Position numbers and translations under genes: made by a program
Notes under the pieces: generated by a model
The model's database searches: none
Seen by the model: the letters and a program-made list of their open reading frames with translations, nothing else
What the model was told of the DNA's origin: nothing
Source of the DNA: Haloprofundus salilacus
Lineage (GTDB): Archaea > Halobacteriota > Halobacteria > Halobacteriales > Haloferacaceae
DNA: 64,000 bases
Direction of reading: 5' to 3'
NCBI RefSeq assembly: GCF_020150815.1
Contig: NZ_CP083723.1
Span: 186,001 to 250,000, forward strand
Shown: positions 1 to 64,000 of the stretch, piece by piece
Layout: every line of letters begins with the position of its first letter
Position numbering within the stretch: the first letter of the stretch is position 1

Positions 1-1
1 G

Positions 2-382
2 ACAGAGTGGCTGTCGACTCGATGGAATCCGATACTCACAGCACCCGCAAATCAAGTTCTTACTGGACTTCCTGTAGCTCGGGCGGAGACCGTCTCGTGT
101 GCTCGCTGTACAACGCTACTCCGAGAAGGTGCGTCGGTCATCGCGATCGTCTCGTGGTACTCACGAGAGGCACGTTGGAGACTGCTTCACCTGTGCTGTT
201 CGCGCTGTCCACCTACCTTGGAGCACAAGTTCCAGCAAGATACTGACGAGAGGGGGCTTCCGGACCTCCTCGCGCTCGCCCGGCTCGGAACGCTGTCGAT
301 TTCGAGCCAACAGTGGCATCGACTTTGTCTGTCGGAGATTGAGCGAGTTGTACGGTGTGGGCCGTCGGGAGGCGCGAGATGA
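2..382 (+). CDS. Zinc-ribbon-like protein, 5' truncated by the window edge
   Basis: A frame is open from base 2 to a TGA at 380-382 with no internal stop. It encodes at least 126 residues and its start lies outside the window. It has a CARC pair near residue 33 and a CCSRC group about 30 residues later, the spacing of a four-cysteine zinc ribbon. A Trp-rich strand between the pairs and a C-terminal Arg/Leu-rich segment follow. The stop overlaps the next gene's ATG (ATGA at 379-382), so the two are probably translationally coupled. Similar short zinc-ribbon proteins are common in haloarchaeal accessory DNA, but I cannot assign a function. The coupling and open frame make it very likely to be a real gene. 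Confidence 0.6.
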   Translation, partial: TEWLSTRWNPILTAPANQVLTGLPVARAETVSCARCTTLLREGASVIAIVSWYSREARWRLLHLCCSRCPPTLEHKFQQDTDERGLPDLLALARLGTLSISSQQWHRLCLSEIERVVRCGPSGGAR

Positions 383-1167
383 GTACCGACGGAGCTGACG
401 AAACGGAAAGACGGCCACTCGTCGAACTCGAAGCGAAACTCTCGGAGGTAGAGACAGAAATCGCATCCGAGCGAGAGCGACGACGGACGCTCGAAACGAA
501 GCTCGAAGCGGTCGAACGAGATGCTGCGGTCGGGCGACGCCTTGCGTCGACGCTTCGGTCGTACGTCGTCGGCGAGTTTGACGCCGAGTACAGCGTCAAT
601 GAGTTCGACGAGATACTTAATGAGCGGGGCTCCGTTCTCGCACGGCTTGATCTACTTGAGGACGAAACCGAGGCTGTCGCGCAGCACCGAGCGTGGATTC
701 TCGACGAACGCCGACTTCGGGGTCGCGAAGACGGTCGCCTCGCACGGCGGCTCAGCGCCATCGAAGACGAAGTCGGAATCAGCCCGCCCGAGGCGGTCAC
801 CATCGGTGAAGGCGGAGGAGACACGAGCGAACTCTCGCGCTTGGAGCGATTTCTGCGATACGGTCCAAGTGCGGTCGTTGACCAGCCGTATCCTGTCCAC
901 TATCGCGCCCACGAAATCGGGCTACACCTTGGCGAGTGGGGCATACGAATCAGTGATGCAAACGGACGCCGAATTCGGCTCTGCTCGAAGCGTGATGATT
1001 TGAAGCAGAAACTCGCTGCGGAGCGTGACGAGACGCTACAGTGGACACAGGTGTATCGAGCGATGCAGAAGTTAGTCGACATCGCGGACGGACTGATTCG
1101 ACTGCGCGAAGGTTCGAGCAACGAAGGAAAGTACGTCCTTGAGATACGGTTTGACGAAGAGAGGTGA
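379..1167 (+). CDS. Coiled-coil protein of unknown function
   Basis: The protein has 262 residues from the ATG at 379. This start is preferred over an upstream ATG at 355 because it overlaps the preceding stop. The first ~100 residues are rich in Glu/Arg/Leu heptads and look coiled-coil. The middle is acidic with a glycine run. The C-terminal ~110 residues are more globular, with a GLHLGEWGIRI stretch and a single Cys. There is no signal peptide or membrane segment, so it is probably cytoplasmic. It is cotranscribed with the zinc-ribbon gene, which suggests the pair acts together. No family is recognised. Confidence 0.7.
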   Translation: MSTDGADETERRPLVELEAKLSEVETEIASERERRRTLETKLEAVERDAAVGRRLASTLRSYVVGEFDAEYSVNEFDEILNERGSVLARLDLLEDETEAVAQHRAWILDERRLRGREDGRLARRLSAIEDEVGISPPEAVTIGEGGGDTSELSRLERFLRYGPSAVVDQPYPVHYRAHEIGLHLGEWGIRISDANGRRIRLCSKRDDLKQKLAAERDETLQWTQVYRAMQKLVDIADGLIRLREGSSNEGKYVLEIRFDEER

Positions 1168-1218
1168 ACAGCAAATGAAGAACGGCACAGTAATCCAGTC
1201 GAGACAAGGAGGGCCTTC

Positions 1219-1420
1219 TAACAGCTGTTGTAAGTACAGCTACGTACACCACGGAGGTGATCAGGGCCGATAACTACCTCCAAGACGAAGCTGAGGAAGG
1301 TACTCACGTTCTGGACCAGTTGATTGTTGGTCCGGTAGCTGTTGGTCTAGTAACTCGAACGGCAGTCGACGGCAGTCAAAAAAACAGACATTGGTGAACC
1401 GAGAATTACAACAGCTGTAA
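1219..1420. repeat. Inverted repeat pair flanking a short non-coding segment
   Basis: The 13-mer ACAGCTGTTGTAA at 1221-1233 recurs as its exact reverse complement at 1406-1418. The match extends to 15 bases with one mismatch. The 202-bp unit fills the gap between the coiled-coil gene and the glycosyltransferase gene and holds no open frame of note. It could be a miniature inverted-repeat element or a pair of regulator sites. No clear target duplication is visible at the outer edges. Confidence 0.35.
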
Positions 1421-1424
1421 CTCC

Positions 1425-2576
1425 TCACCATCGACCGGTGACCGCTCGCTCATAGGTAGCTTCCGCTTGGTTGGCGACGTTATCCCAATCAAACTGCTCT
1501 GCTCGAGACCGCGGATTCTGTGCTGGCCGATCGCCCTGCAGTGCGCGGTCGAGTGCGTCTGCAACGGCGTCCGTCGAGGGATCGACGAGATAGCCGGCAT
1601 CCTCAATGACTTCGCTTGCTGCAGACTCGGGGTGATCTGCCGCAATTACTGTGCAATCTGCGGCCATCGCCTCAGCGAAGGTGATACCAAATCCTTCTCG
1701 AGTTGACGGCGAGGCAAATACACGCGCGGCTCGCATGTGGCCTAGCACGTCATCGTATTCCTCGAGGAAGCCAAGGAAGGAAATCTGGTCCACGCAGTCG
1801 AGATTCGAAGCTTGTTCGCGAAGACGGTCACTCTCCGGGCCGTCACCGATAATGCCGAGAGTGGCGTCGTGGCGATCAGCAATCGAGTCGAATGCGTCTA
1901 GGAGTAGTGAGACGTTCTTATCCGAGATGAGTCGCCCGGCGAAGAGGATGTCGTAACTGTCCTGACCGTTGTCTGTCGGTAGTGGTGCGTCATCGATTCG
2001 AGAGACGTCGATACCGTTCGGGACAACTTCGATAGCGTCTCGCGACGGTCCAATCTCGGCGAGGCGGTCAGCAGTAATCCCAGAGACGGCGACGGGAAAT
2101 TGCGGTGTACGCGCTGTGAGATACTCGATAGTTTGTCCAAATGGGGCTAATCGGCCAAGATAATCGTTCCAGTATGAGCGCCAGACTTCATGCCATGTGG
2201 TTACGACGGGAGTTCCAGTACCTAATCCAGCGAGCTTTGAGGAAAGAACGGGGAAAAAAGGGAACACGGAGGCGACAACCAGATCGTGATTCTGTGCTTT
2301 CAATTCTTTGTGCAGTGGAACCGCAAGTCGACCACTGAAGTCGATGGCTTCTGTGATAGAGCGCCGGTCGTCAGTATAGAGTTCGGCCGCAGGTGCGACC
2401 GCCCGGAGGGTGACCCCCTCGTGTGTTGTCTCCTCAGGACCGTTCCAGAAGTGACGCCCATAGATGGTGACGTCGTGGCCCTTCGCAGCGAGTCGGGTGG
2501 CGATTTCGTGGATGCGCTTCTCTGCACCACCAGTTACGTAAGGGTAGACGACGTTCGAGACGAAACAGACTCGCAT
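1425..2576 (-). CDS. Glycosyltransferase family 4 (GT-B fold)
   Basis: The protein has 383 residues and is full length for a GT4 enzyme. It starts with MRVCFVSNVVYPYVTGGAEK, the usual N-terminal acceptor-domain strand plus glycine loop. The nucleotide-sugar domain has a PNGID-type turn near residue 187, an LFAGRLISDKN strand near 215, and the EGFGITFAEAMA signature near 300 with the donor-binding Glu. It transfers a sugar from an activated donor to a lipid-linked glycan at the cytoplasmic membrane face. It lies at the edge of the glycan locus and is transcribed away from the enzymes at 3-5 kb. The acceptor and sugar cannot be read from sequence. Confidence 0.9.
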   Translation of the reverse strand: MRVCFVSNVVYPYVTGGAEKRIHEIATRLAAKGHDVTIYGRHFWNGPEETTHEGVTLRAVAPAAELYTDDRRSITEAIDFSGRLAVPLHKELKAQNHDLVVASVFPFFPVLSSKLAGLGTGTPVVTTWHEVWRSYWNDYLGRLAPFGQTIEYLTARTPQFPVAVSGITADRLAEIGPSRDAIEVVPNGIDVSRIDDAPLPTDNGQDSYDILFAGRLISDKNVSLLLDAFDSIADRHDATLGIIGDGPESDRLREQASNLDCVDQISFLGFLEEYDDVLGHMRAARVFASPSTREGFGITFAEAMAADCTVIAADHPESAASEVIEDAGYLVDPSTDAVADALDRALQGDRPAQNPRSRAEQFDWDNVANQAEATYERAVTGRW

Positions 2577-3068
2577 TACATGCCGAACGTATTAGCCACA
2601 ACAACACTCTTTCGGTCTTGAAAAAGACCGTTGTTCACTTTTCAATGGTGGGGGACTTGTGGTCATACTGAGATAGTACGTTTCGAGGGCTAAACTGTCC
2701 TATGAAGTGCCGAGCAGCACCGTTTCTAAGACGTATTGCAAGACCAGAGCCGTTTGTGACTCCTCGTTGTTTCACCGTATAGTTCGCGTATCCCAGCGTT
2801 TCGAGTTGGGATTGGAGCGTTGCAACGGAGTTTTCAGGAAAGCCGTGCAAAGCAATGCAAATCCGCGGCGCACCGAAGAACTGGAGACAGCAGACAGAAC
2901 GTGACGAACCGCCTCAACCGCCTCGTCGAGCACGGCTACGTCTGTAAGGTTCACACCGATCTATACGAACTCGTCGAAGACCCGGAATCAGAAATACAAC
3001 AGCAGTTTCCCACAGGTTGATACCTCGTTCCGCAAGAATGAAATACCGCGCAAATAGGATACACTCAG
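2577..3068. other. Gap with two gene remnants
   Basis: This 490-bp stretch separates the GT4 gene from the sulfatase-like gene. On the minus strand 2635-2850 encodes a 71-residue tail with the segment LAIRLRNGAARHFIGQFSP, which looks like the end of a larger nuclease-like domain (a LAGLIDADG tail is one possibility, not proven). On the plus strand 2859-3020 encodes a winged-helix tail, listed separately. No intact gene is seen. Confidence 0.35.
2859..3020 (+). pseudogene. Winged-helix regulator remnant (C-terminal part)
   Basis: In the frame ending at 3020 the sequence reads NVTNRLNRLVEHGYVCKV followed by an LYELVEDP tail. This is the recognition helix and wing of the small haloarchaeal winged-helix proteins that usually have about 80-100 residues. 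The N-terminal helices expected ahead of it are missing or out of frame, so it looks like a truncated or frameshifted copy rather than a working regulator. Confidence 0.4.
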
Positions 3069-4334
3069 ATGACGACGGACCGTCTAGAAAACATTATCCT
3101 GCTTTCGGCCGACGCTCTCCGTGCTGACCATCTCTCTTGCCACGGATATCATCGAGAGACATCACCTATATTAGACGAACTCGCGTCGGAGTCGCTGCAC
3201 TTCACGAACGCCTATAGCGTGAGTTCGCACACGCGTGAGGCGGTACCGGCACTCCTGACGGGTAAATACCCCGACGTCGCAATCGGCTCCGATTATCGCC
3301 TCGCGACGGACACAGTCGCCTCAACGCTCTCTAAGGAGGGGTTCGCAACCGGTGGCTTTCACTCGAACCCCTTTGTCTCGCGGGCATATGGATTTGATAG
3401 TGGGTTTGACAAATTCGACGATGACCTCCACCTCGGTCAGCACAAACTAATTGCATTGGCGCAGCGGGCGTTTGACAAACTCCGGAACAGACACTACGCC
3501 CGTGCCGGGGAGATCAACGACCGGTCGCTGGAGTGGGTGGATTCGTTGGACTCAGAGCAGCCGTTCTTCCTCTGGAACCACTACATGGATACCCACGGCC
3601 CGTACGAACCGCCGGGGGAGTACGCGACGCTGTACCGAGACGAGAGCATTTCCGACCGTGAGGCGGCCTCGCTGTACCAGCGGGCGATCAAAGATCCAAA
3701 GTCGATCACGGACGAAGAGCGCCAGTTGTTGGTGGATCTGTACGACGCAGAGATTCGCTATAACGACGAGAGAATCGGGGAGTTTTTGGAGGAACTTCGC
3801 GATCGAGGGTTGTTCGAGCGCTCGTTACTGGTGTTCACTGCGGACCACGGAGACGCGTTCGGCGAGCACGGATACTACGAGCATCCGCGGTATCTGCACA
3901 ACGAGATTACGCACGTTCCGCTGGTGGTTCGTGCACCCGGTGTGGAGAGTGATATCGTCGAGACACCAGTGAGCACACTGGACGTCGTGACGACGATTAA
4001 GTCGGAACTGGGGCGTGAGAGCGGTTCAGATGGCACGTCGTTGCTCGGTGAAGTCTCGGGCGATCGGACGGTGTTCCTCCAGGCTCGCGGGGAGAAGGAA
4101 CATAGCCACGTTCGTCGGTACGCGGCACGAACGCTCGACGGATCGTGTTTCTGTGAGCGTGATCGGGAGACTGAGGCGGTTACATTCGGCGAGTGTTCGA
4201 GTCGATCGCTTCGAGAGAAACTGGAAGTGCACGTCGAAGGACGGGTTCGGTTCGAGAACGGCGAGATGGTGTCGGAGTCGGATGAGGTGGACGAGGAGAT
4301 CGAACGGCGGTTGAGCGCGCTGGGGTACAAGTAG
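3069..4334 (+). CDS. Sulfatase-like, alkaline-phosphatase-superfamily enzyme
   Basis: The protein has 421 residues. Metal-binding positions are visible: Asp in LLSADALRADHL near residue 15, His in NHYMDTHGPYEPP near 175, Asp-His in FTADHGDAFGEHG near 260, and a late His in HNEITHVPL. At the nucleophile position, counted back from LLTG, there is Thr (in HTREAVPALLTG), not the Cys or Ser that becomes formylglycine in true sulfatases. A Thr nucleophile is known in phosphotransferases and phosphodiesterases of this superfamily. The likely role is hydrolysis or transfer of a phosphate-linked group on the glycan or its lipid carrier. It is followed 4 bp later by a GT4 gene, so the two form an operon. 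No signal peptide is seen, so action inside the cell is likely. Confidence 0.85.
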   Translation: MTTDRLENIILLSADALRADHLSCHGYHRETSPILDELASESLHFTNAYSVSSHTREAVPALLTGKYPDVAIGSDYRLATDTVASTLSKEGFATGGFHSNPFVSRAYGFDSGFDKFDDDLHLGQHKLIALAQRAFDKLRNRHYARAGEINDRSLEWVDSLDSEQPFFLWNHYMDTHGPYEPPGEYATLYRDESISDREAASLYQRAIKDPKSITDEERQLLVDLYDAEIRYNDERIGEFLEELRDRGLFERSLLVFTADHGDAFGEHGYYEHPRYLHNEITHVPLVVRAPGVESDIVETPVSTLDVVTTIKSELGRESGSDGTSLLGEVSGDRTVFLQARGEKEHSHVRRYAARTLDGSCFCERDRETEAVTFGECSSRSLREKLEVHVEGRVRFENGEMVSESDEVDEEIERRLSALGYK

Positions 4335-4338
4335 GTCT

Positions 4339-5463
4339 ATGAGAATCGCGATGATCCAAGACGACTGGTGGCCGCGAACAGGCGGTGGACCAGTTCACGT
4401 CAAAGAACTCTCCATAGCTCTTGCCGAAACCTTCGGACACGAGATAGACATCTTCACCCGCGCGCTACGTCAGGGCGGGAAACGATACGACTCGACTGAA
4501 CGATTCGCAGGAGGCAAAGTATTACTCCATCGACTCGGACCGTGTACGGAATACTGGAACCCTCTCGGTCGTATTACCTCGCTCGCAACGCCGATTCCAC
4601 ACCTCTACAGCGGAGCGTACGACATAATCCACGGCCACACGTTTCTCCCTGCGATGCCAACACGTCTAGGGCGAGAGGTAACCGATGCCTCGACCGTCTT
4701 TACCGTTCACGGGACGGCCATCACGTCCGGAGTCGGTCGAGATACGTCTGCGCTCTCGAATATCAAGCTCCGTATCGAGCGGAAGTTCGTCCTCGACTTT
4801 GAGTACGATCACGTCATTTCCGTCAACAACGAACACGTGGGACTCCTCTCGAAACACCACTCCAACGTCACGTGTATTCCGAATGGAGTCGACATAGACC
4901 GATTCTCACAAGACCGAGATCGGGGTAATGACATCCTCTTTCTCGGACGTCTCGCACCAAAGAAGCGCGTCTCGGACCTTATTCGAGCGTTTGCTCTCAT
5001 CGAGGACGAGTTTCCTACGTCGGACCTCGTAATCGTCGGAACTGGTCCAGAGAAAGATTCTCTCGTCAGCCTCGCGACAGAATTGGACGTTGATGATCGC
5101 GTACGGTTCGAAGGACGCGTTTCTGACGAAGCCGTCACAGAACACTACGCCACAGCAGGTCTCTTCGTATTGCCGTCAGTCTGGGAAGGTCATCCGTTGA
5201 CATTACTCGAAGCGTGGGCCGCCGGAACGCCGGTAATCGCATCGTCGGTCGAAGGTATCGAGGAATTTGTCGACCACGAGGAGACGGGGCTTCTGGTGCC
5301 CTCGAAGGACCCTGAACGGCTGGCTGACGCCCTCCGGTACGCGTTAGAAAACCCGGCCGAAGCGCTGGAGTGGGGGAGGAACGCTAGGGAATTAGCCGAA
5401 CGGGAGTACTCTTGGAAAGGAGTGGCAGAGCGCACGCACGACCTGTATCAGAAGATCGCCTGA
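4339..5463 (+). CDS. Glycosyltransferase family 4
   Basis: The protein has 374 residues and starts MRIAMIQDDWWPRTGGGPVH, with the GGGP loop that contacts the donor phosphates. There is a PNGVD turn near residue 185, LFLGRLAPKKRV near 203 with the Arg/Lys pair, and a VLPSVWEGHPLTLLEAWAAG signature near 280 carrying the catalytic-site Glu. It is the second gene of a two-gene operon with the sulfatase-like enzyme (4-bp gap) and probably acts on the same glycan. Sugar specificity is unknown. Confidence 0.9.
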   Translation: MRIAMIQDDWWPRTGGGPVHVKELSIALAETFGHEIDIFTRALRQGGKRYDSTERFAGGKVLLHRLGPCTEYWNPLGRITSLATPIPHLYSGAYDIIHGHTFLPAMPTRLGREVTDASTVFTVHGTAITSGVGRDTSALSNIKLRIERKFVLDFEYDHVISVNNEHVGLLSKHHSNVTCIPNGVDIDRFSQDRDRGNDILFLGRLAPKKRVSDLIRAFALIEDEFPTSDLVIVGTGPEKDSLVSLATELDVDDRVRFEGRVSDEAVTEHYATAGLFVLPSVWEGHPLTLLEAWAAGTPVIASSVEGIEEFVDHEETGLLVPSKDPERLADALRYALENPAEALEWGRNARELAEREYSWKGVAERTHDLYQKIA

Positions 5464-5476
5464 TCGTCGGTCAGTA

Positions 5477-7117
5477 TTACTCCATGTATCCAAGATCGGC
5501 GAGGCGGTCTTCGACGGAATCAGTCGGCCCGTCGTCTGCCCCACTCATTTCCCGGTATTCTCCTGCAAGTTCGTCCCAATCAACTACTTTATCCGGTTCC
5601 TCGAACGGACCGAGGACTTGCCCATCGGTTTTCGCGTCGAGCGGAAGCCCCAGCGCGGCGGCTACGGTGGGAGCAATATCGTATATCGAAGCACCGTCTT
5701 CCGGATCGACATCAAGCTCACGATTCGAGAGCAGTATCCCTTCTGGCTTGTGGTTTTTGTGCGGATTACGCCGGAACGTGTCGACGATAGAGCCGCTCAC
5801 GTCATACTGGTAGTCGCGAGGAACGAGGAGGATGTCCGGTGCATCTTCGAGGTACTTTCCCTGGTATACCTCTTCTCTCGGGAGTACATCGTCGAACACG
5901 AGCTTTCCGTCGGGGTCACGAATCTTCGAGAGCTCGTCAATCAGCTTCTGGCGGATGTCGTCGTACTCGTCAGTCGTGACTTTGCCATTTGGTTCTCGTC
6001 CCTCAACGTTCAGGTGGACGCCAAGGCTATTGAACAGGAGTTGATAGGCGGTCGAGTTCTCGTGATCGACAATCTGGTTCTGTGCTGCGACGAGTACATC
6101 TTCTGGAAGCAGACGTTCGACGGCTTTGTCGAGTCCGACAGCTCCGAGTCCACGGTGAATCCGTTGAGGGGAGAGGCCAATATGGGTTAGCGCCGATGTA
6201 GTGGCTTCGACGAATAATTTGACTCCGTTAGGGTTCTTGTTATCCGTTTCACCTTTGAGGTCGGCCTTCGCTTGCCGGAAGTACTGTCCCTCTCCGGTGG
6301 TCGTCTTACAGTACCCGTTTTCGGCGAGCCAGGAGTTTACATAGAAAGTCCACTCGTAGTCGCCCATCCCGTGATCGGAAGCGACGAATACGTCTGGGTC
6401 GTCGTCGCCAAGGTCGATGATGTCGCCGACGAACTGGTCAACTTTTTCAAGGACCTGTCGGATTTGGTCTCGGTCGTCGAGATCGTGGAAGATGGAATCG
6501 GTAACCTGGAACTGGACTGCGAGGAGGTCCCAGTCGTATCGTTCGTCGAGGAAGCGAGACATATCTCGGCGATGTCGGGCGACGTCGACGTAGCCCTCAA
6601 CGGCGTTGTCGTCCTTTCCGTACTCCGGATAGATGACGTACTCCCCATACTCCGCCTCGTACTCCTCCCGGAGGTGATCTGGGTAGAACGTGACGTCTTC
6701 GCTCGCGAGGTAGCCCGGAACGATCGCACCGTTTTCGAGTTTCGGGGCCAGGTGGGTAACAGGGTAGTTGACGACGACCGGCGTTAGTCCTTCCGCGTCG
6801 GCTGCTTCGAACAGGTACGGAACGTCAACATCGGGGCGTTCAACGAGTCGCTTGTCGTAGCCCTCACGGGTGAAGAAGTCGAAGACACCGTGTGCGCCCG
6901 GGTTGCGTCCACTGAGGAACGACGGCCAAGCACAGGGAGTCCAAGGCGGATGGGTGCTCGTGAGGTCTGTCGCCGTTCCGTCCTCACGAATGCCCCGTAG
7001 ATTCGACAGCGTGCCGTTCTCGACCCACGGTTCGATTTCGGCCCAGCCTAGACCGTCGAGGCCGATTAAACATATCTCCCTTCCACCATTTATTAAGTTA
7101 TGATTGTGTTCTTCCAT
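5477..7117 (-). CDS. Type I phosphodiesterase / nucleotide pyrophosphatase-like enzyme
   Basis: The protein has 546 residues of the alkaline-phosphatase superfamily. LIGLDGLGWAEIEPW near residue 18 supplies the first metal Asp. WTPCAWPSFLSGRNPG near 60 has Thr at the nucleophile position. DSIFHDLDD near 207 gives the D-x-x-x-H metal pair. ASDHGMGDYEW near 247 gives the second Asp-His, and a late His occurs in NPHKNHKPEG. The pattern matches phosphodiesterase/pyrophosphatase members that cleave nucleotide or sugar phosphodiesters. It is convergent with the operon at 3-5 kb and divergent from the next AP-type gene, with the shared AT-rich gap 7118-7230 as a bidirectional promoter region. The substrate is not known. 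Confidence 0.85.
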   Translation of the reverse strand: MEEHNHNLINGGREICLIGLDGLGWAEIEPWVENGTLSNLRGIREDGTATDLTSTHPPWTPCAWPSFLSGRNPGAHGVFDFFTREGYDKRLVERPDVDVPYLFEAADAEGLTPVVVNYPVTHLAPKLENGAIVPGYLASEDVTFYPDHLREEYEAEYGEYVIYPEYGKDDNAVEGYVDVARHRRDMSRFLDERYDWDLLAVQFQVTDSIFHDLDDRDQIRQVLEKVDQFVGDIIDLGDDDPDVFVASDHGMGDYEWTFYVNSWLAENGYCKTTTGEGQYFRQAKADLKGETDNKNPNGVKLFVEATTSALTHIGLSPQRIHRGLGAVGLDKAVERLLPEDVLVAAQNQIVDHENSTAYQLLFNSLGVHLNVEGREPNGKVTTDEYDDIRQKLIDELSKIRDPDGKLVFDDVLPREEVYQGKYLEDAPDILLVPRDYQYDVSGSIVDTFRRNPHKNHKPEGILLSNRELDVDPEDGASIYDIAPTVAAALGLPLDAKTDGQVLGPFEEPDKVVDWDELAGEYREMSGADDGPTDSVEDRLADLGYME

Positions 7118-7230
7118 TATCTTTTGGTGTTATATCGAACTAATGATGTTCGCTCTTCAGACCATCAATAGATGGTTGAATTGAATATAAAAACATAAAT
7201 GTACCTGATGAATCGGGTAATTGACTCACT

Positions 7231-8166
7231 ATGGACTTGGTCACGAAGGTTTACAAAGGGTTGAGAAAGCCGAGGGAGATCGTCATGGAAGTAAATTCCT
7301 GCATCAATTGGTGGCAATGTTCTACCGATTATTACCCAAAAGGGGTGAACGTGATGGAGCAGGATTGGGATTATCTCGTCGTCTTGGATGCTCTTCGATA
7401 CGATATAATGGAAGAAGAGTATGACTTGCCTGGAGAATTGACTCCTGTACAATCACGGGGAGCAGGCACAAGAGAATGGCTTCGAGGGAACTTTAGGGAT
7501 CAACGCTTCGATGACACTGTTTACGTAAATGCGAACCCACAACTAGCACGGATCGCTGACGAACTCAACGTTTCTTTCTATGCCGTTGAAAGTCTTTGGG
7601 AGTCGGAATGGGACGAGGAACTACAAACGGTGAAACCAGACATTGTCAGGGAAAAAGCGATCGACATTGCAGAAACGTATCCGAATAAACGATTGCTAAT
7701 TCACTTTATCCAACCTCACCCCCCTTTTATCGGCCCCACTGGGCAGAAACATGATTTTGGTGGTGTGATTGCTCCGGATGACGAACCGTACCGGGAAAGG
7801 TTCCTTCGGCCAGTTATCAATTCAATCTTACTTAATCAGGATATGCAACTCTGGGAGCAAGCTTACAGGGAGAGTTTAAGACTAGCTCTCATAGAAGTGG
7901 AGGAATTATTCAATGAACTGGACGGCAAATTCGTCGTCACGTCGGATCATGGGGAGTTACTGAAAGAACGTGTTCGTCCGATACCAATAAAATACGTGGG
8001 ACATCGTATCGGCTGTCATCACGAAAACCTACTGACTGTCCCGTGGATCGAATACACTTCTGGTGAACGACGAGACATACTTAAAGAGGGTGGAGAAACG
8101 TACCACTCGGAGTCAACCGACGATGAAGTGAGATCTCGCCTCCAGCAATTAGGGTACATTGACTGA
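7231..8166 (+). CDS. Small alkaline-phosphatase-superfamily protein
   Basis: The protein has 311 residues. It shows VVLDALRYDIMEE near residue 50 (metal Asp), AGTREWLRG near 78 (a Thr at the nucleophile site, with the same Thr-Arg-Glu as the 3.1-kb enzyme), HFIQPHPPFIGP near 160, TSDHGELLKERV near 230 (Asp-His), and GCHHENLLTVPW near 262 (late metal His). All expected metal ligands are present, so it is probably active. It is shorter than usual and lacks the long C-terminal subdomain. Its G/C content is lower than its neighbours', which suggests a separate origin. The reaction is probably on a phosphate ester of the surface glycan, which is an inference. Confidence 0.8.
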   Translation: MDLVTKVYKGLRKPREIVMEVNSCINWWQCSTDYYPKGVNVMEQDWDYLVVLDALRYDIMEEEYDLPGELTPVQSRGAGTREWLRGNFRDQRFDDTVYVNANPQLARIADELNVSFYAVESLWESEWDEELQTVKPDIVREKAIDIAETYPNKRLLIHFIQPHPPFIGPTGQKHDFGGVIAPDDEPYRERFLRPVINSILLNQDMQLWEQAYRESLRLALIEVEELFNELDGKFVVTSDHGELLKERVRPIPIKYVGHRIGCHHENLLTVPWIEYTSGERRDILKEGGETYHSESTDDEVRSRLQQLGYID

Positions 8167-8193
8167 TTTTACTGATCGAAGGGTAGTGGCGAA

Positions 8194-10080
8194 TTACGTG
8201 TATATTTTCACTTCACCTGTAGTGTAGATTTTATTTGTGTCCGGAGGTTCGATTCCATACGCTAATCGGAAGTAGGAACTATGGATCTCCGTTGTTCCCT
8301 CCCGCCCCATCTCCGTGAAAATATCAATACTCTCCGGATCAGATCTATCCAAACTGGCTTCTAGGGTGCGATGTTCTGTCGAACCCTGCATTCCCCGCAG
8401 GTGGCTCTCGTAACCTGCGAAATATGAACTGCTGTGGACTTCGTCTGCATATTCCATGGAAAATTCTACCGTCGCGGCCTCCTCTGCGGTCATCCAGGCA
8501 CGGAAATTGTCTTCGTCTAACTCGGCTTTTGCCACTGGTGGGGTCAAAATCCCAGCAGTTACTACGCATAGTATTACGATGATCGCCATACCTTTGCCAA
8601 CGATCCATCGATCAGTATTGGAATACAGAATTACCCAACCGACTACTGGTGCCGTCAGAACGGTTATCGACGGAAGTGAACGGCTTGCAGGGCCACCCAT
8701 GACGAACGCGATGGCGAAAGCTGCGTACGTCATCGACGCAATCGATACGTACTGCACCGATTCGTGAATGATCTCTTTAACGATGAATTTGTCGAGCAGT
8801 TGGTATCCTGCCAGTATCAGGATGCCAGCAACCGTCAATACCGGTGCCGCCCACATCAAGACGTCCGGGAGTCCATGTCCGAAGAGTTCGACTGTTGGAA
8901 TTCCGGTCACACCCGTATCCTCTATTGTTGACTGACCCGCTGGATCAGATTGCCCGAGCAACGGTTCAAGTAGCCAGAGTATCCGCATCGTTTGGAAAAT
9001 AAGGTAGTCCGCCACAACGTAGTAATAAATGCCGACAACCCCCACGAGTGCAGGAACCACGAGAGGAAATGAATATTTCCCTTTTGAATTACCTACTCGT
9101 CGCACTACCGGTACGTAGTCGAATATCCATCCACTCCCGATAACGACTGCGCAAATGCCGAGAAGTACTAAAGGTGCGATATTCTGAATAGTTGTGGCGA
9201 TGACAACCAATATCACGAGCACGACGCGTTCACGAGCGATCCGATCTCGGCGGAACAGGAGGTACAAGATAAACGGAATGAGGGCAGTGAACAGCGCTTG
9301 CGCGAACGGTTCGGCGCCTGCTTTCACATGATATCCAGCAACTGAGACGAACAGTGTCGCGACAAGGGCTGACCGTTCGTCCGTGAGTACAGACCGCGCT
9401 AGGAGGTAGACCCCAAGCAGACTCACAGCGACGATAATCCCGAGAGAAAAGTAGCCGACTTTGAGCTCTACGCCGGTGATGTTAGTGTAGGTGGCGGCGA
9501 AGATGTGTGCAGCGGGAAAATTTGCGTAATAGGTAATTGACTCCGGAACGATGCTTCCTGTCGTGACGATGTGTCCGACAGCCGTTTGATGAAACCGATC
9601 CTGTCCGTAGACCGGGTAACTAAACCAGGGTGTCGCCCTCGTCACGAATGCAAGGAGAATGATCTGTGCGAGGTGTATTGGCGTATAGATTGGCGGTGAG
9701 ACGATTCGGAACGCTATAAGTACCGCTGTTCCGATGAGAACCGGGTAGTACCAATCATTTACACCGCTACTGGCGACACGCCCGAGAATAATTGTGAAAG
9801 CCAGTAAAAGGAAAATACCCGCGTCCAGCAGTTTCGGGTTCTGGAGGTGCGGATCGCGGTCGGGAGCAATACGCGTGATTGCACGCGAGAGGAGAAATAA
9901 CACCGTTACGATGGAGATTGTGAGAAGGGGCAGGCTGAAGATCTCTGCGTCGACCAGTCTGCTTCCGGCAAACGCGGTGATGGCGAGGAGGCAAAGGAGA
10001 GAGACCCAGACGAAACGCCATCGATGGGAAGCCATGTCAAGCCCCTCTTGACCGAGAATTATAGTCGGTTCGGTTTTCAT
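8194..10080 (-). CDS. Large multi-pass membrane protein of the glycan locus
   Basis: The protein has 628 residues with about twelve hydrophobic helices in the first ~500, then a hydrophilic C-terminal ~120 residues containing many Glu/Ser. After the second or third helix come long loops with conserved-looking aromatic/charged residues (YGQDRFHQTAVGH near 165), an arrangement like GT-C glycosyltransferases, where catalytic acidic residues sit in an external loop. The nearest charge pair is in that loop. I do not recognise a precise family. Position among glycosyltransferases supports a GT-C, polymerase or ligase role. A second possible start is the ATG at 10035. Confidence 0.65.
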   Translation of the reverse strand: MKTEPTIILGQEGLDMASHRWRFVWVSLLCLLAITAFAGSRLVDAEIFSLPLLTISIVTVLFLLSRAITRIAPDRDPHLQNPKLLDAGIFLLLAFTIILGRVASSGVNDWYYPVLIGTAVLIAFRIVSPPIYTPIHLAQIILLAFVTRATPWFSYPVYGQDRFHQTAVGHIVTTGSIVPESITYYANFPAAHIFAATYTNITGVELKVGYFSLGIIVAVSLLGVYLLARSVLTDERSALVATLFVSVAGYHVKAGAEPFAQALFTALIPFILYLLFRRDRIARERVVLVILVVIATTIQNIAPLVLLGICAVVIGSGWIFDYVPVVRRVGNSKGKYSFPLVVPALVGVVGIYYYVVADYLIFQTMRILWLLEPLLGQSDPAGQSTIEDTGVTGIPTVELFGHGLPDVLMWAAPVLTVAGILILAGYQLLDKFIVKEIIHESVQYVSIASMTYAAFAIAFVMGGPASRSLPSITVLTAPVVGWVILYSNTDRWIVGKGMAIIVILCVVTAGILTPPVAKAELDEDNFRAWMTAEEAATVEFSMEYADEVHSSSYFAGYESHLRGMQGSTEHRTLEASLDRSDPESIDIFTEMGREGTTEIHSSYFRLAYGIEPPDTNKIYTTGEVKIYT

Positions 10081-10128
10081 ATGTCGTCCGTCATCAGCTT
10101 TCCGAACCAGCGGATTCGCAGTTCGCTG

Positions 10129-11229
10129 TTATAACGCACACTTATCCATAATGTGCGCATGAATCGTGGATGTAACAGCTCCCCATGAGTGATTTTCCAT
10201 GATTAACACCCGTCCATCCGTATTGTCAGCAGCCTCCGCCGCGATACGTTCGACGTGGCTGGCGACCTCGTCGTCGGACGTCGACGAAGGAAGCCGAACC
10301 ACACCTGGATACTCGTCGAGAGATTCAAGTCCCTCGTCGTTGAGGACGATTACGGGCTTCCCACAGGAGAGGTACTCGTAAACTTTTATCGGTGACGCGT
10401 ATCGAGAGCTACAGAACGGTCCGAAGCAGACGTCCGCGTCGTTAATGTACTCTGGAACAGTAGCATGGTCGACTCTCCCGACGACGGACACCTCATCGTC
10501 CATTCCGCGTTGCCTGAGGAGTGTCAGAACTTCCTGCTGTCTATCGGTGCTGCCCCCCACGAGGGTGAACTTCACGTCGGCGTTGATCCGATTTACAACG
10601 TCTATCATCCGCTCTATTCCCTGCCACTCTTGGAGTCCACCTACGTAACAGATTCGTAGTGTGTTATCTTCTGTTTGTTCAGAGCCTGTCGGTTCAAACA
10701 GATTGGTATCGACTCCATTTTCGACGACGTGGATGGGTGTGTTTAGACGTTCTATGTCTAGCGTCTTTTTGATACTGTCCGAGACGGCGATCAACAACTC
10801 TGCGCGCGCTCTGCTGTGCGTCCGGATGGCCGCGTACAGCCGTCTCACGAGGTTCTGGTCCGCTTCCGTCTGGGGAAGTCCATTCACCTCGATGATTGTG
10901 TTAACCTGGGGGAGAACGCTCACGATGAGTTTTGATAGATAGGGCGAGTCCCTGGTGTACACGACCACCGGTTCATCGCTCCGCAGCCAAATTGTGAATA
11001 GTAAGAACAGCCCATAGATATCTCGGGCGATCTTGGCGGGGAGGGACGTTCCAAATCCGAGACTCTGTACTGCTCGGTCGTCGTTGTTGAATCCTCTTCC
11101 AACAATGAATTGGGATTCTGCATAGTCTTCACCAGGAAAGTTCTCAATGAACTTCTTCGTGTGGATGCGTCGCCCAAATTGATCCGGATCAGTGAAATCA
11201 ATACCGGGAAAGTATCCTACAAATATCAT
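10129..11229 (-). CDS. Glycosyltransferase family 4
   Basis: The protein has 366 residues. It shows VVENGVDTNLF near residue 162 (donor loop), ICYVGGLQEWQGIERMID near 190, and SPIKVYEYLSCGKPVIV near 300 with the E-x-x-x-x-x-G signature. The N-terminal segment is less standard, lacking the usual glycine-rich loop. It is transcribed in the same direction as the large membrane protein, 48 bp upstream, so they probably form an operon. It adds a sugar to the lipid-linked glycan, with specificity unknown. Confidence 0.85.
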   Translation of the reverse strand: MIFVGYFPGIDFTDPDQFGRRIHTKKFIENFPGEDYAESQFIVGRGFNNDDRAVQSLGFGTSLPAKIARDIYGLFLLFTIWLRSDEPVVVYTRDSPYLSKLIVSVLPQVNTIIEVNGLPQTEADQNLVRRLYAAIRTHSRARAELLIAVSDSIKKTLDIERLNTPIHVVENGVDTNLFEPTGSEQTEDNTLRICYVGGLQEWQGIERMIDVVNRINADVKFTLVGGSTDRQQEVLTLLRQRGMDDEVSVVGRVDHATVPEYINDADVCFGPFCSSRYASPIKVYEYLSCGKPVIVLNDEGLESLDEYPGVVRLPSSTSDDEVASHVERIAAEAADNTDGRVLIMENHSWGAVTSTIHAHIMDKCAL

Positions 11230-11403
11230 TTCGGGCTTTGGAATGGTTGTCTTCGGTTGGTTCCAGTTTTTATATATTCCTTAAATGGGGTTATATTCAT
11301 TACAGTTAGTAGGATTATATTAAACAATGAAAAAATCCACTCATCATGAGTCATTCGAACTATCTGGTTGCGTGTATATTTCATACCGACTCACGTGTCT
11401 TGT

Positions 11404-11473
11404 GAGATTTATATGTGCTGTTCTTTCTGCAGCGTGTGCCGCGAGATTTATATATACTGCTCTTTCTGTACAG
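11404..11473 (+). promoter_or_regulatory. Tandemly duplicated TATA promoter segment
   Basis: GAGATTTATATGTGCTG at 11404-11420 and its near copy GAGATTTATATATACTGC at 11443-11460 are both followed by TCTTTCTG and CAG. The full ~30-bp units differ by few bases and a 2-bp insertion. Each has an archaeal TATA-like TTTATAT core. The second copy ends 3 bp before the ATG at 11477 and places its TATA about 27 bp upstream of that ATG, consistent with a leaderless transcript. Confidence 0.55.
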
Positions 11474-11476
11474 ACT

Positions 11477-12652
11477 ATGACTAAAGTCGGAATTATCACA
11501 TTCCATAATAATGAGAACCGGGGGGCGATTCTACAGGGCTATTCTCTCTGTCGCGCTCTCAAACAGACGCTTTCAGCAAATGTAGACATTATTGAGTATC
11601 GAACTGCTTCTAAAGAACGACTGCGGCGAAATAAGCTCATACTGAATAAACGCCCTTGGACGATTTCGACACGTCTCAAAGATCGTCACATTGTCGAAAA
11701 TTTCATAAATTCAAAATTACCTACGAGCACCAAGTCTCTTGTTACTGATGATCATAAACAAGCTGTAGCATGGATTGAGGAGCAAAATTACGATGTGTTA
11801 GTGACAGGGAGTGACGAGGTCTGGAAAGTCATTTCCGAGGGAAGTGGTGGAGCTTTCTCCCGCTTTTTCCCGAACCGTCCTTTCCCCAACCTCTACCTTC
11901 TTGACCCGGAAATCTCGGCAACAAAGGTAGCATACGCCGCCTCTGCGAATAAAACTGATCTCGATCGCCTTGAGTCAGAAACCAAAAATACGCTTCAAGC
12001 TCACATTTCAGCATATGATTTCGTTAGTGTCCGAGACCGTCATACGGAGAGGTTAGTTAATAGTCTAGGAATTGAGGATGTGCATCGGGTGCCCGATCCG
12101 ACTCTCCTCATCGACCTTCCGAAAGGCGATGCGGCAACAATCCTCACCGAAAATGGAATTGATCTCGACAAACCAATTCTCGGAATTCACAGCCATGAGA
12201 TGTCTCCCTTCGATTCTATCTGTGAGCACTATAGAGAGCGAGGGTACCAAATCGTCGCACCCGCCACGTCGCCGTACGCGGATTTAGAACTCGTCGGAAA
12301 GGTTGATCCTTTCGAATATTTCGCGATGTACGAACACTTCGATATGGTCGTTACAACTAGCCTCCACTCTACGATTTTTAGTCTAAAGAACCGAACTCCA
12401 TTCGTCACAATTGACGTGGATAGCATCTATGCTGAGCTTGAGAGTAAGACTTACTCTCTGCTTGAAGACTTCTCGTTTTCGGAACGCCACATCAACGCCG
12501 TCAACGGGAACTACACCGGACTAATTGACCGAGTCGAAAAACTCGAACGGTCGCTTGACGAGGACCACATCGAAAACTGTATAGAAGAACAACAGGAACG
12601 GGGAATTGAATTCCTTGAACAGATTCAGGTCACCCATGGAGTGCATAACTAA
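11477..12652 (+). CDS. Polysaccharide pyruvyl transferase family protein
   Basis: The protein has 391 residues from the ATG at 11477. That start is preferred over an upstream ATG at 11327 because the upstream part is a duplicated promoter with a Cys-rich, non-protein-like translation. The N-terminus MTKVGIITFHNNENRGAILQ is the standard family start (N-x-G-A strand-loop). A DVLVTGSDEVWKV segment near residue 105 is the G-S-D-x-x-W core, and SLHSTIFSLKNRTPFVTID near 295 is the H-rich C-terminal signature. The family transfers pyruvate from phosphoenolpyruvate to a sugar as a ketal. It heads an operon with the MurB-like enzyme (17-bp overlap) and the flippase. Confidence 0.85.
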   Translation: MTKVGIITFHNNENRGAILQGYSLCRALKQTLSANVDIIEYRTASKERLRRNKLILNKRPWTISTRLKDRHIVENFINSKLPTSTKSLVTDDHKQAVAWIEEQNYDVLVTGSDEVWKVISEGSGGAFSRFFPNRPFPNLYLLDPEISATKVAYAASANKTDLDRLESETKNTLQAHISAYDFVSVRDRHTERLVNSLGIEDVHRVPDPTLLIDLPKGDAATILTENGIDLDKPILGIHSHEMSPFDSICEHYRERGYQIVAPATSPYADLELVGKVDPFEYFAMYEHFDMVVTTSLHSTIFSLKNRTPFVTIDVDSIYAELESKTYSLLEDFSFSERHINAVNGNYTGLIDRVEKLERSLDEDHIENCIEEQQERGIEFLEQIQVTHGVHN

Positions 12653-13481
12653 ACCGCTGGCCGAGCACACGTCGCTCAAGATCGGCGGACCGGCCGAAAT
12701 CGCGATCCCGGAGAGTAAATCTGAGTTAGTTGACCTCCTCACGGAGTGTTACGAGGAGAGTCGCCCGTACCGTATCTTGGGAAACGGGTCGAACCTGCTC
12801 GTCGCCGACAAAGGCGTCGACGAACTGGTAATCAAGATTACGGACGCAAGTACCAACCTGTCGTTCAACGGCAGCCATGCAGATGTCGGTGCCTCCGTGA
12901 TGGTTCCACAATTTATCAACGCATGTATCCAGAAGAATCTGGGCGGTTACGAGTATCTATACTCAGTCCCCGGAACGATTGGTGGTGCGATTTATATGAA
13001 CGCTGGGAGAGGTCCGGCTCACGAGATGACCATCGCCGACTATCTCGTCTCTGTTGAGGTGTTCGCCGAAGGTAGTGTCCGAGAGATTTCTGCCGACAAA
13101 ATGAGCTTCGAACACAGGTACTCATCGTTTCACGATAACAGCGAGTGGGTCATTCTCTCCGCGACGTTCGATCTTCCAACCCAGCCATCTAACGAAGGTC
13201 GCGAGAAGGCCAGAGAACGGATGCAGAAGGTCCGGCGTCGCGAACGATCTAAGCCAAACGCCGGATCCGTATTCAAATCCGGCGCACGGTTTCCCGTTCA
13301 CAAGATTCCACCGAATGGCCTGTCGGTCGGCGACGCCCGGTTCGTCGAACAAAACCGAATTTGTAACGACGGGAACGCGACGTGTCGTGACGTTGAGCGC
13401 TTGATCACTCGCGCGAAGTGGTTCCATCGACTCGTTCCACCGTTTGAGGACCCACAGATCGAATGGGAAATTTGGAAGTGA
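12636..13481 (+). CDS. murB: MurB-like FAD-dependent UDP-sugar enolpyruvyl reductase
   Basis: The protein has 281 residues from the ATG at 12636, chosen because MECITKPLAEHTSLKIGGPA matches the family start. Visible motifs are LGNGSNLLVAD (FAD diphosphate loop), YSVPGTIGGAIYMNAG (FAD/substrate core), MSFEHRYSSF (the position of the active-site Arg), and NAGSVFK (the proton-donating Ser). The C-terminal PQIEWEI segment sits where the catalytic Glu lies in MurB. Bacterial MurB reduces UDP-GlcNAc-enolpyruvate to UDP-MurNAc with NADPH. Haloarchaea have no peptidoglycan, so a lactyl-ether sugar in the surface glycan is a possible product (inference). It overlaps the pyruvyl transferase by 17 bp and precedes the flippase by 21 bp. 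No MurA-like gene is in the window. Confidence 0.85.
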   Translation: MECITKPLAEHTSLKIGGPAEIAIPESKSELVDLLTECYEESRPYRILGNGSNLLVADKGVDELVIKITDASTNLSFNGSHADVGASVMVPQFINACIQKNLGGYEYLYSVPGTIGGAIYMNAGRGPAHEMTIADYLVSVEVFAEGSVREISADKMSFEHRYSSFHDNSEWVILSATFDLPTQPSNEGREKARERMQKVRRRERSKPNAGSVFKSGARFPVHKIPPNGLSVGDARFVEQNRICNDGNATCRDVERLITRAKWFHRLVPPFEDPQIEWEIWK

Positions 13482-13502
13482 CGACGGCACCGAATTCGAG
13501 TA

Positions 13503-15014
13503 ATGAGTAGCCGAACCGTCTCTGGAATTATCTCTGTTCTGGGTGGCAAATTCGGCGCGACGTTTCTCACAGCGGCGATTACGCCGCTGTTGGTCCGCGT
13601 CCTCGGAGGCGAACTATACGGACAATATGCGTTCTTGCTTTCGGCGTTCGCAGTGATTACCGTCATTACACGTTCCGGTATCTCGGCTGGAATTCGCAAG
13701 TACATCGCCGAAGACCGCCCTGGCCAAGACTGGGATACGCACGTGTTCGCTTTCTATACCCGTTTGGCAGTTGGCATCGCGGTACTTGTTGGTGTTTGTT
13801 TACTGCTGTTCGGCGTGTACAAGCCGCTCAACAGCCTATTGAGTCCCGCATTCGAGGTCTACTTCGCCTTGCTTGCCGCTATGGTGGTGACGGATCAGTT
13901 GTTCTACGTCACTCGGTATACGCTGATGGGGTTGCATTATGAGCGATATTCAGAGCCTCTCTCGGTCCTACAAACTCTTCTGTATGGAGTTCTCGGCCTC
14001 TCGCTAGCTTACATCGGCTTCGATGTCGTGGGTGTCCTCGCTGGAACGGCGATCTCCTCATTTGTTTGCGCTGTCGTCGCGACGTGGCTGTTGCGAACTC
14101 GCATTGACTTGATGGCGGTATTCAGGCCGCTTCCTCGCAATTTCCCACGGCGTAATCTTTTGAGCTTCAACGCGTTCAACACGGTGTTCATCCTGTTGAC
14201 AATATCGCTCTATAACACCGATATATTGCTCCTTCAGCCACTAGTGGGCAGTCAGCAGACGGGGTTCTATAAAGCCGCGCTCGTCGTCGCCGAATTTTTG
14301 TGGCTTGTCCCCCAGGCGATTCAGATCGTCTTCATCCATTCCTCCTCGAAACTGTGGTCTCAGCAGAGCTATGACGAAATATCCGCGATGGCGAGTCGAG
14401 CGACCCGGTACACGCTCGTCTTTACGACGCTATTGCTGATCGGACTTGCAGCACTCGCAGAGGAGTTCATGCAATTGTACTTCGGCACAGAGTTTGACGC
14501 GGCCGTCACGCCGCTGCTGTTGTTACTCCCTGGTGTCCTCGGATTCGCGCTCGCTCGCCCAATCTTCGCGATCGGGCAGGGCAAGGGCGACCTCCGGGTG
14601 CTCATCTTTGCAACTGGAACCGCCGCCATTATTAACCTCGTCTTGAACCTCTCGCTCATCCCACGCTACGGAATGGCTGGTGCGGCGATTGCGACGAGTG
14701 TCGGTTATGGCTCAATGATCATATTCCACGGGGCCGTCGCTCGCCGAATCGGATACAATCCCTTCGGCGACCTTCGGCTGCTTTCGTTCACAGTAACGGC
14801 TGGTCTGTCCGCCGTCGCAATCGTAGGTCTCGCGACCATGATTGAATCGACGTTTGTGTCGCTCGTGGTCGTTCCACCGGTCGGATTCGTAATCTACGCA
14901 ACCCTCGCGTTACGAACCCGTGTTATCGATGCCGACGAGGCTATCTCACTTCTCGAGCAGGCGCCCGCGCCGCTTTCGGGTTGGTCGATTACGGCCGTTC
15001 GCCACCTCACATAA
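13503..15014 (+). CDS. Wzx-type oligosaccharide flippase (MOP superfamily)
   Basis: The protein has 503 residues with about twelve to fourteen hydrophobic helices across its length. It starts ISVLGGKFGATFLTAAITPL, the usual first helix of polysaccharide flippases, followed by VLGGELYGQYAFLLSAF. A second-half helix pair around GMAGAAIATSVGYG matches the RYGxxGAAxAT hallmark of the family. It moves a lipid-linked oligosaccharide across the cytoplasmic membrane, as AglR is proposed to do in Haloferax. It is the last gene of the pyruvyl transferase / MurB-like / flippase operon, so the modified glycan is probably its cargo. Confidence 0.88.
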   Translation: MSSRTVSGIISVLGGKFGATFLTAAITPLLVRVLGGELYGQYAFLLSAFAVITVITRSGISAGIRKYIAEDRPGQDWDTHVFAFYTRLAVGIAVLVGVCLLLFGVYKPLNSLLSPAFEVYFALLAAMVVTDQLFYVTRYTLMGLHYERYSEPLSVLQTLLYGVLGLSLAYIGFDVVGVLAGTAISSFVCAVVATWLLRTRIDLMAVFRPLPRNFPRRNLLSFNAFNTVFILLTISLYNTDILLLQPLVGSQQTGFYKAALVVAEFLWLVPQAIQIVFIHSSSKLWSQQSYDEISAMASRATRYTLVFTTLLLIGLAALAEEFMQLYFGTEFDAAVTPLLLLLPGVLGFALARPIFAIGQGKGDLRVLIFATGTAAIINLVLNLSLIPRYGMAGAAIATSVGYGSMIIFHGAVARRIGYNPFGDLRLLSFTVTAGLSAVAIVGLATMIESTFVSLVVVPPVGFVIYATLALRTRVIDADEAISLLEQAPAPLSGWSITAVRHLT

Positions 15015-15320
15015 TCGACGCTCGCCGTGTTTGGCGCACTAGCTGGGCCCAGGGGACACCAACGTCTGAAAAGCTGGTTGGAAGGCTTCGTTACCTTGAT
15101 TCCACTGTTAAAGCTCTTCTATAAGGTTTGAGAACCGATATGTTGTTTCGGTGTCATCCAGTAAGATGTTCCCTGCCGGGGAGATTGTATTCGCAACAAT
15201 TCCATTTAGAGACCTAAGTGTAGAACAACAAAACAGGGGGAGAGAAGAAAAGCACCATAGTATCCACCTTGTGGAAGTCGTCGACAAAGGAATTAATAGG
15301 CAACTAGGTTTTCCAACCAC
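15015..15320. other. Gap without a supported gene
   Basis: This 306-bp stretch lies between the flippase stop and the convergent GT2 gene. A 71-residue plus-strand frame (15151-15366) starts with a GEIVFATIPFRDLS string that faintly recalls MazF/PemK N-termini, but it then degenerates and runs into the GT2 gene. No promoter or RNA is visible. Confidence 0.35.
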
Positions 15321-16571
15321 TCATTCTGCCACCGAACTGAGGAAGAACGATCCAAAGATCACCTGAATCCCGAGGATAATCGCGGTGAATGCCACGATAT
15401 TGGCTTCTGCAACAGGCACTGTGGCAAAGCCGCTTCCAAACCATCGCCCAATAACGAGCGCTGCATATGCTGCACCGACTCCAAAGACGCCAAGCCCAAT
15501 CGTAGCTCCACGCTCGAGACTGACCCGCTGCGTCAACCACGTTGTGAACGGATCATTCGCCTTCTGAATTGGATCGCTTGCAACTGTCGCAAACGCTCCG
15601 AGACTCGCTACCTGGTAACCAACCAACGTCAGCAAACTTCCGGCAATCATCGAATTGAGACCCAACGAGAACGGACCAACCGGGACGCTCGTGTATGCAA
15701 GCCCCATCACGAGCATCCCAACCACTCCAAGAACCATCCCTGGAATCGAGAACAGATGGCCCGGGGCATTCACGAGCATAAACTTCACGTGCCGCCAGCC
15801 ATCCGAGAAACTCTCGAGGGTTGCCTCACCCTCACGAGGATGGTACGTAATCGGGATTTCTTCGATAGTCAGGTCCTTCGCACCAGCTTCCATGATCATC
15901 TCGGAGGCAAACTCCATGCCAGTGGATTTGAGATCCATCGTCTCAAGCGCTTCTCGAGAGAAGACGCGCATTCCACTGTGGGCGTCGCTGACGCCAGCAC
16001 GATAGAAGACATTGAGGAATTTCGTCAGCAACGGATTGCCAATATGCTGGTGAAGCTTCGGCATCGACCCAGGGAGAATCTCTCCCTCAAGACGGCTTCC
16101 CATGGCCATATCAGCGTCACCGTTCGCCACGAGTTCGTACAACTTCGGCAACTCCTCGAAGTCGTACGTACAATCTGCATCCCCAATAGCAATGTAGTCG
16201 CCACGGGCACGCTCGAAGGCGTACATGTACGCATAGCCGTATCCCGGCTTATCTGGGACGACGACACGTGCGCCGAGTGATTCTGCAATCTCGGGCGTTC
16301 GATCAGTCGAACTATCACTGACGACGATCTCGCCAGTCATCTCCATCTCGACGAGCGCGTTTTTGATTCGACGAATGCACTCTGCAATGCCTTGCTCTTC
16401 GTTGAGCGTCGGCATAACAATAGTTAGCTCTGGAGGCTGGGCGCTATCTTCGTCGACGAGATATTTGTCGCCTGGGTGGTCTCCTTCGTATGCGGTGCGT
16501 CCGTTGGAGGCGTACTGTGCGGCTCCGTTTGAATTTTCGAGTAAGTTGCTGTTTGGTGTGTCGGTTGACAT
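15321..16571 (-). CDS. GT2 glycosyltransferase with C-terminal membrane domain
   Basis: The protein has 416 residues from the ATG at 16571, and a further in-frame ATG lies 48 bp upstream. After a ~50-residue polar N-terminus comes LTIVMPTLNEEQGIAECIRR (GT-A N-terminus), then VSDSSTDRTPEIAESLGA, GDYIAIGDADCTYD with the DAD metal site near residue 140, and HSGMRVFSREAL near 215. The C-terminal ~140 residues form about four hydrophobic helices. This is the layout of dolichyl-phosphate hexose synthases with a membrane tail, so it probably charges dolichyl phosphate with a hexose for the glycan pathway. It is convergent with the flippase operon. Confidence 0.88.
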   Translation of the reverse strand: MSTDTPNSNLLENSNGAAQYASNGRTAYEGDHPGDKYLVDEDSAQPPELTIVMPTLNEEQGIAECIRRIKNALVEMEMTGEIVVSDSSTDRTPEIAESLGARVVVPDKPGYGYAYMYAFERARGDYIAIGDADCTYDFEELPKLYELVANGDADMAMGSRLEGEILPGSMPKLHQHIGNPLLTKFLNVFYRAGVSDAHSGMRVFSREALETMDLKSTGMEFASEMIMEAGAKDLTIEEIPITYHPREGEATLESFSDGWRHVKFMLVNAPGHLFSIPGMVLGVVGMLVMGLAYTSVPVGPFSLGLNSMIAGSLLTLVGYQVASLGAFATVASDPIQKANDPFTTWLTQRVSLERGATIGLGVFGVGAAYAALVIGRWFGSGFATVPVAEANIVAFTAIILGIQVIFGSFFLSSVAE

Positions 16572-16895
16572 TGTACCGTGATTTTTCCCTCTGCGGCGGT
16601 GAGACAGCGTATCACACACCGACTTGCGTAAGCGAAACCGAAATTAACTCTCACTTCAGTTATCTGCTTTCAAGAGGTTCTCGTTACCACGCCTACATAA
16701 TACTTGCTATCGAAATGATATTCTGAGAAGTCTGTAGTGTCTAGCATTAGAAATTCGCCTAAGAGTACCGAAATGAACACACTCTAGTTTATATACATGT
16801 GCGACAAGGAGTGGTCAAAACCACACCTTCACCAAGGGTATATCAGAGACTTGAACACGGAAATCAAGAAGAGAACGAATTGGGATAAGCCTCGG
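16572..16895. other. Upstream gap of the GT2 gene
   Basis: This is non-coding as far as I can see. It contains a TTTATATACATG string near 16790 and an ATAATACTTGC stretch near 16698 that could be TATA elements. Neither can be tied to a gene with confidence. Confidence 0.3.
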
Positions 16896-17042
16896 TTAGA
16901 GGTTTGCACCACATTCAGGACACGTCGTTAGAATCGACATCGAAAGCATCCCGGTTTTCGCTCGAGAGATGGTCGCCCCACAAACTCGGCACTGAAGCCC
17001 CTTAGAATCCGTCTTGCGTTCCTCGGTATCATTGCTGACCAT
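16896..17042 (-). CDS. 48-residue two-CxxC zinc-ribbon protein
   Basis: Translation from the ATG at 17040-17042 gives 48 residues. They start MVSNDTEERKTDSKG and contain a CRVCG pair near residue 20 and a CPECG pair near the end. This is the layout of haloarchaeal CPxCG-related micro zinc-finger proteins. It is too short for usual gene-length filters and likely to be missed. Such proteins are often regulators or cofactors. Neighbours give no further clue, since the GT2 gene and ROK kinase lie on either side. Confidence 0.65.
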   Translation of the reverse strand: MVSNDTEERKTDSKGLQCRVCGATISRAKTGMLSMSILTTCPECGANL

Positions 17043-17187
17043 GGACTTCTGAGAAATTCAACCCTTCTGATATAACCCTTTCTCCAACGATGAACCTGCA
17101 GATAGGCAAATCCTACAGTCTCCCACAGGTATCGCGAGGGTTGGTAGCACGGCTATTACTATACGTGTATACGGTGTGTAGAGGAAT

Positions 17188-17388
17188 ATGGGAATCAGAC
17201 GTCGGCTCGTGCTCTCGTTCAATCGGTGGCTCATCCGAACTGGCGTCGTCGACCACCCGTGGGCTGGAAAACCTCAACAGAAGCAGTCATTGAAAGCCAC
17301 TCAGCGGGACTCCGAAGAGTCCGAACCAGAGTCTCCCATTTGGATCTCGGATCAAAGCCAAGGCTACAACCGTCGAGAGTGGCACTAG
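17188..17388 (+). CDS. Possible small basic/acidic protein of unknown function
   Basis: The 66-residue frame starts MGIRRRLVLSFNRWLIRTG, a basic amphipathic segment, and continues with a Glu/Ser-rich tail. A TAGAGGA string 4 bp ahead of the ATG could serve as a ribosome site. It could be a genuine small protein or a chance frame. It overlaps nothing else and no family is recognised. Confidence 0.3.
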   Translation: MGIRRRLVLSFNRWLIRTGVVDHPWAGKPQQKQSLKATQRDSEESEPESPIWISDQSQGYNRREWH

Positions 17389-17490
17389 CAGAGCATTGAA
17401 TTAATTCACCGACGAACCCAGCGCTCGTGGGAGTTTACGCTCAATTCTATGAAAGGGATCGAGCACTGTCTCGAAGCATATCTATAATCG

Positions 17491-18456
17491 TCAATCGACG
17501 ACGGATTCGACGGCTGGAGCGATCGATTCGGTCTGTGAGAAGTCCGCAATCGCCCCATACAGTTCGATATCGGAACCAAGAGGCGTGAGCTCGATGGTTG
17601 GTGGGTCAGCAAGCACGTAGTCGTCGATGTGGTCTCGAATCCCAGCAAGCAACCACTCGGCGTTGTGCAACGCAACAGATCCACCCAACGTGATGAGCCC
17701 GGGGTCATACGCGTTTATGAGTGCACCGAGTCCTGCAGCGTTATAGCGAGCGATTTGGTCGAGACATCGCATCGCAAGCTCATCTCCGTTTTCTGCGGCT
17801 GCAAAGACATCAGGGGCAGACAACTCATCTGCATCTCGAAGAATCGAAGGCTGTGAATCACTTTCGAGAACTTTCTGGGCGAAGTTCGGGATTCCTCGGC
17901 CAGCACAGTATGCTTCCCACGCACCCTTGACACCTGAGCTTTCAAGCGTGCCATCGGCCTTGATAGGGAAGAGGCCAACTTCGGTCGCATATCCATGTTC
18001 ACCTGTCACTGGGCGGCCGTCCTCAACGACGCCTGCTCCAATCCCCGTACCAAACGTTACGTGTGCCACACAGGAGTAGCCACGACCATCGCCGAATTGG
18101 GATTCACCAATCGCAGCAGCAGTGCAATCGTTTTTTACGGTCAAGGGAAGCCCGTAGGCGTTTTCGACTGCTACTCTCAAATCGATATCGTGGAGCGTCC
18201 GTCCGTCAGCAGTGTCGAACTCACGGATGACCCCTTGGTCTGTATCCACAAGCCCGGTCGTCGACACCGACACCCCAGTAATGGGATTCGGAGAGTCGGT
18301 CCGAACTCGCTCAACGATCTCGACTACTTGTGCTTCTAACTCGTCGGCTCTCGTTGGTTCGGCAGAGACATCGTGTGGGCCATGGGTAGTTCCACGACCG
18401 TAGCGAACCCGTGTACTTCCGATGTCAATGGCGACGATATCGGCCGCGAAATTCAT
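17491..18456 (-). CDS. ROK-family sugar kinase
   Basis: The protein has 321 residues from the ATG at 18456, chosen because MNFAADIVAIDIGSTRVR matches the family start (the ATP-binding D-x-G loop). HVTFGTGIGAGVVEDG near residue 145 is the second phosphate loop, and GEHGYATEVG follows with the ROK His/Glu. The usual CxCGxxGC zinc motif is absent: the segment is CAGRG, so it is a zinc-free variant. ROK enzymes phosphorylate glucose, N-acetyl sugars or similar hexoses. It lies divergently from a nucleotidyltransferase across a 200-bp gap, fitting provision of sugar phosphates for nucleotide-sugar synthesis. Confidence 0.8.
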   Translation of the reverse strand: MNFAADIVAIDIGSTRVRYGRGTTHGPHDVSAEPTRADELEAQVVEIVERVRTDSPNPITGVSVSTTGLVDTDQGVIREFDTADGRTLHDIDLRVAVENAYGLPLTVKNDCTAAAIGESQFGDGRGYSCVAHVTFGTGIGAGVVEDGRPVTGEHGYATEVGLFPIKADGTLESSGVKGAWEAYCAGRGIPNFAQKVLESDSQPSILRDADELSAPDVFAAAENGDELAMRCLDQIARYNAAGLGALINAYDPGLITLGGSVALHNAEWLLAGIRDHIDDYVLADPPTIELTPLGSDIELYGAIADFSQTESIAPAVESVVD

Positions 18457-18657
18457 AGAGAAGATGACTCCGTTTGCGATAATCACTATGAGTTGCCTAC
18501 AAGCGTCCCAAGCGCTTAGCCCTCACATAATCACCCAGGTAGCGGCCGAACTGTCAACTCTCAGCCGGCGATCTGGGCCTATACAGGCACATGACGTATA
18601 GAGAGAAATGTCGCCCACTTAGAAAAACAAATGCCCAAGCGAAAACATGGCAGTGAT

Positions 18658-19680
18658 ATGCAAGCAATTGTACTCGCAGGAGGGTATGCAACCCGCCTCT
18701 GGCCACTTACCAAAGACCGCCCGAAGATGCTCCTTCCCGTCGGTGAAACGACGGTCATCGACGAGATACTCGCTGACCTCGAAGGCGACGAGCGAGTTTC
18801 TGATGTCTTCATTAGTACGAACGAACGTTTCGCACCGACCTTCGAGACACATATCGAAGAATCCGACTTCGAGAAACCGCAGCTCTCCGTCGAGGAAACC
18901 GTTGAAGAAGACGAGAAGTTCGGTGTCGTCGGCGCACTCACCCAACTGATTGAACGTGAAGGCCTCGACGAAAACGACGAAGGTCTCCTCGTCGTTGCTG
19001 GCGACAACCTCTTTAGCTTCAACCTCTCGTCGTTCGTCGACGAATTCAAAGAAAACGAGGCACCGACGCTCGTCGCCTACGATGTCGAGTCCCGAGAGAA
19101 GGCGAAAGCGTACGGCCTCGTCGAACTCGACGGTGACCGTGTCGTCAACTTCCAAGAAAAGCCCGAAGATCCAAAGAGTACGCTTGTCTCGATTGCCTGT
19201 TATGCCTTCCCCGCAGACGTCCTCTCACAGTTCGACGAGTACCTTGCAGGCGACAACAACCCAGATGAACCTGGTTGGTTCCTTCAGTGGTTGCAGGCTC
19301 GCCAAGCCGTCCACGCGTTCACATTCAGTGGTGCGTGGTTCGACATCGGAACAGCAGTCGGGTATCTCGAAGCCGTCGACTGGGCACTTGGCGGCGAACC
19401 ACTCATCGCCGATGACGCCATAGTCGAATCGTCGCATCTCGAAGGCAGCGTACAGGTGCTTTCTGGCGCGACAGTGGCCGATTCGACCCTCTCGAGGTCG
19501 GTTGTGTTCCCGGAGGCTACGATCTCAAATGCGACGATCCACGATTCAGTCATCGATACCGAAGCGGAAATCGAGAACCTCGAATTATCCAAGAGCGTGA
19601 TCGGGCCCTACTCACAGATCACCACTGAATCAACTGAAAAGAGGTCTGACGACCAAGAGACAGAGGCTGTGACAAAATAG
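18658..19680 (+). CDS. Sugar-1-phosphate nucleotidyltransferase with beta-helix tail
   Basis: The protein has 340 residues from the ATG at 18658, where MQAIVLAGGYATRLWPLTKD begins the family pattern (upstream ATG 18631 is possible). GYATRLWPLTKDRPKMLLPV is the pyrophosphorylase signature, VVAGDNLF near residue 120 is the metal Asp site, and NFQEKPEDP near 173 follows it. Residues ~255-320 contain hexapeptide-like SxxxGS/AT repeats (left-handed beta helix). It makes an NDP-sugar from a sugar-1-phosphate and NTP. The nucleotide and sugar are unknown. It lies beside an AglF-like enzyme of simpler architecture. Confidence 0.85.
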   Translation: MQAIVLAGGYATRLWPLTKDRPKMLLPVGETTVIDEILADLEGDERVSDVFISTNERFAPTFETHIEESDFEKPQLSVEETVEEDEKFGVVGALTQLIEREGLDENDEGLLVVAGDNLFSFNLSSFVDEFKENEAPTLVAYDVESREKAKAYGLVELDGDRVVNFQEKPEDPKSTLVSIACYAFPADVLSQFDEYLAGDNNPDEPGWFLQWLQARQAVHAFTFSGAWFDIGTAVGYLEAVDWALGGEPLIADDAIVESSHLEGSVQVLSGATVADSTLSRSVVFPEATISNATIHDSVIDTEAEIENLELSKSVIGPYSQITTESTEKRSDDQETEAVTK

Positions 19681-19921
19681 CGATCGCTATCAATACTGTG
19701 GCAACAGCGTAGAGGCACTCACAATTTCTGATTTCATGCTATGTACGCTCTGTGAGTGAAAACGAAAGCGAAGCGTAGCGTACGAAACTTAAAAAAATAC
19801 TGACGCGCATTGGAGAGATGGTAGAGACCGGACCCAAAGAAGGCCCAGATATTGATATAGAACAAGTGAACACTCAAACTTGGTGAAAAGACTTACATAT
19901 CATTAGTTCGGGGTGTGGAGT

Positions 19922-20650
19922 ATGAAGGCAGTCGTCCTCGCAGCAGGCAAAGGAACGAGGCTCAAGCCGCTTACCGATGATAAGCCGAAGGGTCTCGTCG
20001 AAGTCGACGGGGAACCTATTCTCACGCACTGTTTCGAGAAACTCGCACACCTCGGGGCAGACGAGTTCATCGTCGTCGTCGGACACAACAAAGAACAGAT
20101 TATCAGCTACTACGGCGACGAAGTCCAGGGCGTCCCAATCAAGTACGCTCACCAGCGTGAACAGAAAGGATTGGCGCACGCACTCCTCACCGTCGAAGAA
20201 CACATCGACGACGATTTCGTGTTGATGCTCGGCGACAACATTTTCGAGGCAAACCTCGGAGATGTCATGCGACGACAGCAAGAACAGCGCGCTGACGCCG
20301 CGTTCCTCGTCGAAGAAGTACCATATGAGGAAGCAAGCCGCTACGGTGTCTGTAACACAAACGACTACGGTGAGATCACGGAAGTCATCGAGAAGCCAGA
20401 TGAGCCGCCGACGAACCTCGTGATGACTGGCTTCTACACGTTCTCTCCGGAGATTTTCCACGCCTGCCACCTCGTTCAACCCTCTGACCGTGGCGAATAC
20501 GAAATCACCGACGCAATCAATCTGCTCTTGCAGAGTGGCCGTACGATTGACGCACTCCGTATCGATGGCTGGCGCGTCGACGTTGGCTATCCGGAAGACC
20601 GCGATGAGGCTGAACGCCGTCTGCAGGAAGAAGCCGCACTAGCAGACTAA
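19922..20650 (+). CDS. aglF: AglF-like glucose-1-phosphate uridylyltransferase
   Basis: The protein has 242 residues from the ATG at 19922, where MKAVVLAAGKGTRLKPLTDD matches Haloferax AglF, a UDP-glucose pyrophosphorylase of N-glycosylation. An upstream in-frame ATG at 19913 adds only three residues. GKGTRLKPLTDDKPKG is the nucleotide loop, MLGDNIFE near residue 103 supplies the catalytic Asp, and EKPDEPPTN near 160 holds the substrate Glu-Lys. WRVDVGYPEDRDEAERRLQ closes the domain. There is no C-terminal beta-helix, unlike the gene upstream. Resemblance to AglF is strong to my reading but would be settled by alignment. Confidence 0.8.
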   Translation: MKAVVLAAGKGTRLKPLTDDKPKGLVEVDGEPILTHCFEKLAHLGADEFIVVVGHNKEQIISYYGDEVQGVPIKYAHQREQKGLAHALLTVEEHIDDDFVLMLGDNIFEANLGDVMRRQQEQRADAAFLVEEVPYEEASRYGVCNTNDYGEITEVIEKPDEPPTNLVMTGFYTFSPEIFHACHLVQPSDRGEYEITDAINLLLQSGRTIDALRIDGWRVDVGYPEDRDEAERRLQEEAALAD

Positions 20651-20905
20651 GCCGAGAGCAGAACGGCGCTGTTTCTTTCGCAACCTCTGTCTGAACCGCA
20701 GAAAATTAGTTTTCCACCTCATCACTCACAGTAGTGGTTCTTAACGGCTACTCCGTCGAATCCAGTAAGCGAATGTCTCAAATGTAGCACCTTGCAACTT
20801 CTATCTCTGTAGTTTGAGGCGACCCACCCCGATTTGAAAGCCGATAATCATCGAGCAAAGGTTTATCACCCCTGTTTTGAGTAATCATATTGAAATCTCA
20901 CTACT

Positions 20906-21406
20906 ATGGCCATAACCGAGAATCTCACAAAAGTACTTCCGCGAACCAATAGTGAAATTGACCTCGAAATCACAGCTGAGGGGTCTGCTGGCGAGAAAAT
21001 CAGTGTACACATTTCGGTTCCAGACGTCACCCTTTCAAACAGCACTACCACCCGATACCGAACGCATCGCTTCGGAACCAATGGATTCTGGTTCGAAACG
21101 ATGGAAGACGCCCTTCGAGGAAGTTACTACACGCTGAAGCCAGTCGTACGCAAATCTGAAAGCGGGAGTATCTCCCTTCACGGGGGGTTGGTTACGTTTG
21201 AATACTACCACGACGCCCAAATTGGCGAGACCGTTGCAGACATTCTCAAGCGAGTAGATGAGGGAATCGTTCTCGAAAACAGAAGAAAGGCAGTAGAGAA
21301 CCAAGAGGGGGAAACCACACAACAAACAGTTATCGAGGATATCGTCACTGAGATTGGGACAAGAGACCTCACAGAGCGACTTTCACGTGGAAAGATACGG
21401 CAGTGA
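20906..21406 (+). CDS. Conserved-looking protein of unknown function
   Basis: The protein has 166 residues with no signal peptide or membrane helix. It begins MAITENLTKVLPRTNSE, then alternates short beta-like strands, contains RFGTNGFWFETMEDALRG near residue 52, and ends in an amphipathic helix-rich tail (KRVDEGIVLENRRKA). An AAAGGTTTATCA box about 45 bp upstream is a plausible promoter. No family is recognised. It sits at the entry to the decayed accessory zone. Confidence 0.6.
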   Translation: MAITENLTKVLPRTNSEIDLEITAEGSAGEKISVHISVPDVTLSNSTTTRYRTHRFGTNGFWFETMEDALRGSYYTLKPVVRKSESGSISLHGGLVTFEYYHDAQIGETVADILKRVDEGIVLENRRKAVENQEGETTQQTVIEDIVTEIGTRDLTERLSRGKIRQ

Positions 21407-21623
21407 AGGTTCTCAAAGGGGCTGTCGGATCGAATTGGAACCCAGTTCTGAAATGGTAGTGTTCGTGAATAGAGACAAAAGGAGGTCAATTGTATTGTCT
21501 GAGTCTTAACCAACAGCCTGAACTCTCGCCCGGTATCTGTTGGTTGAGACTGGCTTCTACCAATCTTCGAAGAGTGAGCTCGAATCGTTGGACTCGACTT
21601 TGAGGATCAACAGGACCTCTCCA

Positions 21624-21803
21624 TTATCTCGACTCACCCACGAGGAGTCCGATCATCAGTTCCACAACACCGCCAACGGATGCCCACAAAAGAGGGTTTC
21701 CGTCACCGACCAGACTGAAGACGACGCCAATACCTGCTCCAAGCGCACCGACGATTCCCGTACGATCATCAAAGTCGAGGCTCAGCACGTCTTGGGTTCT
21801 CAT
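21624..21803 (-). CDS. 59-residue single- or two-helix membrane protein
   Basis: The ATG at 21801-21803 gives 59 residues: MRTQDVLSLDFDDRTGIVGA, then two glycine/valine-rich hydrophobic stretches separated by a short GDGN turn, and a charged end. It could be a hairpin membrane protein or a holin-like peptide. The minus-strand frame is clean and the plus-strand frame opposite it lacks protein-like composition. Function unknown. Confidence 0.5.
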   Translation of the reverse strand: MRTQDVLSLDFDDRTGIVGALGAGIGVVFSLVGDGNPLLWASVGGVVELMIGLLVGESR

Positions 21804-22019
21804 ATAGTGAACTGAACAGCGTTTGTGGACGTAAGCATGCCGTCACCGGGCATGACCCAGCCCATCGCTGATTCGCAGGGTTGCAGAGAGCGTATTTTAC
21901 CTGATATCGTATCTAGAGTGCGCAGATTTCACTAGAACAAGTGGGTGTATATGGCGCTCCAATTTCTCGCACTAGTTAGTCAACACATTTTTATCTGTAA
22001 TCAGTGGATGGTGAATGAC

Positions 22020-22511
22020 ATGCGAGTTACAAGACGTGGTCTTCTCCTTACAATTGGCATACTCTCTGGGGGGCTCGCCGGGTGTACTGCACGCGACTTT
22101 TCGCGTCCAGTTGATCAATATAAAAAAGGAGCTGACCTTTCGGGCCCACGTCCTGGTGGCGCAGAACCCATCGCAGTGGGCGAAATCACCTCGGTTAATC
22201 GCGATGAATTAGTGAAGACTGAGGCCGCATCGATCGGGCTTAAAGCGGTCAGACGGGTAGTGTTGGAACGCCTAGGCGTTTCTAATGTTGGCAGCGGTGT
22301 CAGTTATCCAGTTGGTGGTCCTATCATCTCAATTCATATCGGGGAGGTCTACGATCACGACGGAGAAATCGTGTCTGAGCAAGTAGCCCCGTTCAAAGAG
22401 GTCGTCGAGGTCACACCGTCGGCTGTGACTGTACCGCTCGAGGTCGCTGGAAAGCGAGTGAGCCATACGATTCCTGTCGAAGTCGAAGAGACGACAACGT
22501 ACTTCCTCTGA
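22020..22511 (+). CDS. Tat-type lipoprotein of unknown function
   Basis: The protein has 163 residues from the ATG at 22020. The N-terminus MRVTRRGLLLTIGILSGGLA has the twin Arg of a Tat signal, a hydrophobic core and the lipobox L-A-G-C, giving a lipid-anchored cell-surface protein. The mature part is a short beta-rich domain with no recognised family. A TTTTTATC box ~35 bp upstream is a candidate promoter. The 3' end overlaps a minus-strand frame by ~180 bp. Confidence 0.65.
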   Translation: MRVTRRGLLLTIGILSGGLAGCTARDFSRPVDQYKKGADLSGPRPGGAEPIAVGEITSVNRDELVKTEAASIGLKAVRRVVLERLGVSNVGSGVSYPVGGPIISIHIGEVYDHDGEIVSEQVAPFKEVVEVTPSAVTVPLEVAGKRVSHTIPVEVEETTTYFL

Positions 22512-22676
22512 AACACGAGCCCTAAACTTCTCTCCCGATCCAACTTCCTCAGATTCGATAATATTCAGGTCACGTCCCTCTTGGAATCTTCGATTAATGA
22601 ATTCTGAGACGCCTATTCCGAGGAGTGTGAGTGCAAAGAGCGAACTGATGATGACTCCATATTCTATCGCGGTCAT
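22329..22676 (-). CDS. Possible single-pass membrane protein, convergent with the lipoprotein gene
   Basis: The 115-residue frame from the ATG at 22676 opens with MTAIEYGVIISSLFALTLLG, a clear membrane helix, then FINRRFQEGRDLNIIE. From about residue 55 it runs antisense to the lipoprotein gene and its composition turns shadow-like. The true protein may end earlier through a lost stop or frameshift. The N-terminal part looks genuine and the tail is doubtful. Confidence 0.35.
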   Translation of the reverse strand: MTAIEYGVIISSLFALTLLGIGVSEFINRRFQEGRDLNIIESEEVGSGEKFRARVSEEVRCRLFDFDRNRMAHSLSSDLERYSHSRRCDLDDLFERGYLLRHDFSVVIVDLPDMN

Positions 22677-22813
22677 ACTAGTTCGGGTCCTCGACAACGG
22701 CGACCGCGCCAAGATGGACCGACCGAGTGACCAGCTGGAGATGCGGTGATGCAGGCAACCACGCCCGTCTAGGAGGAGGGCACTTGTGAGGACCGTCGCG
22801 ACCGTACCACAAA

Positions 22814-23104
22814 TTGCTCCGAATCGTCCGGTTGAACACCGGCGGGATGCAGCGGTCAACCATCTCGCTCGGTGGTGTGCTCACGGTCGCTGGTCACGCC
22901 GATATCCTGTCGAGGAAAGCGGAATTGTCGATTTGTGCACCCGTCGACAACGACGACCTCCTAAAGTTCGACGGTCGCCTCGCCCGGACCGACACCAAGT
23001 CGCTGCGTGAGGTCCTCGTAGAGGAGTCCGGTCGGGACGAAGAGATGCGGAAAGCACTTTTAAAACGGTGCAACCAGCTGCTCGAGGGGATGAAGAATGA
23101 CTAA
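22814..23104 (+). pseudogene. Gene remnant of unknown family
   Basis: The frame ending at 23104 carries a protein-like C-terminal part (LLKFDGRLARTDTKSLREV, then an acidic helix ending EEMRKALLKRCNQLLEGMK), but the first ~20 residues look out of frame and no sound start is seen. It probably remains of a longer regulator or toxin-antitoxin-like protein. No family is recognised. Confidence 0.35.
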
Positions 23105-23113
23105 GGGTGACGA

Positions 23114-23298
23114 ATGGCGCTTGGTCCGGACCCTGACGATGAACGCTACCGTGAGACAGTTGAGCTGTTCTATCCGACAGACGAAGTTCTCGGCCAGTAA
23201 CCGCATATCAGGTTGCTGACTCACTCAAAGTCACCCCCAAGCCGCTCGTCGACATCTTCGTCGACTTGCCGACAATAAAGAACTCTGCCGGATCGTGA
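23114..23298 (+). pseudogene. Frameshifted small regulator-like gene
   Basis: The ATG at 23114 gives MALGPDPDDERYRETVELFY to a stop at 23200. One frame over, just before that stop, the coding character continues as VTAYQVADSLKVTPKPLVD to a stop at 23298. A single-base slip near 23185-23195 would explain the break. The second part resembles a DNA-binding or adaptor domain, unassigned. Confidence 0.4.
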
Positions 23299-23378
23299 TT
23301 TCTCGAAGTCCGATCTATGTTTCTTGTTAAGCAGATCGACGTAGTCATCAGAACACTATACCAATCGGTATATTCATC

Positions 23379-23867
23379 ATGTCCGAGATATACAGATTGT
23401 ATATGGATGACCTTGTTGAGCCAGTCGTTGTTGAAGAGTTTGAAAATGCTCGCGTTGTGGAGGTAGGCGAAACATCGTACTATCTTCCGAATGAGATCAG
23501 TAAGTCTGTGGTGGCCGGAGCTCCGAAAAATCTTCAGGACTCATACGAAAACCTCGAGCACTTCACCCGGACCAAGGATTCAATGCGTGATCCAACACGC
23601 CGTGCGATTTACTGGGCGAAATTGCAAGAACGGGCGGATGATACTGAAAATAGATTCCCACTCAAATACGACCAAGCGATCAGGAATATCGAGATAGCCG
23701 AGAGAATCAGTATTCCGTGGTTGGTCGCCAAGATGGGTAGCCAAGCCGTTTTGTCAGCCTATTTGGCAGCCCATGGGAAGCCCAATTCATTCCTCGCCGA
23801 GGCTTTAGAAGTGAGCGAATCAACTATCAGTCAATATTTAAGCGACTTCAAAGCTGATCGTCGTTGA
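23379..23867 (+). CDS. Helix-turn-helix protein
   Basis: The protein has 162 residues with a clean frame. Residues ~1-45 are an acidic beta-rich segment and ~60-125 are helical. The last ~30 residues, FLAEALEVSESTISQYLSDF, form a helix-turn-helix of the kind found in sigma/Xre-like DNA-binding domains. It is probably a transcriptional regulator of unknown target. The start ATG follows an AT-rich stretch with TATACCAATCGG. It lies in the decayed zone and nothing nearby shares its direction. Confidence 0.6.
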   Translation: MSEIYRLYMDDLVEPVVVEEFENARVVEVGETSYYLPNEISKSVVAGAPKNLQDSYENLEHFTRTKDSMRDPTRRAIYWAKLQERADDTENRFPLKYDQAIRNIEIAERISIPWLVAKMGSQAVLSAYLAAHGKPNSFLAEALEVSESTISQYLSDFKADRR

Positions 23868-24232
23868 TGTTTTGAGTTTTCAGAAAACGTAGATGTCGGT
23901 CGATCTGAACTCGGTGATATAGAACTGGGCCTTCAGAGCAGGAACTTTGAGAGTAATAGCTCTTTGATCGCCAGACTTGGTGGGAGCTATAGCCTCTCTA
24001 TTCAGTAGGTATCTTCTGACGGCTTCTGAGCAGGTTTCAGTAGCCGTGCTGAATACAGTGCGCGAATGCAGCACGAGATTCGGCTCAATCTACGAAAGGG
24101 GCGATCGCTCAGGAGAGGTAACGTAGTTGCCGGCGCGCCAATCGGGTTATCAGCTATCTCTCAAAAAATGGCACATCACGTTTCGAAAGACTCGAACGCG
24201 CTACAGGGGTCGTGTGGGACAACAATTATCGC
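23868..24232. other. Gap without a supported gene
   Basis: A 64-residue minus-strand frame occupies 23880-24074, but its composition is not convincing and no start signal is visible. The rest is AT-rich with no recognisable element. Confidence 0.3.
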
Positions 24233-25069
24233 TTAGTCTACTTCGTTGATGAAGGACAGAACCTCGTCGGTGTAGCGGTCTGGTGAGACGAGATGCACCG
24301 CATGTCCACATCCCTCTAAGTTAGCGAGCCGACTGTTCGGCATCATTTCGTGGAGTCGTTCGGCCATGCTTTTGTGGGGGCTCTCATTCCCGACGAGCAG
24401 TAACGTCGGGGTGGATAGCTCTTCAAACGGTGTGAGATCCCACCAGTCGAACTCTCCGGCAACTTCCAACTCGGGCAGGAGGGTTTGATGGAATGTATCC
24501 ACGTGGGCGTCCCATACCGGTGATGAGCGAAGCTCGTTAAGTTCATCCGGCGTGAATTTCGCGAAGTCGCTGACGACCATCGTGAGCGCCTGCTCGTTCT
24601 GTCCCTTGTCTAACAACGCAATAGTCTCTGCCATCGTCTCTTTGAGAATGGCTCTAATGTCCTCGTCGGGCGGGGCAGCAGGCTCGTGCGGGATTACGCT
24701 ACGGAGATTATCGGTTCGTAGGGCCGCCCATAAAGCATAGTTGGCTCCTGAGGAATGACCAAGCAGGTGGACTGGGTCGTCGATCGACTCGACGACTGCG
24801 ACCACGTCGGCAATCTGTGCGTCCGGACTACAATCGTCAGAAGATGAGCTGTCGCCGTGATTCCGTCGGTCCATGGCGTAGACCGTAGTATGTTCTGCGA
24901 GCGAAGAACGGACGTCTCCGAGTTCCCATATCGAACGATCAAACATAGCCCCGTGGACGAGGACGAGCGGCGGCCCACTTCCCGACCACTCGTACGCAAT
25001 TTCAGTCCCATCTGCGGACGTAACTGTCGCTATCTCTTTTTCTTCATCCGGCTCTGGGGTTGTAGCCAT
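24233..25069 (-). CDS. Alpha/beta-fold hydrolase
   Basis: The protein has 278 residues from the ATG at 25069. An in-frame extension to 25177 is possible but its translation looks unlike this family. LVHGAMFDRSIWE near residue 38 is the oxyanion HG, LLGHSSGANYALW near 100 is the nucleophile elbow (Ser in G-x-S-x-G), TLLLVGNESPHK near 213 is the region before the acid, and GCGHAVHLVSPD near 245 contributes the catalytic His. It hydrolyses an ester, lactone or epoxide, substrate unknown. It is a stand-alone gene flanked by remnants. Confidence 0.8.
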   Translation of the reverse strand: MATTPEPDEEKEIATVTSADGTEIAYEWSGSGPPLVLVHGAMFDRSIWELGDVRSSLAEHTTVYAMDRRNHGDSSSSDDCSPDAQIADVVAVVESIDDPVHLLGHSSGANYALWAALRTDNLRSVIPHEPAAPPDEDIRAILKETMAETIALLDKGQNEQALTMVVSDFAKFTPDELNELRSSPVWDAHVDTFHQTLLPELEVAGEFDWWDLTPFEELSTPTLLLVGNESPHKSMAERLHEMMPNSRLANLEGCGHAVHLVSPDRYTDEVLSFINEVD

Positions 25070-25371
25070 GTGACTTCTCCTTTGCAGCGTCTCACTCAAC
25101 GTATTTCGACCCCTACGCAGCTGCGCTGCGAGTGCTGCCTCCCTTACGCCACCTAATATGTTAAATGCTATCATCAACCATAATTCGGATGAGTTACTTT
25201 CGTCTCTGCGTCACGAGAAAGAGGAACTTTAGTCGGTGAGGCCGAGTTGTTCGAGCAGTTCCATGGGTCTCCCGACACGTGGTTGTTTACCAAATCTCAC
25301 ACACCTAAACAATTAGCCATACCACTATTACTTGAACAGTGACTACTCTGTAGTGGCGAGTAACGCTCCCC
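25070..25371. other. Gap with coding remnant
   Basis: A minus-strand frame near 25232-25300 ends with the protein-like string GRPMELLEQLGLTD and a stop, the tail of an unknown gene. The remainder is non-coding. Confidence 0.25.
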
Positions 25372-25487
25372 GAGTCATCACTCGCTTGTGAGGTACCCCA
25401 AAAAATGGTGTGTCAGACCTGAGAGAGAGAGAACGCAGTGGTGTGTCAAAACCTACGCTTTCTCGTGGGGAGATATCTATAACTCCC
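25372..25487 (+). repeat. Dispersed hairpin/TGGTGTGTCA element, copy C
   Basis: The element has the hairpin GAGTCATCACTC (25372-25383), box 1 TGGTGTGTCAGACC (25406-25419), box 2 TGGTGTGTCAAAACC (25439-25453), then CGTGGGGAG and ACTCC. The same order occurs at 27540-27650 and 28088-28196 on the other strand. The stem bases change in compensating pairs between copies. This copy leads directly into a gene fragment. It could be a structured RNA leader, the end of a mobile element, or regulator sites. Confidence 0.55.
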
Positions 25488-25676
25488 TATGAGTGGAGAG
25501 TACACCCTATTGATATAAACTTGTTTGAATATGTCGTTCTTTGCCACTATTGTGAGCGAGACCGCTCCGTTACAGAAGCAGAGTTGGTAGCAAGCAAGGT
25601 ACTCGACCGTCCAGATAGCTCGACGGATCTAGCCGGGCTCACTGACGGTGGCCGTCATGCGGTCTATTCATCCTAA
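25410..25676 (+). pseudogene. Fragment paralogous to the gene at 26841-27212
   Basis: The C-terminal ~40 residues read VTEAELVASKVLDRP, then SSTDLAGLTDGGRHAVY. They closely match the SVEDAEVMASNVLGR and SSTHLVGLTDGGRRAVY segments of the minus-strand gene at 27 kb. A stop follows where the paralogue continues for ~50 residues, and the upstream part is repeat-derived. It is a truncated copy in the opposite orientation, probably left by recombination or element loss. Confidence 0.5.
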
Positions 25677-26031
25677 CAACGCCACCTCGACACCACGCAC
25701 TCCCAGTACAGCGTCCCTTAGTGCCAACCCGAATTGAAACGAGGGGCAAAGGGGAGAATCCCTCGTAATATGGCGCAGCTGTCAACACCGGAATGATGCC
25801 CTTATGATGGATTTCCCGAGCGAAGGCATCAGTTCCGAAGCGCCGACAACCAAGTAGGTGGTTCACGACGATTTCAATAATTGTTCGCACTCGCCACTAC
25901 GAGTGAATATTATGCAAAATGTCGTATAACCCAACGCAGGAATTGGCGCCAATCGATACTTTGGGGTTGAAGAGAAGGTGCTGGTAACTTGTTCCAGAAG
26001 ATGTATGTCATAGACTCCAAAGTTTCAACCA
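25677..26031. other. Gap without a supported gene
   Basis: This 355-bp gap shows no frame with protein-like composition. An AT-rich GTGAATATTATGC stretch near 25905 may belong to the next gene's upstream region. Confidence 0.3.
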
Positions 26032-26583
26032 ATGTGGCCTTGGGGACACGCAGCGTTAGGATATCTCTTGTATCGACTCTGTAGTTGGCAGCGCGAGTGG
26101 CGTCTCTCGGATGGGCCTGTTATCGCCCTCGCAATCGGGACACAGTTTCCGGATCTCGTCGACAAACCACTTGCGTGGACGTTTGGCGTTATCCCCTCTG
26201 GGCGCTCGCTCACTCATTCGCTCATTTCTGCTGCGATCGTTCTCGCCATCATACTCTACATAACCCGAAAAAGGAACCGTGAGCCGCTTGGAATTGCATT
26301 TGCCGTTGGCTATCTGGGACACTTACTCGGGGATGCACTCGTTCCACTTCTCGAGTTAGATTTCGTCTTTTTACGGTTTCTAGCGTGGCCACTGTATCCA
26401 CCACCGCCGTATGAGTCAGACTCAAGTTTTCTCGCTCATCTCCAGAATATAGAAATGACTTCGTTCTTCATGCTCGAGCTACTCATATTCTGTATCGCCG
26501 TCGTCATCTGGATCTACGATGGATATCCTGGGCTTCAGAAAGGTAGACAACTACTGAGTCAAGTCTTCCCAAAAACAAAATAA
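26032..26583 (+). CDS. Membrane-bound metal-dependent hydrolase (YdjM/DUF457-like)
   Basis: The protein has 183 residues. It starts MWPWGHAALGYLLYRL with an early His. A GTQFPDLVDKPL motif near residue 36 supplies Asp, GRSLTHSLISAA near 57 has an H-S pair in a helix, and GYLGHLLGDALVPLL near 93 gives H-x-x-x-D. The helices around these make four to five membrane segments. The spacing of His/Asp is typical of the family, whose members are predicted membrane metal hydrolases of unknown substrate. It appears intact within a decayed region. Confidence 0.75.
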   Translation: MWPWGHAALGYLLYRLCSWQREWRLSDGPVIALAIGTQFPDLVDKPLAWTFGVIPSGRSLTHSLISAAIVLAIILYITRKRNREPLGIAFAVGYLGHLLGDALVPLLELDFVFLRFLAWPLYPPPPYESDSSFLAHLQNIEMTSFFMLELLIFCIAVVIWIYDGYPGLQKGRQLLSQVFPKTK

Positions 26584-26626
26584 CTCTCTCTAATTAAAGG
26601 AGCGTGCCGATAGCGTCAAGGAACTC

Positions 26627-26838
26627 TTAGAAGTCATCTTCGCCTGCTTGTTTGGCGATGCTCTGGAGCGTTCCGATGTCGAGTTCGCTGTGGAGTGGAT
26701 GATGACTGTCTGCTTCTCGTTCGTCTTGGGATGTACGTAGCGCAGTTTGACGTAGCTCCCCGTTTGACCGATACGACGGAAGTGCCACTTTTGGAGAGCT
26801 TTGATGATTTCATTGCCCGAATTGGTTCTCCGTTCCAC
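26627..26838 (-). pseudogene. hicA: HicA-family mRNA-interferase toxin gene, frameshifted
   Basis: From a GTG at 26838 the frame reads a HicA-like IIKALQKWHFRRIGQTGSYV, then KLRYVHPKTNEKQTV. One frame over, the family's end resumes as PLHSELDIGTLQSIAKQAG to a stop at 26627. The double-stranded-RNA-binding-like toxin fold has its His in GSH/GSY; here it is Tyr, so the catalytic His is also replaced. One base is missing near 26690-26700 (212 bp total). The GTG starts 2 bp after the stop of the upstream gene, so the two formed an operon. It is almost certainly inactive. Confidence 0.65.
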
Positions 26839-26840
26839 GT

Positions 26841-27212
26841 CTACATTGACGTGTCCCGGAACTCTGGATGGAGCCAATCGAACCCGTCCGTGAGCGTCGA
26901 AAGCCACTGCTCAAAGTCGTCGTTCGTCTCTTCGTCAGCGTCACGCCAAATCTGGATCCCGTTTTCTCCGTCGACGCCGTCGACGTCGAACGGTGATATC
27001 GACACGAACCCAGGTGTAAAACTCCACCAGTAGACCGCGCGACGTCCACCGTCGGTGAGCCCAACCAGGTGTGTTGAACTGTATGCTCGCCCGAGTACGT
27101 TGCTCGCCATTACCTCTGCATCCTCGACGGAGCAGTCTCGCAGTCTCTCGATTTCCATAGCGAACTCTTCGAGAATCTCCACAGAATCGACTGGGACGAG
27201 CTCCTTGTTCAT
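26841..27212 (-). CDS. Unrecognised partner gene upstream of hicA
   Basis: The protein has 123 residues from the ATG at 27212 (an upstream frame extension looks non-coding). It begins MNKELVPVDSVEILEEFAME, has a central VEDAEVMASNVLGRAYSST and GLTDGGRRAVYWWSF segment, and ends with an acidic Trp-rich helix (FEQWLSTLTDGFDWLHPEF). It is not a HicB sequence as I know the family. Its place directly ahead of hicA suggests it is an antitoxin or regulatory partner, an inference. A truncated paralogue is at 25410-25676. Confidence 0.6.
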   Translation of the reverse strand: MNKELVPVDSVEILEEFAMEIERLRDCSVEDAEVMASNVLGRAYSSTHLVGLTDGGRRAVYWWSFTPGFVSISPFDVDGVDGENGIQIWRDADEETNDDFEQWLSTLTDGFDWLHPEFRDTSM

Positions 27213-28087
27213 ACGTGTAGGTTGGGGACTCAGTTGATATACCTCAGCCACGCATGGTGGAACTGAAAGTGGTCGAACGTTGCAAGCGACGTTTTCGACG
27301 AATACTATGAGACTGCAGAACACCGCGGGCCGACGTGTCTGGCGGGCGAGATCGGGGACAGTTCGTTTGACGAAGTGAAGAAGGGAGTCTCTCGACGCAT
27401 TTTATAGAGTATCCGCAAACGTAGTAGGTACGAGTCCGACCAGCGCGCTCTCGGCGGTTTGGTAATTACACTCAGAAAAAGGCCACTGAAGAGGAAACTC
27501 AGACAGCATTATATGCGGTGGAGGGACTTACTACGTATTGGAGTAGCGGCACTCCCCCACGGGAAAACGTCGGTTCTGACACACCACTGCGGCCCCGTGG
27601 GTCTGACACACCACCCCATTTTGGGATGCCTCTGAGACGAGCATCTGCTCAGTGCAGCTTACTCGCCAATAGAACAATATCCTTTGATATGCATTAGTGA
27701 CCTTCCTAAGCCTATAGGTGTGTGACAGATTCACAAAGGCATTGTTTCGAGTATCATTTCTACAGAAGACCTGGTAGAGCGCCTGAGGCTTGACCTCGAG
27801 TGAGTTCACGAGTGAGGCCATGCTCCATCAAGCCCACGCGCACTATTGCTTACCTCCAGAGCACAGTCTTTCACCTGAGGATGCCCTGCCGACGACTGTT
27901 AGCGCTGCCTCTTCGTACCCTTGTCAAGGTCGCTTACTGACGAGGTTTCTGTGTGACCTCTAAGAGACCGTCGCGGCGAGCAGTAGACGCTTGAGGTTGA
28001 CCGGCGAGTATGAGTACACACACCAAAAAGTTCAATGAATATTAAATTAAGATAGATTTAAATGTAAGAATATCCATAGTACATACT
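27213..28087. other. Gap of remnants between the hicA pair and repeat B
   Basis: At 27266-27406 (plus) a protein-like tail reads DEYYETAEHRGPTCLAGEIG, then a stop, the end of an unknown gene. Repeat copy A (27540-27650) and copy B (28088-28196) flank about 430 bp with no good frame. Several AT-rich strings (for example 28030-28065) are present. No intact gene is seen. Confidence 0.35.
27540..27650 (-). repeat. Dispersed hairpin/TGGTGTGTCA element, copy A
   Basis: Read on the minus strand it has the hairpin GAGCAGATGCTC (27639-27650), box 1 TGGTGTGTCAGACC (27600-27613), box 2 TGGTGTGTCAGAACC (27572-27586), CGTGGGGGAG and ACTCC (27540-27544). Box spacing is 13 bp, against 19 in copy C and about 15 in copy B. 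The spacing changes are not all multiples of three, which argues against a conserved reading frame. Confidence 0.55.
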
Positions 28088-28196
28088 GGAGTACCAGAGC
28101 TCCCCCATGGGAAACCGCTGGTCCTGACACACCGCCGCGGGCTCCCATGGGTTTGATACACCGCATTTGCGCTCCCTCTGAGGCGAACATCTGCTC
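28088..28196 (-). repeat. Dispersed hairpin/TGGTGTGTCA element, copy B
   Basis: On the minus strand the hairpin is GAGCAGATGTTC (28185-28196), the boxes are CGGTGTATCAAACC (28150-28163) and CGGTGTGTCAGGACC (28120-28134), then ATGGGGGAG and ACTCC (28088-28092). It is the most diverged copy. It stops about 25 bp short of a 5'-truncated gene on the other strand, so its outer edge coincides with a rearrangement point. Confidence 0.5.
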
Positions 28197-28223
28197 GGAG
28201 TTGCATCACTCCCTCACGGCACG

Positions 28224-28463
28224 TTGGTCGTCGGGGACGCAACTGTCACTGTGCCATCTGACGGAGCGATATCCGGTCCGGTCTACGTCATCGGCGGCAA
28301 GCTGCGAGTTGAGGAGATGGTGCAAGGAAATGTGACGCAATTCGCCGGATCGCCCGTTGTGAACGAGAATGCATCGATCGACGGAGAACTTCAGCACCTC
28401 GGTGGAAGTGAAGCGCTAGCAGACAAAGCGGCTGTCGCCAAGCGGAATACCGTCAAAATCTAA
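28224..28463 (+). pseudogene. 5'-truncated cell-surface repeat protein gene
   Basis: The frame opens with a TTG and reads VVGDATVTVPSDGAISGPV, then VYVIGGKLRVEEMVQGNV, a beta-helical repeat found in haloarchaeal polymer-forming/secreted proteins with a signal peptide and several repeats. The signal peptide and N-terminal repeats are missing and the end is short. It is therefore a relic cut at the boundary of repeat copy B. Confidence 0.45.
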
Positions 28464-28615
28464 CCCGCCAATCCCCATCCGATCGCCGCATACACCTCGG
28501 TCGTACTGACGACCCTGTCGAAGCAGATGTCTAGTAGTGAAGATCGATTCAATACTCTAACTGTATTGTCACCGGACGGCATGGGTTTATTATTGCCAGC
28601 CACGAGCACGTAGCT

Positions 28616-30877
28616 ATGAGTAGACGAGCGAATGCTGTAGACGGAGCGTTTTGGGCTGACGCTGACGCTGAAGATGACGAAGAACTCCAACGATTCCGCA
28701 CGCTCGTCAACACCGTCAACGACGGTATCTACCAACTCGATACGGCTGGCCGCTTCACTGCAGTTAATGATACCATCGTAGAGATGACCGGTTACTCCCG
28801 AGACGACCTTCTCGGCGAGCACGTCTCTCTCGTCCTTGAGGAAGCCGATATCGAACAACTTCGACAGGCGATTTCTGAGTGCCTTTCGACGAAGCATGAA
28901 CTGAACCATACATTCGACCTTACTGTTCGAACGGTCGATGACGAGCCGATACCCTGTGAGCTTCGGCTAAACGTCCTTCTCGAAGAGGGGAACTTCGATG
29001 GAACCGTCGGAATCGTTCGTGAGATCACCGACAGAAATCACACGAAACAACAGCTCAGAGAGCACGAGCAGCTCCAACGCGAACGCGATCTGACCGACCA
29101 AATTCTCGAGACGAGTCCGATCGGTATCCAAGTACTCGATTCAGACGGTGAAATCACGCGTATGAACGAGCGTCTCAAAGAAATACTCGAGATTTCGGAC
29201 GACAAAGAAGACTCATATGAGCCATCGGATCGAGTCGTCTACGACGAGAGCGGAAATCGAATCCCGGCTACTCGTCATCCGTTCGCACACACATTACAGA
29301 CGGGTGAACCAGTGTACGATCAGCGGTTCCATATTGAGCTTCCGAGCGGGGATCACTGCTGGCTCTCGATTCACGCTGCTCCTCTGTTCGATGAAACAGG
29401 CGAGATAGATCGCGTCGTAACGACCGGCGAAGATATCACCGATCTCAAAAAGCGAGAACGGCAGCTCGAACGACGACAGCGAGCGCTTGCTACGGAACTA
29501 AATGAAATCTATGGTCGCATAACTGACGGGGTCATCGCTGTGGACGAAGAGTGGGAATTTACATATGCCAACGAGACCGCAGCGGAGATTCTCGGAATTA
29601 GCGAAGACGAACTCATTGGTCGAAACATCTGGGACACCTTCCCAGAGTTCACCGATACCGAATTCGAGAAGCAGTACCGAAAAGCGATGCAAACCCAAGA
29701 ACCGGTTTCGATAGAAGAATATCTTCCACCATATGATAGCTGGTTCGAAGAACAGGTTTACCCGTCGGAAACGGGGCTCTCAATCTACTTTCGGGACGTT
29801 ACTGAGCACAAAGAGCGTGAACGTGAACTCAAGAAGTCCGAACAACGATATCGAACGCTCGCAGAGTGCTTTCCGAACGGGCTCGTAACCCTGTTCGACG
29901 ACGACCTGACGTACACGTTAGTGGCTGGACAGGGATTCGACCGCATTCCAGTTGAGCCAACCGATTTGCAAGATAACAAGGCAGATACTGTCTGGCCTGA
30001 TGAAACGTGGGACGCCCTCGAACCTGCATTCGAGGCCGCACTCGATGGCGAGGAACGAGCGGTGGAACTCTCGTACGCGGGCCGCGAATGGGTTCTTCAC
30101 GCAGTTCCAATCACCGACGGGCAGGGTGATGTCTTCGCCGGAATGACGATGGCTCAAGACATCACCGAACGAAAAGAGGACAGACGAAAACTCGAGAAAA
30201 CAGTTGAGCGACTCGAGCAGTTCGCCTATGCAGCCAGCCACGACCTTAAGGAGCCCCTTCGGATGGTCTCGAGTTACTTGCAACTACTCGAGCAGCGCTA
30301 CGAGGACGTCCTCGACGAGGAGGGAGAAGAGTATCTCGAGTTTGCCGTTGACGGTGCTGATCGAATGAGCGAGATGATCGATGGACTGCTCGCATATTCT
30401 CGTGTCGACATGCCACGTCGCTCGCTTGAGAAGGTCAACCTCGAAATTATCCTCGACAACACACTCGAGAATCTTCGGATGCAGATAGAGCAGGCTAATG
30501 CGGACATCACGAGCGATGACCTCCCCTGCGTACAGGGAGATAGAAGCCAACTACAGCAGGTATTTCAGAATATAGTAGATAACGCACTCACGTACAGTGG
30601 AGACGAGCCACCGCAGATTTACGTCGAAGTTGACCACCGAGAAGGAGAAGTGGTACTCTCGATTCGAGATAACGGCATCGGGATTGATCCGAAAGATCAA
30701 GATCAAATATTCACGATTTTCAATCGGTTACACAGCCGTCATGAGTATGATGGAGCGGGTATCGGGCTCGCGCTCTGCCAACGCATCATCGAACATCACA
30801 ACGGAGACATCTGGGTTGATTCGGTTCCTGGAGAGGGGACGACGTTCTCGTTTACGCTTCCGGCAGCAGAGGAATAA
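28616..30877 (+). CDS. Multi-PAS sensor histidine kinase
   Basis: The protein has 753 residues and no membrane helix, so it is cytoplasmic. Four PAS domains occupy about residues 25-140, 165-280, 290-400 and 405-520, each with the start VNDGIYQLD/TSPIGIQVLD/IYGRITDGVIAVDE pattern. The HisKA dimerisation helix near 540 has FAYAASHDLKEPLRMVSSYL with the phosphorylated His. The HATPase has NIVDNALTYSG (N box), IRDNGIGID (G1) and GAGIGLALC (G2). It senses small ligands, redox or light through PAS and passes phosphate to an unknown response regulator, not in this window. The start ATG is supported by a TTTATTATTG box ~30 bp upstream. Confidence 0.88.
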   Translation: MSRRANAVDGAFWADADAEDDEELQRFRTLVNTVNDGIYQLDTAGRFTAVNDTIVEMTGYSRDDLLGEHVSLVLEEADIEQLRQAISECLSTKHELNHTFDLTVRTVDDEPIPCELRLNVLLEEGNFDGTVGIVREITDRNHTKQQLREHEQLQRERDLTDQILETSPIGIQVLDSDGEITRMNERLKEILEISDDKEDSYEPSDRVVYDESGNRIPATRHPFAHTLQTGEPVYDQRFHIELPSGDHCWLSIHAAPLFDETGEIDRVVTTGEDITDLKKRERQLERRQRALATELNEIYGRITDGVIAVDEEWEFTYANETAAEILGISEDELIGRNIWDTFPEFTDTEFEKQYRKAMQTQEPVSIEEYLPPYDSWFEEQVYPSETGLSIYFRDVTEHKERERELKKSEQRYRTLAECFPNGLVTLFDDDLTYTLVAGQGFDRIPVEPTDLQDNKADTVWPDETWDALEPAFEAALDGEERAVELSYAGREWVLHAVPITDGQGDVFAGMTMAQDITERKEDRRKLEKTVERLEQFAYAASHDLKEPLRMVSSYLQLLEQRYEDVLDEEGEEYLEFAVDGADRMSEMIDGLLAYSRVDMPRRSLEKVNLEIILDNTLENLRMQIEQANADITSDDLPCVQGDRSQLQQVFQNIVDNALTYSGDEPPQIYVEVDHREGEVVLSIRDNGIGIDPKDQDQIFTIFNRLHSRHEYDGAGIGLALCQRIIEHHNGDIWVDSVPGEGTTFSFTLPAAEE

Positions 30878-31090
30878 TGTGAACTACCCCACCCTACCGC
30901 TCGCCTGACGGCTCGAGCTTGAGGGTAAACAACTACTTCATCTTCGATTTGTTGTACATAACCGAATAGAAGACACTCAAAATATTAGAACAATACGCAC
31001 TCTGCCATATTCAGAAAGATTATAAACTACCGATTGGGCAGTCTACGTGAAGGCTGACATGTGTTCGACAAATTCGAAAGCCACGGGTAA

Positions 31091-31777
31091 ATGATCGAAC
31101 TCGTACTCACCGCAGTGGGACTTGGAGTTGCAGGACTTGATCCCACGAAGGCATTGGTCGCTGCCGGAGCGCTTAGCGGTGGGGCTCGTAAACAGGACGT
31201 AACCCTCTATGGACTCATCTCGATTGTCGGCACACTCATCTCCGGAACAGTGCTGTCAGTCGTTCTCGGCCCCCGTATCGCCGAACTCGACTGGACGCTC
31301 TTTGTCCCGAGTGACCCAGTGACTGCTACACTTGAGGTTGGACTTGGACTCGGCTTTCTGATCTGGGGACTCATTCGCATCCAGAACTCCGCTACTCAAA
31401 CATTCAGCTCACGTGCGCTCCGCGGAACGAGTCTACCAGCCCTCGTCGGGCTCGGGATGTTCTTCGCACTCACCGCGTTCATCGATCCGATGTTTGTCTC
31501 ACTGATCGTGGTCGCGAGCCGGGAGACCTCTCTGTGGTCGGTTATTGCTGCTCACTCGGTTTGGATAGTCGTCTCGCAAGCCCCACTCGTCGTACTTCTC
31601 GGCGCAATTCTCTGTGGGAAACACGAACGAGTGGTAATAGAGTTCCAGTCGCGGTGGAGACGACTCCGCCCTGTCGTCGCTCGCGCGGTCACAATCGCGC
31701 TCTTCGTCGTTGCGACGGTGTTGCTCTCGGACGCTGTCTGGTGGTTCTTCACTGGCGAATTCATCCTCAAAGGCTGA
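31091..31777 (+). CDS. LysE/GAP-type six-helix membrane transporter
   Basis: The protein has 228 residues with about six hydrophobic helices. The N-terminal helix reads MIELVLTAVGLGVAGLDPTK, followed by a helix pair with GARKQDVTLYGLISIVGTLI, the pattern of the GAP/LysE superfamily, which exports amino acids or lipids. The last third has two helices separated by a basic loop (QSRWRRLRP). Substrate unknown. It stands alone between the kinase and the minus-strand surface protein. Confidence 0.6.
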   Translation: MIELVLTAVGLGVAGLDPTKALVAAGALSGGARKQDVTLYGLISIVGTLISGTVLSVVLGPRIAELDWTLFVPSDPVTATLEVGLGLGFLIWGLIRIQNSATQTFSSRALRGTSLPALVGLGMFFALTAFIDPMFVSLIVVASRETSLWSVIAAHSVWIVVSQAPLVVLLGAILCGKHERVVIEFQSRWRRLRPVVARAVTIALFVVATVLLSDAVWWFFTGEFILKG

Positions 31778-31918
31778 AGCGTGTACTGATCCACCTGCAA
31801 ACTGCACGAATCCCTCGGTGGAAGAGATGCACTATCGTTCTTGCTTAGCTGAAACAACTGAGTATGAAAAACGTTTGTGGGGGAGAGAAAACAGGGACTG
31901 CTACAGAATTGTGGAAGG

Positions 31919-32959
31919 CTATCGACGCGTCAGCCACAGTCCGCAGCTTCCAAGCAATGCAACGATGGCGAGGACACTTGAGAACCCTGGTGTCGTCGTA
32001 CTCGTTGTTTCGCTTGCCACACTTGAGGTCTCGTTCGGCGTAATCACATCGGACATCGTCTGTGTCGAAGTTGCAGTCGGAGAGGTTGTACTCGTCGTCG
32101 ACTCCGTGGGCACCTGTGTCGTTTCGGTGGGTGTCTGCGTCGATTCCGTTGGCGTCTCTGTCGCAGACGAGGTTGTCTCCGAATCATCTGACGATCCGTC
32201 TTGGGAGTTCGATGACCCATCTCCATCGTTCCCACCCGCATCGTCGTTAGTCGGTTCGCTCACTGAGAGGGCTTGTGTCTGCGTGAGTGCGAGGAGTTCT
32301 TTTTGCCCGTTGTAGGTGTCGGTTCCACGGACGTTCGCATAGACGTTGTAGGACCCACTTTCGTCAAGTGTCAGAGAGGCAACGTACTCGTCACCTTCTT
32401 TAGTCGCAGTGACTGTCTGTGTCTCAGACCCTTTTGCGACAATAGCAACCTCCACTTCGCTCATCTCGGGGGCATTTTGCCGTGGCGAAACATCGACAGT
32501 CATCTCGACAACATCGCCAGCAGTGGCTGATTCAGGAGTAGACAGTGAGATGTCGTAACCATTTATCACGACAGGGTGAATCTTTTCAAAGTCTCCTTCT
32601 GGCCCGAAGATGGCGACGATATACGAACCTGGCGTCAGTGAATCCGTCTCAAACGTGACGCTACTGGTACCTGATTGTTCACTACTTTTATCGATGATCT
32701 GCTTGTCACTGTTGTAGAAATAGACCTTGTATGATTCACCACTTGGTCCAAAAGTGTCTACGACAAGTTGTTCTCCGGGATCAACAGGTGCGATTTTAGA
32801 AACGTCGTAGTCTGTGCCTGCGAGTGTGATCGTCCGCTCTGGGACATCAACGCTGTCCTGGACGGTAATTGAGTAGTCTGGGTTGTCTGCAACGACAACA
32901 GCACCTCCTGAAAGTAACAGGAGGACAGAAAGCAAGAGACCGCCGACACGTGCGTACAT
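31919..32959 (-). CDS. PGF-CTERM surface protein
   Basis: The protein has 346 residues. The N-terminus MYARVGGLLLSVLLLLSGGA is a Sec signal peptide. Residues ~25-230 are two or three beta-sandwich domains. Residues ~240-320 are a Ser/Thr/Glu/Pro-rich linker of the kind carrying O-glycans. The tail TTTPGFSSVLAIVALLGSCG followed by a short LWLTRR is the PGF-CTERM archaeosortase signal: PGF, helix, basic end. It is cleaved by archaeosortase A and attached to membrane lipid. It is divergent from the next surface gene. Confidence 0.85.
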   Translation of the reverse strand: MYARVGGLLLSVLLLLSGGAVVVADNPDYSITVQDSVDVPERTITLAGTDYDVSKIAPVDPGEQLVVDTFGPSGESYKVYFYNSDKQIIDKSSEQSGTSSVTFETDSLTPGSYIVAIFGPEGDFEKIHPVVINGYDISLSTPESATAGDVVEMTVDVSPRQNAPEMSEVEVAIVAKGSETQTVTATKEGDEYVASLTLDESGSYNVYANVRGTDTYNGQKELLALTQTQALSVSEPTNDDAGGNDGDGSSNSQDGSSDDSETTSSATETPTESTQTPTETTQVPTESTTSTTSPTATSTQTMSDVITPNETSSVASETTSTTTPGFSSVLAIVALLGSCGLWLTRR

Positions 32960-33134
32960 ACAAATGATACCTGTGTTACCTGCTTGAAAACTATTCCGTT
33001 AGCTAATCTCGTGACATTAGAATACTCTCTATCGGTCAGTAACCTTGGTGTCGCTACTTTATCTAACTTAAGAACCTACCGGATTTTATATGTTAACCGC
33101 AAATGATATCAGCCAATAAAATATACTGCTCTTA

Positions 33135-35699
33135 ATGACAGTTCGTTTTAGGAAAATAAGTGCTGTCTGTCTTGCGATTCTCATGGTGGTTTCCACGATG
33201 GGAGTCCAAGGCGCCGCAGCAATCGGAGGTCCAAACTCCGCTTCGCTGGGGACTGACGCAGCACTCTCCGGTTCAGATCAACATATCGCTGAATTGGATG
33301 ACGAGAGTATAGGCATAACAGATAGTGTGAGTGTTTGGGAGTACGCTCCCTTCTCAATGCGGACGGGGGAGTATGAAGGAGCAGTCAACGTCAATGTTCC
33401 CTCTACGACGATGAGCATCGATGGAATGGATGTTCCAGTAAACAAGGGGGTCGTCTCTACGTACGAACCGGGCGACCAGATTAATTTCGAGTTCCGAACG
33501 CGAGGTGGCGTTGTTGATACCTCCTCGTTGGCGGGTGAAGACGCCCAGTTGGTCGTTGTAAAGTTGAACTCCGACCTCAGCAGTGAAGATGCTGAACAGC
33601 TGCTCACGGAGGACACTGATAGTGACTTCCCACAGACCGTCAACGACAATGCGGCCTCTGTTGAGGTCATCTCGGACCTCACCGTGGATGAGAATGGGGA
33701 ACTGTCTACCTCATACACGCCAGACGAAGCTGGTCATTATGCGTTCTTCCTTGCACACCCGACCAGCGGAGATGGTTTCAGCGAGACCGGCGGCGAACTC
33801 TCACTCTCGGGAGAGGCTCGAATAATTGGGATGGAAGCAGTCCCCGTCCAGCTCACCCGCTCGAACACGTATCTCGTTGACGAAAACGACGAGAAAATCC
33901 CTGAGGGAGAAAACGGAGATATCTATGCAGACCCCGGTGAGACGCTGCGGTTCAATGCTGACTCCAGATTCGCTTCTGAAGGCGTTAATCCGGATTCGAC
34001 CGAACACATGATCGTCGTCTACGAGCGCTCTGTATTCGAAAACAGCAATATCGACATCGATGTCACGAAAACCGCAGACGGCGAATCAATCGAGGAAATC
34101 ACCGCAACGAGCGACATCACGTCGGCGAATGGTGTTGTCTCGATTGATGACGACGCGACGATGTTCGACTCTGTGGGAGATGGTGAACTGAATCCGACAC
34201 TCACTCTCACGAGTGCAGGGGAACTCGCTTCCGGAGACGGAACTGCCGGCGATGGCAAAGAAATCGACGCGTCGATGACCGCGATTTCTGGTGACCAATC
34301 GGAGTTCATCGATGTCGAAACCAAAGACGGTTGGAGCGAAACGAAGTACGTCTGGATTCACGTCGCTGTTGGCGATACTGCTGACCAGTTCTCCGTCGAC
34401 CAAGGGACAATCTGTATGCGCCCCGATGAGGAGAGCTGTTACGACGAGAGTGAGAACACGCCGCCGACAATCGACGACATACCAAACCAGACGGTCACGG
34501 AGGGTGAGACAACGACTGTCCCAGTGACTGCATCTGACGATGATGGCGACGACATCTCGCTGTCGGTTGACGGACCTGAGTTCGTGAGCCTCTCGAACGG
34601 CGAACTGACAATTGCTCCGAAAACCGGTGACGTACGCACCTACATGGTCGACGTTACTGCCGATGATGGAAACGGTGGTACGGCGACCACAACGTTCCGA
34701 CTTACTGTGAAGAAAGCAACCCCTGTAGGCGGTGGCGGCGGTGGTGGCGGTGGCGGTGGTCCACCAAGCGATGACGATGAGGATCGCGGTCCCGACCGCA
34801 TCAAGGCAAAACAGAACGGTGATCGTATGACTGCCAGTACTGGTACGGTCTTCGGCGGTCAAACGGTCGGTTTCGATGTCGACAACGGCGGTTCGCTCAA
34901 GAACTTCGACATCACGATGAAGAATACGGCGAAGGGATTCAACGTCGAGTACGCTGACCTCGACGCCCAGCCAAACAACGTTAAAACACCACCAACCCCG
35001 GCCGTTCGGTTCTTCGAGGTAAACGCACACGGCCTCTCCGATGACGACATTGACAACGTCAAATTCAATTTCCGGCTCGACAGCTCGGAACTTCCAGATG
35101 GAATTTCGCCTGACGATGTCCGACTGCTCCGGTTCCACAACGGCGAGTGGCAGACGCTCGAAACAACCCATCGTGGCGGGGACAATTACCGCGCAAAATC
35201 GCCCGGATTTACGGTCTACGCCATTGGCTATGAAGAGCCTGGCCAGCCGGCATTCGCACTCAGTAATCCGTCGCTCGCAGACTCGACTGTAACGGTCGGG
35301 CAGACGACGGATGTCTCTGCGAGTGTCGAAAATACTGGTGACGCGACCGGGACGTATACGGTCGAACTCACCGCTAACGGCGAGGTCATTCAAACGCAAG
35401 ATGTGACCGTTCCTGCTGGCGAGAGCAAAGATGTGAGCTTCTCGGTTGCGTTCGACGAAGCTGGTGAATACGATCTCGGGATCAACGGTGAGAGTCTCGG
35501 ACTACTTACCGTTCAAGATGAACCAGTCGACGAAGTCGACGACGGAGACGATAGTGACGACGGTGACGATGGTGACGATACCGGAGGAAGCCTTCTCAGC
35601 GGTCCGGTTATCCTCGCATTGGTCTTGATTATCATTGTGATTGGAGCCTCCGTTGTGATTGCGGTAAAGCGCGACGAGCTCGAAGAGTTGCTTAAATAA
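33135..35699 (+). CDS. Giant surface protein with cadherin-like and PGF-pre-PGF domains
   Basis: The protein has 854 residues. Residues 1-29 (MTVRFRKISAVCLAILMVV) are a signal peptide. Residues ~30-440 are beta-rich and unassigned. TPPTIDDIPNQTVTEGETTT near 448 starts a cadherin-like domain. A poly-glycine linker near 536-546 precedes residues ~560-700. The last part of that segment has the RFEV/DDDIDNVKFNF and GFTVYAIG features of a PGF-pre-PGF domain. A CARDB-like domain follows at ~705-790, then an Asp-rich linker, one membrane helix and a basic-acidic tail KRDELEELLK. It is anchored with the C-terminus inside. It precedes the ABC unit by 207 bp. Confidence 0.85.
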   Translation: MTVRFRKISAVCLAILMVVSTMGVQGAAAIGGPNSASLGTDAALSGSDQHIAELDDESIGITDSVSVWEYAPFSMRTGEYEGAVNVNVPSTTMSIDGMDVPVNKGVVSTYEPGDQINFEFRTRGGVVDTSSLAGEDAQLVVVKLNSDLSSEDAEQLLTEDTDSDFPQTVNDNAASVEVISDLTVDENGELSTSYTPDEAGHYAFFLAHPTSGDGFSETGGELSLSGEARIIGMEAVPVQLTRSNTYLVDENDEKIPEGENGDIYADPGETLRFNADSRFASEGVNPDSTEHMIVVYERSVFENSNIDIDVTKTADGESIEEITATSDITSANGVVSIDDDATMFDSVGDGELNPTLTLTSAGELASGDGTAGDGKEIDASMTAISGDQSEFIDVETKDGWSETKYVWIHVAVGDTADQFSVDQGTICMRPDEESCYDESENTPPTIDDIPNQTVTEGETTTVPVTASDDDGDDISLSVDGPEFVSLSNGELTIAPKTGDVRTYMVDVTADDGNGGTATTTFRLTVKKATPVGGGGGGGGGGGPPSDDDEDRGPDRIKAKQNGDRMTASTGTVFGGQTVGFDVDNGGSLKNFDITMKNTAKGFNVEYADLDAQPNNVKTPPTPAVRFFEVNAHGLSDDDIDNVKFNFRLDSSELPDGISPDDVRLLRFHNGEWQTLETTHRGGDNYRAKSPGFTVYAIGYEEPGQPAFALSNPSLADSTVTVGQTTDVSASVENTGDATGTYTVELTANGEVIQTQDVTVPAGESKDVSFSVAFDEAGEYDLGINGESLGLLTVQDEPVDEVDDGDDSDDGDDGDDTGGSLLSGPVILALVLIIIVIGASVVIAVKRDELEELLK

Positions 35700-35906
35700 C
35701 GGTCACCTCGCGCTCACAGCGAGGGTTTCCGAAGAGGAATATTCTGAGTGCGCGTTTCTTCGACATCACGCACACCCATCTGGTGGTTCGCCAATTCCAT
35801 TGTGCCGAGTTGATTCAAAATCAAAAATGAGAATTCTCTTATTGGCTTTCCGAATGCGACATCCACGTCGGATACCTTTTTGTATCAGCCCTGAAAGTCG
35901 CGTACA

Positions 35907-36668
35907 ATGAGAATAGCGGATCGGACGACGTCTACTGTCCCCCAGACGTCAGAGAACACACCTGTTGTACGCTGTGAGAGCGTCACTCGCACATACACAC
36001 GCGGTGGCTCCGGACGGGTATTCGGCAGAAATAGAACTGCCCAAACGGTTACTGCCGTTTCTGACGTCTCACTTACCGCCCATCGTGGCGAGCTTATCGG
36101 CATTGCTGGCCCAAGCGGCAGTGGGAAATCGACGCTTCTCCATCTGCTTGCCGCCCTTGATGTTCCTACGACGGGCACGGTTACGATCGACGGTGAGGAT
36201 ATCTCGACAAAAAGTGAACGCGCACGAGGGAGGCTTCGACTGCAGCATGTCGGCATTGTCTTTCAACATTTCTACCTCCTCCCAGCACTCTCTGCACGTG
36301 CAAATGTCGCACTTCCTCTCATCGAACTCGGATTGAGTCGCCAAGGGCGCAAAGAACGGGCCTCAACACTCCTCGAACGGGTTGGTCTAGGCGACCGTAC
36401 GTCACATAAGCCGAGTGAGCTGAGCGGTGGCGAACAGCAACGCGTCGCGATTGCACGTGCACTTTCGACTGAGCCGAGACTGCTCATTGCAGACGAGCCA
36501 ACCGGAGAACTCGATACAGAGACGGGCGCATCAATCTTGGATCTCTTCGAGGAGCTGACCGACGAGTGTGCAATACTTGTCGCTTCACACGACCCACAGA
36601 CACTTGATCGGATGGACCGCATCATTCGACTCCAAGACGGCACACGCGTCGATTCCGAGCATGCGTAG
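35907..36668 (+). CDS. MacB/LolD-type ABC transporter ATPase
   Basis: The protein has 253 residues. AGPSGSGKSTLLHLLAAL near residue 71 is Walker A, the Q-loop is VGIVFQHFYLLPALSA near 115, LSGGEQQRVAIARAL near 170 is the signature, LLIADEPTGELD near 190 is Walker B, and the SHD H-loop is near 233. It powers conformational change in the two permeases that follow. Its stop overlaps the next start (ATG at 36661) by 8 bp. The MacB/LolD subgroup moves lipoproteins, peptides or drives a mechanical release rather than uptake. Confidence 0.9.
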   Translation: MRIADRTTSTVPQTSENTPVVRCESVTRTYTRGGSGRVFGRNRTAQTVTAVSDVSLTAHRGELIGIAGPSGSGKSTLLHLLAALDVPTTGTVTIDGEDISTKSERARGRLRLQHVGIVFQHFYLLPALSARANVALPLIELGLSRQGRKERASTLLERVGLGDRTSHKPSELSGGEQQRVAIARALSTEPRLLIADEPTGELDTETGASILDLFEELTDECAILVASHDPQTLDRMDRIIRLQDGTRVDSEHA

Positions 36669-37899
36669 GTCACGTCGGCTACAGCGTATCGGCGGTCTCA
36701 TCACGCTTGCAGTTGCTCGAATCCGAGGGCGGTTAGCAACCGCTTCGAGTCGGGTTATATTCAGTGTCAGCGGTGTTGCGCTGGCAATTATGCTTTTGAC
36801 GGTTGTGACTGGCGTCTCTCTCGGACTCGCCTCACAATCAGCAATACAGAGTGAGTCCGTCGATTATTGGATCGTCCCCGAGGAGACAGGGCAATCCTCA
36901 CTTGCCGTTGAGGTCAGTGGCCCGCAACTCGGTGGTGTTCACGGTGCAACGACGCGGCTGAAAGCTGACGATCGGATAACGTATGCGACCCCCGTTCAGA
37001 CGCATATCACACAGGTCGCTGGAGAAGACGGCACTCGTGAATACATTCTCCTCATCGGTGTGATTCCAGACGGCTCTGGGAGAGAGGTCGCAGGATTGTC
37101 TACAGCGGGGCTCACTCCGGGAGATCCATATTACGCAAATGGACGTTACAACGGCACGTGGACCGGTGATCTCGTCGTCAGTAGCGGCACTGCAGAGCTG
37201 CTCAACGGTTCGACAGGCAGTGAGTTCACCGTCTCAGAAAAGGGTACTTCGAGGACGCTCACAATTGCGAATGTCTCTGATGGAGGGGTTCAATCGGGTG
37301 CTGGAACACTTCCCGTTGGAATCGTCCATCTCGCAGAACTGCAAGCGGTATCTGGGAGTACGGGTGGTGACCAAGCACAACAAATTCTCGTTTCCACAAC
37401 CGATCCGAGCGTCAAACCGAAGCTCTCCTCGCTATATCCCGGTACAGATGTGGTGACTCAAACCGGGTTTGCCAGTCGTGATATCTCCACATCGAATCTA
37501 TCGCTTGCAATTGCACTGGCAGCGTTCGTAACTGCCCTCGTGACTGGGGTCCTTCTGGTAGGGACGATTATGGGACTCGAAATCCTCGCTGACCGATCAA
37601 CTCTCGCACTCCTTGGTGCGATTGGATATTCAGATCGGTCTCGGGCGCTACTCATTCTCACCGAAACGGTGATTGTTACCCTTATCGGCGGATTTGTCGG
37701 TGTACTCCTCGGTGCGGGAGGGATTGCCGTCGTCAACTACCTGAGCGCGGATCTGCTTGGCGTTGAGTCGATCGCCCTGTTTGATCCCTTGATGTTCGGA
37801 TATGGTCTCTGTGTAGCGGTCATTATCGGCCTACTTGCCGCACCATATCCCGTTTGGTTGAGTCGTCGAATCGAGCCAGTGGAGGGCCTCGAACAATGA
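36661..37899 (+). CDS. FtsX/MacB-like ABC permease 1
   Basis: The protein has 412 residues from the ATG at 36661, which overlaps the ATPase gene. The layout is an N-terminal helix (residues ~30-55), a large external domain (~60-270), then three helices (~280-395). VIFSVSGVALAIMLLTVVTG and the C-terminal LLGAIGYSDRSRALLILTET fit the FtsX fold. Its stop overlaps the next ATG (ATGA at 37896-37899), giving tight coupling. It should form a pair with permease 2 and the ATPase. Confidence 0.88.
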   Translation: MRRSRRLQRIGGLITLAVARIRGRLATASSRVIFSVSGVALAIMLLTVVTGVSLGLASQSAIQSESVDYWIVPEETGQSSLAVEVSGPQLGGVHGATTRLKADDRITYATPVQTHITQVAGEDGTREYILLIGVIPDGSGREVAGLSTAGLTPGDPYYANGRYNGTWTGDLVVSSGTAELLNGSTGSEFTVSEKGTSRTLTIANVSDGGVQSGAGTLPVGIVHLAELQAVSGSTGGDQAQQILVSTTDPSVKPKLSSLYPGTDVVTQTGFASRDISTSNLSLAIALAAFVTALVTGVLLVGTIMGLEILADRSTLALLGAIGYSDRSRALLILTETVIVTLIGGFVGVLLGAGGIAVVNYLSADLLGVESIALFDPLMFGYGLCVAVIIGLLAAPYPVWLSRRIEPVEGLEQ

Positions 37900-39128
37900 G
37901 TTGGCTGAGCCGCCTTAGCGGGGGCTTCTCCGTTGCACTCGCACAGCTTCGACACGAGCGAATGCGGACCATTCTCGCCGTCGTCGGGCTCGCATTAGCA
38001 GTCCTTGCGGCAACACTCCTTGCAAGCGTCGGTGCAGGCGTCGTTACCACCGGACAGGAAAAGTTCGATTCTTCCGGTCGCGACCTCTGGATTACAGGTG
38101 GAACGGCACGATTTGCACCAGAAACCGCAGGAGGAATTGAAAACCCGGTCGTAAACTCCCATCAGTTATCCGATGAGCTAGAATCGCGCGAAGACGTCCG
38201 AACGGCCGAACCACTGGCGTTTCAGACGGTTTATGTCGGGACAAACACGTCCGAGTTTCAGACGTTTGTTGGTGTCGGTGGTCCTGCTCGCGGTGCCTCT
38301 GTACAGATTACCGAAGGTGAGGAAATCGAGCAGAAAGACATCCACTACGCAAACGGCACCTACGAGGGGCCGATGATTCATGAGGTGGTCATCGACGAAC
38401 AGACCGCATCCATGCTCAACGTCTCCATCGGCGATACACTCTACATTGGGGGCACACTCGCAAGTGCACGACAGCACGAGTTCACGATCGTCGGAATCTC
38501 GCCTACCTACTCGAATTTCCTCGGCACACCAACCGTCACGATGCCACTTAGTGAACTCCAAGAAGTGACTGGGACAACCGGTGGTGACCGATCTTCACTG
38601 ATATCTGTATCGTTGACGTCAGGGACGAATCCTGAGACAGTGGCTGCTGAACTCGAAGCACAGTATCCCGAATACACCATCCGGACGAACCAAGAGCAGT
38701 TCGAAGCCACACTGCAACGGCAAGCAGTCGTGATTGCAAGTGGACTTAGCCTCGTTGGACTGGCTCTCATTTCCGGTATTGCGCTGACGGTCAATCTACT
38801 GCTCTCGTTAGTGTACCAACAGCGACGTCAGTTCGCCGCCTTCCGAGCGCTCGGTGGCTCGACGGCCACGCTCTCGACAGTCGTCGTCATTCAAGCGCTC
38901 ATACTGGGCATTTTGGGTGGCATAGTCGGCGTCGGGCTCACAATCCCGGCTGCAACGGTTCTCAATATTATCGCCGAACAGCTCGTTGGGTTCGAAGGTC
39001 TCGTACAAGCGTCCGATCGTGTGCTTCTTGCAGGACTCGTACTTGCACCAGTAATGAGCGTCATTGGGTCACTCACAGCAGTCTGGCGACTCAGCCAGCT
39101 TTCACCCCTCTCGCATCTCGACGCATGA
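37896..39128 (+). CDS. FtsX/MacB-like ABC permease 2
   Basis: The protein has 410 residues from the ATG at 37896. It has the same fold as permease 1: first helix near 25-50, external domain ~55-270, three helices to the end. LSLVGLALISGIALTVNLLL and AFRALGGSTATLSTVVVIQA are the last-helices pattern. The two permeases are similar in length but clearly different in sequence, so the transporter is likely a heterodimer. The C-terminus is basic-free and short. Confidence 0.88.
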   Translation: MSWLSRLSGGFSVALAQLRHERMRTILAVVGLALAVLAATLLASVGAGVVTTGQEKFDSSGRDLWITGGTARFAPETAGGIENPVVNSHQLSDELESREDVRTAEPLAFQTVYVGTNTSEFQTFVGVGGPARGASVQITEGEEIEQKDIHYANGTYEGPMIHEVVIDEQTASMLNVSIGDTLYIGGTLASARQHEFTIVGISPTYSNFLGTPTVTMPLSELQEVTGTTGGDRSSLISVSLTSGTNPETVAAELEAQYPEYTIRTNQEQFEATLQRQAVVIASGLSLVGLALISGIALTVNLLLSLVYQQRRQFAAFRALGGSTATLSTVVVIQALILGILGGIVGVGLTIPAATVLNIIAEQLVGFEGLVQASDRVLLAGLVLAPVMSVIGSLTAVWRLSQLSPLSHLDA

Positions 39129-39194
39129 CTCACGAGACCTGTCCGTCAGAATAGAACGACACATTGGTATGTTCGCACTTACAGTCTCAGACAC

Positions 39195-39470
39195 ATGACG
39201 ACGGTTCGCCGGGCACGATTCATCAACGCGCAATTAGCGTGGATGCTCGGTGTCGTACTCGTCCTGACGCTCTTAGACGCGCTCACACTCGAACTCGTCT
39301 TTGTTTGCTCGCTCATTGGGTTTCTCGTCATCATCGAACTCACCGCGCCTTTCTCTGTGACGCCACGGTGGCGACGCCGCCTCCGGTGGCTGATCGTCCT
39401 TGGACTTGCTGTCTTTGGATACATCGTCATTCAACGAATTCTCGAAATCCTGCCATCGGGGGTATTCTGA
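39195..39470 (+). CDS. Small two- or three-helix membrane protein
   Basis: The protein has 91 residues: MTTVRRARFINAQLAWMLGV with a hydrophobic run, a second hydrophobic run ending VIIELTAPF, a basic loop (RWRRRLRW) and a third hydrophobic run. Its stop is directly followed by the DUF4350-like gene's ATG at 39471 (no spacer). Gene order suggests it is part of the membrane complex of that operon. No family name is assigned. Confidence 0.7.
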   Translation: MTTVRRARFINAQLAWMLGVVLVLTLLDALTLELVFVCSLIGFLVIIELTAPFSVTPRWRRRLRWLIVLGLAVFGYIVIQRILEILPSGVF

Positions 39471-40559
39471 ATGCGTATCCGTGGCCGCGAATGGTCGTAT
39501 CCAGAACTGCTTGTCGGTGCCCTCGCTCTCTGTCTGTGTGTGACTGCAGTCTTCGCTGCAAGCACCTCCGTAGCAGCCTTCGGGATTTACAACAGCGCGT
39601 GGGATGGAACCTCGCAACTGCAAACGCTCGCCGAAGACACTGATACTGAAGCGACAGTCATACTGAACACGACTGATTACGAAACCGCCTCGTCGAATAC
39701 AACGGCATTTATTATCTCTCCAGATACCCGCTATAGCGCTCAACAGACCGCCAGAGTCCAGGCGTTCGTTGAGTCAGGGGGGACGCTCGTCGTGGCTGAA
39801 GACTACGGAACACACACCAACCCATTGTTAGCCGATCTCGGCGTGTCAGCCCGAATTGACGGCCGTCCCCTTCGTGATGAACAAGAATACTACCGGTCGC
39901 CAGCGATGCCGATTGCGACGAACGTTTCTGAGTCTCCATTCACAACCGGCGTTGAGCAACTGACGCTGAACCATGGGACGGCCATTTCGGCGAATAACTC
40001 GACTGTCCTCGCGAGATCTTCGGAGTTCAGTTATTTGGATACCACGCCGAATGGCCAGTTAGACGACAATGAGACGCTGCAAGAACGGCCAGTCATCGTC
40101 ACTGAACAGCGAGGGGAGGGTCGAGTTATCGTCGTCTCCGATCCGAGTATCTTCATCAATTCGATGGTCAATCGCCCAGGAAACGAGCAACTAAGCCGGA
40201 ACCTACTCACCCAAACAGAGACCGTGCTGTTTGATTTCTCGAATGCAGCCCAGCAACCACCGTTGGCCGTGGCGCTCTTGACGATTCGGCAATCCGCGTT
40301 CTTACAGGCAGTGGTTGGTGTTGGGCTGATTGGGATCATTGGGGTCTGGGCGAAGCGTCCGTCGCTCACGACGTCTTTGAAACGTCGACTCACCCGACGA
40401 GCGCCCTCATACGAGTCGAACGATGATAGTCTCGAGTCTCGCCGTCGTGCGCTTGAATCGTATCTGACCCGCCAACACCCTGAGTGGGATCGAAATCGGA
40501 TTCAGCGCATAATGACAGGAGTTTTAATGAATGACGCGCAGGAAGAAGATAATGAGTAG
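39471..40559 (+). CDS. DUF4350-like membrane-anchored protein
   Basis: The protein has 362 residues. A first helix near 12-36 (LLVGALALCLCVTAVFAAST) is followed by an external Rossmann-like domain (residues 60-260) with AFIISPDTRYSAQQTARVQA and GTLVVAEDYG. A second helix follows near 268-290 and a cytoplasmic basic tail with a Ser/Asp segment. The layout matches DUF4350 proteins that occur next to MoxR and DUF58 genes. Its last bases overlap the MoxR ATG by 8 bp. Confidence 0.8.
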   Translation: MRIRGREWSYPELLVGALALCLCVTAVFAASTSVAAFGIYNSAWDGTSQLQTLAEDTDTEATVILNTTDYETASSNTTAFIISPDTRYSAQQTARVQAFVESGGTLVVAEDYGTHTNPLLADLGVSARIDGRPLRDEQEYYRSPAMPIATNVSESPFTTGVEQLTLNHGTAISANNSTVLARSSEFSYLDTTPNGQLDDNETLQERPVIVTEQRGEGRVIVVSDPSIFINSMVNRPGNEQLSRNLLTQTETVLFDFSNAAQQPPLAVALLTIRQSAFLQAVVGVGLIGIIGVWAKRPSLTTSLKRRLTRRAPSYESNDDSLESRRRALESYLTRQHPEWDRNRIQRIMTGVLMNDAQEEDNE

Positions 40560-41529
40560 CATGAGTGCGGCGTCGTTTTATGAAGCCGTACAAGAGGAAG
40601 CAAATACGGTTCTCATTGGCAATACGGAGATTGTCGAACGTCTCACTATTGCGCTATTGACGGACGGACACGTTTTGCTGGAGGGGGTTCCTGGTGTTGC
40701 GAAGACGACGATTGCGAACGTGTTTGCTCGGACGAGTGGCTTAGATGTAAAGCGAATCCAGATGACGCCGGACATGGTTCCCGCAGACATCACGGGAACG
40801 AGCATCTATCGCGCTCAAACGGGTGAGTTCGAACGTCGAGAAGGGCCCATCTTCTCGAACGTCGTGATTGCAGACGAAATTAATCGCGCAACGCCGAAGA
40901 CCCAGAGTGCACTCTTGGAAGCAATGCAGGAAGGGACGGTGAGTATTGACGGTGAGACGCGTTCGCTACCGGATCCGTTCCTCGTCGTTGCAACCCAGAA
41001 CCCAATCGAGATGGAGGGAACCTTCGAGCTCCCGGAAGCCCAACGTGATCGCTTCCAGCAGAAACTCATCGTCGAGCTTCCCTCGAGCGATGTCGAACAT
41101 AAGTTGCTCGACCGCATCGATCAGCGTTCGGAACTCCGTTCTGAGCAAGCAGACGTTGCAGTCACAAAAGCCGATCTCGAATCTGCGCGTACGGCTGTCG
41201 AGCAAGTGTACGTCGCAGACAAAATCAAAGACTACATTCTCGATCTCGTCGCTGAAACTCGGACCACACCTGACCTGGAGTACGGCGGGTCTCCTCGGGC
41301 ATCGATTGCATTTCTCCGCGCGGCAAAAGCCCGCGCAGCAATTCATGACCGTGAGTACGTAATTCCAGATGATATCAAAGCATTAGCGCCGGCTATCCTC
41401 CAGCATCGACTCATCTTGAGTACTGAATCAGAACTCGGCGGTCGATCTGTCCAAGAGGTAATCGAGACAATCTTAGCGTCCGTCCCGCTTCCTGAAGACG
41501 TCGCAAAGAGCTCCCAACAGACTCGTTGA
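40552..41529 (+). CDS. MoxR-family AAA+ ATPase
   Basis: The protein has 325 residues from the ATG at 40552, which overlaps the DUF4350-like stop. LLEGVPGVAKTTIANVFA near residue 45 is Walker A, VVIADEINRATPKTQSALLE near 105 is Walker B, ATQNPIEMEGTFELPEAQRD near 145 is sensor 1 with the hallmark loop, and GSPRASIAFLRAAKARA near 250 is sensor 2. MoxR ATPases are chaperone-like remodelling enzymes that act with DUF58/VWA partners. It is the third gene of this operon. Confidence 0.9.
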   Translation: MSSMSAASFYEAVQEEANTVLIGNTEIVERLTIALLTDGHVLLEGVPGVAKTTIANVFARTSGLDVKRIQMTPDMVPADITGTSIYRAQTGEFERREGPIFSNVVIADEINRATPKTQSALLEAMQEGTVSIDGETRSLPDPFLVVATQNPIEMEGTFELPEAQRDRFQQKLIVELPSSDVEHKLLDRIDQRSELRSEQADVAVTKADLESARTAVEQVYVADKIKDYILDLVAETRTTPDLEYGGSPRASIAFLRAAKARAAIHDREYVIPDDIKALAPAILQHRLILSTESELGGRSVQEVIETILASVPLPEDVAKSSQQTR

Positions 41530-41637
41530 GCCAAGAAACGAAGTGGGGGAAGTCCACCGGTTGGTGGATCAATATGGGGTGGTGCCTGCTTCTCGCAAAG
41601 CAGTCACAAAAAGAGATTATCTAATATAGATATAATA

Positions 41638-42513
41638 CTATTCATCTTTCATTTCGGTATCCCACAGGTAAATTGTAGTTAAGACGCCTGCATCGAACGT
41701 TGTTGTCGTGGAAACCGGACAGCCAAGACGAGCTGCAATGCCGACTGCAACAAAAGACGTAATCGGATGGTCGAACTGTGTCGCGCCATCATACGCTGGA
41801 TTCGTACACTCGATTGTGAGCCGACCCTGAGACGCATCCGATGAATATTCAATTGCGGAGGCGAGCTCAAACGAATGCACTGCTGCGTCTGTAAGTTGCG
41901 AGACGTACTCATCGAACGAGGCCTCTGAAACAGAGACCGTCTCTGTGAACTCCTCGAACAGTAACTTTCCTGCTGGCGTAAACGCCACCCCACGTTCGTG
42001 GCCAGACTCTGAAACAACGAAGAACGACCGCAGTTCCTCGCGTGCAGGAAGCTGGTAGTCCGCATAGTGGGGAACAAACAACCGGATGTTCCCCGATTCA
42101 GTGCTTGGCAGATACACCATCTCATCGCTCAAATCAAGTTCAGAAACGACTGCCTGTTCATTTTGAACAAGCGCCGTATAGACACGCTCGCTCACATCGG
42201 CTGTGAGGACTTGCTCTGGGGTAAGATAGTACGTCAATACCGCACCAAACAATCCAATTCCAGAGAGGGCAATCAGGAGCTCACGGACGGTTGGCAACAA
42301 GAGACCAGCACCACCGGCTAGCACACCGACTCCTGCGAGTGCAATCGCGGCCCGTCTGTGTGTAACCTGCTTTGCGCGGCGTGTTTCGCGGCGAAGCCGC
42401 TTGTTTTCATGTCGCAGCAGTTCGACCTGTGCTTGCAACTCAACTGTCTCGTCACGTTCAGACGTTGACTCTGAATCGCTGCTCATCTCTGTCGTTCCAG
42501 TTGGTGTACTCAC
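41638..42513 (-). CDS. Coiled-coil membrane protein of the MoxR block
   Basis: The protein has 291 residues from a GTG at 42513 whose overlap with the upstream stop (TGA 42510-42512) supports it. The in-frame ATG at 42486 is an alternative. A Ser/Thr/Glu-rich tail and a coiled-coil segment (VELLRHENKRLRRETRRAKQ) precede two helices (~residues 53-100). The remainder is a soluble C-terminal domain with FVPHYADYQLPAREELRSFF. It is the last of three coupled minus-strand genes. No functional family name is assigned. Confidence 0.7.
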   Translation of the reverse strand: MSTPTGTTEMSSDSESTSERDETVELQAQVELLRHENKRLRRETRRAKQVTHRRAAIALAGVGVLAGGAGLLLPTVRELLIALSGIGLFGAVLTYYLTPEQVLTADVSERVYTALVQNEQAVVSELDLSDEMVYLPSTESGNIRLFVPHYADYQLPAREELRSFFVVSESGHERGVAFTPAGKLLFEEFTETVSVSEASFDEYVSQLTDAAVHSFELASAIEYSSDASQGRLTIECTNPAYDGATQFDHPITSFVAVGIAARLGCPVSTTTTFDAGVLTTIYLWDTEMKDE

Positions 42514-43040
42514 GCGTTCTCCTCCCCTCCAGCAAGACCGAGTCTCACCCGCTCATACCGATGCAGTCCGTACCCACACAGGACGATACTTGCAAAGACG
42601 ATTGCAGACACCACAAGCACTGACGAATACCATGTGCTGAGAAGGACAATACCCCCAACGAATACTGCTACGACCACACCATATCGGAGTCCGATTGAGC
42701 CGATCGAACCGGGCACTGATCGCTGCAGCAGTGGCACCAATACGACGCTCAATCCGGTATGGAAGCCAAGAGAGGCGATAAGTGAGGCGTCCGAAGTGAG
42801 CGCAGTCAAGATGGCTGCGCCGATAGCGTACCCGACGAGTTCGTTCATGACTATGGCACTCGCAATAACGAAGAGTCCAACAGCCACACCGAGTACGCCA
42901 CTGACAGCCCAAAACACAGCAACGACGGCACAAATGGCAACCATCGCCAAGCCACGTGACTGTGGGGTGAGCAAGCCACGAGCGCTAAATAGCGATTCGG
43001 TTCCCGAAACGGCCATTGAATCGAGTCTCTGACTCCGCAT
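42510..43040 (-). CDS. Multi-pass membrane protein (DUF7519-like) of the MoxR block
   Basis: The protein has 176 residues with about five hydrophobic helices (GLAMVAICAVVAVFWAVSG, VAVGLFVIASAIVMNELVG, and further ones). The start at 43040 is 2 bp after the DUF58 stop, and its own stop overlaps the next gene. It is probably the membrane scaffold of the DUF58 partner set. The DUF assignment is from general resemblance only. Confidence 0.6.
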   Translation of the reverse strand: MRSQRLDSMAVSGTESLFSARGLLTPQSRGLAMVAICAVVAVFWAVSGVLGVAVGLFVIASAIVMNELVGYAIGAAILTALTSDASLIASLGFHTGLSVVLVPLLQRSVPGSIGSIGLRYGVVVAVFVGGIVLLSTWYSSVLVVSAIVFASIVLCGYGLHRYERVRLGLAGGEENA

Positions 43041-43042
43041 AG

Positions 43043-44500
43043 TTAATCTTGCCGAGATGTAGACTCAGGTGGCTGCGACGCCGAAAGGAGTGTGGTGAGT
43101 CGCTCGCGTGGCCCAACTTCGAACGCAGACACTCCCTCGAGGCGAGTGAGCCGTTTTCTGAACTCCTCGAAGGACACATATCGATCGTACGCTGACTCGA
43201 GTGCAGTGAGATCTTGCGTTTCAAAGAGCACAGATGGCGTGAGAAACACACCGATTGTATAGCCGTGTCTTCTCAGTTGAGAGACCGAGTCAAGGAGCCG
43301 ATGGCGGTTCGTATCATCCGTAAACAGCAGTACTTCGCCAGTGTTACTTCGCCCACGTCGCGTATGGAGCTCAGTGAGTGCTTCTTGGAGAGAGTCTTCG
43401 CGGACTTGGACGGTATTTCTGGCTGGTCGGAGATAGCTTCGGAGCGTCGTCTCGAACGGCGACGTCTCTGTAGACAGTCGTTGCCGGAGTAACTGGGATT
43501 CTTCCCGGAAGCGACTCCCACCGTCTTTTCGTCGAGATTGTGACGCACTCGTTTGTGGGTTCGATAGTCGCCGAAGTTCTTCACCAAGAAGTCGCAAGAA
43601 GTCACCGCCAGCGGCAGGTTTTCGAATCCATCGATACGAGTCTGATTCGACAATCGACAATCCAACTGTGTCGGTTGAGTTGAAGCCTGCCTCAATGAAG
43701 CTCAGTGCGAGATCGCGTGCATAATCGAATTTGGTCTCACCGGGTGGACCGACGGCCATCGATGCGCGGTGATCGATGACGAATATGGTCTCATAGTCTG
43801 ATTCCTGTTCGTACTCAGTAACGTACGGTGTTCCAAGCCGAGCGGTAGCATTCCAATCGATTTGCCCTGCAGAGTCATCTGCGGTGTACTCTCTGAGGAC
43901 AAGTGGAAGTAACCCTCCACCACGCTGGCCTGATGGCGTGTCACCATACGCAGCGGTCACCCGTTCTCCTGCTTGACCGACGTGCATCGAACGTGGTGCT
44001 CGCGGAGTAATCTGAATCTGCGTGTTAGTCTCGAAGTGGCGTTTTTCCGAGAATAGTCCAAGCCGATCGCTGAAGGTGAGTTCAATCGGAGGGAGGACGT
44101 GTTGGCCAGCAACGGGATACTGATGGGAGAACGTCGTCGCTGCAGTCGCCTCATCTTCAGAGACGATGACGAGCCGGTCTTCTCGAGAGGAACTGCTTGC
44201 ACCGATAGGGGATGGTGCGATTGCAGTAAGCGAGACTGCTGTGTCCGTGGGTTTTGTGAGTTGCAGTGTAATGGTGACGTCTTCATTGACGAGTTGGCGA
44301 GACTGATGTGGAGTAAGCTCTACAGAAAGACCGTCATTGGCGGTGATGAACGCCTTGACAACGGACCACTGGTAGATGAGAAACCACGCACCGATGACAG
44401 CAACACCAAACAAGAGCGTAAGCCGGTCGAGAAGAACGGAGAGTACTGCCATCGCTGCAAGCAGTACAACAACTCCAGTGCCTTCTCGAGTGAGCCGCAT
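43043..44500 (-). CDS. DUF58-domain protein
   Basis: The protein has 485 residues from the ATG at 44500. A longer frame to 44701 exists, but MRLTREGTGVVVLLAAMAVL is the usual membrane start and the extension overlaps the divergent promoter. Two N-terminal helices (~10-55) precede an external-facing beta region. The DUF58 core is REYTADDSAGQIDWNATARL, followed by a VIDHRASMAVGP vWA-like MIDAS segment with Arg in place of the middle Ser, so metal binding may be altered. It is the partner of MoxR. It starts a three-gene minus-strand operon. Confidence 0.85.
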   Translation of the reverse strand: MRLTREGTGVVVLLAAMAVLSVLLDRLTLLFGVAVIGAWFLIYQWSVVKAFITANDGLSVELTPHQSRQLVNEDVTITLQLTKPTDTAVSLTAIAPSPIGASSSSREDRLVIVSEDEATAATTFSHQYPVAGQHVLPPIELTFSDRLGLFSEKRHFETNTQIQITPRAPRSMHVGQAGERVTAAYGDTPSGQRGGGLLPLVLREYTADDSAGQIDWNATARLGTPYVTEYEQESDYETIFVIDHRASMAVGPPGETKFDYARDLALSFIEAGFNSTDTVGLSIVESDSYRWIRKPAAGGDFLRLLGEELRRLSNPQTSASQSRRKDGGSRFREESQLLRQRLSTETSPFETTLRSYLRPARNTVQVREDSLQEALTELHTRRGRSNTGEVLLFTDDTNRHRLLDSVSQLRRHGYTIGVFLTPSVLFETQDLTALESAYDRYVSFEEFRKRLTRLEGVSAFEVGPRERLTTLLSASQPPESTSRQD

Positions 44501-44570
44501 TGCTATGTGGGTATTACCCGTGACAATTGAATGTTCTGTTCGTCCGTCCCGGTTTTCGAGAGAAGAAAGA

Positions 44571-44580
44571 TAATATATAC
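44571..44580 (+). promoter_or_regulatory. TATA box of the DUF4129-like gene
   Basis: TAATATATAC lies about 27 bp upstream of the GTG at 44602, the right distance for a transcript that begins at the start codon. This supports a leaderless GTG start for the DUF4129-like gene. Confidence 0.5.
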
Positions 44581-44601
44581 TTCCACTTGTTCGACCCACT
44601 C

Positions 44602-46758
44602 GTGAATCGCTCGTCTCCGCTCCACAACCGAGTGTTTGTGGTGTTTTTGTGTTCGCTTCTTTTAGCGAGCACTCTCTTTGCCCCCGTCGTGGTAGCTGCA
44701 AGCGATACGCCAGGGGCTACACATTCAGTATTCGCAGTCGGAGACGACTATACGCAGATTGAGAACTCGTCGAACAATAGCTCTGTTCGCCACGAAAATC
44801 CAGATCTCGTTGGACGCGATGGCGATACAGACCAACTCCGCGCATACCTTATCGAGAAAATGGTCTCGCGACTCGGCCAGGGAACAGTCGAGATCGAGCA
44901 AGGTGAGTATCAACGAGCACGTGACCTTCTCGGCGATGAGTACAACGACTTACTCGACAAATATGTCGATGTCGAAGGACCCACTGGCGCGGGAAACCAA
45001 CTCGAACGCACCCACGACGAACAAGATGAGTACACGACTGCGGTGCAATCGTATCGTGAAACATACGATGAGTACCAAGACGCAAAGCAGAATGGAAACG
45101 AGGAACGGGCACGACAGCTTGCCCGTGAGTTAGAACAGCACGAGCCGAATGTCAGCCAAAGCGGCTCGGATCTCACACGGTCGTATGAACGCCTCGGGAA
45201 TCGAACCGGTGTGGACACCACTGAGAGCCAAGACCGCGTCAGCAACATCACGCAGAATATCAGTGCTCAACAAACCGATATCAGAGAATCGGAGTTCGTT
45301 GAGACCTCACTGACGCTCACAAGCCAACAATCGCAGACGTCGTATCTCAACCCGCTTTCGATTACCGGACAGCTGACGACTACCGACGGAGAGCCGCTGT
45401 CAAATCGAGATATCGTCCTTACCATTGGATCACAGCGGATTCAGACCCAAACTGATGCAAACGGACGCATCGAAACCTCATTTCGCCCACGGACGCTGCC
45501 ACAGGGTGAGACAGACATTACAGTCCGATATGTTCCTACAGAGACGTCCGTCTACTACGGATCAAATGCGACGCTGAATACGTCAGTTGAGCCAGTGACT
45601 GCCGCCATCTCGCTTACAGAATCACCAGAGACTGCACGCTTTGATGAACCAGTAACGGTGTCTGGTTCGCTCGCAGTCCAGAACCAATCTGTTAGCGAGA
45701 TTCCACTCGTCGTCTCGCTTGGTGGGGTCGAACTCGGGACCGTCCAGACAACTGACTCAGGATCATTCTCGCTCTCTGAATCGCTCCCAGCGGACATCCC
45801 TGCAGGTGACCAGCCACTCACCATCTCGACGCCTTCACAGTCGCAAGCAGTCGTCGCAGACGAGCACGTGAGTACCGTTTCAGTCGAAACCACAGAGACG
45901 CGACTGAATGTTTCAGGCTCACAGTCATCGCCGTCATCAGTAACGCTCTCGGGAGTACTCTCAACAGAGAATGGAACGACGCTACCAAAACAAGAGATCC
46001 TTCTGAGACATGACGGCAGTGTCGTCGCTACGGCAACGACGGATCGGACTGGACGATTCCAGGCAGATGTGTCGACAGCGTCGTTCGATGACACGAACGC
46101 GACACTCGGTTTTACTGCCGTGTTCCCCAGTGAAGGAACGAATCTTGAGCGATCACGTGCGACTACTGAAGTCGCACTCAGTAGTTCGGGAGCTGCTGGT
46201 GAGAGTCAAAGCAATAGTCAATTTGGTGGTTTCGTAGGCGAGAAGACGCGAGTTGGTATTGTAATTGGTGCAGCCGTTCTCGTGCTCGCGAGTGGGATAT
46301 TCTGGTGGTGGCGTCGCAACAACGAAGACGTCAACGCGGAAGAGGTGGTCGTCACAGGAGACCAAGACCGTTCAGAGCCGAAGTCTACTGCCGACGATTC
46401 TGCCGCGTCAGCTGAGCCCGTATCACGTCTTACTCTCGCAGGAGAAGCCCTGAACGATGGACGCCCAGACCATGCAGTAGAGTTGGGCTACGCTGCAGTA
46501 CGCGAACGCGTCTCTGCACGATTAAATCTCACCGGGCAAAAACAGCAGACACACTGGGAATGGTATCAGACGGTTGCAGATCAGAACGGAGAGAACACCG
46601 ATCTCACGGCGCTCCAGCAGCTTACAGCCGCCTACGAACAGGCAGCATATCGCCGCGAGAAACTCTCCGAAAAAAATGCATCCGAAGTACTCGATGCTAT
46701 TGAGTTGCTTTTAGACACTGTCGGTAGCGATGATAGCAGCGTCGTTACATCCGATTGA
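44602..46758 (+). CDS. DUF4129-like secreted/membrane protein of the MoxR block
   Basis: The protein has 718 residues from the GTG at 44602. This is preferred because NRSSPLHNRVFVVFLCSLLL then follows directly as a signal peptide and the TATA box sits at the leaderless distance. The frame upstream of it would start with TTG at 44527. Residues ~100-220 are an acidic helical domain, ~250-540 are three or four Ig-like beta domains, and a membrane helix lies near 577-597 (GIVIGAAVLVLASGIFWWWR). The intracellular ~110-residue DUF4129-like domain has YAAVRERVSARLNLTGQ. It is the external partner of the MoxR/DUF58 complex. Confidence 0.8.
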   Translation: MNRSSPLHNRVFVVFLCSLLLASTLFAPVVVAASDTPGATHSVFAVGDDYTQIENSSNNSSVRHENPDLVGRDGDTDQLRAYLIEKMVSRLGQGTVEIEQGEYQRARDLLGDEYNDLLDKYVDVEGPTGAGNQLERTHDEQDEYTTAVQSYRETYDEYQDAKQNGNEERARQLARELEQHEPNVSQSGSDLTRSYERLGNRTGVDTTESQDRVSNITQNISAQQTDIRESEFVETSLTLTSQQSQTSYLNPLSITGQLTTTDGEPLSNRDIVLTIGSQRIQTQTDANGRIETSFRPRTLPQGETDITVRYVPTETSVYYGSNATLNTSVEPVTAAISLTESPETARFDEPVTVSGSLAVQNQSVSEIPLVVSLGGVELGTVQTTDSGSFSLSESLPADIPAGDQPLTISTPSQSQAVVADEHVSTVSVETTETRLNVSGSQSSPSSVTLSGVLSTENGTTLPKQEILLRHDGSVVATATTDRTGRFQADVSTASFDDTNATLGFTAVFPSEGTNLERSRATTEVALSSSGAAGESQSNSQFGGFVGEKTRVGIVIGAAVLVLASGIFWWWRRNNEDVNAEEVVVTGDQDRSEPKSTADDSAASAEPVSRLTLAGEALNDGRPDHAVELGYAAVRERVSARLNLTGQKQQTHWEWYQTVADQNGENTDLTALQQLTAAYEQAAYRREKLSEKNASEVLDAIELLLDTVGSDDSSVVTSD

Positions 46759-46810
46759 CGAGAATACTGGCAAGAGTGGAGTGGATATTGGCAGTACTGG
46801 TTCTTCGATC

Positions 46811-46881
46811 CTGACGTCCTCCTCGGCTGGAAGCCGGGGGAATTCCAAGCGGTAAACGACCACGGGTCAGGTGACCCGTGG
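46811..46881. mobile_element. Putative IS200/IS605-type end remnant
   Basis: CTGACGTCCTCCTCGGCTGG at 46811 leads into AAGCCGGGGG with a CGGCT/AGCCG stem (46824-46836), the kind of subterminal hairpin found at IS605-type ends. A perfect palindrome, CCACGGGTCAGGTGACCCGTGG, covers 46860-46881. No TnpA or TnpB gene is nearby, so if it is an element it is a solo end, but the palindrome could instead be a terminator or operator. Confidence 0.4.
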
Positions 46882-46991
46882 AACTCTCGCTGTTATCTTT
46901 AGAACACATTCGGTGCTCTATAACGACTCAGTGTCACTCATCGTGACACTCATACCGACTCATTTTTCACAGGGTACCTGTACGAGCAATT

Positions 46992-48068
46992 GTGAGTCGC
47001 GAATTCGACTGGCGCCTACTCTTGCCAGCTGGAATCCGGACACTGCCTGCAGATCTGGCAGCCATAGTGATGGTTGTCCTTGCGACGGGCATTGCTGTGC
47101 TCTTTCCAGTAATTAGTGAGACGCCACTGCGAATTGCGCTGGGGCTTCCGTTCGTGTTATTTATCCCCGGCTATGCGTTTATTGCCGCACTCTTTCCGGA
47201 AGCAGGCGAGGTCACTCCAGATTCAGATGGAGAAAAACTAGGGATTACAGAGGGTGGTATCGATGGGATCGAACGCGTTGCCCTTTCATTCGGGACGAGT
47301 ATCGCAATCTCGCCACTCATTGGACTCATCCTCAATTTCACTCCGTGGGGGATTCGCTTAGTTCCGATCGTCATCTCACTGAGCGGGTTTACGCTCATTT
47401 CGACGATCGTTGCTGCAAAACGTCGTCAAGCACTCCCTCCAGAAGAGCAGTTCTCAGTGCCATATCGTGAGTGGATTGCGTCGGCAAGAGTCGAGCTACT
47501 TGAACCGGATACGAAGACTGATGCGGCATTGAACGTTCTCCTCGCAATTAGTGTCATGCTTGCGGTCACCAGTGTCGGCTATGCGGTTGCTGTCCCCAAA
47601 GAGGGTGAATCGTTCTCTGAGCTGTATCTCTTAACGGAAAATGACGACGGTGAACTCGTCGCAGACAACTATCCAGCAAACCTGACGCAAGGTGAGCCAA
47701 CGTCGCTGTATGTCGGAATCGGGAATCAAGAGCATGAGCCAGTCAACTATTCTCTCGTCGTGGAATTGCAACGAGTTAGCGTCTCGAATAACTCAACAAC
47801 GGTTCTCGAAGAAGAGCGATTACATCAGTTTGAGACACACCTTGAGCACAACGAGTCTTGGCAACTCAATCATACAATTCAACCGCAACTCACGGGTGAG
47901 CGGCTCCGACTCACGTATCTTCTCTACAAATCTGAGCCGCCTGCAGAGCCAACAGTAGAAAACGCATACCGGGAGGCACATCTCTGGGTGAATGTATCCC
48001 GGTCTCAACCGAACCGAGAGAACCGTTCTTCAGTTAGCGTTGGTGATGGTATTGAGACTGACTTCTAA
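46992..48068 (+). CDS. DUF1616-like membrane protein
   Basis: The protein has 358 residues from a GTG at 46992. An N-terminal amphipathic part and three helices (residues ~20-130) with IALGLPFVLFIPGYAFIAAL are the DUF1616 hallmark. A fourth helix lies near 180-200 and an external domain (210-340) has several N-x-S/T sites (NYS, NNS). The family is common next to archaeal N-glycosylation genes and surface-protein loci. It is the last gene of the plus-strand unit with DUF4129. Confidence 0.75.
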   Translation: MSREFDWRLLLPAGIRTLPADLAAIVMVVLATGIAVLFPVISETPLRIALGLPFVLFIPGYAFIAALFPEAGEVTPDSDGEKLGITEGGIDGIERVALSFGTSIAISPLIGLILNFTPWGIRLVPIVISLSGFTLISTIVAAKRRQALPPEEQFSVPYREWIASARVELLEPDTKTDAALNVLLAISVMLAVTSVGYAVAVPKEGESFSELYLLTENDDGELVADNYPANLTQGEPTSLYVGIGNQEHEPVNYSLVVELQRVSVSNNSTTVLEEERLHQFETHLEHNESWQLNHTIQPQLTGERLRLTYLLYKSEPPAEPTVENAYREAHLWVNVSRSQPNRENRSSVSVGDGIETDF

Positions 48069-48151
48069 CGATTGGCTCGTTTCATTCGCTATTCGAGTTC
48101 CCTAATCGTGGTTCGACAGAGCCATCTGCGAGACGCTCGATACGAACGCGT

Positions 48152-48643
48152 ATGCCACGGAGGGAGTCCGCCTCGTCGGACCGCGAGGACCGCTACGGGT
48201 TCGACGAAGGCGGCAGTTCGTTCGCGGAGCGACTCGGCCAGTTCGTCCCGCAATCGCTCGCGCGCCGCGGACTGTCGGTCGACGTCGCTACAGACCGGCG
48301 TCGGTACGAACGGGGCGACCCGGTCGAACTCACGATCACGATTCGGAATCGGCTGCCCGTTCCGGTGACGGTGGCGACACCGAAGCGACGGCTCTGGGGG
48401 TGGACCGTCGACGGCCAGTTAGAGGGGAGCGACGAACCGCGCTATCTGAGCGACACCCCGGGTTCGTTCGCCTTCCGCGCCAAGGAGACGAAAGTTATCG
48501 AACGGACGTGGAACGGCCACCTCAAACGCGTCGGCGACCGGACGACGTGGGAACTCCCGAACCCGGGGGTTCACGAAATCGGTGCGTTCGTCGCGACCGG
48601 AGACGGTCGCCTAAGCGACGCCGTAGAAATCGAAATCGGCTAA
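48152..48643 (+). CDS. Haloarchaeal protein of unknown function, beta-rich
   Basis: The protein has 163 residues. A disordered acidic N-terminus is followed by an Ig-like arrangement with LSVDVATDRRRYERGDPVEL, then repeats of V and T. It has no signal peptide or cysteines. The third codon positions are almost all G or C, like the genes that follow and unlike those before. No family is certain, although similar proteins are widespread in haloarchaea. Confidence 0.65.
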   Translation: MPRRESASSDREDRYGFDEGGSSFAERLGQFVPQSLARRGLSVDVATDRRRYERGDPVELTITIRNRLPVPVTVATPKRRLWGWTVDGQLEGSDEPRYLSDTPGSFAFRAKETKVIERTWNGHLKRVGDRTTWELPNPGVHEIGAFVATGDGRLSDAVEIEIG

Positions 48644-48661
48644 AAGTGGAGTGACCTGCGC

Positions 48662-49948
48662 TCAGTCCGCGTTAGCGCTGCTCTCGATACTGTCACGGTG
48701 GAGGTGGCACGCCGCGTGGTGTACCCCCGTCCCGTACTGCGTCGGGACGGTGTAGTCGGGTTTCTCCTGCGCGCAGATGCTCGGTTCGGCGAACGACTCG
48801 CGGAGCAGTTCTTCGGCCTGCTCCCACTCGTCGCTCAAAAGCGAGTCGATAGCCGTCTCGACGATGTCGCCGGCTTCGCCGCTGGGCGTACCCTTCTCGA
48901 AGAACTCACTTCGCAGTTGGCCTTCGGTCTCAACCTCGAACGTTCGCCGGGTAACCGCCCGCATGAAGGCGCGCACGTCGCTCCATTCGCGCTCGGTGAA
49001 GTCGTACCCGTCGGGCGCGATGAGTTTCGGACAGCGCGTCCGGAACCGACAGCCCGACGGCGGTTCAATAGGCGAGGGAACGTCGCCCTCGAGTAAGCCG
49101 CGACGTCCTTTCACCCGCGGGTCCGGAACTGGAATCGACCCGAGCAACGCCTGCGTGTATGGGTGCTGGGGGTTCTCGTACAGCTCTTCGGTCTCGGCGA
49201 GTTCGACCATCTGCCCCAAGTACATCACGGCGACGCGGTCTGAGATGTGGCGGATGACCGAGAGGTCGTGCGCGATAAAGAGGTAGGTGAGACCGAACTC
49301 GTCCTGCAGGTCCTGCATCGTGTTCAGCACCTGTGCCTGAATCGACACGTCGAGCGCGGAGACGGGTTCGTCGCAGACGATGAAGTCGGGGTTGACCGCC
49401 AGCGCCCGCGCGAGGTTTACCCGCTGGCGCTGACCGCCAGAGAACTGGTGGGGGTAGCGGTTGTAGTGCTGCGGGTCGAGACCGACTTTCTCCAGCAGTT
49501 CGCGGGCGCGCTCCTCGCGTTCGCCCTCGTAGAGGTCGTGGGCGCGCATCGGTTCCTCGACGATAGTCCCCACCTTCATCCGGGGGTCGAGGCTCGACTG
49601 CGGGTCCTGGAAGATCATCTGCATGTCCTGGCGCTGCTGGCGCAGTTGCTCGCCGGAGAGTTCGGCGATGTTGCGGCCGTTGAAGTAGACAGCGCCGTCG
49701 GTCGGTTCGACGAGCTTCAACACCGTGCGCGCGAGCGTCGACTTCCCGCAGCCGGACTCGCCGACGAGTCCGAGCGTCTCGCCGCGTTCGATCTCGAAGG
49801 AGACGTTGTCGACGGCTCTCACCTTCGGTTTCGGGAAGAAGCTGTCGAGCAACCCCGCCCCCTGTGAGTAGTGTTTCGTCAGTCCTTCGACGCGGAGTAT
49901 CGTCTCTTGGTCTTCTCGCTCGTCCGTTTGAGTTGTCGTGCTACTCAT
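48662..49948 (-). CDS. Oligopeptide ABC importer ATPase (OppF/DppF-like)
   Basis: The protein has 428 residues from the ATG at 49948, overlapping the upstream stop by 8 bp. [19 protein letters not shown] near residue 55 is Walker [21 protein letters not shown] near 160 is the signature, [20 protein letters not shown] is Walker B, and AHD is the H loop. An oligopeptide-type C-terminal domain ([12 protein letters not shown] near 305) is followed by a ~110-residue extension not seen in the bacterial proteins. It is the last gene of the peptide importer operon. Confidence 0.9.
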
Positions 49949-51059
49949 CGCTCTCACCTCGTGTCTCGACGAGTTCGCCGCCGAACGCGGCGGTCGCCTC
50001 CGTGTCCAGCGGTTCGGAGTCCTCGTAGCCGACGTCTTCGTACTTCACGCAGGAGACACGGTGCGGGTACCCCTCCGGCCCGCTCACGTCCTGATAGACG
50101 GGTCGGGTCCGGCGACACACTTCGTGGGCGTCCGGACAGCGGGTGTGGAACCGACAGCCCGGCGGCGGGTTAATCGCCTCCGGCATCACGCCCTTTATCG
50201 GATTGAGTTCGTCGACCGTCTCGTCGGGACGCGGCATCGAGTCCAGCAGCGCCTCCGTGTAGGGATGTTTCGTCTCGTAGAACAGGTCGTCGACCTCCGC
50301 CTGCTCGATAATCTCGCCGAGATACATCACGTTGACGCGGTCGCAGATTTCGGCGACGACGCCCATGTCGTGGGTCACCCAGAGGAAACTCGTTCCGTAC
50401 TTTGCCTGGAGTTCGTCGACGAGGTCCAGAATCTGCCCCTCGACGGTGACGTCGAGCGCCGTCGTCGGTTCGTCGGCGATGATGAGGCTCGGCTCACAGG
50501 AGAGCGCCATCGCAATGAGGACGCGCTGGCGCATCCCGCCCGAGAACTGGTGGGGGTAGCTGTCGAAGCGTTCCTCGGGTTCGGGGATGCCGACCTCACG
50601 GAGCATGTCGACGGCGATTTCTCTGGCCTCCTTGCCGGAGACGTCGCGGTTTATCTCGATGAACTCCCTCAGTTGGCTGCCGACGGTGAAGACGGGGTTG
50701 AGCGCCTCCATCGGGTCCTGGAAGATGATGGCGATCTCGTTGCCGCGAATCTCGTCGCGCATCTGTTTGTTCGACAGCATCTCGTCGGAGGGGCGGCGCT
50801 CGCCGTTCGGTCCCTCCTCGAAGTCGATAATGACCTTGTCGCGGTACTTGACGGTGCCGCCAACGACTTCGCCGGGTTCCTCGACGAGTCGCATGATCGA
50901 ACTCGTCGCGACGGATTTGCCCGCTCCGGACTCGCCGACGAGGCCGACGAGTTCTCCTTCTTCCACCGTGAAGCTGATGCCGTCCACCGCACGGACGACG
51001 CCTTCCTCGGTGAAGAACTGTGTCTGCAGGTTTTCGACGGTGAGTAGTGGTTCTGCCAT
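49941..51059 (-). CDS. Oligopeptide ABC importer ATPase (OppD/DppD-like)
   Basis: The protein has 372 residues. [20 protein letters not shown] near residue 40 is Walker [21 protein letters not shown] near 165 is the signature, [13 protein letters not shown] is Walker B, and THD is the H loop. The [15 protein letters not shown] cysteine motif near 305 is typical of peptide/nickel importers. Its ATG overlaps the permease stop (TGA/ATG at 51057-51061). It works with the OppF-type ATPase as a heterodimer. Confidence 0.9.
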
Positions 51060-52060
51060 CAGTTGTTGATCCGTGGGTCGAGTGCGTCTCTCAGGCCGTC
51101 ACCGACGAGGTTGAATCCGACCACCGTGATGAGGATGGCGATGCCGGGCCAGATGCTGAACCACGGGTCCGGCAGCATGTACTGCCGGGATGCCGCGAGC
51201 ATCTGTCCCCACGACGGCGTCGGGGGCTGTGCGCCGTAGCCGAGGAACGAGAGGCCGGCGATGATGAGGATGTTGATACCGACCTGCAGCGTCGCCTGCA
51301 CGAGCACCGGCGCGAAACTGTTCGGGACGATGTGTCTGAGGATGATGTTTCTGTCGCGCACCCCGGCGGCTCTCGCCGCCTCGATGTAATCTTCTTCGCG
51401 GACGCTCAGCACCCGCGAGCGGATGAGGCGTGCGAACGTCGGAATCGTCGCGATACCGACACCGATCATCGCGAACGTGAGGTTACGCCCGAAGGCGGCC
51501 ATGAACGCGATGACGAGCACGAGGAACGGGATGGCGAACAGCGTCTCGGCGGCGCGCATCAGCGCGTCGTCGATCCAGCCGCCGTAGTAGCCGGCGACCG
51601 CGCCGACGAGCGTCCCAAGCACCAGCGCGATGCCGGTCGAGACGATGCCGACCGTGATAGCGATGCGGGTGCCGTAGAACAGCCGGACAGCGATGTCGCG
51701 GCCGCGGTGGTCGGTGCCGAGCGGGTGTTCGAGTGTCCCGGGCGTCGTCGGGTAGATCTCGTTCGTCAACCCGTACGGCGGGAGCAGAATCTCCGCCTGC
51801 GAGGGGTCGCTTTCGGGGTTGTACCAGAACGTGTTGGCGAACCAGTAGTCGAGGAAGACGCTGTCGACGTACGCGAATACTGCGATAACGGTTACAACCG
51901 AGACAAGAACAAGTCCGGCCAACGCCGTCGGGTCACGCTTGATCTGCGAGACGGTGTACCAGAGACCGACGCGGGCCTCGAACTCGTCGTCCTGCGGTTC
52001 GTCGGCCGCGCCGCCCTCTGGACTGTCGATGTTCTGTGGAGTGGATGTATCGGGCGCCAT
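51059..52060 (-). CDS. Peptide ABC importer permease (OppC/DppC-like)
   Basis: The protein has 333 residues. A polar N-terminus and a first helix near 48-68 are followed by five more helices. The EAARAAGVRDRNIILRHIVP segment near 240 is the EAA loop that contacts the ATPase. It pairs with the OppB-type permease and stops directly at the OppD start. Confidence 0.9.
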   Translation of the reverse strand: MAPDTSTPQNIDSPEGGAADEPQDDEFEARVGLWYTVSQIKRDPTALAGLVLVSVVTVIAVFAYVDSVFLDYWFANTFWYNPESDPSQAEILLPPYGLTNEIYPTTPGTLEHPLGTDHRGRDIAVRLFYGTRIAITVGIVSTGIALVLGTLVGAVAGYYGGWIDDALMRAAETLFAIPFLVLVIAFMAAFGRNLTFAMIGVGIATIPTFARLIRSRVLSVREEDYIEAARAAGVRDRNIILRHIVPNSFAPVLVQATLQVGINILIIAGLSFLGYGAQPPTPSWGQMLAASRQYMLPDPWFSIWPGIAILITVVGFNLVGDGLRDALDPRINN

Positions 52061-52063
52061 AGG

Positions 52064-53062
52064 TTAGTCACCTCCCTCGAAGGAGACTCTCGGGTCGACG
52101 TACGCATACGAGAGGTCCGTGATGATGACGCCGACGACGAAGACGACACCGAACATCAGTGTCGTCCCCATCACCAAGAGGAAGTCCTGGTTCTGAATCG
52201 CCGTAATGACCAACCGTCCCATCCCGTTGATGGAGAAGACGGTCTCGGTCAGCACGGCGCCGCCAAGCGCCGTCGTCAGCTGGAGGCCGACAATGGTGAT
52301 GAGCGGGAGCTGTGCGTTACGGAATGCGTGCTTGCGGAGGATTTTCCCCTCGCTGACGCCGTAGGCGCGCGCGAGTTTGACGTACTCCTCGCCAAGTACC
52401 TCCAGCATCGAGGAGCGCTCGATGCGGGTGAACGCCGCCATCTGGAGCGTGCCGAGTGTGATGGTCGGCAGTACCAGATGTCTGATCGTGGTGACGATGA
52501 CGTCGATTCGGTTCGACGCGCCGTCGATCGCCGACGGCGGTGCCCACGGCATCACCAGCCCAGTCGCCGGGAACCAGCTGACGTTGTACGCGAAGACGAT
52601 GATGAGCATCAGGCCGATCCAGAACGACGGGGTGCTGACGCCCAGAAGCGCGACGATGCGCGAGATGTGGTCAGTCGGCTTGTTTCGCCGCTTCGCGGAG
52701 ATGATGCCGAGCGGAACCGCGGTCACGAGCGCGAACGTGAAACTCGACACCATGAGCAGCATCGTCACGGGGAGGCGCTCCATGATTTTCTGGGTTACCG
52801 GTACCCCATAGTAGAGGCTCTCGCCGAGTTCTAGCTGTATTACGTCGAAGAGGTAGTTGAAGTACCGAACGTACAGTGGTTGGTCGAGGCCGAACTTCGC
52901 TCGGATGGCGTCGGCCTGCTGTGCACTCGGCGACGGGCCGAGCATGATGCTCACCGGGTCGCCCGGAATCGCATCGGTCAGAAGGAACGTGATGGTCACA
53001 ACTCCGAGCAGGACGGGAATCGCCTGCAGAAGTCGTCCAATCGTATATCGAAGTCTACTCAT
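52064..53062 (-). CDS. Peptide ABC importer permease (OppB/DppB-like)
   Basis: The protein has 332 residues and six helices beginning RLLQAIPVLLGVVTITFLLT. An EEYVKLARAYGVSEGKILRK loop near 220 is the EAA motif. Residues near 50-60 (QADAIRAKFGLDQPLYVRYF) match the DppB signature. It lies immediately downstream of the binding protein and 4 bp ahead of the OppC-like gene. Confidence 0.9.
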   Translation of the reverse strand: MSRLRYTIGRLLQAIPVLLGVVTITFLLTDAIPGDPVSIMLGPSPSAQQADAIRAKFGLDQPLYVRYFNYLFDVIQLELGESLYYGVPVTQKIMERLPVTMLLMVSSFTFALVTAVPLGIISAKRRNKPTDHISRIVALLGVSTPSFWIGLMLIIVFAYNVSWFPATGLVMPWAPPSAIDGASNRIDVIVTTIRHLVLPTITLGTLQMAAFTRIERSSMLEVLGEEYVKLARAYGVSEGKILRKHAFRNAQLPLITIVGLQLTTALGGAVLTETVFSINGMGRLVITAIQNQDFLLVMGTTLMFGVVFVVGVIITDLSYAYVDPRVSFEGGD

Positions 53063-53167
53063 TGCTGTCTGTCATCCCTGATTGCAGCCTGCGGCAGTAC
53101 GCTTCTGAATGGTTTCCACGGGTTAGTTATCTAAATACTGAACGAGAAGACTCGGGCTGTGGCGAGT

Positions 53168-54856
53168 CTACTGTTTGTTGATCGAGGTGTTGTTGTGGCT
53201 CGACGCGAGGTGGAAGCTGTCCACCGGGTGCTCCGCGAAGTCCTTCACGTAGTTCTTCACGCCGTAGCTGTTCTTGAGGTTGTACGCCGGAAGGTGCGCG
53301 CGGTCTTCGAGGACCGTCGTGATGCCTTCGCTGTACAACTGCTTGCGCTGCTCTTGGTCGTTGATCTCGCGGGCCTGGACGAACTTCTCGGTCGCCTCTT
53401 TCGCGCGTTGACTCGAGTCGTGGTAGAACGTCCCGTCGGTGACGCCGAGGGTGTCCTCGGTCGCGCCGAACATGTAGTAAGTGAACGCGTCGGGGTCGGG
53501 CGAACCGGACCACCCGAGCGTGTAGATGTTGTAATCGTCCTCACTACCGGAGATGTACTGTTCGAGGAACGCACCCCAGTCGAGCCGCTGGACTTCGGCG
53601 TTGAAGCCGGCTTCCTGCAGCCCGTTCGACACCGTCACGCCGATCTGTTCACGCTTGTCGTCCGGCGGGACGATGATGCGCCACGAGTAGTCTTGGCTGA
53701 CGCCGGCCTCGTTGAACAGCTGTTTGGCCTGCTCGATGTCTTTTCCGTGCGGGATCTGCTCCCACTGGCCGAGGTCGAAGCCCCAGTCGTCGACAATCGA
53801 TTGCGGCAGCGGGCTGTACTGGCGCACACCGGTCGGCTCGACGTAGTTCGAGACCGCCTGGTCCATGTCGAAGCAGTAGTCGACCGCTTCGCGAACCTTG
53901 GGGTCCGCCGTCGGGCCTTCCGCACAGTTGAACGCCATGTAGAAGTAGCCGATGCCGGGCACTTCCTGGATCTCGGCGTCCTGAATCTGCTCGACCGAGG
54001 AGTAGAGTTTCGGCGGAATCTCCTCGATGATGTCGTTCTCGCCGTTGCGAAGCGTCGTCACGCGGGTCGTCGACTCCTCGACGGGGACGAACTCGACCGA
54101 TTCGAGGTTCGGCGTCAGGTCGCCCCAGTAGTCGTCGTACCGGGTGATACGGGCGAACTGGCCCTCCTGCCACTCGTCGAACTCGAACGGACCGGAGCCG
54201 ACGGGCTTGCTGTTGTTGAACGCGTCGGGGTCCTCCTCGCGGACGGCTTTCGGGACGATGCTCCACGCGAGCGTCGTCTCACCGAACGCGCCGTACGGGT
54301 ACGAGAGGTTGAACGTGACCGTCTTCTCGTCCGGCGTGTCGATGGTGTCGACCATGTTCACCTCGGAGGCGTTCTCGGTCTCCTCCTTGACCGGTGCCTC
54401 GAAGGAGTACTTCACGTCCTCGGAGGTGACGGGGTCGCCGTTCTGGAACGTTGCGCCCTCGGCAATCTGGACGGTGTACACCGTTCCGTCGTCGTTGACC
54501 TCCGGCTCGCCCGCCGCGAGCGCGGGGACGAGTCCGGTCGACTCGTCGTACTCGTAAAGGCCCTCGAAGATGTTCTGGGAGACCTGTGCGGACGGCACGT
54601 CGTTGAGGACGATGGGGTCGAACTCGAGCGGGCTCTTGACGAGCGCCATCTTGAGTTGACCGCCCTGGGAGGACTGTCCACCGCCAGAGCCGTCACCGCT
54701 CTGGTTTCCGGAACCGTCGCCGCTCTGGTTGCCGGAGCCGTCGCCGTCTCCGCCACCGCCGCCAGAACAGCCAGCTACACTTGCGATACCTGCGACGCCG
54801 AGCCCCTGCAGCATCCGACGTCGATTGATCAGTTGGGAGTTGTTGTCTTTCGTCAT
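53168..54856 (-). CDS. Extracellular peptide-binding lipoprotein (SBP family 5)
   Basis: The protein has 562 residues. A Tat-type twin Arg (NRRRMLQGLGVAGIASVAGC) precedes the lipobox Cys near residue 29. An Asp/Gly/Asn/Ser linker of about 40 residues leads to the SBP core with FDPIVLNDVPSAQVSQNIFE, PVTSEDVKYSFEAPV and GSGPFEFDEWQEGQF. It binds peptides or related solutes at the cell surface and delivers them to the permeases. It is the first gene of the five-gene operon. Confidence 0.92.
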   Translation of the reverse strand: MTKDNNSQLINRRRMLQGLGVAGIASVAGCSGGGGGDGDGSGNQSGDGSGNQSGDGSGGGQSSQGGQLKMALVKSPLEFDPIVLNDVPSAQVSQNIFEGLYEYDESTGLVPALAAGEPEVNDDGTVYTVQIAEGATFQNGDPVTSEDVKYSFEAPVKEETENASEVNMVDTIDTPDEKTVTFNLSYPYGAFGETTLAWSIVPKAVREEDPDAFNNSKPVGSGPFEFDEWQEGQFARITRYDDYWGDLTPNLESVEFVPVEESTTRVTTLRNGENDIIEEIPPKLYSSVEQIQDAEIQEVPGIGYFYMAFNCAEGPTADPKVREAVDYCFDMDQAVSNYVEPTGVRQYSPLPQSIVDDWGFDLGQWEQIPHGKDIEQAKQLFNEAGVSQDYSWRIIVPPDDKREQIGVTVSNGLQEAGFNAEVQRLDWGAFLEQYISGSEDDYNIYTLGWSGSPDPDAFTYYMFGATEDTLGVTDGTFYHDSSQRAKEATEKFVQAREINDQEQRKQLYSEGITTVLEDRAHLPAYNLKNSYGVKNYVKDFAEHPVDSFHLASSHNNTSINKQ

Positions 54857-54900
54857 GCGCTGTCACATCACTCGCGAAGGATACACATTGCTCTTACCCG

Positions 54901-54915
54901 ATTATATAAATACCT
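54901..54915 (-). promoter_or_regulatory. Likely promoter of the peptide importer operon
   Basis: On the minus strand GGTATTTATATAATC has a strong archaeal TATA core about 45-55 bp ahead of the ATG at 54856. It gives a short leader and is the only TATA-like element in this part of the gap. Confidence 0.5.
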
Positions 54916-55313
54916 AACGCTCCCGGGGCGTATCTCTCAACAGAATTTAACAATAAGGGCCAGTTTTGGACGAGTGTGCACTATTAACTGCCACATATAT
55001 CGGTTTATATTCTAAATGGTTCTACAGTTTGTTTATTTTTGACTCTCATTCCGTCGTTGTCACGAATTACCTCTATTGAAACGGTTGATTGAACCCCGGT
55101 CGTCCGGTGTTTCGAACAAAAAGTGGATATATACAGTAACTATATATGGAAATTTCAACCGAAGATGGGTGTGTAGTTTCGAACGACAGTCGTCGCGGCG
55201 GTGATCAAATCCAAGCGCGACCGGCGCCCGTCCGAGACGCGACCGACGCGAAACACGAGCGGTAACGCCATGGAGTAGACAGAGCCAAGGCCGCCCCGCC
55301 GGCATCTCCCAGT
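54916..55313. other. AT-rich gap between divergent operons
   Basis: This region holds ATATATACAGTAACTATATATG near 55125-55150, a possible promoter for trmY although ~170 bp upstream of its ATG. No gene is supported. Confidence 0.35.
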
Positions 55314-55910
55314 ATGCGCCAGTTCATCATCACCGGGCACGACGCGCCGACGACGCCCGAGTTCTCGCTCGACGACATCGCCGGAGGCGCGGGTCGCCTC
55401 GACGTACTTTGTCGGTGCGTCAACTCCGCGTTTTTTCTCTCGCACGCGATTCGCGAGGACGTCCGCGCGCACCTCGTTCTCGGCGACGAGTACACAGTCC
55501 GCTTCGAAGGTGCGGAGCTCCGACGGCTAAACCCCGACGAGCGAAGCACCGCGGCGCTGATTCGGAAGGCGCTCGACGCGCGCGACGAGGCCATCGGCCA
55601 CATGCCCGCCGAGAGCAGTCCCGGCGTCTCGCTCTACCGGATGGGGTTCGAGGCGACGCTCGACTCCGTCGCCGCCGAGTCGACCGTGGTGCAACTGCAC
55701 GAGGACGGCGACCCGGTCGTCGACGTCGACCCCCCGGAGGATCCGGCGTTCATCCTCTCGGACCACCACAATTTCACCGACGAGGAGGCCGAAGCACTCG
55801 CGGCGGCCGCGGACGAACGTGTGCGTCTCGGGCCCGAAATCCTCCACGCCGACCACGCCATCACCGTCGCGCATAACTATCTCGACACCGACGCCTACAC
55901 CCGATACTGA
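55314..55910 (+). CDS. trmY: tRNA (pseudouridine54-N1)-methyltransferase TrmY
   Basis: The protein has 198 residues. The N-terminus [20 protein letters not shown] and the [18 protein letters not shown] segment near 40 are characteristic of the TrmY SPOUT enzymes. [35 protein letters not shown] and [11 protein letters not shown] follow in order. It methylates N1 of pseudouridine 54 in the T-loop of archaeal tRNAs using S-adenosylmethionine. The stop shares one base with the next gene's ATG. Confidence 0.92.
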
Positions 55911-56305
55911 TGACGACCGGAGTAGACGACTGCGATGACCCGACGACCGTCGACGGCGACTCCGCCGAGTTCGACAATCGGTTCGACGTTCCACTCTGCG
56001 GCGTCGACGTCGACGCCGAGACGCGGTGCGAGCACTACCACGCCGACCGCGACGTCATCGCGATTAAATTTCCGTGCTGCGGCGTCTACCATCCGTGTTT
56101 CGAGTGTCACGAGACCCTCGCCGACCACGAACCCGAGCGGTGGTCTCTCGGTCGGTTCGACGAACCGGCGGTGTTGTGCGGCGTCTGCGGCGAACGACTC
56201 ACCGTCGCGGCGTACCTCGACGCCGACCACGCGTGTCCGTCCTGCAGCGCGGAGTTCAACCCCGGCTGTGCGTTGCACGCGCACCTGTACTTCGACGCGG
56301 CGTAA
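55910..56305 (+). CDS. CHY zinc-finger protein
   Basis: The protein has 131 residues. The pattern CGVDVDAETRCEHYHADRDV, then KFPCCGVYHPCFECHETLAD, then CGVCG near 94 and CPSC near 113 is a CHY-type zinc finger plus a CTCHY-like ribbon, with at least eight Cys/His ligands. The domain is found in eukaryotic ubiquitin ligases and in many archaeal small proteins; it binds zinc and its partner is unknown. Its ATG overlaps the trmY stop by one base, so a role near tRNA modification is possible. Confidence 0.85.
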   Translation: MTTGVDDCDDPTTVDGDSAEFDNRFDVPLCGVDVDAETRCEHYHADRDVIAIKFPCCGVYHPCFECHETLADHEPERWSLGRFDEPAVLCGVCGERLTVAAYLDADHACPSCSAEFNPGCALHAHLYFDAA

Positions 56306-56361
56306 CGGGGAACCCCGTCTTTCGCAACCCTTAAACATCGGCCCGGGCAACTCAGTCTTGC

Positions 56362-56434
56362 GGGCCGGTGGGGTAGCTTGGTATCCTTCGGCCTTCGGGT
56401 GGCCGTAACCGCAGTTCGAATCTGCGCCGGCCCA
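56362..56434 (+). tRNA. tRNA-Pro (anticodon CGG)
   Basis: The acceptor GGGCCGG pairs with CCGGCCC at the 3' end. The anticodon stem is CGGCC/GGCCG with the loop TTCGGGT, whose middle bases CGG (56396-56398) read proline CCG codons. The T arm CGCAG/CTGCG encloses TTCGAAT. The discriminator is A. No intron is seen and CCA is not encoded. It lies between the CHY gene and a non-coding stretch. Confidence 0.92.
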
Positions 56435-56829
56435 CTTCTCCCGCATTTCTCCTCGACGAGCGTTAGCGAGGTCACCACGTGGCTTCGGCGCGAACGGCGC
56501 CACCACGAGCGAAGCGAAACGTCAGTCTCTCAAACTGTGCGAAAAGACAAAACGAACTCACGATGGTCCGTCTGCCCGGTATCTCGGAATCTGCGGGTCC
56601 TACACCGTCGGACTCCGCACCGCTAACGTCGGGATAAACGTCCGTAGCGTACGCTTTCAAGCGTTCAAGGCGTTTTATTCGCCCGCTCCGTACGTCTGCA
56701 GCGATCGCTTGCCGGACTGACGATTTTACCATAAACTACCCTATTACTTCTCGAAACCCGAGTTATGGACATACTCACCACCCGAAACTCAGCAATGGGT
56801 TAATGTCTTTTGACGTTGCATTGACTGGT
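56435..56829. other. Gap after tRNA-Pro
   Basis: An 86-residue minus-strand frame (56472-56732) starts MVKSSVRQAIAADVRSGRIK but has moderate third-position G/C and no known family, so it is not called. TTACCATAAACTACCC near 56725 could be a promoter. This is a possible site where elements integrate next to a tRNA, but none is visible. Confidence 0.3.
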
Positions 56830-58044
56830 ATGACAAGAAGCCGCGGGACGAAGGAATCGGTGTTGATTCCGTCCGGACTCGGGCCGTCGCGCACGTATCC
56901 CACGATACGGTCGCTCGGACGGCGCGGAATAAACACCATCGTCGCGTCGGAATACAACGATCCGCCAGTGTTCGCCTCCCGACACTGCGGAGAGCGTCTC
57001 TCGCTGCCCGCGCCGGATGCCGACCTCGTCGGCTACAAGAACGCCCTCCTCGGCATCGCCTCGCGCCCCGACGTCCGGACTATCGTCCCCTCGCGGGAGG
57101 AGGACGCGTACATCTTCTCGAAGTACAGAGACGAGTTCGAGGAAGTCGTCAACCTCGTCGCCCCGCCGTTCGACGTGCTCCGGCGCTCTCAGGACCGACT
57201 GGAACTGGCGGCCGCCGCCGAGGAAGCCGGCGTCCCGGTGCCGGAGACGCGACTGCTCAGCGAGGTCGACGACTGGGAACCGGAGCTCATCATCAAGTCG
57301 CGGTACAACCTCCTCACCGACGGCTACGTCGACACCCACTCGCCGAGGGAGTCCTCGAAGGTCAAGAGCATCAAACACCTCTCGCCCGGCGAGTCGCCCG
57401 ACATCGACTGCATCCTCGAGGAGATGGAGCACGATCCCATCGTCCAGGAGTACGTGGCGAGTTCCGACGAGTACATGTTCGCCGCGCTGTACGACCACGG
57501 CGAACCGCTGGCGACGTTCCAACACCGGCAGATTCGCGGCGACTCGTACATCGGCGGGGGCGGCGTCTACCGCAAATCCGTCTACATTGAGGAACTCGAA
57601 GACACGGCGCGGAAACTGCTGGACCACCTTGACTGGCACGGCCTCGCGTGCATAGAGTACATGCAGGACGACGAGACCGGCGAGTTCGTGCTCACCGAGA
57701 TCAACCCCCGGATGTGGCAGTCGCTCCCGGCGACGGTCCACGCGGGCGCAGATTTCCCGCACTACTACTGGCAGGCGGCGACCGGCGAGGCCGACCGAAT
57801 CGACCCGAGCTACGACATCGACAGCGGAAGCCACTCGCTTCGCGGCGAACTCGGCTACGTAATCAGCCTCTTTCGCGACGATTCGCCGCACGTCGAACGC
57901 CCGACGCTCGGGGCGACAGCCCGGGAGATGCTCTCGTCATTCTACGACGACCCGTATCTCGACTACACGCACGTCGACGACCTCGGTCTGTTCGTCAGCG
58001 GTGCGAACCGTATGCTCCGGAACCGACTGAAGGGTCCGGGTTAA
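56830..58044 (+). CDS. ATP-grasp carboxylate-amine ligase-like protein
   Basis: The protein has 404 residues from the ATG at 56830, which gives the haloarchaeal start MTRSRGTKESVLIPSG. A start at 56803 is in frame but lacks this match. An N-terminal nucleotide-binding-like domain has AEEAGVPVPETRLLSEVDDW, then the ATP-grasp core with PELIIKSRYNLL (ATP Lys), VQEYVASSDEYMFAALYD and LTEINPRMWQSLPA (metal Glu-x-Asn-x-Arg). It ligates a carboxylate and an amine with ATP; the substrate is unknown, with glycan or peptide-like products possible. Confidence 0.82.
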   Translation: MTRSRGTKESVLIPSGLGPSRTYPTIRSLGRRGINTIVASEYNDPPVFASRHCGERLSLPAPDADLVGYKNALLGIASRPDVRTIVPSREEDAYIFSKYRDEFEEVVNLVAPPFDVLRRSQDRLELAAAAEEAGVPVPETRLLSEVDDWEPELIIKSRYNLLTDGYVDTHSPRESSKVKSIKHLSPGESPDIDCILEEMEHDPIVQEYVASSDEYMFAALYDHGEPLATFQHRQIRGDSYIGGGGVYRKSVYIEELEDTARKLLDHLDWHGLACIEYMQDDETGEFVLTEINPRMWQSLPATVHAGADFPHYYWQAATGEADRIDPSYDIDSGSHSLRGELGYVISLFRDDSPHVERPTLGATAREMLSSFYDDPYLDYTHVDDLGLFVSGANRMLRNRLKGPG

Positions 58045-58130
58045 GTCGCATCGAGACGAGCCCGATCTGACGGGACCGGCCGTCACCCGAAGCTTTCATC
58101 GTTGCCCACGCGACACGTATCGGCATCCCG

Positions 58131-59432
58131 ATGGTTACGAAACGCACGAGTGCCGCCCTCGTTCTCGCGGGCGTCGCACTCTTCGTGGCGATGGTGGTCG
58201 TCAGCGCCGCTACCGCACCGACGATCGGTGCGATGGGAAGCCACGACAACGGTACGAACGAGACGAGACAGACATTGGTCGGTTCGCAAGGCGGCGGGAC
58301 CGGTCTCCACGACTACGGCAGCGTCTACCTCCTCGAAGACGACGGGAAGGCATGGGAACTCGCCGACGCCGACAGCTACTTCGACGTGACAATGCTCGAC
58401 AACGGCAGCGTCATGGCGGGGTTCATGGACAGCGGATACGACGACTGCGGCCCGTACGAGTCGCCGTGTACTCACACCGGGTTCCGTATCATCGAACCCG
58501 GCGAGAACCCCGAAGTCGTCAGCGAGTTTAGCTTCCCCGTTCGCACGCGCGCGAACAGTGAAGTCCACGACGTGGAGTTACTCCCCTCCGGCGAGTTCCT
58601 CGTCAGCGACATGGAGAACGAGCGCATCATGACCGTCAAGGGCGGCGAAGTTACCTGGCAGTGGAACGCCAGCGAGTTCTACACCGACGGTCCCGACGAC
58701 CCGACGCGCGAGGATTGGCTCCACATCAACGACGTCGACCACGTCGGCGAGGACCGATACCTCGTCTCGGTCCGCAACGCGAACCAACTGCTCGTTGTCG
58801 AGCGCGGCGAGGGCGTCGTCGAGGTCGTCAACGAGGACCCGAACCCAGACGACGGCCGCGTCGGCGATCCCTCGGTGTTGAACCGCCAGCACAATCCGCA
58901 GTGGCTCGACAACGACACGATACTCGTCGCCGACTCCGAGAACGGCCGCATCGTCGAACTCCACCGCGGCGACGACGGCGATTGGAGCGTCGCGTGGGAG
59001 CTCACGAGCGCCGAGGGCGTCGAATTCGCGTGGCCGCGCGACGCTGACCGCCTCGAAAACGGCAACACGCTCATCACCGACTCCGCGAACCAGCGCATCG
59101 TCGAAGTCAACGAGTCCGGTGAGGCCGTCTGGAGCGTCCGAACCGAGTACATCCCGTACGAAGCCGAGCGCCTCCCCGAAGGCGAGACGGTCGGCGGCCA
59201 ACCGTACAACGCGGCCGCGCAGAGCGACGCGGGCGAGGGAGTGTCCACGACCGGTGGCACCAACCATGTCCCGGGCATCTCGTTCCTCCTGCAGGTGTTA
59301 CGGACGAGTATGCCGCTTCCATTCTGGATCGCCGAAATCCACATCGTCGTCACGCTCGTCTCCCTGGGTCTCGTCTTCGCGGGTCTCGGCACGGCCGCGC
59401 GCTCGACGTTCGCGGCGAGACGACGAAGGTAG
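58131..59432 (+). CDS. Arylsulfotransferase (ASST)-like beta-propeller, membrane-anchored
   Basis: The protein has 433 residues. A first hydrophobic stretch (LVLAGVALFVAMVVVSAATA) anchors or exports it. The body has repeated NGxxLISDxxxxRIVEV-type blades such as LPSGEFLVSDMENERIMTVK and LENGNTLITDSANQRIVEVN. A second helix near 394-420 (IHIVVTLVSLGLVFAGLGTA) precedes a basic tail. ASST transfers sulfate between phenols in bacteria, and the active His cannot be placed in this reading, so the reaction is uncertain. Confidence 0.75.
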   Translation: MVTKRTSAALVLAGVALFVAMVVVSAATAPTIGAMGSHDNGTNETRQTLVGSQGGGTGLHDYGSVYLLEDDGKAWELADADSYFDVTMLDNGSVMAGFMDSGYDDCGPYESPCTHTGFRIIEPGENPEVVSEFSFPVRTRANSEVHDVELLPSGEFLVSDMENERIMTVKGGEVTWQWNASEFYTDGPDDPTREDWLHINDVDHVGEDRYLVSVRNANQLLVVERGEGVVEVVNEDPNPDDGRVGDPSVLNRQHNPQWLDNDTILVADSENGRIVELHRGDDGDWSVAWELTSAEGVEFAWPRDADRLENGNTLITDSANQRIVEVNESGEAVWSVRTEYIPYEAERLPEGETVGGQPYNAAAQSDAGEGVSTTGGTNHVPGISFLLQVLRTSMPLPFWIAEIHIVVTLVSLGLVFAGLGTAARSTFAARRRR

Positions 59433-59494
59433 GGCCGTCTGGCCATCGACTCCCCGACCGGACGATTTTTCCGCTCACCGTCGGACGACGAGAT

Positions 59495-60085
59495 ATGGAC
59501 GACACCGCCGACAACATCGACAACGCCGACGATGTCGACGACGCGGACATCCTCGACTGGGAGACGACGGACTCGCGAATTGACTACTCCTGCCCCGGAT
59601 TCGACATTCGGATGGACGACGTGCGCCTGCCCGACGGGACGGAGACAGAGTTTCATTACGTCGACGAGCCGCCCGCGGTCGTGATTCTGCCGTTCACCCC
59701 CGACGGCGACGTGGTGCTCGTCGAAGAGTGGCGGCAGGCCGTCGGCCACGTTAACCGTAGCCTCCCCGTAGGGGGCACTGAACCCGAAGACGACGATCTC
59801 GCTGCCGCCGCGCGCCGCGAACTCGCCGAGGAGACGGGGTACGAAGCCGACTCGATAGACGAGTTCTACGTCGCCGAACCCGCCAACGGCATCGCTAACT
59901 CGGTGCACCACTACTTCGTCGCCCGCGGATGCGAACCGACCGCCGAGCAGCGACTCGACTTCAACGAGAGTATCCGCCCGGTGACGATGGAGTACGAGGA
60001 CCTTCTGGCCGCCGTCGTCGACAACGAGATTCGAGACGGGCGCACGTCGCTCGGCGTGTTGCAGTACGAACTCGCGCGGCCGTAG
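59495..60085 (+). CDS. NUDIX hydrolase
   Basis: The protein has 196 residues. An acidic N-terminus of ~30 residues is followed by the NUDIX box GGTEPEDDDLAAAARRELAE, where the usual first Glu is Asp, then ETGYEAD. FYVAEPANGIANSVHHYFVA is the next strand-loop. It hydrolyses a nucleoside diphosphate linked to another group, most often ADP-ribose or a sugar nucleotide. It lies alone between the ASST-like and tgtA genes. Confidence 0.85.
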   Translation: MDDTADNIDNADDVDDADILDWETTDSRIDYSCPGFDIRMDDVRLPDGTETEFHYVDEPPAVVILPFTPDGDVVLVEEWRQAVGHVNRSLPVGGTEPEDDDLAAAARRELAEETGYEADSIDEFYVAEPANGIANSVHHYFVARGCEPTAEQRLDFNESIRPVTMEYEDLLAAVVDNEIRDGRTSLGVLQYELARP

Positions 60086-60160
60086 TCGAATCGCCCGTCA
60101 CAGTTCCCCGTACCGCCGGAACGCAACTCTTACCGACGCGCCGCCGAAACGCCGCCGTAT

Positions 60161-61693
60161 ATGCGCGACTGTTTCGAGCAGCGGCAGGGTGACGCGGCCG
60201 GACGCATCGGCCGACTCACCGTGCCGCGCGCCGGGGTGACCGTGGAGACACCGGCCCTGTTGCCCGTCATTAACCCCAACGTCCAGACGATTTCGCCCGC
60301 CCGCCTCCAGTCGGAGTTCGGCGCGGAGATTCTCATCACGAACTCCTACATCATCCGCAAGACCGACGACCTCCGCGAGGCGGCGCTGGACGTCGGTCTC
60401 CACGAGATGCTCGACTTCTCCGGCGCCATCATGACTGACTCGGGCTCGTTCCAGTTGGCAGAGTACGGCGACATCGACGTGACGACGACCGAGATTCTGC
60501 AGTTCCAGAAGGATATCGGCTCGGACATCGGGACGCCCGTCGACATCCCGACGCCGCCGGACGTTTCCCGCGAGCAGGCCGAGGAGGAACTCGAAATCAC
60601 CAAGCAAGCTCTTGCCGACGCCGAGGCGTTCGACGCGGGTGAGATGCTCGTCAACGCCCCCGTGCAGGGGTCGACCTACCCGGACCTCAGAGAGCGCGCC
60701 GCCCGCCACGCAGACGCGACGAGCCTTGACGTGTTCCCCGTCGGCGCGGTGGTCCCGCTGATGAACGCGTACCGCTACGACGACATGGTTGACGCCGTCG
60801 CCGCCGCCAAGCTCGGACTCGGCGCAGACTGCCCGGTCCACCTGTTCGGCGCGGGCCACCCGATGATGTTCGCGCTCGCCGTCGCGATGGGCTGCGACCT
60901 GTTCGACTCCGCCGCCTACGCGCTGTACGCTCGCGACGAGCGCTACCTCACCGTCCGCGGCACCGAACACCTCGAAGACCTCGACTACTTCCCGTGCTCC
61001 TGTCCGGTCTGTGCGTCGCACACGCCCGACGAAGTCAGAGCGGCCAACGACGCCGATACCGAACGCCTGCTAGCCGAACACAATCTCCACGTCACGTTCG
61101 CCGAGATTCGCCGCATCAAACAGGCCATCCGCGCGGGAAACCTGCTCGAACTGGTCGAGGTCCGCGCTCGCGGCCACCCGGCGATGCTCGACGGCTATCG
61201 GGCGCTTCTCGACCACGCCGATCAGCTTGAACAATCAGACCCCGCCGCGAAAGGGTCGTTCTTCCACCTCTCGCACGAGAGCGCGACGCGGCCCGAAGTT
61301 CGGCGACACCACCGCCGCCTCGCGCGTCTGGACCTCGCGGCGTATAACGACGTGCTCCTGACCGAGGGCGGGACGCCCTCCGAGAGCGACTACGACGCCG
61401 TCTGGAAGGTCCTCGCCCCGTTCGGTCCGTTCCCCGGTGCGCTCTCGGACACGTATCCGCTGAACGCCCAAGTTCCCGGCCGACTCGACGACGCGGCGCG
61501 GGAAACGGCCGCAGAGGGCGTCGCAGCGCTCGTCGCCGAGAACCCCGAGGTGTCGTTCACGCTCGCCTACAACGGGTGGACCGCCGCGGCGCTCGAACTC
61601 GTCCCCGAGTCGGTGACGCTCGAACCGTTGTCGGGCGTTGTCGGCGACGAGTCGACCCAATCCGGCGACGAAGCGGCCGAACTCGACGAGTGA
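60161..61693 (+). CDS. tgtA: Archaeosine tRNA-guanine transglycosylase TgtA
   Basis: The protein has 510 residues. [40 protein letters not shown] and the SxPxxxxTP segment are the Tgt barrel. Zinc ligands are visible in [11 protein letters not shown] (near residue 283). [16 protein letters not shown] and [20 protein letters not shown] are in the usual places. It exchanges guanine 15 of tRNA for preQ0, the first step of archaeosine synthesis. The C-terminal region (~340-500) is the archaeal extension. Confidence 0.92.
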
Positions 61694-61799
61694 CAGCGGC
61701 CGACTCCCGTCTCGGTCCGGTTCGAGCGACGGGCGTCGATGCGCCGCGGTTCTGACCACATAAAGCAAGATAGTTCACCCTCCGTCGCAGAGAGCGACC

Positions 61800-63557
61800 A
61801 TGACCGACTACTTCGAGGTGCACGCCCGCGACGGGGCGGCCCGCCTCGGCGAACTCCGTCTCTCGGAGTCGCTTCCGACGCCCGCGCTCGTCGACGACGT
61901 GGTCGACGACACCGGGAGCCTCTGGGCGGCCGAACGCGAGGCCCCCGAGGGTGACGAGAACCGACTGACCGTGCTCCCGCACCGCGGCTTTCCCGCAGGA
62001 ACCCGCGAGGAGGTCAAGGAGTCGTTCGCCGTCGACTACCCCGACACCGACTACCCGAGCGCGGCCGTCGTCGCCTCCGACGCCGCCCGCGAAGTGGGAG
62101 CGGACGCATACATTCTCTCGGACGCTCACGGATTCGTCGGCCACGCCGCCGCGTTCAAAGATGCAGTTATCGAAGCCCGCGCGTCGCTGCCGGCCGACAC
62201 CGCGCTGTATCTCTCCGGCGTCGCTACGCCCACGAACGTCGCGACGCTCGCGTACGCGGGAGTTGACCTCGTGGATGCCAAGCGCGCCCGAGTGAAAGGG
62301 TTCGAGGGGAAATATCTCACGAGCGACGGCGAATACTTCCTCGAAGATCTCGACGAACTCCCGTGCGCCTGCTCGGCCTGTCTCGGCGGCGTCGAGGAGT
62401 TCACCCGCGAGGACTGCGCCGGACACAACGTCAACGTCCTGCGGGCGGAACTCGCCCGCGTACGACGCCGGATTCGCGACGGCCGACTCCGTGATTACGT
62501 AGAGGGACAGGCGCGTCACAACGTGTGGCTCACGGCGGCGTTCCGCGAGTTCGACCAGCAGTACAGCTACCTCGAACAGCGCACGCCGGTCATCCGCGAC
62601 TCGGAACTCACCGCCGCGACCGAAGATTCGCTGCGCCGCGTCGAGATTCAGCGCTTCGCCGAGCGGGTGACGACCAGATATCGAAATCGGTTTGACTCGC
62701 CGCTGGTGCTCGTCCCGTGTTCTGCCCGGAAGCCGTACAGCGAGTCCCAGAGCCACGGCCAGTACCACGACGCTATCCAGTTCCGCGCCCACCAGGTGTC
62801 GATGACCTCGCCCATCGGCGTCGTCCCGCAGGAACTCGAACTCACCTACCCCGCCCAGCACTACGACTCGGTGGTGACGGGCCGGTGGTCCGAAGACGAA
62901 AAGCGGTTCGTCGCCGAAGTGTTGGGGCGCTACCTCGAACGCAACGAGTACCCGCGCGTCGTCGCGCACGTCCCGCCGGAGGGGTACCGAGACATCGTCG
63001 AGCGTGTCGAAAAGCGGGTTGAGATGCCGTTCGAGTACACCGTCGAGGACCACCCGACGACGACGGAGTCGCTGGCGAACCTCGCGTCGACGCTCGCGGA
63101 CGAGCCGAAATATCGGAAACGAGAGCGCGAGCACAACACGGTGAAAGCCATCGCCGACTACCAATTCGGCGACGGCGCGGGCGACGCGCTCTTCTCGAAC
63201 GCGGACATCCGGATGACCAGTCGCTACCCGAAACTACAGGTCCGCGACGCCGACGGCGAGCAGCTGGCGACGATGGTGCCGCAGTACGGCGTGCTCTCCT
63301 TTACGCTCGCCGGCGCGCGACTGTGGGACGCCTCCGACGCGCCGACGAAGCGAATCGAGATAGACGGCTTCGTCCCCCACGGGAGCGTGCTCGCGCCCGG
63401 CGTCGTCGACGCCGACGAGGAGATCCGTCCGGGCGACGAGGTTGTCGTCGACGGCCCGAAGGCGTTCGCCGTCGCCAGAGCGGAGATGTCGGGTCCGGAG
63501 ATGGCTGAATCGACCCGCGGCGTCGCCGCCGAGGTCCGTCACGTCGACGAGAAATAA
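61800..63557 (+). CDS. arcS: Archaeosine synthase subunit alpha (ArcS)
   Basis: The protein has 585 residues. The N-terminal Tgt-like barrel has a reduced site. The middle has VLVPCSARKPYSESQSHGQY near 302, the PC-x-x-x-KPY-x-x-S-x-x-H signature. The PUA-like end is VQLATMVPQYG/VPHGSVLAPGVVDAD. ArcS converts preQ0 at position 15 to archaeosine with an amino donor. It lies 106 bp after tgtA, so the two successive enzymes of one pathway are adjacent. Confidence 0.92.
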   Translation: MTDYFEVHARDGAARLGELRLSESLPTPALVDDVVDDTGSLWAAEREAPEGDENRLTVLPHRGFPAGTREEVKESFAVDYPDTDYPSAAVVASDAAREVGADAYILSDAHGFVGHAAAFKDAVIEARASLPADTALYLSGVATPTNVATLAYAGVDLVDAKRARVKGFEGKYLTSDGEYFLEDLDELPCACSACLGGVEEFTREDCAGHNVNVLRAELARVRRRIRDGRLRDYVEGQARHNVWLTAAFREFDQQYSYLEQRTPVIRDSELTAATEDSLRRVEIQRFAERVTTRYRNRFDSPLVLVPCSARKPYSESQSHGQYHDAIQFRAHQVSMTSPIGVVPQELELTYPAQHYDSVVTGRWSEDEKRFVAEVLGRYLERNEYPRVVAHVPPEGYRDIVERVEKRVEMPFEYTVEDHPTTTESLANLASTLADEPKYRKREREHNTVKAIADYQFGDGAGDALFSNADIRMTSRYPKLQVRDADGEQLATMVPQYGVLSFTLAGARLWDASDAPTKRIEIDGFVPHGSVLAPGVVDADEEIRPGDEVVVDGPKAFAVARAEMSGPEMAESTRGVAAEVRHVDEK

Positions 63558-63906
63558 CGAGCGGAACGACCGTTCACGACCGTTCACGCAAGGAATTTTG
63601 GCGGCGTATTCGCGGCCCAAAAAGGCCTCTAACGCCGGAATTCTGAATTTTCCCCCGAAACGTCGAATTTCTCTGAAACAGTCGTGAATCCGTACAGGCT
63701 CCCCGTGGTCTGTGAATCACTCCCGAGGCCGTATCACGCCGGGACGAATCGACGCTTGCGGTTGGTTTCATCACCCCATAACGTGCACCAACTGGCTATT
63801 TATCAGGTGGACAGTTGTGGCTATTTATTCGATATCGCGCTGTAAGCACTTCCGTCGGAACACGGCCACCGGAACCGGGCCTCCGGACCGGGCCGACAGA
63901 CAAGCC
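63558..63906. other. Gap with duplicated TATA-like segment
   Basis: TGGCTATTTAT occurs twice, near 63791 and near 63819, 28 bp apart, ahead of the ATG at 63907. Both could be promoter TATA elements. No other gene or RNA is seen; the stretch before them has GCGGCCCAAAAAGGCCTC near 63611, a possible transcript end for arcS. Confidence 0.4.
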
Positions 63907-64000
63907 ATGTCACAGATCCAATACCACGGCAGCGATCTCCGTCGACAGGGTACCGTACCGAAGCGCCTCGCGCAAACGATCCGAGCGCAGATGGTTGCGG
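63907..64000 (+). CDS. Start of an unidentified gene, cut by the window end
   Basis: The ATG at 63907 opens MSQIQYHGSDLRRQGTVPKR, and the frame stays open to the end with basic residues (AQTIRAQMVA). A gene start is supported by the open frame and the upstream TATA copies; too little is present for a family call. Confidence 0.5.
   Translation, partial: MSQIQYHGSDLRRQGTVPKRLAQTIRAQMVA

Follow-up and report, generated by a model that had tools for sequence, protein, structure and literature searches.

A MurB-like flavoprotein beside a polysaccharide pyruvyl transferase: a candidate lactyl-ether cassette for surface glycans of haloarchaea

The presence of a MurB-like gene in Haloprofundus salilacus, a haloarchaeon expected to lack a peptidoglycan pathway, raises the questions of what such an enzyme would reduce and where its enolpyruvyl substrate would come from. 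A preliminary description of this locus, which lies in a 64,000-nucleotide stretch of contig NZ_CP083723.1 (hereafter the window), had proposed a lactyl-ether or reduced enolpyruvyl sugar in the surface glycan as the product and had attributed the substrate either to another source or to a novel reaction. The reading favoured here, to which we assign a probability of about three in four, is that three adjacent genes constitute a mobile cassette predicted from sequence to add a lactic acid ether (1-carboxyethyl, muramic-type) to one of the sugars in a lipid-linked surface glycan, the successive steps being those of a polysaccharide pyruvyl transferase (PSPT), the MurB-like protein and a flippase (Table 1).

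Table 1. Features of the window and PSPT-reductase fusions in bacterial genomes
Feature	Location	Strand	Basis or remark
Group 1 glycosyltransferase	10129..11229	-	Local glycan locus; outside the cassette, not common to other loci
Polysaccharide pyruvyl transferase (PSPT, PF04230), candidate enolpyruvyl-ether-forming PEP transferase	11477..12652	+	Pfam E=4.3e-30
Overlap of PSPT 3' end and MurB-like start, 17 bp	12636..12652	+	PSPT stop at 12652
MurB-like FAD-dependent reductase (candidate enolpyruvyl-ether to lactyl-ether reductase)	12636..13481	+	281 aa; FAD_binding_4, NCBIfam murB, AF2 model, R161/S211/E276
Flippase (Polysacc_synt / Polysacc_synt_3), third gene of the conserved cassette	13503..15014	+	Pfam E=3.3e-16
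GT2 glycosyltransferase	15321..16619	-	Glycan-locus flank, outside the cassette
Sugar-phosphate nucleotidyltransferase (NTP_transferase)	18631..19680	+	Glycan-locus context
PSPT-FAD_binding_4-MurB_C fusion, 845 aa	Paracoccus aestuarii plasmid pAES7 (L091:2378-4915)		Domain matches
PSPT-nitroreductase fusion	Gemmobacter fulvus (L096:4875-7490)		C-terminal domain is a nitroreductase
PSPT-nitroreductase fusion	Paracoccus alcaliphilus (L130:3281-5830)		Domain matches

The gene arrangement on which the preliminary description was built is real in each of its parts: the MurB-like gene is an exact open reading frame, the PSPT stop codon lies within it to give the overlap, and the flippase follows downstream. 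The ATG at 11477 fits best as the PSPT start (the mechanical open reading frame begins at 11327), and PSPT orthologues in six other haloarchaea, 49-56% identical, align from the Met at that position. Translational coupling from the PSPT to the MurB-like gene is likely, and overlaps of the two genes recur elsewhere (17 bp in L013 and L015, 20 bp in L012 and 4 bp in L014).

The MurB-like protein of the window (P0001) contains an FAD_binding_4 domain (Pfam E=1.2e-15), and all 13 matches in a PDB sequence search were MurB, the best at E=2.5e-30. NCBIfam murB models reach E=2e-52 on this protein and every curated MurB cut-off is missed, with TIGR00179 scoring 127 bits (E=8e-37) against a cut-off of 144.5 and NF010480 scoring 177.9 bits against 259; the Pfam MurB_C model (PF02873), at 24.2 bits, remains under its gathering score of 27. 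An AlphaFold2 model built with 32 relatives as input has a mean pLDDT of 93.3 and supersedes an earlier model from 6 sequences (pLDDT 67.9). Its top 18 structural matches are all MurB, with type-II enzymes first (4pyt, TM 0.88; 1hsk, 0.86), and TM values to type-II MurB structures lie between 0.82 and 0.88. With sequence, profile and structure searches concordant, P0001 is a MurB homologue with a predicted type-II MurB fold. It shares with the type-II enzymes (4pyt, 1hsk, 2gqt) the fold, the FAD domain, the catalytic Arg, Ser and Glu and the proposed enolpyruvyl-to-lactyl reduction, but, as judged from its sequence, it is not MurB proper: it falls below the curated cut-offs, has lost the Asn of the FKNP motif, belongs to a separate clade and is partnered by a PSPT instead of MurA.

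In MurB, an arginine and a glutamate hold the enolpyruvyl carboxylate, a serine acts as proton donor and an asparagine helps to hold the nucleotide-sugar. The active-site Arg, Ser and Glu contexts noted in the preliminary description are borne out by alignment to the MurB of an E. coli K-12 record, in which R161 of P0001 corresponds to R159, S211 to S229 and E276 to E325. The last correspondence was read by eye and anchored on the final [IV]-W motif common to bacterial relatives, the automatic alignment being gapped at the C-terminus. Glu276 is invariant in 27 relatives and R161 is conserved in no fewer than 90%; at position 211 the wider family has either Ser or Thr, several bacterial members having Thr as the proton donor. 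The sequence FKSG replaces FKNP, removing the equivalent of E. coli N233; the motif is likewise lost in the PSPT-linked relatives and is kept in E. coli MurB and in the MurB of one other haloarchaeal locus (L017). With the catalytic Arg, Ser and Glu retained and the FKNP Asn lost, the enolpyruvyl chemistry looks to have been kept in P0001 and the remainder of the substrate to have changed.

When P0001 was searched against 391 Halobacteria genomes, nine matched, comprising six true relatives, one remnant, one canonical MurB (G034) and one unrelated protein. One of the true relatives (G271) is frameshifted near its end, and the remnant (G194, L018:9143-9427) lies between a PSPT and a flippase. 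A weak match in G131 was rejected as an unrelated FAD-linked oxidase. An independent search of the 391 haloarchaeal genomes with the PSPT (threshold E<=1e-30) matched eight, seven with an intact gene and one with a pseudogene, and the seven intact PSPTs occur in the same seven genomes that carry the MurB-like gene or its remnant, the two being adjacent in every case. Clustering of open reading frames around these seven loci recovered PSPT and flippase at 7/7 and the MurB-like gene at six, with the remnant at the seventh; the flippase copies at all six other loci are 59-70% identical to that of the window. The remaining genes vary, and none is common to more than a few loci. Even where the MurB-like gene lies on the opposite strand (G059), PSPT, MurB-like gene and flippase remain together. 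Carriers span four families, and the four sampled congeners of the window's species are without the cassette, a patchiness that a mobile glycan cassette would be expected to show. Among the named carriers are Natrinema pellirubrum DSM 15624, with the cassette on plasmid pNATPE01 (NATPE_RS21585-RS18575), Natronorubrum texcoconense and a Halostagnicola sp. In a strict survey, the clade was absent from the other Halobacteriota sampled. The PSPT pseudogene (G260, L057) is a fragment with stop codons, indicative of a decaying cassette, and the G194 locus is likewise decaying.

These losses bear on the possibility that the MurB-like protein was acquired as a bacterial flavoprotein and is now enzymatically inactive, or serves only as a structural partner of PSPT. 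The remnant in G194 and the frameshift in G271 imply that the gene is dispensable in places, whereas the active-site residues are kept in haloarchaeal copies that are 48-69% identical to P0001 as well as in distant bacterial relatives, the invariant glutamate among them, and this reading is accordingly the least probable of those considered.

The preliminary description had found no MurA-like gene in the window, and this holds for the whole genome (99.7% complete), where AroA is the one member of the EPSP/MurA family. MurA is absent from 390 of the 391 haloarchaea: the single exception (G034) has a MurA that scores 930 bits to itself; in the other haloarchaea no score exceeds 64 bits, a level that fits AroA. 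An alternative in which the MurB-like protein produces genuine UDP-MurNAc, or the lactyl ether of a different UDP-sugar, using enolpyruvyl-UDP-GlcNAc from AroA or an unseen MurA as a relic of a murein-like pathway, would accord with the MurB homology and fold and with the MurA-MurB pair of G034. It is nevertheless very improbable in view of the solitary AroA in the window genome, the near-complete lack of MurA in haloarchaea and the position of P0001 under all NCBIfam MurB cut-offs and outside the canonical clade. Since the substrate-loop Asn is gone and there is no MurA, the acceptor is probably not UDP-GlcNAc.

The exceptional G034 locus (L017:3846-6006, contig C38) offers a comparison of its own. 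There, within a glycan locus, a MurA homologue scoring 355-369 bits to MurA models and keeping the GGC-IG loop overlaps a canonical MurB that scores above the family cut-off. A MurA-MurB pair also occurs in a plasmid glycan island of Haematobacter massiliensis (pOT1-6, L094:2596-4939), which suggests that a bacterial exopolysaccharide contains muramic-type sugars. Both pairs resemble the cassette in combining an enolpyruvyl transferase with MurB inside a polysaccharide locus, and differ from it in that the transferase is MurA, with the EPSP fold, and the MurB is annotated or scores as canonical. The existence in glycan loci of parallel pairs, MurA with MurB and PSPT with the MurB-like protein, points to PSPT taking the role of MurA in the cassette.

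Relatives in bacteria were retrieved by a two-peptide pattern scan built on the haloarchaeal alignment (the same scan with P0001 alone gave no matches), which yielded, as a sample rather than a census, 26 loci from Bacillota, Bacteroidota, Planctomycetota, Campylobacterota and Peregrinibacteria. At 24 of them a PSPT is found no more than about 4 kb away, overlapping the MurB-like gene or within about 120 bp of it at 13 and nearby yet not immediately adjacent at 11; the other two loci are at contig edges. Most of the bacterial host genomes searched contain a second, canonical murB elsewhere, and no PSPT was found within 1.5 kb of the canonical gene in these genomes (0/13). In a maximum-likelihood tree, a branch with support of 100/99 divides 30 PSPT-linked MurB-like proteins (P0001 and 29 others) from 14 canonical MurBs, and the six haloarchaeal proteins form one group. 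Profile scores are correspondingly bimodal, at least 283 bits versus at most 196 bits, most of the positives having gone into the profile. In strict surveys of Clostridia and Bacteroidia, the clade proved rare. Plasmid-borne genes annotated as MurB in Stenotrophomonas and Lysinibacillus were set aside as lying outside glycan loci. The MurB-like gene is therefore a member of a widespread, patchily distributed bacterial paralogue clade and not peculiar to haloarchaea, and the occurrence of a MurB-like protein in a murein-less organism becomes a consequence of the glycan cassette rather than its essence. The lactyl ether put forward in the preliminary description persists as the best-supported candidate product, with the catalytic residues kept and no MurA in the genome.

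Further indications come from the company kept by related PSPTs. Besides the PSPT-MurB fusion of Paracoccus aestuarii, two PSPT-nitroreductase fusions were found, and the PSPT half of the Gemmobacter fulvus fusion is closely related to that of P. aestuarii (branches of 0.012 and 0.12). All three fusions sit on alphaproteobacterial plasmids. Within Lactobacillaceae, and within one replicon cluster, an L. brevis plasmid carries PSPT-flippase-MurB where an L. plantarum plasmid carries PSPT-flippase-nitroreductase, and an E. coli plasmid has a nitroreductase-PSPT pair. It is difficult to see why reductases of unrelated families should occupy one slot beside related PSPTs if their substrate were anything other than the product of PSPT. 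The overlapping PSPT, which the preliminary description had treated as a mere neighbour, consequently becomes the candidate source of the substrate, on the strength of its strict co-occurrence with the MurB-like gene, the bacterial fusion and the relatives beside other reductases, including that of the E. coli O124/O164 cluster considered below; with PSPT as the enolpyruvyl source, the missing substrate would be supplied without MurA.

In the proposed mechanism, PSPT would first move the three-carbon unit of PEP onto one sugar hydroxyl, leaving an enolpyruvyl ether without ketal closure. With NAD(P)H as its reductant, the MurB-like flavoenzyme would then give a hydride to the enolpyruvyl group to form the lactyl ether, with R161 and E276 expected to hold that group and S211 to act as proton donor. 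Finally, the flippase, whose participation is suggested by its strict co-conservation, would move the decorated lipid-linked glycan outward. A ketal has no C=C bond for hydride addition of the MurB type, so the PSPT product should be an enol ether if the MurB-like protein acts on it. The characterised PSPTs surveyed in PMC6801904 and PMC6030368 form ketals, which lends some weight to a different explanation: that the PSPT product is a normal pyruvate ketal and that the MurB-like protein acts as reductase on another intermediate of the same glycan pathway, such as a keto- or unsaturated sugar, the loss of the FKNP Asn indicating in any case a substrate other than that of MurB. Such an arrangement is unlikely, as the full enolpyruvyl-reducing set of Arg, Ser (or Thr) and Glu is kept, PSPT and the MurB-like protein are fused in Paracoccus, unrelated flavin reductases fill the same slot beside related PSPTs, and one reductase-linked PSPT belongs to the O124/O164 cluster, which has been associated with a lactyl-ether sugar.

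The window PSPT shares Pfam family PF04230 and a presumed PEP donor with the ketal-forming enzymes CsaB, WcaK and Pvg1p, but is coupled to a reductase and scores only 28.3 bits on the CsaB model TIGR03609, far under the cut-off of 213.1. At the position of the WcaK R-L-H motif, most MurB-linked PSPTs have S-x-H or a similar non-Arg variant. The window PSPT has SLHS there and was placed away from WcaK, a placement to be read with a single long-branch outgroup and with four linked bacterial PSPTs that keep Arg; on account of these four, S-x-H versus R-x-H was dropped as a diagnostic rule for enolpyruvyl-forming PSPTs. A PDB search with the PSPT alignment gave chance matches only, and because sequence searching reveals no solved structure of a PSPT, the reaction outcome cannot be read from the residues.

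The window locus, a glycan locus with coupled genes for a PSPT, a reductase and a flippase, has a close parallel in the E. coli O124/O164 O-antigen cluster, found in a PSPT search of E. coli genomes and consisting of a flippase, an FrhB_FdhB-type protein and a PSPT. In a quick tree with a long outgroup branch, its PSPT is placed with those linked to MurB-like or nitroreductase proteins, grouping with the latter and away from WcaK; by contrast with the haloarchaeal cassette, the reductase slot holds no MurB relative and the product is a bacterial O-antigen. We assume that the E. coli O124 O-antigen shares the structure of that of S. dysenteriae type 3. The sugar 4-O-[(R)-1-carboxyethyl]-D-glucose has been reported in a Shigella dysenteriae O-antigen (PMC10609480), and a title cited in PMC5643014 assigns glucolactilic acid in S. 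boydii type 17 to "two new genes", this title being the link between those genes and the O124/O164 pair. A lactyl-ether module of PSPT plus reductase is already known from an enterobacterial O-antigen, and the candidate variant described here differs in its MurB-clade reductase and its occurrence in Archaea; the open literature, as distinct from subscription journals, was searched for haloarchaeal MurB, for haloarchaeal PSPT and for the two proteins together, and describes no such pairing. Among five complete genomes whose O124/O164 clusters are otherwise near-identical (L133 / L134), three have a disrupted PSPT gene and two an intact one, and this disruption might explain an O124/O164 structural difference.

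A broader proposition, which we favour with somewhat less assurance than the cassette itself, is that PSPT represents a MurA-independent enolpyruvyl transferase whose product is completed by a MurB paralogue to a muramic-like lactyl ether on an archaeal surface glycan, providing a second, non-homologous route to muramic acid chemistry in which MurB-like, nitroreductase and FrhB-type proteins may substitute for one another in the reductase slot. Were this so, muramic-type lactyl ethers would be made in Archaea without MurA, and capsule-locus genes annotated as "FAD-binding protein", "murB" or "polysaccharide pyruvyl transferase" would gain a common testable function, a PSPT gene beside a flavin reductase predicting a lactyl ether over a pyruvate ketal. 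The Klebsiella capsules K22 and K37 presumably carry 1-carboxyethyl ethers. A lactyl-ether reading may also explain the puzzle of capsule types K8, K22, K37 and K66, which have PSPT genes without pyruvylation (PMC4616057).

With regard to the wider setting of the locus, G+C content is 48-56% between positions 6000 and 48000 of the window, a part that includes the glycan region, and 61-68% between 48000 and 64000, the low-G+C left part being as in an acquired island. A TATA-like direct repeat of 26 nt, with its two copies 39 nt apart (GAGATTTATAT at 11404-11429 and CTGYTCTTTCTG at 11443-11468), lies just before the PSPT start codon and possibly reflects a promoter duplication.
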